A DNA stretch of 28,029 bases, from IMG/VR virus record IMGVR_UViG_3300046097_000058, positions 1 through 28,029 of that record, one strand, 5' to 3'. Under the pieces are notes generated by a model. The model was given only the letters and a program-made list of their open reading frames with translations, ran no database searches and was not told the DNA's origin. The position numbers and the translations under genes are program-made. This DNA comes from a virus. This document shows, in pieces, positions 1 to 28,029 of the stretch; position 1 is the stretch's first letter; the number at the start of each line of letters is the position of its first letter.

Positions 1-193
1 ATGTATCGTTGTATTTATACCACACCTGTAAACCATGTGTAGCATTGCCATTTTTTGCTATATTGTAATCGCTGGCAAAATCTATATAAACCCCCACATT
101 AAAATTTTCCTCTATTTTACTTGCAAGTTCTGCAGGTGTACTGTTTACGCACTCTAGTATAGCAAATTTATGTATTTTCTCGAATTTAGTCAT
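1..193 (-). CDS. Hypothetical protein, C-terminus outside window
   Basis: A leftward frame opens with ATG at 193 and stays open to the window edge (64 codons, beginning MTKFEKIHKFAILEC). A good ribosome site, AAGGATAAA, lies just before the ATG. The visible part is soluble with no recognised motif. It sits directly downstream of the 203-439 gene and is probably co-transcribed with it. The truncation is only the window edge. Confidence 0.7.
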   Translation of the reverse strand, partial: MTKFEKIHKFAILECVNSTPAELASKIEENFNVGVYIDFASDYNIAKNGNATHGLQVWYKYNDT

Positions 194-202
194 TTTATCC
201 TT

Positions 203-439
203 TTAATTTTGACGTAAAAACATTTTATTACCTTTTACGACAATGTAAGATGATCCGCTATTTGAATAGCAGATAACGTAAACCCTGTACAGTTTACCAT
301 TATATTTTACCTTAGTCGGAGAGGTCAATTTTTTACCATATCCGCTGGCCGTCTGGCTTAAGCCCTTTTCATGCCACCATAACGGGGCGTAAACCTCGGG
401 TAAACACTCTTCTATATAGTCAATTTGCTTATTTTCCAT
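203..439 (-). CDS. Small hypothetical phage protein
   Basis: 78 residues starting MENKQIDYIEECLPEVYAPL, ending in a basic beta-rich segment (VKYNGKLYRVYVICYSNSGS) that resembles widespread phage proteins of unknown function. I prefer the ATG at 439 because AAAGG precedes it and a TATAAT on the minus strand (464-459) would place the transcript start about 13 nt upstream. The frame extends upstream to an ATG at 484, giving 93 residues. No function can be assigned. Confidence 0.65.
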   Translation of the reverse strand: MENKQIDYIEECLPEVYAPLWWHEKGLSQTASGYGKKLTSPTKVKYNGKLYRVYVICYSNSGSSYIVVKGNKMFLRQN

Positions 440-558
440 TATGAGCCTTTGATTAAAATTATAACTGAAATTGAATGAATCCATTTTCCATTTGTTAGAT
501 GTAAGATTTTCGAACAGCTGGAAATAGATTCTATTGTACTGGATTGTAAGATACCATA

Positions 559-576
559 ACTGTAATATTGTACAGT
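559..576. promoter_or_regulatory. LexA-type SOS box
   Basis: The palindrome ACTGTAATATTGTACAGT contains CTGT-N8-ACAG with a central AT-rich core, the arrangement of the gammaproteobacterial LexA operator (CTGT-N8-ACAG). It lies between the leftward genes starting at 439 and the rightward cluster. It is the only copy I noticed. That host LexA binds here, and which transcript it controls, is inference; several TACAAT-like minus-strand -10 elements are close by. Confidence 0.55.
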
Positions 577-638
577 ATCCCCAATTTTAAAAGGTGGCAT
601 ATTAATTAACCTTAAACATGCAAAAGTGCATAACCTAG

Positions 639-668
639 ATTATACAGATAAAGTCTAGGATTCAACAA
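639..668 (-). promoter_or_regulatory. Candidate leftward promoter
   Basis: On the minus strand TTGTTG (668-663) is followed after 18 bases by a perfect TATAAT (644-639). It reads toward the two leftward genes at 439 and 193, and the LexA-like palindrome lies just downstream at 559-576. The -35 is weak (four of six). Confidence 0.4.
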
Positions 669-727
669 CATTTAAACCCCAATTGTATCAAATTGTAGCA
701 ACTGTGGCATAAAACCAACGCGCTAGA

Positions 728-750
728 TAAGCCCCAAACGGCTTATTTTA
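728..750. other. Stem-loop, possible weak terminator
   Basis: TAAGCC (728-733) pairs with GGCTTA (740-745) around a 6-nt loop and is followed by TTTTA. An alternative pairing, AAACGG (736-741) with CCGTTT (752-757), competes with it, so this could be a weak terminator or a switchable structure. Confidence 0.3.
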
Positions 751-1330
751 TCCGTTTGGTACTAGGAGCAGGGAAAGTAAAATAAACGCTTAAAACGGCT
801 GTAATCTTGGATTGTGTAACTAATTGTAAAATACCTAGACATTGCCACGATTCTATGCTAGGAAAATTTCATGTTACAAACTAGCACACTTAAAAGATTG
901 ACACCTACAGGTTTTTATAGTAATCTTTTATCAGTTACAAATTATTACAATATATTCATTGACTTTATGAAAATACGTGCTAGTCAATTCGGTTACAAAC
1001 TGTTACATCCTAAATTTGACAGCTGTTTAATTCTGTGCTGCAGTTATAAACTAGGTTTTAATTCACTACCACAAATTTAACTTTCAGGTGTAACAAGGTG
1101 CAACATTTCGTTGTATTTTAGAGACAAAACGCTCAGGCTTGCATGAATAATTATTTTGATACCAATATACGTGAGAGGGTGAATAAGGGCTCAGAAGGGC
1201 TTAAAACCAGATTGTGTAACATAAACTGGTTCAAGTGTAACATATTGAATTATTACTTTGATTAATGAATTATTAACGGGTTTATGATGTACATTTAGGC
1301 ATCAAATAAATCAACCCTTAAGGTGATAAC

Positions 1331-1492
1331 ATGAATAACTCACAAATTACAGCTAAAAAGATTTTAACCCAGTACATTAAACAATATAACGCAAAATTCG
1401 ACAATGAAAATACAGTTTCTAATATTGCACTATTTATAGGGGTGTTTGGTGTAATTGGTTTTATGTTATCAATGGCATTTTTTACAGTCTAA
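1331..1492 (+). CDS. Small membrane protein
   Basis: 53 residues with a soluble basic N-terminal half (MNNSQITAKKILTQYIKQYN) and one C-terminal hydrophobic span of about 22 residues (around 31-52). AAGGTGATAAC provides a good ribosome site. It opens the rightward cluster. Too short to classify. Confidence 0.65.
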   Translation: MNNSQITAKKILTQYIKQYNAKFDNENTVSNIALFIGVFGVIGFMLSMAFFTV

Positions 1493-1496
1493 ACAC

Positions 1497-1540
1497 TTAC
1501 AAATTATTACACCTTAAAACGGCTAAAATCAAGTTATAAT
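1497..1540 (+). promoter_or_regulatory. Candidate promoter with upstream tandem half-site
   Basis: TATAAT at 1535-1540 has no recognisable -35 hexamer, but a TTACA-N5-TTACA pair (1497-1511) sits where an activator contacting polymerase would bind. It lies 40 bases before the gene at 1580, so it probably drives the rightward operon. Confidence 0.45.
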
Positions 1541-1579
1541 CAATTGTGCCAATCAAGGCACTAACAAAGGCAGATCAAA

Positions 1580-2215
1580 ATGATAGAATTTAATATCCCT
1601 TTTCATGGTTTTTATGAATCCGCGCATGATGTAATTATGGACGATGCAGTTAATCAAATATGTGAGAACCGCGACAATGGCGAAGTTAATCAGGACTTAA
1701 GCTATTATTTGAATGATAACGTCAATTGGAAAGCTGCAGAGATTGAATATTCAAAAGAATATACCGTTAATTTTGCAAGCGAATATAACATCAAGGGTTT
1801 ACAGTTCGTAGAGTTAGATTCACCCAGAGAATACAATTTCACTACTGACAGAATTTTCGCCCGATGCTCTAATGCTGAATTTAATCGAATGTTACAATTA
1901 GTAAAAGGCGCAAAGCTGGATAAAGTTTGCAGGGAAAATTTAACCTCGAGAGATGGTTTTAGCTCACTCTATAACCCTAATTTTAAAACGTGGGGTAATT
2001 GGAAAACGTGGGACGCGAACCAATGTTCACAGGTCATAGAGGCATATGCCTTGGAGATGGGCTATACTTCAGACAGTGCTACACAATGGGCACTAATGGA
2101 GAACGATATATCAAACAGTGTGATTTATAGTATTATTGAAACAAACTGCAAAGCTGGAATAATTGAACGGGTTTATAAAATAGCGGATTATTTGACAATT
2201 AGATCACAGCGTTAA
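1580..2215 (+). CDS. Conserved phage/plasmid-type protein of unknown function
   Basis: 211 residues, acidic and aromatic-rich (MIEFNIPFHGFYESAHDVIM). It reads as a soluble protein without signal peptide or membrane span. The motif NFASEYNIKGLQFVELDSPREYNFTTDRI is split here for brevity: key residues FVELDSPREYNF, about 77-88. Similar early-region proteins occur in phages and mobile elements, as I recall, but no activity is known to me. It precedes the 2243 gene by 27 bases; the two probably form an operon. Confidence 0.75.
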   Translation: MIEFNIPFHGFYESAHDVIMDDAVNQICENRDNGEVNQDLSYYLNDNVNWKAAEIEYSKEYTVNFASEYNIKGLQFVELDSPREYNFTTDRIFARCSNAEFNRMLQLVKGAKLDKVCRENLTSRDGFSSLYNPNFKTWGNWKTWDANQCSQVIEAYALEMGYTSDSATQWALMENDISNSVIYSIIETNCKAGIIERVYKIADYLTIRSQR

Positions 2216-2242
2216 AATTTAATATTAAACTAAGGGTATATT

Positions 2243-2833
2243 ATGCGAATTATTGAAACAAAAGCTTATTTATATAGCGAATTGTCAGACGCTGCAAAAC
2301 AAAAAGCGCGAGATTGGTACACAGGCGAAGGGTTTGAATTTGATGCTGATGGTAGTATTGAAGATGTAAAGCAAATAGCGGATATTATCGGGGTAGATGA
2401 TTGTAAAGTGCTATACCGTGGCTTTTGGTCGCAGGGTGATGGCGCATGTATTAATGGGCGTTATAGTTACTCTAAGGGCGCGTTAAAGCGAATTAAAGAG
2501 TACACACCACTTGACACGGTATTACACGATATTGTTAAGCGTTTGCAAGATGCACAACGCAAAGGGTTTTATAAAACTACTTGCAAAATTGCACACTCAG
2601 GTGGGTATTGTCATTATAATTCAATGGATTTTAGTTTTGACAATGAATTGTGGGATAACCTAGACGATAGAGGCGCATCATATCAGGCTATTGTAGAATG
2701 CTTTAAAGACTTTGCAAAGTGGATATATAGAAACTTAGAAAAGGATTACGAATATCAGACTTCAAAAGAGGTTGTAGAGGATCGGATTATTGCTAATGAA
2801 TGTGAATTTACTGAAGGAGGTAAAATAGTATGA
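2243..2833 (+). CDS. Conserved mobile-element protein (FWSQGDGA family)
   Basis: 196 residues. The N-terminal helix SELSDAAKQKARDWY and the block GFWSQGDGACINGRYSY are hallmarks of a family common in phages, plasmids and integrative elements, sometimes labelled 'antitoxin of toxin-antitoxin stability system' without solid proof. A clear ribosome site (AAGGGTATATT) precedes the ATG. Its stop overlaps the next start (ATGA), so translation is coupled. No toxin partner is recognisable, so I do not claim antitoxin function. Confidence 0.75.
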   Translation: MRIIETKAYLYSELSDAAKQKARDWYTGEGFEFDADGSIEDVKQIADIIGVDDCKVLYRGFWSQGDGACINGRYSYSKGALKRIKEYTPLDTVLHDIVKRLQDAQRKGFYKTTCKIAHSGGYCHYNSMDFSFDNELWDNLDDRGASYQAIVECFKDFAKWIYRNLEKDYEYQTSKEVVEDRIIANECEFTEGGKIV

Positions 2834-2994
2834 TTTACACTCAACTTAAATACGGTAGTAATGACCTCGAAACTATAGATCAATTTGAGACTAGAAAAGA
2901 GGCAAGATTGATGCCCATAGAATATAGATTATCAGGTGATGGATATTATTATCTCTCTGGTAGAGCTTGCAAGCATTGGAGAGAATCAAAATGA
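2830..2994 (+). CDS. Small hypothetical phage protein
   Basis: 54 residues, MIYTQLKYGSNDLETIDQFE, ending RACKHWRESK. GGAGG lies eight bases before the ATG, the strongest ribosome site in this cluster, and the gene overlaps both neighbours by four bases (ATGA). The tight coupling supports a real gene. Confidence 0.7.
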   Translation: MIYTQLKYGSNDLETIDQFETRKEARLMPIEYRLSGDGYYYLSGRACKHWRESK

Positions 2995-3206
2995 ACACAT
3001 ACCATATTCAACTAAATCAATATTCTTGTACAGTTGATTTTAACGAATCAACTAGCCGTTATCAGGTTTACGGGTTTACAGCTAACAGAGTTTATGGCTT
3101 TGCCGTAGAATCTAAGGATTTTAAGGGTTTATCTACAGCGCTTTTCTACGCTTCACAAGTATTGGCTAGACTTGTAGAGGAAAGCGAAAAGGTTAATAAA
3201 CTATGA
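2991..3206 (+). CDS. Small hypothetical phage protein
   Basis: 71 residues, MNTYHIQLNQYSCTVDFNES, ending in a helix with acidic and basic side chains. The ATG at 2991 overlaps the preceding stop (ATGA), which is why I take it over a possible upstream start at 2967. Soluble; no family recognised. Confidence 0.7.
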   Translation: MNTYHIQLNQYSCTVDFNESTSRYQVYGFTANRVYGFAVESKDFKGLSTALFYASQVLARLVEESEKVNKL

Positions 3207-3313
3207 TTCTTTTCAAAATAGCGGGGGCGAGTTTTATAATTGCATACGGGTTATTTTTATACATGTTTGTTTACATAGCGGTTTATTGGTTAGTCAATTC
3301 TGGAAAGGGGTAA
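3203..3313 (+). CDS. Very small membrane protein
   Basis: 36 residues, almost wholly hydrophobic: MILFKIAGASFIIAYGLFLY followed by MFVYIAVYWLVNSGKG. One long or two short membrane spans. Its ATG overlaps the previous stop (ATGA), and the next gene starts four bases after its stop. Likely a host-membrane effector of the early operon. Confidence 0.6.
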   Translation: MILFKIAGASFIIAYGLFLYMFVYIAVYWLVNSGKG

Positions 3314-3316
3314 TAT

Positions 3317-3586
3317 ATGCGAGTTCTAGTAGATGATTTTTATAATAAGTTTGTAACAGAGTTAAAACGGATTTACTTTCCTAATGATAATCATGGATTA
3401 TCTGAGAATAAGAACTACAGAGGGGCCTTATACACTGTAGAATTGTTTAGTAATGGATGTATGACCTATAACACGTTATTAAATAAACTATCAAAATATT
3501 GTGGACGCTCTAAAACCGAGATACACTCTATATTGTCAAAATATATCAATTCAGAATTTAACTTTACAATTAAGGGTACAAAATGA
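3317..3586 (+). CDS. Small hypothetical phage protein
   Basis: 89 residues, MRVLVDDFYNKFVTELKRIY. AAGGGG provides the ribosome site. Predominantly helical, ending KGTK; a helix-turn-helix cannot be excluded around NTLLNKLSKYCGRSKTEIHS (residues about 53-72), where KYCGRSKTEIHSIL resembles a recognition helix. DNA binding is only a suggestion. Confidence 0.65.
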   Translation: MRVLVDDFYNKFVTELKRIYFPNDNHGLSENKNYRGALYTVELFSNGCMTYNTLLNKLSKYCGRSKTEIHSILSKYINSEFNFTIKGTK

Positions 3587-3738
3587 AAATCGAAACAACG
3601 GAATTTTACAAAGTGGCTCGGAATACAGCGCCTAAAAAAGTAGCTTATTCTAAGCGAGATGCATGGGCAAATAAGGCGTTTAGTGGCACAGCAAAGCGGA
3701 TTAAGGTACAGGCACGAGACAATGAAAAGATGTTCTAA
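3583..3738 (+). CDS. Small basic hypothetical protein
   Basis: 51 residues, MKIETTEFYKVARNTAPKKV, lysine and arginine rich, consistent with nucleic-acid binding but not proof of it. The start overlaps the previous stop (ATGA). A tandem half-site motif begins three bases after its stop, which suggests the operon ends here. Confidence 0.6.
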   Translation: MKIETTEFYKVARNTAPKKVAYSKRDAWANKAFSGTAKRIKVQARDNEKMF

Positions 3739-3740
3739 GT

Positions 3741-3756
3741 GTTACACTCTGTTGCA
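3741..3756. repeat. Tandem GTTACA half-site pair
   Basis: GTTACA (3741) and GTTGCA (3751) are 10 nt apart, the same arrangement as the 683-1511 cluster. The second unit starts exactly 50 nt upstream of TATAAT at 3801; the next promoter has GTTACA at 4785 exactly 50 nt before TATAAT at 4835. Confidence 0.5.
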
Positions 3757-3776
3757 TTCTATTTTGCCTTGGGGTA

Positions 3777-3806
3777 TTGCATCGTGTATTTTCCGCATGT
3801 TATAAT
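3777..3806 (+). promoter_or_regulatory. Sigma70-type promoter
   Basis: TTGCAT (3777-3782), an 18-base spacer and TATAAT (3801-3806) preceded by TG-N (CATGTTATAAT, an extended -10). It lies about 40 bases before the gene at 3848. Confidence 0.6.
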
Positions 3807-3847
3807 TCAACCATGCATTAATTAATCTGCATTAAAAGGACAATAAA

Positions 3848-4054
3848 ATGAAAATAGTAGAATCTCTAACAATCCCTAACCAGTGTTTACACCTCAAGTT
3901 GTCTAACGAACTGAGAGGTTCTAAGGGCAATTTGAGAGCCTTAGAATTTAGTTTAACCTTAGGCGGCAAAACCGATTATTCAAGTTTAATACAATGGTAT
4001 AAAAAGGATATTATTAGACTTCAATCTGAGATTGACAAATTGTTAGCTAAATAA
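3848..4054 (+). CDS. Small hypothetical phage protein
   Basis: 68 residues, MKIVESLTIPNQCLHLKLSN, with a C-terminal amphipathic helix (KKDIIRLQSEIDKLLAK) that could form a coiled coil. AAAAGGACAATAAA is the ribosome site. It is the first gene after the 3777 promoter. Confidence 0.65.
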   Translation: MKIVESLTIPNQCLHLKLSNELRGSKGNLRALEFSLTLGGKTDYSSLIQWYKKDIIRLQSEIDKLLAK

Positions 4055-4063
4055 ATTCATCTC

Positions 4064-4087
4064 TAAGCCCTTATAATTGAGGGTTTA
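4064..4087 (+). other. Repeated stem-loop, copy 1
   Basis: TAAGCCCT (4064-4071) pairs with AGGGTTTA (4080-4087; one G-U) around an 8-nt loop and is followed by GGGGTTCAAT. A close relative lies at 5167-5191, also between small genes and also before a start preceded by AAAGGTNTATATT-like sequence. It could be an attenuator, processing site or weak terminator. Confidence 0.5.
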
Positions 4088-4123
4088 GGGGTTCAATTTT
4101 GAACTAACAAAAAGGTTTATATT

Positions 4124-4570
4124 ATGACTGCTCAAGAAATAGAAAATTCGGTTATTGATTTTCTGACTGCTAAACTGATTAAATACGTAGTGGTAAAAGT
4201 AGGTGAAAATACAGACGCTAACAACTGGAAGCATGATCTATGGATGGTGTCGTTTCAACGTGCAGGTAAGAAGGAAGTGTTTACTACCAGTTTTAAAACT
4301 GGTACAGGCTTACGCAAGAAATCTAGGATATCTCCTGCAGCACCTTTCCCAGTAGCTCCAAACGCTGCATGCGTATTGTACAGCTTAGTTATGGATAGCG
4401 AAGCTATTAACGGTTCATTTGATAATTGGTGTAGTAATTTTGGATATGACTCAGACTCCATTAAAGCATTAAACACTTATCAAGAATGCTGCAAAATTGG
4501 TAAGGAGTTTAATAAACTATTCGACCGCACAGAGTTAGAGGCTTTACGGGAAATGCTGCAGGATTATTAA
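4124..4570 (+). CDS. Conserved phage protein of unknown function
   Basis: 148 residues. The segments DLWMVSFQRAGKKEVFTTSF, TGTGLRK, AAPFPVAPNAACVLYSLVMD and SFDNWCSNFGYDSDSIKALN follow a pattern I recognise from many tailed-phage proteins of unknown function (NWC-FGYD-DS-KA-TY core at about 101-121). Soluble, no catalytic signature. AAAAAGG precedes the ATG. Confidence 0.75.
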   Translation: MTAQEIENSVIDFLTAKLIKYVVVKVGENTDANNWKHDLWMVSFQRAGKKEVFTTSFKTGTGLRKKSRISPAAPFPVAPNAACVLYSLVMDSEAINGSFDNWCSNFGYDSDSIKALNTYQECCKIGKEFNKLFDRTELEALREMLQDY

Positions 4571-4596
4571 TAACTTATTCATATAAGAGGCTAACC

Positions 4597-4782
4597 ATGT
4601 TGACAACACAAAAACAAATACGTGAAGCATTCTGGATCATTCACCCACAATTTAAACGCAAAGGACGTAAACAACAAAATGATTATCCTGCAGATATCAG
4701 GATGGCATTTATAGACTACGTAGAACATTTATCACGTGATGGTCAGATATCTGATAAGCTGAGGGATAAAGTTACACTTTAA
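4597..4782 (+). CDS. Conserved small phage protein
   Basis: 61 residues: MLTTQKQIREAFWIIHPQFK then RKGRKQQNDYPADIRMAFID and DYVEHLSRDGQISDKL. The AFW-HP-F, NDY--DIR and FIDYV blocks recur in small phage proteins often next to the preceding family. AAGAGG precedes the start. Function unknown. Confidence 0.7.
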   Translation: MLTTQKQIREAFWIIHPQFKRKGRKQQNDYPADIRMAFIDYVEHLSRDGQISDKLRDKVTL

Positions 4783-4831
4783 CCGTTACATCATAAATAC
4801 AGTGTAAACCATAAATCTGTGCTTTCCATCA

Positions 4832-4840
4832 TGTTATAAT
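4832..4840 (+). promoter_or_regulatory. Extended -10 promoter
   Basis: CATGTTATAAT repeats the -10 region of the 3777 promoter, including the TG-N extension, but no -35 hexamer is obvious. GTTACA at 4785 is 50 nt upstream, as in the sister promoter. The gene at 4881 follows 40 bases later. Confidence 0.5.
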
Positions 4841-4880
4841 CTCTACATGGTGGCATTTTCCACTATTAGGAGAATTTAAA

Positions 4881-5150
4881 ATGGCTCACTTTAGAATTGA
4901 ATTTCCAAACGGTGTTATCTGTGAATGGAAAAAATCTGATCATTATACGGCCACTGGGCTAAACACTAATGCACCTGAAGGCACTAAATACTATCTAAAA
5001 AACAAACAAGTCACACGCGAAGAATATTTAAATGAATCTGAGGCACTTCATGCACAATGGCATGAGAACAAATGTAAAACACATAAGCAAATCCGTGTTT
5101 TGCATGGTTCATCTTTTGCATGTTATGTAACTAAATGGGTTAAAAAATAA
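4881..5150 (+). CDS. Small hypothetical phage protein
   Basis: 89 residues, MAHFRIEFPNGVICEWKKSD, soluble and beta-rich at first (FRIEFPNGVICEW), later helical. AGGAGAATTTAAA is a strong ribosome site. No motif recognised. Confidence 0.7.
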   Translation: MAHFRIEFPNGVICEWKKSDHYTATGLNTNAPEGTKYYLKNKQVTREEYLNESEALHAQWHENKCKTHKQIRVLHGSSFACYVTKWVKK

Positions 5151-5166
5151 GATTAGACTAACACCT

Positions 5167-5191
5167 TAAACCCTTAGTAATAGAGGGTTTA
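5167..5191 (+). other. Repeated stem-loop, copy 2
   Basis: TAAACCCT (5167-5174) pairs perfectly with AGGGTTTA (5184-5191) around a 9-nt loop, followed by GAGGGTTATTTCAAT. It matches the 4064 copy in stem, loop (TTANTAATNG-like) and trailing GGGTT/TCAAT, and precedes the start at 5224 by about 32 bases. Confidence 0.5.
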
Positions 5192-5223
5192 GAGGGTTAT
5201 TTCAATCCATATAAAGGTATATT

Positions 5224-5355
5224 ATGCGCGGTACTCTAAACTTAGGTTTCAATCAACTATTCGCCGATACACTCAGAGAACATGGGCTTTCATATTGTTT
5301 TAAGTATTACTATGTGAAGCATACAATGCGATATGCTTACTTATTGTTATACTGA
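5224..5355 (+). CDS. Small hypothetical protein
   Basis: 43 residues, MRGTLNLGFNQLFADTLREH, with an aromatic C-terminal part (FKYYYVKHTMRYAYLLLY). AAAGGTATATT is a clear ribosome site. Last gene of the rightward cluster before the putative origin. Confidence 0.55.
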   Translation: MRGTLNLGFNQLFADTLREHGLSYCFKYYYVKHTMRYAYLLLY

Positions 5356-5999
5356 GAGGGTTAGATCAACACGTTATCCACAGGGTAATAAGTTGTCCAC
5401 ATAGTTATCCACAGGTGGTTTATTATACAGCACCTTAAAAGAGAGATACCCCTCCCCTCTATCTTTCCCCTCTATGCTATAAATAAAACGATATACCCTC
5501 TATATATTATAATGGTATCATCGAGCGGCTGGGTTAACACTATAGGCATGGATTGCCCTCTATAACCTACGATCTAACCCTAAACAATAGCTCTCAGGGC
5601 TAACCCTCTGATATTTTAGAATCCTCCAAAGGTACTAGGACAGGGGCGAGGGGTTTCATCAAGCACCACTTCCAACTCCACTCAAAATCTTCCCTTTATG
5701 ATATTACCTCCCAATCTTATCTCAACCCTTTTGCAATAGAACAATCAATGATATTACACCTCTGGCAATAAGAGCACCTCTTAGACCCTATCCAGCACCT
5801 CACAGGTAGTCCTTGGTGGCATTATTATAGCCTAGACATAGCAGAGTACCTATTTAGGTTATAATCGCTCTGAGAAGGTTCTGCGCTCTTAGAGTTATCC
5901 ACAGGCTACGGATATTTTCCACCTGATATTTTATACACTTTGGATTCGCGCTTGACTCCTAAATTTTAAAATTAGAAATTCCTAGAAAAAGCTAGGCGT
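5356..5999. other. Putative replication origin with DnaA boxes
   Basis: About 640 bases without a gene between two convergent gene blocks. It holds three perfect TTATCCACA DnaA boxes (5374-5382, 5405-5413, 5895-5903) and a near match TTGTCCACA (5393-5401). An AT-rich stretch (about 5476-5513) could be an unwinding element. CCCTCTAT is repeated at 5455, 5468, 5496 and 5556, an iteron-like set. DnaA-box clustering next to AT-rich DNA is the standard pattern of bacterial-type origins; use by this phage is inference. No replication initiator gene is visible. Confidence 0.55.
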
Positions 6000-6045
6000 A
6001 AAAAAGCCCCCGAGGATGATAAGTCCAAAGGGGCTTTGTTGTTTC
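6000..6045. terminator. Bidirectional rho-independent terminator
   Basis: AAAGCCCC (6003-6010) pairs with GGGGCTTT (6030-6037) around a loop of 19 bases. Rightward it ends GGGGCTTTGTTGTTT; leftward it ends GGGGCTTTTTTACG, the better U-tract. It lies at the end of the leftward methyltransferase operon and would also stop transcripts entering from the origin side. Confidence 0.75.
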
Positions 6046-6133
6046 TACGGTTTACCTAGTCTTTGATTGGCTATCTCAAAATACTTCTGCTCTTTCTCAA
6101 TACCTATGAAACTTCGTCCTGTGTTAATACAAG

Positions 6134-6763
6134 CTACCCAGTAGTTCCACTTCCCATTGTGAAATCTAAGACTGTTTCTCCTTTGTTCGTATAAGTATTA
6201 ATCAAATACTCCATAAGTGGAACGGGCTTCTGTGTAGGGTGGACTGTGCCTTGTGCATTGTTAAACTCCAAGACTGTCGCTGGCATAGACTTATCAGGTG
6301 GACACTTATGAGCATCTAATCTATGACTCCCATAGTTATCTGATGTTCTTGTCCTACTCGTCTGAGGTCTTTGGTTAACCTTTGGCTTATCCTTTAGTTC
6401 TGGATTATAAGTGCATTGCTTAGAATAGAACACGCAAACGTCCTCTGTATTCCTCATAGGCTGTTTCCATGCATTCAGGTGACCAGTAGCTTGTGATTTC
6501 TTCCACACCCAATTGTACTTATACATATCTAAGTTACTTGCAATGAGGAGGCTTGTGAATGGTTGTGCTGCAGTTAGAACAATAGCCCCACTAGGTTTGA
6601 TAACCCGTCTCAGCTCATTCCACATCTTATCTAAAGGGATTACACTATCCCACTTGCAAGATGTAGTCCCGTAAGGCGGGTCACACAGCACCATATCAAT
6701 ACTTCCATCTGGAATCTGCTGCATGACTTCTAGGCAGTCTCCTTGATATGTGCTGATACTCAT
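6134..6763 (-). CDS. DNA methyltransferase, frameshifted near the C-terminus
   Basis: Site-specific DNA methyltransferase of the beta type (catalytic motif before the SAM motif): DPPYGTT at residues 28-34, HPTQKP near 176-181 and [10 protein letters not shown] at 200-209. The frame stops right after GSGTTG. A one-base shift at the GGG before the stop (6137-6139) restores [20 protein letters not shown] and then [10 protein letters not shown], ending at 6045, which matches the intact paralogue at 7499-8242 ([20 protein letters not shown]). So it is a one-base G deletion, an assembly indel or a recoding site. The start overlaps the ClpP stop by four bases. Confidence 0.85.
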
Positions 6764-7509
6764 TTAATCTTAGCTTTTACTTTAGGTTTAGGCTTCACAG
6801 TCTTAATTACTTTCTTAGCTTCTACTTCAGACTTGACTTGTTTAGCCTGCCAGAACTTCTCTCGAATCTCTAGTCTCTTCACAATCTCTTCTGAATTAAA
6901 ATGATACTCTTTGCCAATTTTAAGGTATTCAATCTCGATAGGTGTTAAGAAGCCCTCGTAGGTTTCATCCAATAATTTATTTAATTGAGAGGTACTAAAG
7001 TTCACACTGTCAGCTACCTCCCCTTGCTTCCCACCAGTACCGTAACTAGCTGAATGAATCATTAAACTCATCTCTGGCATAACAATAACATTATCAGAGC
7101 GAAGGAACAACATACCTGCTGCACTAGCAGCTTGACCACAACCAATAATTGTAACTTCAGCCTCAGTGTCTCTCAGTGCAGCTAGGATACGCATTGTAGA
7201 GTCAATCCTACCGCCCCCTGAATCAACCCATATACGCACTGAATCATCCTTGTCTGCGTTAATCAAGACCTGATATAGATCATTGTAGAAGTGCGGAGCT
7301 TTGATAGAAGTGTTCAGATGAAAGTCAATGTCCATGACTGATAACCGCTTAACATAAAGACCAAACCTAGGTTCTGCTTCTTCGTCATCATCAAAGTCAT
7401 CGGCTTTAGTCTTTCGCTTACGTCCTAAGTCCAGAGTGCTCTTAGTTGGGTTCTTGCCAAAAGCAGTCCCCAACCCCTTAGGTTGTGTCTTGAAGTTTTT
7501 ATATTGCAT
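6760..7509 (-). CDS. ClpP/SppA-like serine protease
   Basis: 249 residues of the ClpP fold: RIWVDSGGGRIDSTMRILAA (about 92-111), nucleophile S129 in GCGQAASAAGML and H152 in MSLMIHSASYG. The third catalytic residue is not at an obvious Asp; the FNSEEI segment stands where ClpP has the Asp-containing loop. The first 45 and last 45 residues are charged extensions, the tail lysine-rich. It lies between two methyltransferases, overlapping both, not beside head genes, so prohead maturation is not the evident role. A ClpX-type partner is not visible. Confidence 0.85.
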   Translation of the reverse strand: MQYKNFKTQPKGLGTAFGKNPTKSTLDLGRKRKTKADDFDDDEEAEPRFGLYVKRLSVMDIDFHLNTSIKAPHFYNDLYQVLINADKDDSVRIWVDSGGGRIDSTMRILAALRDTEAEVTIIGCGQAASAAGMLFLRSDNVIVMPEMSLMIHSASYGTGGKQGEVADSVNFSTSQLNKLLDETYEGFLTPIEIEYLKIGKEYHFNSEEIVKRLEIREKFWQAKQVKSEVEAKKVIKTVKPKPKVKAKIK

Positions 7510-8242
7510 TTATTCTCCTTTGTGCGATTTCAAAATATTTAGATTCTTTCTCTATACCGATAAAACTTCTACCTAATTTCACAGCAGCAACACCAGTAGT
7601 TCCTGAACCCATTGTGTTGTCGTGAACCACATCACCGGTGTTTGTGTAAGTCTTAATTAGGTACTCACAAAGTTCCACTGGCTTCTGTGTAGGGTGCAGA
7701 ACATTCTTATTTGGGTTAGCAAACTCAAGAATCTGCCGTGGATAGTTAGAGTATTCCAGTACCCTATCTAACTTATGAGATTCCCTAGAAGGTGTTAACT
7801 CTCCACTTAAGTATTTCCTAGGGCGACTCCACTCTTTGTCTACTCTAACCAACCCCTGAGGGTTGTAGGGCATATTTGAAAGAGAGCCATTTGCAGTGCT
7901 GCCTTTACTAAACACAGATATTGTTTCTATATCTTTTAACGGTTTAAGCTTTGCGTTTGTAAAACCAGAGGGTCTACTCTTTTTCCAGTACCAGTCGTAC
8001 TTAAACATACTTAGGTTAGACAAACGTAAACGAGATGAAAACGGCTCTTGTCCAAAAAGTACAATTGCTGCGTTAGGTTTTATAATCCTCTCGTACTCTG
8101 CCCACAAAACCTCAAAAGGAAGCATCTTATCCCATATTAAAGGTGTAGTCCCATAGGGTAAATCACAGAGAATCATATCTACAGACCCATCAGGAATACC
8201 TTTCATCAACTCAAGACAATCCCCTTGCATAAGGTTAATCAT
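7499..8242 (-). CDS. DNA methyltransferase (beta-type, intact)
   Basis: 247 residues. Catalytic motif IV appears as DLPYGTT at 27-33 (Leu replaces the usual Pro/second residue), HPTQKP follows in the C-terminal half and the SAM motif [20 protein letters not shown] closes the protein. The order, IV before I, marks the beta class (N6-adenine or N4-cytosine). It is a paralogue of the 6134 enzyme. No restriction endonuclease is adjacent, so protection of phage DNA from host restriction, or regulation, is the likely role. Target sequence cannot be read. Confidence 0.9.
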   Translation of the reverse strand: MINLMQGDCLELMKGIPDGSVDMILCDLPYGTTPLIWDKMLPFEVLWAEYERIIKPNAAIVLFGQEPFSSRLRLSNLSMFKYDWYWKKSRPSGFTNAKLKPLKDIETISVFSKGSTANGSLSNMPYNPQGLVRVDKEWSRPRKYLSGELTPSRESHKLDRVLEYSNYPRQILEFANPNKNVLHPTQKPVELCEYLIKTYTNTGDVVHDNTMGSGTTGVAAVKLGRSFIGIEKESKYFEIAQRRINAI

Positions 8243-8245
8243 GTA

Positions 8246-9007
8246 CTATTTCTTCCCTTTCTCTTTTTCATTCACAATCCCTTTACCTAGTTGTTCAAGC
8301 TCGTACTCTTCCTCGAAAGCTGTAACGAACTCTTTAGTAATTCCAGAGCGCACAATATCATCTCTTGTAAAACGAATGAAAGATGAATCTTCAATACTGT
8401 ACTTACTAACAATCTTTTGTAGGTAAGTTAAACCATCCATACCTTTTTTAATGTCTGTCTGGATACCACTGGAGTCCCCACAGACAATCATTTGACAGCG
8501 TTCACCCATACGGGTCATCAGTGCTTGAATCTCTTGCACACAAAGGTTCTGTCCTTCATCGCAGATAACAATACAATCCGACCAACTACGCCCACGAATA
8601 GTCTCTAGGGAACAAATCTCAATAGCTTTAGTCTTTAGATGAATCTCAGTAGAGGATTTACCAAAGCAATCTTCAAAGTAATCAATCATTTGACGGTAGA
8701 AAGGAAGGAGCTTTTCATCAGCATTTCCGGGCAAAAAACCAATACTACGTCCAGCTAAAGGCTGATAAGCACGAATCAGAATAATCTTCTTAATCTGTCC
8801 TGTGTGCAACTGCTTCGCAGCGTGGTAACAAGCTAGGATGGTCTTACCAGTGCCTGCAGAGCCATGCCCTACTACAAGGGAGTCGTACTCCATGTCTTCC
8901 ATAAAGAGTCTTTGATTTTCATTCTTAGGTAGAAGCTTAGGAAACTCTCGTCTAACGAACTTCTCCTTCTTGACTACTTCTTCTCGAACTTTTAGATTAC
9001 GTTTCAT
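8246..9007 (-). CDS. phoH: PhoH-like ATPase
   Basis: 253 residues. Walker A GSAGTGKT at 49-56, the PhoH signature RAYQPLAGRSIGFLPGN, and Walker B IVICDEGQN lie in the usual order; ETIRGRSW and GDSSGIQTD complete the family pattern. PhoH-like NTPases are frequent in phages, especially marine ones, but their role (RNA metabolism or phosphate stress) is unsettled. It ends four bases before the methyltransferase start. A terminator lies just upstream, so it may have its own weak promoter or depend on read-through. Confidence 0.9.
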   Translation of the reverse strand: MKRNLKVREEVVKKEKFVRREFPKLLPKNENQRLFMEDMEYDSLVVGHGSAGTGKTILACYHAAKQLHTGQIKKIILIRAYQPLAGRSIGFLPGNADEKLLPFYRQMIDYFEDCFGKSSTEIHLKTKAIEICSLETIRGRSWSDCIVICDEGQNLCVQEIQALMTRMGERCQMIVCGDSSGIQTDIKKGMDGLTYLQKIVSKYSIEDSSFIRFTRDDIVRSGITKEFVTAFEEEYELEQLGKGIVNEKEKGKK

Positions 9008-9022
9008 TATTCCCTTTCATGT

Positions 9023-9054
9023 AAATAAAAAGCCCTTAGGATTATTCAAGGGCT
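9023..9054 (-). terminator. Leftward rho-independent terminator
   Basis: On the minus strand AGCCCTT pairs with AAGGGCT (9054-9048 with 9037-9031) around a 10-base loop and is followed by TTTTTATTT. It separates the 9188 gene from phoH. Between 9055 and 9187 I see no gene. Confidence 0.7.
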
Positions 9055-9187
9055 ACGGCATAACCAAGGGTTAGGTTATTAAAGGTGCTGCCTTAAGAGA
9101 ATTAACAGCTTGTACAACTTGTTCACTCAAGAGGCTTCTCCTCTGTCTTTGCTTGTACTTTGGTGACGATCACTCACCCTATTATGT

Positions 9188-9469
9188 TTAGACCTTCTTC
9201 TTACGCCCGTCAGGTTTAGGTGCATCAACCTCAAGGGCATCTTGTAAAGCCTTCTCATGCTCTTCTCCTGCGACCTCAGTGACCTCTACACTTCCCTCTG
9301 GGAACATAGTCACTGTAAAGAGCACTCCAATCATTTGCGGATACCCCACATTACTATCCACATCAAGCATAAACCCCTTATGTATAGCTACTTCTACTTC
9401 AGTCAAGAGTTCCACAAAGGAGTTCGTTACGATAGTTAGATTACCGTTGTTCTGCAATTCAGTCGGCAT
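9188..9469 (-). CDS. Hypothetical phage protein
   Basis: 93 residues, MPTELQNNGNLTIVTNSFVE, with an acidic middle and a lysine-rich end (DGRKKKV). AAAGGTATAA precedes the ATG. It is served by the consensus promoter at 9502-9530 and closed by the terminator at 9023, so it may be a single-gene, strongly expressed unit. Function unknown. Confidence 0.75.
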   Translation of the reverse strand: MPTELQNNGNLTIVTNSFVELLTEVEVAIHKGFMLDVDSNVGYPQMIGVLFTVTMFPEGSVEVTEVAGEEHEKALQDALEVDAPKPDGRKKKV

Positions 9470-9501
9470 TTATACCTTTCAATTTGTTATTCATGTATAG
9501 G

Positions 9502-9530
9502 ATTATAGCACTTGAATCTCCCTTTGTCAA
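9502..9530 (-). promoter_or_regulatory. Perfect consensus sigma70 promoter, leftward
   Basis: On the minus strand TTGACA (9530-9525), a 17-base spacer and TATAAT (9507-9502), with a TG-C extension before the -10. All 12 core bases match. It would start transcription about 25-30 bases before the 9469 ATG. Confidence 0.85.
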
Positions 9531-9533
9531 TCC

Positions 9534-9722
9534 CTAGAGTGAACCTAGAAAATTAAACACCAATGCCAGCATTGAAAACACTAAGTACCCAAGGTAGCTG
9601 ATACCTAGTAAAAGTCCAACTAAGGCGCAATAGAGTTTATTAGTAGTGCCATATCCCCATAGCCCATAGATCACTAACCAGAGCATAGGGATTAGGATGA
9701 ATAAATGCTGATAAATGTTCAT
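9534..9722 (-). CDS. Small two-span membrane protein
   Basis: 62 residues, nearly all hydrophobic: spans near 6-24 (LFILIPMLWLVIYGLWGYG) and 32-58. GGAGG precedes the ATG, which overlaps the upstream stop. Likely inner membrane; no family recognised. Confidence 0.7.
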   Translation of the reverse strand: MNIYQHLFILIPMLWLVIYGLWGYGTTNKLYCALVGLLLGISYLGYLVFSMLALVFNFLGSL

Positions 9723-9940
9723 CGGTTTCCTCCATAAAAATCATCCATGTATTTCTCCCAAGAGAGGTAATCATCGCACTTAAGGAAAGCCTCTGCGTCA
9801 CGCATCTTGTCCAGTATATCATTGAAGTGCTGTGTATCAGGACACCTACCAAAGTTCTCTTTCACAAGTGCATCAACAATATACCTAAGTTTGTAGGCGT
9901 ACTCTTTCGTATTCCAACAGTCCTTGTATAACTCGTTCAT
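9719..9940 (-). CDS. Small hypothetical phage protein
   Basis: 73 residues, MNELYKDCWNTKEYAYKLRY, helical and charged. Its N-terminus resembles that of the 11708-11887 product (MNNLYKD...), hinting at distant kinship. GGAGGTATAAACAGA precedes the start. Confidence 0.7.
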   Translation of the reverse strand: MNELYKDCWNTKEYAYKLRYIVDALVKENFGRCPDTQHFNDILDKMRDAEAFLKCDDYLSWEKYMDDFYGGNR

Positions 9941-9945
9941 TCTGT

Positions 9946-10125
9946 TTATACCTCCACTGAGTTTTTATATATAGGGCACGACTCTGTTAACCCCTTGCTG
10001 TTATCTTCAATAAGCTCACGGCTTATATCTTCACCTGCAAAACAATAATCCAATCCATAATAGTCCTTTGCATGAGGGCAATTCTCACAAGAACTTACAG
10101 GGTAAAGCCATATTCTCTTACTCAT
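9946..10125 (-). CDS. Small cysteine-rich protein
   Basis: 59 residues, MSKRIWLYPVSSCENCPHAK, with cysteines at CENC, YCF and SCP spaced like a small zinc- or disulfide-bound knuckle. AAGG lies a few bases before this ATG, which overlaps the end of the upstream gene by eight bases; an upstream open extension is not favoured. Confidence 0.65.
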   Translation of the reverse strand: MSKRIWLYPVSSCENCPHAKDYYGLDYCFAGEDISRELIEDNSKGLTESCPIYKNSVEV

Positions 10126-10351
10126 CCTTACCCTCAATATATTCATTAATTGCAACATCAGCATCCATCCCCTGAGCCAAGGCATTAAGCGCAACAGATA
10201 CAGCTTGTGGTGGATAACCATAGAGGTCGTACTTCTGTTCAATTCTGGTACAGGTAGCATAGTTACCTACCATCATCGCAAGGTAATACCCATCTCTGTC
10301 GCACTTGACTTCACTTAAATCTTGCATATCATTTTGTTCCTTTGTTCTCAT
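10118..10351 (-). CDS. Small hypothetical phage protein
   Basis: 77 residues, MRTKEQNDMQDLSEVKCDRD. AAGGTGG stands about nine bases before the ATG, and the previous gene's stop abuts this start. A later start at residue 9 is possible. No domain recognised. Confidence 0.65.
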   Translation of the reverse strand: MRTKEQNDMQDLSEVKCDRDGYYLAMMVGNYATCTRIEQKYDLYGYPPQAVSVALNALAQGMDADVAINEYIEGKDE

Positions 10352-10528
10352 TTAATACACCACCTTGATTGTGTCTACTCTCATGCACACACCCTTCAAA
10401 GGGATACCTCCTTGTTCTCTGCATTTTGATTCATACTCGTATGTGTAAAACCCTGCCACAAAGCAAAAGATCAAGCCTGCAACGAGGAAGCTCAGTAACG
10501 CATCAAAAAGCCAATTAACCCAATTCAT
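10352..10528 (-). CDS. Small single-span membrane protein
   Basis: 58 residues: N-terminal membrane span (LFDALLSFLVAGLIFCFVAG, about 7-26) followed by a soluble tail with two cysteines. GGAGATAAATAA precedes the ATG. It overlaps its upstream neighbour by ATGA and abuts the next start. The layout (N-in anchor, periplasmic tail) would fit a small envelope-active phage protein; no spanin or holin signature is certain. Confidence 0.65.
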   Translation of the reverse strand: MNWVNWLFDALLSFLVAGLIFCFVAGFYTYEYESKCREQGGIPLKGVCMRVDTIKVVY

Positions 10529-10788
10529 TTATTTATCTCCTTATTAAAATCCAACCCAACCTTTAACCCTCTAGGCATAGGCACAACATCAGGCTTCACC
10601 TTATCTGGCTGTGTGCAAACAAGTTCAACCTTATCTGTTAGTTTAGCATCAAAATCCACCCAAGAGAAGCCCTTTTGGACTAATTGCAAGCAATCCACTT
10701 CAATTCTAACGGTACTAGGCTTAGTCCCTGCAAGAATATCAAAAGCTAGAAGAGAAAGTAAAGCAATGAGTACTAGGTAACGGGTCAT
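10525..10788 (-). CDS. Small exported or membrane-anchored protein
   Basis: 87 residues from the ATG at 10788, which overlaps the upstream stop (ATGA). MTRYLVLIALLSLLAFDILA is a typical signal peptide or anchor, followed by a soluble domain with two cysteines (VDCLQLV, LVCTQPD) that could form a disulfide in the periplasm. Function unknown. Confidence 0.65.
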   Translation of the reverse strand: MTRYLVLIALLSLLAFDILAGTKPSTVRIEVDCLQLVQKGFSWVDFDAKLTDKVELVCTQPDKVKPDVVPMPRGLKVGLDFNKEINK

Positions 10789-11081
10789 TTTGTTTGCCAC
10801 AATCTGTTTATGCAACGGTTCACGCCCGAAATATAAGCATCACGAAAGGGTGTAGGCACTTCAGCTTTGCTTTCCTTTGTTGGTGCAAGGACTGCATGAC
10901 AAATCTCAATAGCATCTTCCAGCGATTGCTTTCGTGATGCTTGCCACGACAACCAACCAATGTGTGAACTCATTGATGTGTACTCGCCGTCTGATCTTTT
11001 CGCAAATACAATCCGCACATCCCAATTAGGGTAAATTGTCAGTAAATTAGTCTCAAACGCTACTTGTGCTGTGTTAGTCAT
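10785..11081 (-). CDS. Hypothetical phage protein
   Basis: 98 residues from the ATG at 11081 (AAGGTATCT before it, and ATGA overlap with the upstream stop), beginning MTNTAQVAFETNLLTIYPNW. Soluble, tryptophan-rich middle (IGWLSWQASRKQS). An ATG at 11105 would add eight residues but breaks the overlap pattern. No family recognised. Confidence 0.65.
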   Translation of the reverse strand: MTNTAQVAFETNLLTIYPNWDVRIVFAKRSDGEYTSMSSHIGWLSWQASRKQSLEDAIEICHAVLAPTKESKAEVPTPFRDAYISGVNRCINRLWQTK

Positions 11082-11257
11082 AGATACCTTGTCAGTAAAG
11101 AGCAAGCAAAAACAAAGAGCGCCACGACTAAGAAGCTATGACGTAAATCTCTAGTAAAAGCATCATCAAACAGATAGGCTAGGAAAAGACAAAGAATTGT
11201 AGGGGCTACTGCAGGTAACATCCAAAAGCCAAGAGTTATTGTTATTGTGTTGCTCAT
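11078..11257 (-). CDS. Small two-span membrane protein
   Basis: 59 residues: spans about 8-29 and 41-56 (FLVVALFVFACSLLT), separated by a charged loop (DDAFTRDLRH). Overlaps both neighbours by four bases, so coupled translation is likely. Unknown function. Confidence 0.65.
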   Translation of the reverse strand: MSNTITITLGFWMLPAVAPTILCLFLAYLFDDAFTRDLRHSFLVVALFVFACSLLTRYL

Positions 11258-11421
11258 ACCTTATCTTTCCTCTGCACTTGCACAGCATAAGCGAACTTCG
11301 TACCCATGCTCTCAACTGCTTTAATCCACTCCTTCTGATTCCGAGTATTCAATTCCTCTGTCACCCATTGGGAATTAAACAAAACCTTAGCGCGTTCCTC
11401 AAGTCGTTCTTTAGACCACAT
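11254..11421 (-). CDS. Small hypothetical charged protein
   Basis: 55 residues, MWSKERLEERAKVLFNSQWV, then a helical charged tail ending QVQRKDKV. AAAGGAGTAATACT is a strong ribosome site. It follows the Imm-like gene by four bases and overlaps the next by four. Confidence 0.65.
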   Translation of the reverse strand: MWSKERLEERAKVLFNSQWVTEELNTRNQKEWIKAVESMGTKFAYAVQVQRKDKV

Positions 11422-11425
11422 AGTA

Positions 11426-11611
11426 TTACTCCTTTGAAGTTAATTTACGATTATCAGTCAATGACCAGACCATTGCACCAATCCAACCTATTACAGTCCA
11501 GCCTAGCAGGACATTCACACAGACAATAGCTGCTGTATTGTTGTGCTTTCTATTAAGAGCGCAGAACGTAGGGATAAAATAAAACAACAGACCAATAATT
11601 AAAGCTTCCAT
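11426..11611 (-). CDS. imm: Imm-like superinfection immunity protein
   Basis: 61 residues, two membrane spans with the family block FIPTFCALNRKHN then NVLLGWTVIGWIGAMVWSL (about 33-51). This matches the Imm superinfection family, whose T4 member blocks DNA injection by later phages of the same type from the inner membrane. The NxLLGWTxIGW motif is diagnostic. AAAGGAGAAACTT precedes the ATG. Confidence 0.85.
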   Translation of the reverse strand: MEALIIGLLFYFIPTFCALNRKHNNTAAIVCVNVLLGWTVIGWIGAMVWSLTDNRKLTSKE

Positions 11612-11686
11612 AAAGTTTCTCCTTTAAAGTTAAGATACACGAAGTATAAACTAGATTCGTATCTTGTCTAGTGCTTTCGAGATGTT

Positions 11687-11701
11687 TTACAAACTGTTAC
11701 A
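11687..11701. repeat. Tandem TTACA half-site pair
   Basis: TTACA at 11687 and 11697, 10 nt apart, in the gap between the 11426 and 11708 genes. A possible leftward promoter follows on the minus strand (TAGACA 11670-11665, 16 bases, TATACT 11648-11643) and would serve imm. Confidence 0.5.
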
Positions 11702-11707
11702 CTTATT

Positions 11708-11887
11708 TTAATCAAGTCCAAAGTGCTCTCTAATATTGCAGTTAGCATCTCCACTAGGAGAAACACTTATGCACTCTTCGACAATAAGTTCAGCGTACTT
11801 CTTCTCCCAACTCCATGCTTCATCGCTTCCTTGACTTACGCACCACTCAACAGCTTTACTATATAAATCCTTGTATAAGTTATTCAT
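11708..11887 (-). CDS. Small phage protein (ELIVEEC family)
   Basis: 59 residues, MNNLYKDLYSKAVEWCVSQG, with KKYAELIVEECISVSPSGDA and the ending IREHFGLD. The FAELIV-EC ... HFG pattern is recurrent in small phage proteins of unknown role. AGGGGACAAC precedes the ATG. Confidence 0.7.
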   Translation of the reverse strand: MNNLYKDLYSKAVEWCVSQGSDEAWSWEKKYAELIVEECISVSPSGDANCNIREHFGLD

Positions 11888-11903
11888 GTTGTCCCCTAGT
11901 TAA

Positions 11904-12311
11904 TTAAACCTTATAACTCCACTTACCAAAGAAAAGTTTAACCTTGTCAATGAAGGAAGGCTCTTTCGTAGAACGATATGTTAAAGGTGCTCTTACAGGA
12001 CGCACCCAATCTAGAGGAGGAATAATCTCAATCTTGGCTTCTTCAACTCCAGTAGGTGTAGAATCCAACTCAGTAGGGGATTCAAAATCTTCCTCCATCC
12101 TAAGAACCTCACTGTATATCTCACCCCAGAATTCAATTCCCTCTGGTGTCATTACCCAAGCATCGAACATAAAGATACATTCAGATAAAGTATCCTCTTC
12201 CGTAACATCATTTGCACTCCTTTCAGCAATCAAGGCTGCAAGCACGTCAGGGCAATCCCGTCTAAGCAAGTGCTCATAGATTGCTTGTTTCTGTTTAATC
12301 GTCAGTGTCAT
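11904..12311 (-). CDS. Hypothetical phage protein
   Basis: 135 residues; helical N-terminal half (MTLTIKQKQAIYEHLLRRDC), acidic linker near 75-100, basic C-terminus (FIDKVKLFFGKWSYKV). GGAGG lies eight bases before the ATG. Overlaps its upstream neighbour by four bases. No recognisable domain. Confidence 0.75.
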   Translation of the reverse strand: MTLTIKQKQAIYEHLLRRDCPDVLAALIAERSANDVTEEDTLSECIFMFDAWVMTPEGIEFWGEIYSEVLRMEEDFESPTELDSTPTGVEEAKIEIIPPLDWVRPVRAPLTYRSTKEPSFIDKVKLFFGKWSYKV

Positions 12312-12643
12312 ACAACCTCCTCAACTTTAAAATTAGTCCCGTCAATGTAGTAGTAAGTCTTATCGTGTCGATTATATTCTACTTCGAGAATACCTTTGTA
12401 GTTTTTATCACCTACCATAAACAATTGCTCGTACTCCTTCAAGCCACAATTGTAAGAACCTTCACAAGCATTTAATGCACGGACATAGAGAACGTCTTCT
12501 ATTTCTGCACTAGCAAAGAGTAAGTCCTCGAATATGTTATTTTCAGGTTTCTTTAACTCAATGAGTAAGATTTCATTAAGTTGTTCTAACAGAACTTCAC
12601 TGACTTTGATTTGATCTTGTATTTTCTGGATTGCTTCATTCAT
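12308..12643 (-). CDS. Hypothetical phage protein
   Basis: 111 residues, N-terminal coiled-coil-like helix (IQKIQDQIKVSEVLLEQLNE) followed by a beta-rich C-terminal part (ILEVEYNRHDKTYYYIDGTN). AAAGGAGATGTAA precedes the start, which overlaps the upstream gene by eight bases. Confidence 0.75.
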   Translation of the reverse strand: MNEAIQKIQDQIKVSEVLLEQLNEILLIELKKPENNIFEDLLFASAEIEDVLYVRALNACEGSYNCGLKEYEQLFMVGDKNYKGILEVEYNRHDKTYYYIDGTNFKVEEVV

Positions 12644-12917
12644 TTACATCTCCTTTACTTTGTTTCTTTAAAATAGCTTTATCACGCATTTGTCTAGCCT
12701 TGATTTCACCACTCAGGTACTCTTGCACGTACTCAAGAATCACCATAGGACGGTACATCTGAGTTAGTGACCCATCAGTAGCCAGTGGCATTCGTTTAAC
12801 GGGCAGAGGGAAGCCCTCGCGCTCCCAGTTAGGCTCATGCTGGACTTCTAGTAGCTCTTGTGCAAGTAAAGCATGTGTCGCGCGGTTTGCAAGTTCTTTT
12901 ATTGATAGAGTTGTCAT
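12636..12917 (-). CDS. Hypothetical phage protein
   Basis: 93 residues, MTTLSIKELANRATHALLAQ, soluble and helical, with a conserved-looking middle PLATDGSLTQMYRPMVILEY. AAAGGAGAACT is the ribosome site. Function unknown. Confidence 0.75.
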   Translation of the reverse strand: MTTLSIKELANRATHALLAQELLEVQHEPNWEREGFPLPVKRMPLATDGSLTQMYRPMVILEYVQEYLSGEIKARQMRDKAILKKQSKGDVNE

Positions 12918-12926
12918 AGTTCTCCT

Positions 12927-13163
12927 TTATACCACTGGTAACTGATTAATTTGCTCTTGCGTAATTACTTTCACCTGTCCAAGCCTACCCTCAGTTTGAT
13001 AAAGATACCCTGATTTAACCTCAAGTACATATCTATAACCTTTGATTTTAACCTTGCAGTATTTATTAGCATCATAAGAGATAATCTCAACCTCACGCAC
13101 AGGTGCTTTCTTATACTCTTCGTCACCTAACTGTTCAAATGGGTAATCCGTCCACGCTTTCAT
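12927..13163 (-). CDS. Small hypothetical protein
   Basis: 78 residues, MKAWTDYPFEQLGDEEYKKA, mostly beta-strand-like (VKIKGYRYVLEVKSGYLY), possibly an SH3-like small barrel. GGAGGATTGAG precedes the ATG. No family recognised. Confidence 0.75.
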   Translation of the reverse strand: MKAWTDYPFEQLGDEEYKKAPVREVEIISYDANKYCKVKIKGYRYVLEVKSGYLYQTEGRLGQVKVITQEQINQLPVV

Positions 13164-13190
13164 CTCAATCCTCCTCTATTTAATTTTTAC

Positions 13191-13421
13191 TTACAGGGGT
13201 CGCTGTCTGAGTTCACGTACTATCTTGTGATCTTTAGTCCACAACGCAACATTGTCTTCTATTTCCAAGACTTCGCACATGTACTTAAACCCTCGATTGG
13301 TTTCCTCTTGCTCTGCTAATTTAACTGCAGATAATTTCTTGAGACAAGCGCCAACAACATAACTGTGCTCGTCTCTGCTTCCCCAACGGTAAGCTGTAAC
13401 TACATACATCAGATGTTTCAT
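13191..13421 (-). CDS. Small hypothetical protein
   Basis: 76 residues, MKHLMYVVTAYRWGSRDEHS, with a pattern (TAYRWGSRDEHSYVVGACLK) seen in small phage proteins that begin with a beta strand. AAGGGGAATTAAG precedes the start. Unknown function. Confidence 0.7.
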   Translation of the reverse strand: MKHLMYVVTAYRWGSRDEHSYVVGACLKKLSAVKLAEQEETNRGFKYMCEVLEIEDNVALWTKDHKIVRELRQRPL

Positions 13422-13422
13422 C

Positions 13423-13650
13423 TTAATTCCCCTTCAGTGCAGCAGTTTCAATATCTAGGATAGTTTTTTCTGAAAGTAAATCCACAACGTCAATACCATT
13501 GATATAAACATTATACAGTGTCATACAGGCAGGGTAATCAGGTTCTACTTGCAGACCACCTTCCCGTTGACCATACTCAGCAGTTTCGTATTCAAGTTCG
13601 CAGTTAAGTGTCCCACCTGCGAAATCGTAGTTAAAGTAATGCATGTTCAT
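13423..13650 (-). CDS. Small hypothetical protein
   Basis: 75 residues, MNMHYFNYDFAGGTLNCELE, acidic, soluble. AAAAAGGAACAAA precedes the ATG. Ends one base before the next start. No motif recognised. Confidence 0.7.
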   Translation of the reverse strand: MNMHYFNYDFAGGTLNCELEYETAEYGQREGGLQVEPDYPACMTLYNVYINGIDVVDLLSEKTILDIETAALKGN

Positions 13651-13672
13651 TTTGTTCCTTTTTATTGCTTTC

Positions 13673-14470
13673 TTATTTCAAATACTTCAAAATAGATGCA
13701 CCTAAAGCTAAACCTGCTTGGCGTGAACCTACCGCTGATAAATGCACCCCATCAGACAGGGGCAGAGTCGAACTATCACAAGCAATATGCACATTAGGGT
13801 TAGATGCTGCTACTACCTGCTGTGCTGCTGCAGGGACAGCGTAGCTTGTCAAGCAAATATGAATCTGAACTGGTTTAGCTTGCCCTGTGATAGAACGTAC
13901 ATCCTTGTCTAAATCCACAATCAGTTGAGTAAATTGCCCTGCGTAACCTTCGTTAAACGGGTCAGCTTCGCCTTGCATCCAGATAATAGCAGGTACAGTG
14001 TAAGGAGGCTCTGCCTGAGCTTTAGCACTTACTACTTGGTTAAGTAACCGAGCGTAGGGCTTTGTGCCTTTACTGAGTTCTGAGATAGGCATGCCACCTC
14101 GTCCAGCAGCAGAGCCGATACGTGTGCCAGCTAAACCCTTAAGCCCTAGTAGAGCACCATACAAAGGTGTTTCACCTGCTGTTGACGTTACCCATGTTTC
14201 ATAGTCCAGTGCAGTCACTGATTCTTTAAAAGGTACAAGAGGTTGACCACCTAGTGACCGAACACCCTCAGCAAACATCAACCCTACATCTTGATAGTCA
14301 TTCGGGAGAGTGTTGTCGCTTGGGAAAGCATTAACTGATCGCTCACCGAGAGATAGGCTTTGCCCGTAGCTGATGATGTGTTGTGTACCACCTGATGTCG
14401 ATGAGTCTCCTCCGCAAGCTGTTAGGGTCATTGCACAAGCAATAGCCGCAGAGATTAGATATTTATTCAT
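13673..14470 (-). CDS. Secreted SGNH/sialate-O-acetylesterase-like lipoprotein
   Basis: 265 residues. A lipoprotein signal (LTAC, C19; next residue Gly, so outer-membrane sorting is likely) precedes an SGNH-hydrolase domain: nucleophile S38 in SYGQSLSLG, WMQGEAD at 164-170, and D240/H243 in DGVHLSAVG. This order fits the sialate O-acetylesterase-like carbohydrate esterases. The enzyme would remove acyl, probably O-acetyl, groups from surface glycans. It is in an early-type operon of small genes, not with tail genes, and has a candidate activator-type promoter upstream. A role in altering receptors against other phages is inference. Confidence 0.85.
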   Translation of the reverse strand: MNKYLISAAIACAMTLTACGGDSSTSGGTQHIISYGQSLSLGERSVNAFPSDNTLPNDYQDVGLMFAEGVRSLGGQPLVPFKESVTALDYETWVTSTAGETPLYGALLGLKGLAGTRIGSAAGRGGMPISELSKGTKPYARLLNQVVSAKAQAEPPYTVPAIIWMQGEADPFNEGYAGQFTQLIVDLDKDVRSITGQAKPVQIHICLTSYAVPAAAQQVVAASNPNVHIACDSSTLPLSDGVHLSAVGSRQAGLALGASILKYLK

Positions 14471-14500
14471 TAAATTACTCCTTTTTGTTAAGATGTTTGT

Positions 14501-14549
14501 ATTTTACCTTGTATTCAAAGATTAACTAGCGCTGTTACATATTATTACA
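14501..14549 (-). promoter_or_regulatory. Candidate leftward promoter with tandem half-sites
   Basis: TTACA pairs at 14535 and 14545 (10 nt apart). Read leftward, the second TGTAAC is followed 33 nt later by TAAAAT (14506-14501); no -35 hexamer. The 15602 promoter has exactly the same 33-nt distance. It would drive the lipoprotein gene. Confidence 0.5.
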
Positions 14550-14559
14550 AAGTTCTTTA

Positions 14560-14928
14560 TCATTCATTAATAATCGCCTCATGGTCAGTGGCAGGAGCTA
14601 ACCATTTGAAATTTTCATCGCTGTGCATAGCTTCATAGACTTGCTGATTTACTGTTGAGTGACTATTCCACACACCGTAGCCAAACCCACCGCCAGCTTT
14701 CGGGTCACACTTATAATAAGGTCTTGTCTGGTACTTAAACACCTTAGGTTCTGGTTTGATGCGGAACCGAGGAAGACCTAATCTTCCAAACAGTTCTATA
14801 TTGAAAGTCAAAGCGTTATTAGCACCTAAGTCTCGCCATGCCGCATCTATGAACATCTGCAATTGCTTGCCATCTAACGCAGCTTGTAGCAGTTCTCGTA
14901 GATGTTTTTCTTTTTCTTCGTTATTCAT
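14560..14928 (-). CDS. Hypothetical phage protein
   Basis: 122 residues: helical N-terminus (MNNEEKEKHLRELLQAALDG), then a glycine/aromatic region (GGGFGYGVWNSHSTVN). AAGGGTAAC precedes the ATG. Soluble; function unknown. Confidence 0.75.
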   Translation of the reverse strand: MNNEEKEKHLRELLQAALDGKQLQMFIDAAWRDLGANNALTFNIELFGRLGLPRFRIKPEPKVFKYQTRPYYKCDPKAGGGFGYGVWNSHSTVNQQVYEAMHSDENFKWLAPATDHEAIINE

Positions 14929-14929
14929 G

Positions 14930-15151
14930 TTACCCTTCGTAGCGTTTATTGTACTCTTTAACCATTAACTCGGCAAAATTAAAAGCAACTTCAGGGATTG
15001 ATGCTGCAACAGTACCCTCTTTTCTGCCTGAGATTAATCCATTTAAAGCCTCCCCTGCGTAATATTGCAGTAAGGTCAGACCAGCAACACCATTGTTAAA
15101 ACCATGCTCAACACCAGTAGGGTGTACTTGGTTTGATGTGTCTTTATTCAT
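14930..15151 (-). CDS. Small conserved phage protein
   Basis: 73 residues with GLTLLQYYAGEALNGLI and FAELMVKEYNKRYEG. The 'GLT--QYYAG-AL-GL' pattern recurs in small phage proteins of unknown function. Strong ribosome site (GGAGG). Overlaps the upstream small membrane gene by four bases. Confidence 0.75.
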   Translation of the reverse strand: MNKDTSNQVHPTGVEHGFNNGVAGLTLLQYYAGEALNGLISGRKEGTVAASIPEVAFNFAELMVKEYNKRYEG

Positions 15152-15300
15152 TTAAATCCTCCTGAAGCCATTATTAACCCAACATTTGCCAAGCTGTACG
15201 AAAAATACGCCACAGCAAATCCCCATTCTTGTTTAATCCCAAAACCTATAGAAGTCCCAAGGTAAAGAACTCCACAGATAGCTACAGCGTAGTTTTGCAC
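15148..15300 (-). CDS. Small two-span membrane protein (GTG start)
   Basis: 50 residues with spans near 4-22 (YAVAICGVLYLGTSIGFGI) and 27-46. It starts at GTG three bases after the upstream stop and its stop overlaps the next ATG (ATGA), so translation is probably by coupling; no clear Shine-Dalgarno is present. Confidence 0.6.
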   Translation of the reverse strand: MQNYAVAICGVLYLGTSIGFGIKQEWGFAVAYFSYSLANVGLIMASGGFK

Positions 15301-15302
15301 TA

Positions 15303-15536
15303 TTAATGCACTAAGACTTCTGCACCTGTGTCAAGAAAGAACATCTTGTATTCAGGGAGAGCTAAGGTACTGATAATATTACGTGCAATGCTTTCGTGCA
15401 TGTAGCGCCCAAGTTCTTGAGGTTGGTTGTAGTTCCCCATTGGGACAATGACTACTACTTCACGGTAGCGGAGGGCAGGAGCATGTGCCCCGTGTATTGA
15501 AAAAGCTGGCGAAGTGAAAGTCGGTGTTGATTGCAT
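15303..15536 (-). CDS. Small hypothetical protein
   Basis: 77 residues, MQSTPTFTSPAFSIHGAHAP, with a beta-rich centre (YREVVVIVPMGNYNQPQELG). AAAGGAATCAA precedes the ATG. Lies just downstream of the candidate promoter at 15602. Function unknown. Confidence 0.7.
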   Translation of the reverse strand: MQSTPTFTSPAFSIHGAHAPALRYREVVVIVPMGNYNQPQELGRYMHESIARNIISTLALPEYKMFFLDTGAEVLVH

Positions 15537-15601
15537 TTGATTCCTTTAATTTTAAGTTGATTACCTAGAAAGCAGTCATGGTGTTTTGCTTCCATAACTG
15601 A

Positions 15602-15649
15602 ATTATACACTTGATTTCTTGAGTTGCAGGGGTTGTTACACAGTGTTAC
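15602..15649 (-). promoter_or_regulatory. Candidate activator-type leftward promoter
   Basis: Minus-strand TATAAT (15607-15602) lacks a -35, but GTTAC direct repeats at 15635 and 15645 (10 nt apart) lie upstream; the second TGTAAC is 33 nt before the -10, as at 14501-14549. The motif overlaps the last codons and stop of the 15636 gene. It would serve the 15536 gene and followers. Confidence 0.55.
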
Positions 15650-15833
15650 TTGTTAATTGCTCACGGTATCCAAACCAACCACATGCTAGACAGGTTGCCT
15701 TTGCATCGTCATCATGTGTTTTTACACTGTGACAGTAGTGCTCTCCTGTGTTAACGTAAAACATCTGTTCTGCAGTTACTACAACATCTTCATTTGCGCA
15801 GTCTGGGCATGTGAGCAATGGTTCTTCTTTCAT
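15636..15833 (-). CDS. Small zinc-ribbon protein
   Basis: 65 residues with CPDC at 9-12 and CLACGW near 48-53, a typical four-cysteine zinc ribbon; the loop also holds C and H (EHYCHSVKTH). AAGGAGAGATT precedes the ATG. Probably a nucleic-acid or protein-binding early factor; no further assignment. Confidence 0.75.
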   Translation of the reverse strand: MKEEPLLTCPDCANEDVVVTAEQMFYVNTGEHYCHSVKTHDDDAKATCLACGWFGYREQLTSNTV

Positions 15834-16093
15834 AATCTCTCCTTCGTGAAATAAAAGTACAGTTTATCACCTTTTATCCCCCAAGGAAGTTCTTGTTTAA
15901 GTTTTTCTAGTGCATCAAGTGCAGGGGCATGAGGGTGTGTATAGAAGAATATAGACGCTTCTCCCTCCGCTGCTTCTTGAAGGCACATCAACTTCATTTC
16001 TTCGTGTACCCCTTTTGGGTTAGAAATCTCGTATAAAGAATTGCACAATTCAAAAAGGGTTAGTGGTTTGTCACTGCTCTCGTTAGTTGTCAT
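15830..16093 (-). CDS. Small hypothetical protein
   Basis: 87 residues, MTTNESSDKPLTLFELCNSL, helical, ending WGIKGDKLYFYFTKERL. Overlaps both neighbours by four bases. GGAGAG precedes the ATG. No family recognised. Confidence 0.7.
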   Translation of the reverse strand: MTTNESSDKPLTLFELCNSLYEISNPKGVHEEMKLMCLQEAAEGEASIFFYTHPHAPALDALEKLKQELPWGIKGDKLYFYFTKERL

Positions 16094-16437
16094 TGTGCTA
16101 CTCTCCAGTGTGTAATGCAGCCAACACCTCCAGTATCGTCCCAGTAGAACGCTTCTGCTGTATCAGTGTACTCTTCACCCCCCCTGAATCTTACCTCTAC
16201 CTCAACACCTTCTTGAACAGGCATAGAACCTGTGTTACTAAGCCAGCCTTCAGCAGCTTCTCTAGGCTTAACCTCTGCTTGGTGTGCGTCAACATAATCC
16301 ATCATACCTTTTGCGAAGTTGTATATCTTCTCATGCCCTTTACTGATATGAGCACGTGTTAGTAGGTAAATATCTCCACTCAAAGCCCCCATAGCAGCTT
16401 GTACATAAGCATCTAATCTTTGTTGTTTATCTATCAT
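16090..16437 (-). CDS. Hypothetical phage protein, first gene of leftward block
   Basis: 115 residues from ATG 16437 (AAAAGGGGAATAAA before it), MIDKQQRLDAYVQAAMGALS. N-terminal half helical, C-terminal half beta-rich (VEVEVRFRGGEEYTDTAEAF). The frame is open to 16512, but that extension has no ribosome site. A minus-strand TAGAAT (16471-16466) may be the -10 of the promoter for the block. Confidence 0.7.
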   Translation of the reverse strand: MIDKQQRLDAYVQAAMGALSGDIYLLTRAHISKGHEKIYNFAKGMMDYVDAHQAEVKPREAAEGWLSNTGSMPVQEGVEVEVRFRGGEEYTDTAEAFYWDDTGGVGCITHWRVAQ

Positions 16438-16554
16438 TTTATTCCCCTTTTGTTTAGATGGTAGGATTCTAACACACAAATCCCTAATTCCTAGTGATTT
16501 ACACATAAACAACAGTAAATATCCTAGATTTACGCTTACTTTGCATCATTTCAC

Positions 16555-16583
16555 TTGCTATTTGTAACAATTTGTGCTACAAT
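16555..16583 (+). promoter_or_regulatory. Rightward promoter of the late-type block
   Basis: TTGCTA (16555-16560), 17 bases, TACAAT (16578-16583) with TG-C extension. The same TTTCACTTGCTATTT ... TGTGCTAYAATA frame recurs at 18022-18050, so this phage has a repeated promoter design. Confidence 0.7.
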
Positions 16584-17007
16584 ACAACATAAGTAAAGGA
16601 ATAACTTCACTGTTACACCTAGATTCAGACCTGAGAGCAACATCGCTCTATTACTAAAAGTTGCTTAAGTGCAAAGCCTTTACCTAGCTATGCAGGGTAC
16701 GTCAATGATGAATATCTCGCTGTGTTGACGTAGATAGGAGGGGTGGGCGGCTTAAGACGAGCCTGATTAGTGCAAGAGCCTTAAATGGACGATTTCCAAG
16801 AACTTAAATGTTTTCTACTTCAATCATCAAAGTAGAGGGGGGATGAGTTGACAGACCATGAGCTACTTAATAACTAGCATCTGTACTTGCATGATAGCCC
16901 AATGATTCTTTATCTTTATTCTTAGTATTACCCTCTTCAGGTGGTGCAGGTATGGGGGGGAGTATCGTCTAATGAATAACTACGTCTGTACGATTTGAAA
17001 GGCTGTA
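16584..17007 (+). other. Long untranslated leader, structured
   Basis: About 420 bases downstream of the 16555 promoter with no supported gene. TACGTCAA (16698-16705) and TTGACGTA (16725-16732) form an 8-bp stem over a 19-base loop. G-rich runs (near 16738-16750, 16837-16843, 16951-16961) stand out. It could hold a regulatory RNA; no known riboswitch is recognised. Confidence 0.45.
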
Positions 17008-17178
17008 ATGCATACTTGTAAATGTGGGGGAATCCTCTTCCCTAGGACAACAAACACTGAGAAGATTATATGGGATTGCCTTGATTGTGGTAGGTATGAA
17101 GTTGTTGTAAGCGAAAAACCTATACAACAATTATTTGTACTTAAAGAGACTTTACCTTATGCAGCGGCTATTGTGTAA
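17008..17178 (+). CDS. Small zinc-ribbon protein
   Basis: 56 residues with HTCKCGG at the start and CLDCGRY near 24-30, a compact four-cysteine zinc ribbon. AAAGGCTGTA precedes the ATG. Function unknown; likely a small early or middle regulator. Confidence 0.65.
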   Translation: MHTCKCGGILFPRTTNTEKIIWDCLDCGRYEVVVSEKPIQQLFVLKETLPYAAAIV

Positions 17179-17275
17179 TCTAAAACAATTCAACCCTGCA
17201 CAGATAGTCATCCTAGGTGGAATCCTAATCATGTTAGGTGCAGTCCTGATGACGGCTTACCTTACGCAGTGTTAG
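17159..17275 (+). CDS. Possible small membrane protein
   Basis: 38 residues: basic start (MQRLLCNLKQFNPAQ) then one hydrophobic span IVILGGILIMLGAVLMTAYL. It overlaps the end of the zinc-ribbon gene in another frame; a purine-rich AAAGAG lies about 10 bases before the ATG. Start codon and reality are uncertain. Confidence 0.45.
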   Translation: MQRLLCNLKQFNPAQIVILGGILIMLGAVLMTAYLTQC

Positions 17276-17380
17276 CCCTCTGACCTAGGCTACCCTACGT
17301 CAGTGGATTTAACAGCCCCGTAGAGGGTGCTAATGCCGTTTAACACGCTTTAACAGACACATTAAGGACTCTCACAACAA
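17276..17380 (+). other. Leader with long stem before the 17381 gene
   Basis: ACCCTACG (17292-17299) can pair with CGTAG..GGGT (17319-17328), leaving one or two bulged bases. Otherwise no gene. The upstream gene context suggests a regulatory hairpin or processing site. Confidence 0.35.
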
Positions 17381-17869
17381 ATGGAACTTGAAAGACTTAA
17401 CCAACTCCTGCAATACGATAACCTTACAGGCAAACTCTCTAGTAAAGAGCACTCTCGTGAGCTACACACTGACCCAGATGGTTTTATCACTATATGGGAC
17501 AGTCAAGCCAAGAAGAAGACAAAGTTCAAATCTGACAGATTGTGCTTTACATTAGGAAACAATAAAAAGTTAAGGAAGAACCAGAAGGTTTTACACAAGA
17601 ACCTTAACAACAAGGACAATAGGCTTGTTAACTTGGTGTTAATCTCTCAGAGCGTCCACAACAAGATTAAAGAAGCTTCTAAGAATCTTAGTGGAGGTAT
17701 AAAGATACTACCGCACATCAAGGATAAGTATGACTTCGTAGTGTCGTATTTTGACGACAAGTTTCACACTAAAGAGGTTTACTGTGATATCATTGCTGCA
17801 CAAAAAAGGGTGTTAGTGCTGCAGTTGAGATACGCTAAGGTACTAACACGCTACTGTTGTTTTGAATAA
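17381..17869 (+). CDS. HNH-like conserved phage protein
   Basis: 162 residues. The start (LNQLLQYDNLTGKL) parallels the 19659 HNH enzyme (LKELLNYDHETGLF), and VLHKNLNNKDNRLVNLVLIS (70-89) keeps an H72 and N80-R-L-x-N84 pattern typical of HNH endonucleases, but the second His/Asp context is changed. The C-terminal part lacks the obvious AP2 repeat. It may be an inactive or diverged endonuclease turned into a conserved phage protein; ribosome site is weak. I am moderately sure of the fold kinship only. Confidence 0.6.
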   Translation: MELERLNQLLQYDNLTGKLSSKEHSRELHTDPDGFITIWDSQAKKKTKFKSDRLCFTLGNNKKLRKNQKVLHKNLNNKDNRLVNLVLISQSVHNKIKEASKNLSGGIKILPHIKDKYDFVVSYFDDKFHTKEVYCDIIAAQKRVLVLQLRYAKVLTRYCCFE

Positions 17870-17876
17870 GGATAAA

Positions 17877-17999
17877 ATGCTAAAAGATATAAATGATTTC
17901 ATTTTCACTAGCCCTTATTGGGTAGTGATTTGTGCAAGCTACGGGCTTGGTTCAATTCTAGGCAGTATTACCTCCCTTTTGTTTACTTTAGCACATTGA
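17877..17999 (+). CDS. Very small membrane protein
   Basis: 40 residues, MLKDINDFIFTSPYWVVICA, continuing as one long hydrophobic region to residue 39. AAGGATAAA precedes the ATG. Function unknown. Confidence 0.6.
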   Translation: MLKDINDFIFTSPYWVVICASYGLGSILGSITSLLFTLAH

Positions 18000-18021
18000 T
18001 TAACCTAAACAGTTATTTCAC

Positions 18022-18050
18022 TTGCTATTTATGTTATTATGTGCTATAAT
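18022..18050 (+). promoter_or_regulatory. Rightward promoter, second copy of the shared design
   Basis: TTGCTA (18022-18027), 17 bases, TATAAT (18045-18050), TG-C extended. The surrounding TTTCACTTGCTATTT and TGTGCTATAATA repeat the 16555 promoter almost exactly. Confidence 0.75.
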
Positions 18051-18254
18051 AGCTTATTAGGTAAAATTAAAGACAATCTGAGTTAGAGTTATAAGGTAGA
18101 ATTTTATTCTCCTGCCCTGCTTTTAAGTAGACATAAGTTAGAACTTATCTAATATAACCTGTTGACATTCTTTACTCCTTTTGACTGATTCAACAATGGG
18201 GAAAAGTAACCCCATGCCTTCGGGCTTCCAAGAATAATAAAAATAATAAATACT
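18051..18254 (+). other. Untranslated leader with two hairpins
   Basis: 204 bases without a supported gene. TGGGG (18197-18201) pairs with CCCCA (18210-18214), and GCC-TTCG-GGC (18216-18225) is a UUCG tetraloop hairpin. An AT-rich AATAATAAAAATAATAAAT stretch leads to the next ATG. Confidence 0.45.
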
Positions 18255-18440
18255 ATGGCTAAATGCCCTGTTTGCTCCTCCCGCGCTAAGAAAGAAAACT
18301 TCTATCTGGAAGATAGTTGTGTATTCTGTAGCCCCCTTGATATGCAGTTTGATGATAGTGATGTCAATGAAGAGCTAAACCTCTTGATGAACCCTTCTGG
18401 TAGGACACCTGTTAGGAATTACGAAGAAGAAACAGAGTAA
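18255..18440 (+). CDS. Small zinc-ribbon protein, acidic tail
   Basis: 61 residues with CPVC at 4-7 and CVFC near 22-25, then an acidic tail ending NYEEETE. No Shine-Dalgarno is visible; the leader is AT-rich instead, which can still support initiation. Similar in plan to the 15636 and 17008 products. Confidence 0.6.
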   Translation: MAKCPVCSSRAKKENFYLEDSCVFCSPLDMQFDDSDVNEELNLLMNPSGRTPVRNYEEETE

Positions 18441-18444
18441 TAGC

Positions 18445-18473
18445 TTGACATTATACATTTGTACGTGTATAAT
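18445..18473 (+). promoter_or_regulatory. Perfect consensus sigma70 promoter, rightward
   Basis: TTGACA (18445-18450), exactly 17 bases, TATAAT (18468-18473): 12 of 12 core bases. No gene start follows for about 400 bases; the tRNA genes at 18696 and 18776 and an unassigned leader are the likely transcripts. Confidence 0.85.
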
Positions 18474-18479
18474 TAACAC

Positions 18480-18695
18480 ATGACAAACAGTAGGTAGCAT
18501 AGACTCCGAACGCTCTGTATGAGCCGTCATTGACACTTTGGAAGAGACAAAGACCAAAAGCTAGTGCATCGAGTGCTGATAAAACAAGTACCTGAGAGGG
18601 TTTACTGTTCAGAGGGTGTATTTGGTTTTGGTGAAGAGAGTTGTGAAGCACTAGGTTAAGTTCTTGGTACACTGACAACGAACACCAATTAAATA
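18480..18695 (+). ncRNA. Possible non-coding RNA or tRNA leader
   Basis: 216 bases from the expected start of the consensus promoter to the first tRNA. Rightward frames close quickly (for example ATGAGCCGTCATTGA). A 75-codon frame on the opposite strand runs against the promoter and is probably chance. The segment may be a trimmed tRNA leader or an unknown small RNA; I find no tRNA fold in it. Confidence 0.35.
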
Positions 18696-18770
18696 TGCGG
18701 GATAACTGTTGGTTGTCCAGTGAGGCTCATAATCTCATGTACGTGCGTTCGATTCGCACTCCCGCTTCCA
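18696..18770 (+). tRNA. tRNA with CAU anticodon (Met or Ile2)
   Basis: T-arm GTGCG-TTCGATT-CGCAC (18743-18759), anticodon loop CTCATAA (18726-18732) on a stem of five pairs including a G-U, and an encoded CCA (18768-18770). Six acceptor pairs form (GCGGGA with TCCCGC); the first pair would be U-U. The D-arm is non-standard: its stem (ACTG/CAGT) competes with the anticodon stem. It lacks the three G-C pairs of an initiator, so elongator Met or lysidine-modified Ile is likely. Confidence 0.7.
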
Positions 18771-18775
18771 TATCT

Positions 18776-18848
18776 TACTCGATAGCTCAATTGGCAGAGC
18801 ACTATCCTCCAAAGTTAGCGGTTCTAAGTTCAACTCTTAGTCGGGTAG
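18776..18848 (+). tRNA. tRNA-Trp (CCA anticodon)
   Basis: Acceptor TACTCGA/TCGGGTA, D-arm GCTC-AATTGGCA-GAGC, anticodon loop CTCCAAA with anticodon CCA, variable loop of five, T-arm CTAAG-TTCAACT-CTTAG and a G discriminator, as expected for Trp. The anticodon stem has one U-U mismatch. No CCA end is encoded, unlike the other two tRNAs. Confidence 0.85.
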
Positions 18849-18870
18849 CTAGAACACAAAAGAATATAAT

Positions 18871-19476
18871 ATGAAAATTAACTTCTCAATTAACGGTGTA
18901 AAAAAATATATCGAACCAGACTACGTTTGGTGGTCAGACCATTGGAAGAAGGTAGCCACAGTCATTACTGTTCTATTCTTAGTGCTGTTCTTAGCTTCCT
19001 GTACTAGCGGTACTTACGAGGTTGTACCACCTGCACCTACCTTCAATTGTCAAGGCAGTTACAACGGGAACTACTCTCCCCCTTCACATGAAGAGCGTAT
19101 TCGTTTACGAAACCAATCTTTAGCCCTTCGCGGTATTGAGATTGTTGCAGATGAAGGAGTGAACAATAAGAACGCTGGCGGTGGAGCACCTGATGGTGGA
19201 ATCTGGATGGGCGGCAGTTATACCTTTGAGACAGATGCTAATTGTAGTATCACAAAGGGTTCTACAATGGTGTTTTACTCTTACCCTTACGAACTGAACG
19301 GTGCAATCCAACAAGATCGTACATTCAAGTTAACATGGTCTGGTTCTGGCTCTGCTGGACGTATGGACGGTAAGGTTGAATTAGATAATACTATTTCAGG
19401 TTCGTTCTATCACCCTGCACCAGAGGATTATATCTATGGTGTGATTAGTGGTAATTTTACACCTGTTATTAAGTGA
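18871..19476 (+). CDS. Lipoprotein of unknown function between tRNA genes
   Basis: 201 residues. An unusually long basic/aromatic N-region (about 27 residues) precedes a hydrophobic core ending in the lipobox LASC (C44). The mature part has glycine-rich and beta-strand-rich sequence, with a MetGly-rich segment GGGAPDGGIWMGGSYTF. It sits between tRNA-Trp and tRNA-Thr. Might be an envelope-modifying cargo gene; no family recognised. An alternative is an inner-membrane anchor with the soluble domain outside. Confidence 0.75.
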   Translation: MKINFSINGVKKYIEPDYVWWSDHWKKVATVITVLFLVLFLASCTSGTYEVVPPAPTFNCQGSYNGNYSPPSHEERIRLRNQSLALRGIEIVADEGVNNKNAGGGAPDGGIWMGGSYTFETDANCSITKGSTMVFYSYPYELNGAIQQDRTFKLTWSGSGSAGRMDGKVELDNTISGSFYHPAPEDYIYGVISGNFTPVIK

Positions 19477-19483
19477 AGAATTA

Positions 19484-19559
19484 GCTCTAGTAACTCATCT
19501 GGTAGAGTGCCAACCTTGTAAGTTGGAAGTACGGAGTTCGAGACTTCGCTGGAGCACCA
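19484..19559 (+). tRNA. tRNA-Thr (UGU anticodon)
   Basis: Acceptor GCTCTAG/CTGGAGC (one G-U), D-arm ACTC-ATCTGGTA-GAGT, anticodon arm CCAAC-CTTGTAA-GTTGG with anticodon TGT, T-arm CGGAG-TTCGAGA-CTTCG and encoded ACCA. A complete standard cloverleaf. Confidence 0.93.
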
Positions 19560-19599
19560 AATTATAAGTTTTACAACGACCTAGGGTAGCTCCCGAAAG

Positions 19600-19644
19600 A
19601 ATGATTCCCTCATCATTTGGTCTGTTGTTTCATCGAAGAGGTAT
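19600..19644 (+). promoter_or_regulatory. HNH-gene leader element, copy 1
   Basis: Hairpin AATGAT-TCCCTC-ATCATT (19600-19617) followed by GTTGTTTCAT and AAGAGGT. The hairpin ends 42 nt before the HNH start. It matches copy 2 (20766-20809) in loop, downstream block and spacing, but with different stem bases. Confidence 0.65.
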
Positions 19645-19658
19645 TAATTAGGGATAGT

Positions 19659-20198
19659 ATGTATAAGATAGAAGAGTTGACTCAAAAGAGGTTAAAGGAA
19701 CTACTTAACTACGACCACGAAACAGGTCTGTTCGTGTGGCAAGAGTCAAGAGGCAGAGTTAAGGAGGGGCGAGTTGCAGGAAGTGCTCATAAAGCTTACG
19801 GGTATACTGAGATTACATTAGACAGAAAGAGTTACCCTGCTCATCGTTTGGTATGGTTGTATAATCATGGGGTTTTCCCTGTAGAACAGGTTGACCATTT
19901 AGACGGAAATCGTACTAATAATAGATTAGAGAATCTTAGGGAAGTTTCTCACTGTGTAAATGGTAGGAACAGAACAAAAAGTTGCAATAACTCTTCTGGT
20001 ATCACAGGGGTTTATCTTCGTAACAATTATTGGATAGCCACTTGGATAAACATTCTAGGTAAACCTAAACAAAAATCCTTTAATATTTCAAAGTATGGTA
20101 ATGACTGTGCGTTAGATTTAGCTACTACCTTTAGAGAGGGCATAGTCCAAGAATTAAACACTCAGGGGGCAGGATACACATCCCGTCACGGTAATTGA
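19659..20198 (+). CDS. HNH homing endonuclease with AP2 domain
   Basis: 179 residues from ATG 19659 (AGGGATAGT before it). N-terminal LLNYDHETGLFVW, HNH core AHRLVWLYNHG (61-71), VDHLDGNRTNNRLENL (78-93) with H80, N88 and N92, then an AP2-like DNA-binding region from about 113 (SGITGVYLRNNYWIATW). This is the usual free-standing phage HNH-AP2 enzyme: it nicks or cuts DNA and spreads by homing. It lies after tRNA-Thr; no intron is evident next to it. Confidence 0.9.
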   Translation: MYKIEELTQKRLKELLNYDHETGLFVWQESRGRVKEGRVAGSAHKAYGYTEITLDRKSYPAHRLVWLYNHGVFPVEQVDHLDGNRTNNRLENLREVSHCVNGRNRTKSCNNSSGITGVYLRNNYWIATWINILGKPKQKSFNISKYGNDCALDLATTFREGIVQELNTQGAGYTSRHGN

Positions 20199-20353
20199 GT
20201 AAAGAATCCGCTACCTAGGACACGTGTATGACCACGGAGAGTACCAAAAGTACGAAGCGTCAACAGGAAGCAAGCGCCTGTCTAACCAAAGACTTGCACT
20301 AATATTTTACTAGACCTCCCTTAGTGGAGGTTTTGGTGTTTCGGAGAATAAAG
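20199..20353 (+). terminator. Spacer with terminator-like hairpin before the TerS candidate
   Basis: ACCTCC (20314-20319) and GGAGGT (20326-20331) form a stem over CTTAGT, followed by TTTTGGTGTTT. It looks like a rho-independent terminator but with a broken U-tract, so partial read-through to the packaging genes is likely. Upstream of it are ACAGG/CCTGT and GTAC repeats but no gene. Confidence 0.5.
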
Positions 20354-20734
20354 ATGGTGTTTAAAAAACGAGCAGAGCTTGGTGGTGTAATAGATGAGAA
20401 TATCAATACCTACGGGCGTGGTGTCAAGGGCGCAGGGTCTTTAACTAACCTAGAGATTAGAAATAAAGAGTTAATGAGCTTGCTTCGTAAGTTCAAACCT
20501 CACCTTGCAAAAGCTGTTGAGGTTAATGCAAAGATTATGGGTGCAGAGGAGTCCTCTGACACTAACAAGATTAAATCCTCTGCACTTATTATCTCTGTAT
20601 ATAAGGACTTGATTAATTCAGTCTATGATAAAGATTACGATGAGAATGAAGGCGACGAAGTGCAGCCTAACACCAAAGCAACGGTATTTTCCCTTACTAT
20701 GGTGAAAAATAACGAAGAGGTTGGACAGAGTTAA
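20354..20734 (+). CDS. Candidate terminase small subunit
   Basis: 126 residues from ATG 20354 (CGGAGAATAAAG before it). Basic, helical N-terminal part (MVFKKRAELGGVIDENINTY; LEIRNKELMSLLRKFKPHLA) and an acidic segment near 98-106 (YDKDYDENEGDE). It is directly upstream of terL, separated only by an HNH gene, which is where TerS lies in most phages. No diagnostic motif exists for TerS; the call rests on position, size and helical character. The upstream frame to 20324 is not favoured. Confidence 0.55.
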   Translation: MVFKKRAELGGVIDENINTYGRGVKGAGSLTNLEIRNKELMSLLRKFKPHLAKAVEVNAKIMGAEESSDTNKIKSSALIISVYKDLINSVYDKDYDENEGDEVQPNTKATVFSLTMVKNNEEVGQS

Positions 20735-20765
20735 GTTTAGACACCAGATAGAAGGCATTTGAAAA

Positions 20766-20809
20766 GGAGTCCCCTCACTCCCTGCTGGTTGTTTCATTAA
20801 AGAGGTTAT
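20766..20809 (+). promoter_or_regulatory. HNH-gene leader element, copy 2
   Basis: Hairpin GGAGT-CCCCTC-ACTCC (20766-20781) followed by GGTTGTTTCAT and AAGAGGTTAT. It ends 42 nt before the HNH start, exactly like copy 1, and the loop keeps CCCTC while the stem differs in compatible ways. Confidence 0.65.
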
Positions 20810-20822
20810 CTGAGGAGATAAT

Positions 20823-21527
20823 ATGGTATATAAAATTTTAAAGCCTTTTACTAAAGGGCTATTTACTGATTTGATTGAAACTTGGGAAAACATTACAAAC
20901 TACGAAGGTAGGTATCAGATAAGTAATTTCGGGAATGTCAAGTCAATTAATCGTAGAGGCGCATCACCAGATATTCTACGAAAAACTAAATTATCTAAAA
21001 GTGGCTACCCAATGCTGAACCTTTGTATTGAAGGCAAGAAGTCTTGGTTTACCGTACATCGGTTAGTTGCAGAGCATTTTATTGTTAACCCTGAAAACAA
21101 ACCTACAGTCAACCACAAAGACGGTGTTAAAACAAACAATTGTGTTTCAAACCTTGAGTGGGCTACCTGTAAAGAACAGATGGCTCATGCCGTAGTCAAT
21201 GAGCTACTAGAAGTGCGTGGAGCGCCTAGGTATTCTCCAGAGATGAAGCGGCAACTCAAAGACGAGTATTCATCAACGAACACTTCAATTTCAGCGTTGT
21301 CCCAAAAATACGCCGTCAGCGAACGCACCATTGGTAGAATTATCAGTGGTGAGATTGAACCTAAAACAAAATTATCAAGGTCAGATGTAGTCTTAATTAT
21401 TGAACTACGAAGAGATGGTAATACTCTGAAATCAATCTCTGAAAAATTTAGTTGTGGTATTAGCCAAATTCATCGGATAACAAGAGGTGAATCCAGAAAC
21501 GTACAATATGAAAGAGAGAGTCTGTGA
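20823..21527 (+). CDS. Free-standing HNH homing endonuclease (NUMOD4-HNH-HTH)
   Basis: 234 residues: NUMOD4-like segment (IETWENITNYEGRYQISNFG, about 18-37), HNH core VHRLVAEHFIVNPENKPTVN with H98-K-D and N105/N110 in NHKDGVKTNNCVSNLEW, then two helix-turn-helix-like repeats (SISALSQKYAVSERTIGRII; LKSISEKFSCGISQIHRI). The layout matches intron-type homing endonucleases (SPO1 I-HmuI type). It sits immediately before the intron-split terL, and its stop overlaps the terL GTG (GTGA). Since the intron has no ORF, this enzyme may mobilise it in trans. Confidence 0.9.
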   Translation: MVYKILKPFTKGLFTDLIETWENITNYEGRYQISNFGNVKSINRRGASPDILRKTKLSKSGYPMLNLCIEGKKSWFTVHRLVAEHFIVNPENKPTVNHKDGVKTNNCVSNLEWATCKEQMAHAVVNELLEVRGAPRYSPEMKRQLKDEYSSTNTSISALSQKYAVSERTIGRIISGEIEPKTKLSRSDVVLIIELRRDGNTLKSISEKFSCGISQIHRITRGESRNVQYERESL

Positions 21528-23255
21528 CTGAACAAAAAGTATATGCACCTAGCAGCAAGAAGCAAGAAGCATTTTTAAATGCAACTACTTCAATAACTGT
21601 TGCAGGTGGCGCGGCTAAACCTTTCCAATAAACTGGTCGCGTAAAACCTATTTTTTCGGTGAAACCCTAACGTAAAGACGAGGGCAATACCGAGCGAAGC
21701 TCTGAAAAGAGAACGTGTAGAGACTATCGAAATGCAACAGTAATGTTGAACAAAGTAGAGTAGGCTGCAAGTGCAGTCGAAACAGTAGGCAGCGTAGTAG
21801 CTCGAAGATATAGTCCGATACTTCTGGAAACAGGAGAGTGAATTAACGAATCACACAACAAACAAGGGTTCTGGAAAAACATACACTTCCCTGTTAATCG
21901 CACTGAAGTTCATGCAACACCCAAGAGCAACAGGGGTAATCTTTCGTCGCACATCTAAGATGCTGACAAGTCCAGGCTCTATCTGGCATGAAGCTGTTGC
22001 AATGTACTCTGACATCTATCCAACAGGGCTAAAGATTCGGCACAGAGAGAATGAAATTGTGTTCCCTAACGGAGCACTTTTAAAGTTCTCCCACATGCAA
22101 CACGCCTCCAATATGTACGATCACAAAGGTGGTCAGTACAGCCTTGTCATCTTCGATGAGGCAACGGATTTTACAGAAGACATGGTGATGTATCTAACCA
22201 GTCGTATGCGTAATGCTTACGTGGACTACACACCTCAGATGTTCTTAATGACAAACCCTGACTACAGTAGCTTCCTACGTCTTTGGATACAGGATTACTA
22301 TCTGGACTCAGAGGGAATACCTATCCCAGAACGTGCAGGGCATGTACGGTACTTTGCAAGGCAAGGCTCTAGTTACCAATGGGCGAATGATAGAAAAGAA
22401 TTAGAAGCAATATACGGCAGTGGCGAAGGTGCTCCAATTACGAGCTTTTCCTTCATCGGCGCTACCTGCGAAGATAATCCTTTAATGCTCAAGAAAGACC
22501 CTAGTTACAGGGGTAAACTCTTATCTCTGAGTCCTGTAGAGGTTAAACGTCTTTACTACGGTTCTTGGTTCGCTCGTGCTGAAGCCTCTGGGCTATGGAA
22601 ACGTGAATGGTGTCCTACGGTAGCTCACCCTAATATTTTAGCTACCAAACGAGTCAGAGCCTATGATATTGCAGGGAGTTTACCGAGTGCGGCGTACCCT
22701 AACCCCGACTGGACTCGTGGTGTACTTATCTCAAAGGATAAACAAAGTATCTACACAGTTGAGGATGTTGTTTCGTTGCGAGACAGATTCCACAAGGTTG
22801 AAGAACTGATTCTTAAGACCGCTATGAGTGATGGGCAAGCCTGCACCATTGTTATTCCTTGTGACCCTAACGCTCAAGCAGGCGCATGGGCTAGAGGTAT
22901 GCAACGTAGACTAGGTGAAATGGGCTTCAATTGCAGACTGGTCAAACCACAGCAAAGTAAAGCAACGCGCTTTGCACCCTTCTCAACCATATCTCAGGCA
23001 GGATTTGTACAGGTGGTAGATGCAGAATGGTACAACGACTTCTGCACGGAGCTTGAAAACTTTGAAGAGAATAATCGGAATCAGAAGGACGATATGGTAG
23101 ATGCTGTATCAGACGCGATAGTTATCCTAAACAAACAAGCCGTCCTCCCTTCCTTCACCCTCCCAGACCTCTCCCAATCATCAGGCTTTGGCTTCCAGCC
23201 AATCTCCCTGCCTGACAACCTAACGACTCCCTTGCAACAAGGTGAGTTTCTTTAA
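21524..23255 (+). CDS. terL: Terminase large subunit, split by a group I intron
   Basis: Exon 1 is 21524-21616 (GTG start) and exon 2 is 21867-23255; joined they give 493 residues. Walker A GGAAGSGKT (28-36) is divided by the intron between A31 and G32. Walker B is VIFDEATDF, motif III lies at LMTNP, and the nuclease acids appear in AYDIAGSL, IPCDPNA and DDMVDAVSDA. It is the ATP-driven motor and nuclease that packages DNA at the portal. Unspliced mRNA stops four codons into the intron (KPFQ-stop), so splicing is essential. GAGAGAG just before GTG serves as ribosome site, with coupling to the HNH stop. Confidence 0.93.
21617..21866 (+). ncRNA. Group I self-splicing intron in terL
   Basis: 250 nt. 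P1: exon CGCGGCT (21610-21616) pairs with GGTCGCG (21635-21641), with the required U-G pair at the 5' splice site. P10: AACT (21631-21634) pairs with exon 2 GGTT (21867-21870). Core: GGCAATACCGAGCGAAGC (21683-21700), GTGTAGAGACTATCG (21715-21729) and AAGATATAGTCC (21805-21816), giving P7 GACTAT/ATAGTC. P9-like hairpin CTTCTG-GAAA-CAGGAG (21821-21836). The last intron base is G. No ORF inside. Confidence 0.93.
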
Positions 23256-23274
23256 ATTAAACGGCGAACTATAA

Positions 23275-24744
23275 ATGCAAAGAACAACAAGAAGTGTAAA
23301 AAAGTCCTCCAGTACTTTAGACACCCCAGAGCCGTTTAAGTTCGGAGAAATGGGTATCAACGGTCAACGTATCTTTGCAGGGATACCAGACATTGAACTG
23401 AAAAAGGAATTGAACTTTCCAACAAACTTGAAGACCTATAAGCAAATGATGTTGCATCCAGCAATCAACGCTTCAATCAGTCTCTACAAGTCCATGCTAA
23501 CCAAGGCAACCTTTCGTGTTCAACCCGTCAAGAACCCCACAGCAAAAGAAAAGAAACAAGCACTACTCATTGAGCAAATGCTCGGTGACATGGAAATCCC
23601 ACTAGAGGATGTAATTGCTTCAAGTTTGACTTCACTTGATTTTGGTTTTGCCCCTGTTGAGAAGGTGTTCCGTCTGCGTACAAAAGAGAACGGAAGTATG
23701 TATGACGACGGCTTGATTGGTATCAAGAAACTAGCTCTGCGTAATCAAGAAAGTATTGACTCTTTTGTGTTCGACGCAGAAGGTAATGATGTAGTAGGTT
23801 TAAAACAAAACCTTGCTAACCTCAATGACCCGTTCGGGCGTTATTCAGGACGTACAAGTACCGTTGTGACCATGCCTCGTAGTAAGTTTATGAACTTCAC
23901 CGTAGGGCATGACAAGACAAACCCTTATGGTGTTTCTCCTTTACGTAATGTTTACCTTCCGTGGAAGTATTTGCAAGCGATTGAAGAACTTGAAGCTTCG
24001 GGTGTGGCTAAGGACTTACAAGGTGTTCCGTTGCTGACCTTGCCAGCGAGTTATATGTCTTCAGATGCATCCCCTGAACAAAAGATTGCCCTCGATGGTT
24101 TCAAGAATATTCTCAGGAATCTCCAACAGAATTCACAGGCAGGTGTTCTCTTACCCAGTGATGTAGACCCTGAAACAAAGTCTTCACTTTTTAAATTAGA
24201 ACTTCTTTCCACAATCGGTAAGAAAAGCTTCGATACGAAAGACATCAAAGAGTATTACCGTGCAATGATATTTATCGGTCTAGCTGCTGATATCTTGTTG
24301 ATGGGTAATACACAGACAGGTTCTTTTGCTCTCGGTGCAATTAAGAACAGCTTGACAGGTACTCAAGTTGAAGCGTACTTAAAAGATATTATCAAGGTTC
24401 TCAATAACGACTTGGTTCGCCATATCTACGAACTAAACGGTTGGGATGTAACCCGTAGGGCTTCTATTGATTACGAAGGCTTCGAGGATATTGACGCTGA
24501 CAGTTATTCAAAATTTGTACAACGTATTGCCTCCGTAGGTGCTTTACCAATCACCCTTGATGTTATCAATGATATTCTTTCTAAGATGGGCTTAGATAGC
24601 CTTCCAGAAGGTACAGACCTTGGTAGTGTTCTACCAGAGAAGACTTCTCGCTCAGGTGACGGTATGAAGACCGCAGGTGAAGGTACAGCCACAGATCCAA
24701 CAGGGAAATCAGGCTCTGAAACCAACTCAGACAATGCATCTTAA
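23275..24744 (+). CDS. Portal protein
   Basis: 489 residues directly after terL. The C-terminal half resembles Mu gp29/DUF935-type portals (GSFALGAIKNSLTGTQVEAY ... LNNDLVRHIYELNGWD), preceded by the LPWKYLQAIEEL helix and LLPSDVD loop. The last about 40 residues are low-complexity Ser/Gly/Thr. It would form the dodecameric DNA gate and bind TerL. Ribosome site is weak (AACGGCGAACTATAA). Confidence 0.85.
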   Translation: MQRTTRSVKKSSSTLDTPEPFKFGEMGINGQRIFAGIPDIELKKELNFPTNLKTYKQMMLHPAINASISLYKSMLTKATFRVQPVKNPTAKEKKQALLIEQMLGDMEIPLEDVIASSLTSLDFGFAPVEKVFRLRTKENGSMYDDGLIGIKKLALRNQESIDSFVFDAEGNDVVGLKQNLANLNDPFGRYSGRTSTVVTMPRSKFMNFTVGHDKTNPYGVSPLRNVYLPWKYLQAIEELEASGVAKDLQGVPLLTLPASYMSSDASPEQKIALDGFKNILRNLQQNSQAGVLLPSDVDPETKSSLFKLELLSTIGKKSFDTKDIKEYYRAMIFIGLAADILLMGNTQTGSFALGAIKNSLTGTQVEAYLKDIIKVLNNDLVRHIYELNGWDVTRRASIDYEGFEDIDADSYSKFVQRIASVGALPITLDVINDILSKMGLDSLPEGTDLGSVLPEKTSRSGDGMKTAGEGTATDPTGKSGSETNSDNAS

Positions 24745-24759
24745 AAGAAAGACTCTCTA

Positions 24760-25266
24760 ATGACATGGACAGCTATGAAAACTCTCCCTTCATTAGAGGG
24801 GAAATCCAGAGAACTCAGAGAGCTATTTGCAGAAGTAGCTAACTCTGCTTTATCTGAGGGACGCACGGGGGATGAGGCTATCTTTAAAGGTCTAGCCGTA
24901 GTTAAGCAAAAAGAACAGGTACAAGTGAAGAAATTCACCAAACCTGCCATACCTGCACATCTTCGCGCTTTATTAGACCTTAAAGGTATCCCACAAGCCA
25001 CTAGGCTTGCTCAGGAAGAGCTAGAAGATGCTGCGGCAAGCCTAGGTAGCCAAGAGCCTCAACAAGGCATTACAAGTGCTGTATTCAACGCTAAAGGGCA
25101 ATTGGTTCTTAAGTTCGGTGACGGCACATCCATCACGACTAATCCAGCACCAGTCACGGTTGTTGAGCATTCAGTAGTTGTCAAGGAAGTAAGTAGTAAT
25201 ACAGCACCATCAACCCCTGCAACTTCAGAAGACAGCCTTATGTATAACTTGGTATTAACGGACTAA
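24760..25266 (+). CDS. Portal-linked structural or assembly protein
   Basis: 168 residues. Helical N-terminal part (SLEGKSRELRELFAEVANSA, then SEGRTGDEAIFKGLAVVKQK) resembles the small ChaB-like fold in spirit, then a beta-rich tail (VFNAKGQLVLKFGDGTSITT) and a Thr/Ser/Pro stretch. No membrane span. Its stop overlaps the next ATG. Exact role unknown; head or head-tail fibre part is plausible from position. Confidence 0.65.
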   Translation: MTWTAMKTLPSLEGKSRELRELFAEVANSALSEGRTGDEAIFKGLAVVKQKEQVQVKKFTKPAIPAHLRALLDLKGIPQATRLAQEELEDAAASLGSQEPQQGITSAVFNAKGQLVLKFGDGTSITTNPAPVTVVEHSVVVKEVSSNTAPSTPATSEDSLMYNLVLTD

Positions 25267-25913
25267 TGGCACAAATTACACTTACCCCAAAGACAGCAAA
25301 GTACGGTGTACTTAACGGTTTACCGCTCACGGATGTAACTACCATATGTCCAGCTATTAATCCAGTGTACTATGATGCATCAGTAGGCACATTATCCCCT
25401 GCTGTAACCACAGGTATCTACCTGATAGTTAAAGTTACCCTTCAGAACGCCGTGGGTGCTACTGTCCGTACCTTGCGTATCGTCAAACAGGATGGAACAT
25501 TACTGTTGCAGTTTCCAGCTACAGCACAACCAGCTTTACCCTTAGAAACGACAACAGTTTACTCCTCTCGTGTCATTGTAACTAACCCGTCTGACTGGGT
25601 GAATGTTAAGTTGCAAGTTAGTTCAGGTACAGCAGGCGATACAGTAATTATAAAGGAAGCAACATTAGTGTTTGCATTTGCGGAATTATGCAACATCACA
25701 GATGAGTCCTTAGTAAAGAGAAATATCACTAACGTCTACTTTATAACTATGCAACCTGTACAGGAATCAGTACTAGGTAAAGTAGGTTCGGTAAGCGATA
25801 CAACCTTTTTAACTGTCCCTGTAAATGGTCTGTCCACTGGTTTTAGGTGGGATACTAACTCTGGGATGACACTGTACTCATGGGATGGCTCATCAATAGG
25901 TTTAGGGGTTTAA
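25266..25913 (+). CDS. Virion protein, beta-rich
   Basis: 215 residues, MAQITLTPKTAKYGVLNGLP, dominated by beta strands (GIYLIVKVTLQNAVGATVRT; NVKLQVSSGTAGDTVIIKEA). No cysteine-rich or catalytic signature. Sits between the portal-linked gene and the large fibre-like gene, so decoration or fibre base function is plausible. Overlaps the previous stop by one base. Confidence 0.6.
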   Translation: MAQITLTPKTAKYGVLNGLPLTDVTTICPAINPVYYDASVGTLSPAVTTGIYLIVKVTLQNAVGATVRTLRIVKQDGTLLLQFPATAQPALPLETTTVYSSRVIVTNPSDWVNVKLQVSSGTAGDTVIIKEATLVFAFAELCNITDESLVKRNITNVYFITMQPVQESVLGKVGSVSDTTFLTVPVNGLSTGFRWDTNSGMTLYSWDGSSIGLGV

Positions 25914-25914
25914 T

Positions 25915-28029
25915 ATGGCAGCAGCAGTATATAGCACAGATTTAAGCACAGTAGCGACTGCCGATGAAGCTGTTGGTTGGGTCTCACTAACAGGTACAGA
26001 TGGGGACGGTAAAGCATATAACGCACAATCTGTACCAGCCCACCAAAGTGCAGGATACCCTAGTATCCAAGGTAGCTACTCAGTAGCACAAGAATGTGTA
26101 GCCAGTAATGCTGTTGGGTCGTTGGCATACCCTATTGGTGGCCTACCCATACCTATCGACTTGGGCGGCGGTATAACTGTACCTACTGATGGTGGTGTGT
26201 TTGTTTGGCATAGTTTTAGCTCTGCAGTTGCTATGGGGACATACGCACAAGGTGGACAAAGAATTGCAATGGGTTCTGGGTTAGACAATTTTAAAGTGTG
26301 GCATGTGGGTGGTAAGGATGTTGAGGCTAAGTTATACGGAGGTTTCCTTAATCATGTAGCTAACCCAACTATTACCGCTGACCTGACCGCTGGCACACCT
26401 TCCTCTACTATCAATTACATTGGTAGTGCTGTTTATTCGGTACAAGGTATTCTAACTGGTAGACCGCATCAATGTGATGTGATTCGGTATGGAAGAGGGT
26501 CATCAATATTTGAACTAGGCGACGGAATTTCAGGGTATAGCACCCTAGAGGGATTTGCTACTGCAAATGATTCACAAGCTAATCGTTGGGGATTGATACA
26601 GAAGCTAAGAGGCTCATACCTATATAAAGGTAATTGGAAGTTTGGTACTGCTACCAATAGGGTGCATTTTGTAGATTCAGACAAAGTAGTATTAGTCGAT
26701 TGGACACCCAAAGTCACTGCAAACTTCAACACAATTGAAGTAACTAATACTGCCACAACAATTACTCTAGATAGATTTACATTTACCAACTTAGAGCCAG
26801 CAACAACAGCCTCAAGAGCTAGATGGGTAAATACCAATAATGCTGTAATTAGTTTAAACGATTGTATCTTTAACGACTTATCTACATTTTTGTTTGGGTC
26901 TAATACAACTGTATCTATTGCAGCATTTAATAGATGCAAAAAAGTAACACAAAATGGTGCAACAATTAAAGATGCACTGTTCTACAAGTCAGATGCTATA
27001 TCAGCATTAGCTTCTAATAATCCAGCATTGATAACTGGAGCAATCTTTACAAGTAGTGGTGTCGGTCATGCGATGGAAATTACCACAGCAGGTTCTTACG
27101 ACTGGAAAAATACAGCGATTGGTTATGCGTCTACAAGTGGTAGCACAGGTAATGAAATCATATACAACAACAGTGGTGGCAATGTCATTATCGTTCACCA
27201 AGGCGGTACTCGTGTTACTGTGCGTAATGGAGTAGGGGCAACAACAACACTCAAAGATGCAAACCCTGCCACCGTTAATTTAGGGATTGCTGCGGGTTGG
27301 GGTGGTCTGTCTACTGGTGCGGTAACTGGAACTGGGACGTGCAATGGACATCTTGGTGTACTAATCGGAGCATTGGCAGTTACGATTGCAGTACCCCCAC
27401 CATACATCAATTACGGAGTCGGTTCAGCACAGGCTTCAGCAGCTCAGACGGCATTCTTCGCATCTATAGCTGATATAAACTCTCGCACTGGAGGAACTGT
27501 TATTGGCCCTGCCGCGTTGGAGATTGGAGGAATGACACTAGGGCGAGGTTTGTACGATATTGTCGGCGCGACAACTATGACGACACCATTTACGTTGGAT
27601 GGCGGTGGAGACCCAGACTCTGTATTTATTATTCGATGTGGTGCTGCGCTTTCAGTGACAGCATCCATCGCTATGAGGATGATAAATGGTGCTCAGGCTA
27701 AGAATGTTTACTGGCGAGTGGTAGGAGCAGTCGCATTGGGTGCAGCAGCTTATATAGAGGGTAATTTTTTAGGACATTCTACATTCGGTTGTGGTGCTGA
27801 AGCTAATGTCAAGGGTAGGATATTGATGGCTGACACAGCTGGAACTATCACTTTTGGTGCTACAACTTTAGAAAATCCAGACCCCGGAGTTACCCTAACT
27901 ATAGTTCCAAATGTTAGTTTAGTGGGTGCTGAAATTCGTGTCTATGACCTTGATGTTGCTGGTCAACAGTACGGCACTGAGCTATCTGGTGCTGAATCAC
28001 ATACTAGTTTTAATTATGTTTATGAAGGC
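25915..28029 (+). CDS. Large virion protein with DUF3494 ice-binding-like domain, C-terminus outside window
   Basis: 705 codons visible, open at the window end. N-terminal part (1-450) is beta-strand rich and repetitive, like a beta-helix fibre (TTITLDRFTFTN, NAVISLNDCIFND). Residues about 455-652 match the DUF3494 fold: NLGIAAGWGGLSTG opening, GGMTLGRGLYDIVGA (539-553), GDPDSVFII (565-573) and INGAQAKNVYW (590-600), then VKGRILMADTAGTITFGATT. A further domain begins after about 655. DUF3494 proteins include ice-binding adhesins; here it is fused inside a phage structural protein, so it may serve as a surface adhesin. ATG lies one base after the previous stop. Confidence 0.8.
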   Translation, partial: MAAAVYSTDLSTVATADEAVGWVSLTGTDGDGKAYNAQSVPAHQSAGYPSIQGSYSVAQECVASNAVGSLAYPIGGLPIPIDLGGGITVPTDGGVFVWHSFSSAVAMGTYAQGGQRIAMGSGLDNFKVWHVGGKDVEAKLYGGFLNHVANPTITADLTAGTPSSTINYIGSAVYSVQGILTGRPHQCDVIRYGRGSSIFELGDGISGYSTLEGFATANDSQANRWGLIQKLRGSYLYKGNWKFGTATNRVHFVDSDKVVLVDWTPKVTANFNTIEVTNTATTITLDRFTFTNLEPATTASRARWVNTNNAVISLNDCIFNDLSTFLFGSNTTVSIAAFNRCKKVTQNGATIKDALFYKSDAISALASNNPALITGAIFTSSGVGHAMEITTAGSYDWKNTAIGYASTSGSTGNEIIYNNSGGNVIIVHQGGTRVTVRNGVGATTTLKDANPATVNLGIAAGWGGLSTGAVTGTGTCNGHLGVLIGALAVTIAVPPPYINYGVGSAQASAAQTAFFASIADINSRTGGTVIGPAALEIGGMTLGRGLYDIVGATTMTTPFTLDGGGDPDSVFIIRCGAALSVTASIAMRMINGAQAKNVYWRVVGAVALGAAAYIEGNFLGHSTFGCGAEANVKGRILMADTAGTITFGATTLENPDPGVTLTIVPNVSLVGAEIRVYDLDVAGQQYGTELSGAESHTSFNYVYEG

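Follow-up and report, generated by a model that had tools for sequence, protein, structure and literature searches.

A DUF3494 domain apparently inserted into a phage structural-type protein with links to the Syn5 gp54 module

The final open reading frame (ORF) of IMG/VR record IMGVR_UViG_3300046097_000058 contains a complete DUF3494 domain in what appears, from sequence comparison, to be a new architecture for this known domain: it is inserted in a phage structural-type protein that belongs to a module resembling that of Syn5 gp54. Our best reading, which we consider probable, is that it codes for a tailed-phage structural protein, most likely part of an appendage on the capsid exterior or at a vertex, comparable to the Syn5 horn, into which a DUF3494 domain from a Verrucomicrobia-like secreted protein has been inserted. 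The window that we analysed spans the entire record, which is linear and 28,029 bases long; the ORF begins with an ATG and stays open for 705 codons up to the contig end, and its stop codon therefore lies outside the window. Table 1 lists the features discussed here.

Table 1. Positions of the DUF3494-bearing ORF, its parts and the genes upstream of it.
Feature	Position in window	Strand	Remarks
Terminase large subunit	21912..23255	+	phrog_979 E=1.4e-137; Pfam Terminase_6C/6N
Portal protein	23275..24744	+	phrog_113 E=5.3e-67; Pfam Portal_Mu E=2.4e-22
168-aa ORF, no assigned function	24760..25266	+	Pfam and PHROG without convincing match
215-aa ORF	25266..25913	+	no PHROG match; sub-threshold Pfam DUF7451 match
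DUF3494-bearing virion-type protein (candidate)	25915..28029	+	705 aa, still open at contig end
N-module, residues 1-450	25915..27264	+	beta-rich ~1-200; right-handed beta-helix ~225-450
DUF3494 / Ice_binding domain, residues 455-655	27277..27879	+	PF11999; phage-relative profile; AlphaFold2 and Foldseek
B-face strand 1 GAVTGT, residues 468-473	27316..27333	+	mapped through AnpIBP
B-face strand 2 GATTMT, residues 551-556	27565..27582	+	mapped through AnpIBP
B-face strand 3 AALSVT, residues 577-582	27643..27660	+	mapped through AnpIBP
B-face strand 4 GAVALG, residues 604-609	27724..27741	+	mapped through AnpIBP
B-face strand 5 STFGCG, residues 622-627	27778..27795	+	mapped through AnpIBP
B-face strand 6 GTITFG, residues 643-648	27841..27858	+	mapped through AnpIBP
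Start of small C-terminal domain	27880..28029	+	common to relatives and Syn5 gp54; cut by contig end

An earlier note, made from the sequence alone, had proposed a DUF3494 pattern at residues ~455-652, quoting the strings GGMTLGRGLYDI, GDPDSVFI and INGAQAKNVYW, all of which are present in the translation. The profile search that it suggested bears this out: PF11999 (Ice_binding) in Pfam matches the ORF with E = 1.4e-25 (90.7 bits, cut-off 28.7), and a profile made from phage relatives spans the full domain, residues 455-655. Every PDB sequence match below 0.001 is to an ice-binding or antifreeze protein of the DUF3494 kind, the best being 5uyt (E = 3e-23) and 6bg8 (1.1e-19). The structure prediction agrees. 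The AlphaFold2 model of the domain, built with 52 aligned viral sequences (mean pLDDT 86), consists of stacked strands plus a helix at 59-77, which is the triangular beta-solenoid with a long flanking helix that characterizes the family, and in a Foldseek search of the PDB all 31 matches below E = 0.001 were DUF3494 ice-binding proteins (E down to 5e-12; TM 0.74-0.84 against the crystal structures). Profile, PDB sequences and predicted fold thus firmly support the identity of the domain. It shares with SfIBP_1 (6BG8), 5UYT, FfIBP (4NU2) and AnpIBP (7BWX) a full-length domain, the same predicted solenoid-plus-helix fold and a B-face of small residues, but unlike them it sits in a phage structural-type protein that has no signal-like N-terminus.

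The remainder of the protein belongs to a widespread phage module. Residues 1-450, which we call the N-module, had no match in Pfam, PHROG or PDB sequences. When viral contigs were scanned with the N-module and its relatives, 28 loci emerged: the contig that we call L004 (IMGVR_UViG_3300023242_000874) and 27 further ones. For the helix part of the N-module model, where pLDDT is mostly 85-97, VIA-align returned phage tailspikes, polysaccharide lyases, adhesins and other beta-helix proteins with Z of 13-15, a shared fold that gives no function by itself. The earlier description of a large repetitive structural protein is accordingly loose in the word "repetitive", as outside the DUF3494 domain we find a beta-rich part and a beta-helix with no sequence repeat. 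The L004 protein (742 aa, C-terminus complete) has the same three-part architecture and is 52% identical to the window protein over 664 aa. Among the N-module loci, only these two have DUF3494 after the N-module; in relatives with a readable C-terminus the N-module is joined directly to the C-terminal domain, and for this reason DUF3494 looks inserted between two old parts. The C-termini of several relatives match the end of L004 (L074 7e-7, L082 1.8e-5, L089 2.5e-5).

The genes upstream of the N-module vary. Those of L004 differ from the window's and are collagen-like; proteins with collagen-like G-x-x repeats flank its DUF3494 protein on both sides (3-587 and 5787-8135). The upstream genes of the other N-module relatives also differ from the window's, and two loci, L070 and L072, unlike the window, have conserved genes of non-structural appearance there (clusters c58 and c161). 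Searches of the N-module relatives for the window's portal, using the protein and phrog_113 and run without a positive control, found none, which suggests that the phages carrying the N-module differ.

The C-terminal domain provides the link to Syn5. The profile of this family matches L004 residues 636-741 with E=3.4e-5 and, partially, window residues 648-703 with E=0.004, as just the initial ~50 residues of the domain lie within the window. The L074 domain matches gp54 of Synechococcus phage Syn5 at 45% over ~108 aa (E=2e-13) and also matches the counterpart in S-TIP28, gp57. Both of these Voetvirus cyanophage proteins are annotated "structural protein", and their C-terminal domains are homologous to ours, whereas Syn5 and S-TIP28 have no PF11999 match, and the N-terminal portions of the two proteins mostly show no sequence relationship to the window family. 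The neighbourhood is shared as well: the L004 gene is followed by a full-length homologue of Syn5 gp53 (32%, E=2.6e-62) and, further on, by a homologue of gp55, and families resembling gp53 and gp55 flank the module in other relatives, including Virus Rctr197k. Gp179 of that virus (KX853510) has, as in the window family, an N-module (~30% identity) and the C-terminal domain, with a gp53-like gene before it and a gp55-like gene after it, but unlike the window protein it has no DUF3494 domain. These neighbours are known from L004 and the relatives, since the downstream side of the window lies past the contig end. The gp53-like proteins (L004 3306-4865 and relatives) and the DUF3494-bearing or gp54-like proteins have a similar C-terminal ending, roughly D-R-x-Y-x-N-P, which suggests a common attachment part.

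Raytcheva and colleagues (J Virol 2014) reportedly assigned gp53 and gp54 to the Syn5 horn. Syn5 bears this horn-like structure at the vertex opposite its tail (PMC10575957). Upstream of the N-module gene, L076 has a major capsid gene of the SU10 type (E=1.6e-70) and an adaptor (2.5e-10), and L094 has a portal and possible head genes, the matches in the latter being weak. The virion setting claimed in the earlier note is therefore well supported by the family context, namely the module of gp53-, gp54- and gp55-like proteins, the capsid genes near relatives and the absence of a secretion signal, and a virion location of the DUF3494 protein is likely.

The source of the domain itself was probably a bacterium resembling Verrucomicrobia. 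A tree built from 154 DUF3494 domains places the window and L004 beside secreted proteins with tandem DUF3494 from two metagenome-assembled genomes (MAGs), one of Prosthecobacter and one of the PVC group, with support 97/98, although the window is a long branch and its exact place is therefore unsure. These two proteins, L101 and L102, are the closest cellular relatives (39-42% when compared with the window and 56-59% with L004); each has a signal-like N-terminus and two DUF3494 copies, L101 has SdrD_B domains, and no phage modules were seen in either. Apart from them, a phage-only clade holds about 46-48 further viral domains. The starred branches force at least three label changes among the viral rows, and a single phage origin for all viral DUF3494 is not supported by this tree, which shows two apparently separate phage acquisitions, one in the window/L004 lineage and one in the phage-only clade. 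The data thus point to a repeated recruitment of DUF3494 into what look like phage structural-module proteins. In the phage-only clade, the major capsid gene frequently lies close to the DUF3494 gene: phrog_1357 was found in 18 of the 29 records tested, and in 17 loci the gap measures 246-3455 bases and in some cases contains further genes. The viral loci L002, L003 and L006-L065, 62 in all, make up a large phage clade that is often near capsid genes; L049, L051 and L054 have two copies of the domain, and some of the proteins in this clade exceed 1,400 aa. A tblastn search of named phages with DUF3494 domains and proteins gave no significant match. Two proteins of the giant virus Hyperionvirus are named DUF3494 (BFVD A0A3G5A745 and A0A3G5AEI1), with weak fold matches.

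To locate the B-face we used AnpIBP, for which this face has been published residue by residue (PMC7277481). An independent alignment recovered the published face exactly (QGAA SAGD TTVY SSTG ALAQ SATD), which supports the mapping. All 24 outward residues of the window's B-face are G/A/S/T (10 S/T, of which 8 are T), compared with 15% in its other strands, and none is bulky, charged or aromatic; L004 likewise has 24/24 in the independent alignment and 23/24 in an earlier one. The two proteins are 62% identical on the B-face versus 41% domain-wide. Such a face does not predict activity, since bacterial DUF3494 domains average 0.85 G/A/S/T and a sequence from Shewanella frigidimarina has 0.5. 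The positions of the key AnpIBP residues S153 and T156 are occupied by G and A in strand 4 of the window domain. As for the flat threonine-rich face that had been expected, the small-residue face is there, but with 8 Thr among 24 outward residues it has no regular Thr-x-Thr or T-A/G-x-T/N ladder. Such ladders are a feature of just some ice-binding proteins, and AnpIBP, although active, has none either. From its composition, the window's B-face would permit ice binding without proving it.

Several other readings of the ORF deserve consideration. Bacteria commonly carry DUF3494 (our genome scan for bacterial relatives gave 455 loci), so a bacterial sequence wrongly binned as viral might be suspected; the probability of this is negligible, and we rejected it, because terminase and portal genes lie 1-4 kb upstream on the same contig, and the ORF itself holds an N-module found in many viral contigs. 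Viral PF11999 genes in Arctic vOTUs have been proposed to be auxiliary metabolic genes for host cryoprotection (PMC11515562), so the product of the ORF could instead be an ice-binding protein secreted during infection to protect the host. The viral members L007, L008 and L012 do have signal-like N-termini, and these may be different. When hydrophobic N-termini were sought with a rough measure (threshold 2.0; no signal-peptide predictor), 5 of 64 viral DUF3494 proteins were signal-like versus 75 of 100 bacterial ones, the viral count becoming 8/64 under the lenient rule applied to the bacteria. Neither the window protein (hydrophobicity maximum 0.92) nor that of L004 (0.39) is signal-like, and the cryoprotectant reading published for members of the same Pfam family is thus disfavoured, at least for this ORF, which we read as encoding a structural-module protein. 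The family of the protein is tied to structural genes and other phage ice-binding protein genes are often near capsid genes; with the module context and the N-terminus both against it, we dropped the auxiliary metabolic reading as very unlikely here.

Our preferred reading remains the structural one. The links to Syn5 gp53, gp54 and gp55, together with the lack of a signal-like N-terminus, make a virion appendage the most likely place for the domain. In that case, the beta-solenoid of a Verrucomicrobia-like secreted protein would have been inserted after an ancestral stem, the beta-helix, and before the small C-terminal domain; the protein would be made in the cytosol, its phage-specific parts would drive assembly onto the particle, and the presumably flat B-face of the solenoid would be displayed outward as an adhesive surface.

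The earlier note had offered attachment to ice, surfaces or host glycans, or simple reuse of a beta-solenoid fold, as possible roles. What such a surface on a virion appendage might bind can be read in two ways. The B-face could adsorb to ice. Particles would then stick to, or accumulate at, ice surfaces or brine channels close to hosts that live in ice, or would gain protection during freezing and thawing. The complete domain with its predicted fold, the small and uncharged outward residues with their 10 S/T and the higher identity between the window and L004 on the B-face are in its favour; the generality of the G/A/S/T face in the family and the replacement of the two key AnpIBP residues count against it, and we regard ice binding by the virion as possible but doubtful. 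The solenoid may otherwise have lost ice binding and serve as a receptor-binding or surface-adhesion module for a host polysaccharide, a cell-surface protein or particles. Phages have exchanged modules at this position, as they typically do with parts for host recognition, the beta-helix of the N-module is similar to those of tailspikes and adhesins, and DUF3494 in bacterial proteins frequently occurs together with domains linked to adhesion (PMC9957290), but the mapped B-face has no charged or aromatic residues suited to glycans. We find this reading plausible, though we hold it tentatively. As a ligand of the B-face, ice itself receives a minority share of the probability; a host-surface or particle ligand is the alternative. 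The most far-reaching proposal, that phages recruited the DUF3494 solenoid at least twice as an exposed part of the virion and that here it forms an ice-adhesive capsid or horn appendage anchoring particles to ice, we consider rather unlikely.

If the particle does bind ice, this would bear on the ecology of viruses in sea ice, snow and permafrost, and we know of no earlier virus whose particle does so. If it does not, the family would be a natural set of DUF3494 domains from which to learn what makes this fold bind ice. The family also supplies a functional context for the poorly understood genes of Syn5-type appendages. In the openly accessible literature that we searched, we found no paper describing DUF3494 as a virion part.

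The earlier note was right to place the ORF next to portal genes: terminase and portal lie upstream of it, with two small ORFs between the portal and the DUF3494 ORF. The 215-aa ORF, for which no relative was found among the small genes of related loci, is probably structural, judged by its position. Upstream of the packaging genes there are three tRNA genes (Met, Trp and Thr; 18696-19559) and two ORFs for HNH endonucleases, one at 17381-17869 (phrog_99, 7e-9) and one at 20823-21527, directly upstream of the terminase gene (phrog_59, 1.6e-50). An ORF of 201 aa at 18871-19476 weakly matches a family of Rz-like spanins (E=0.0016).
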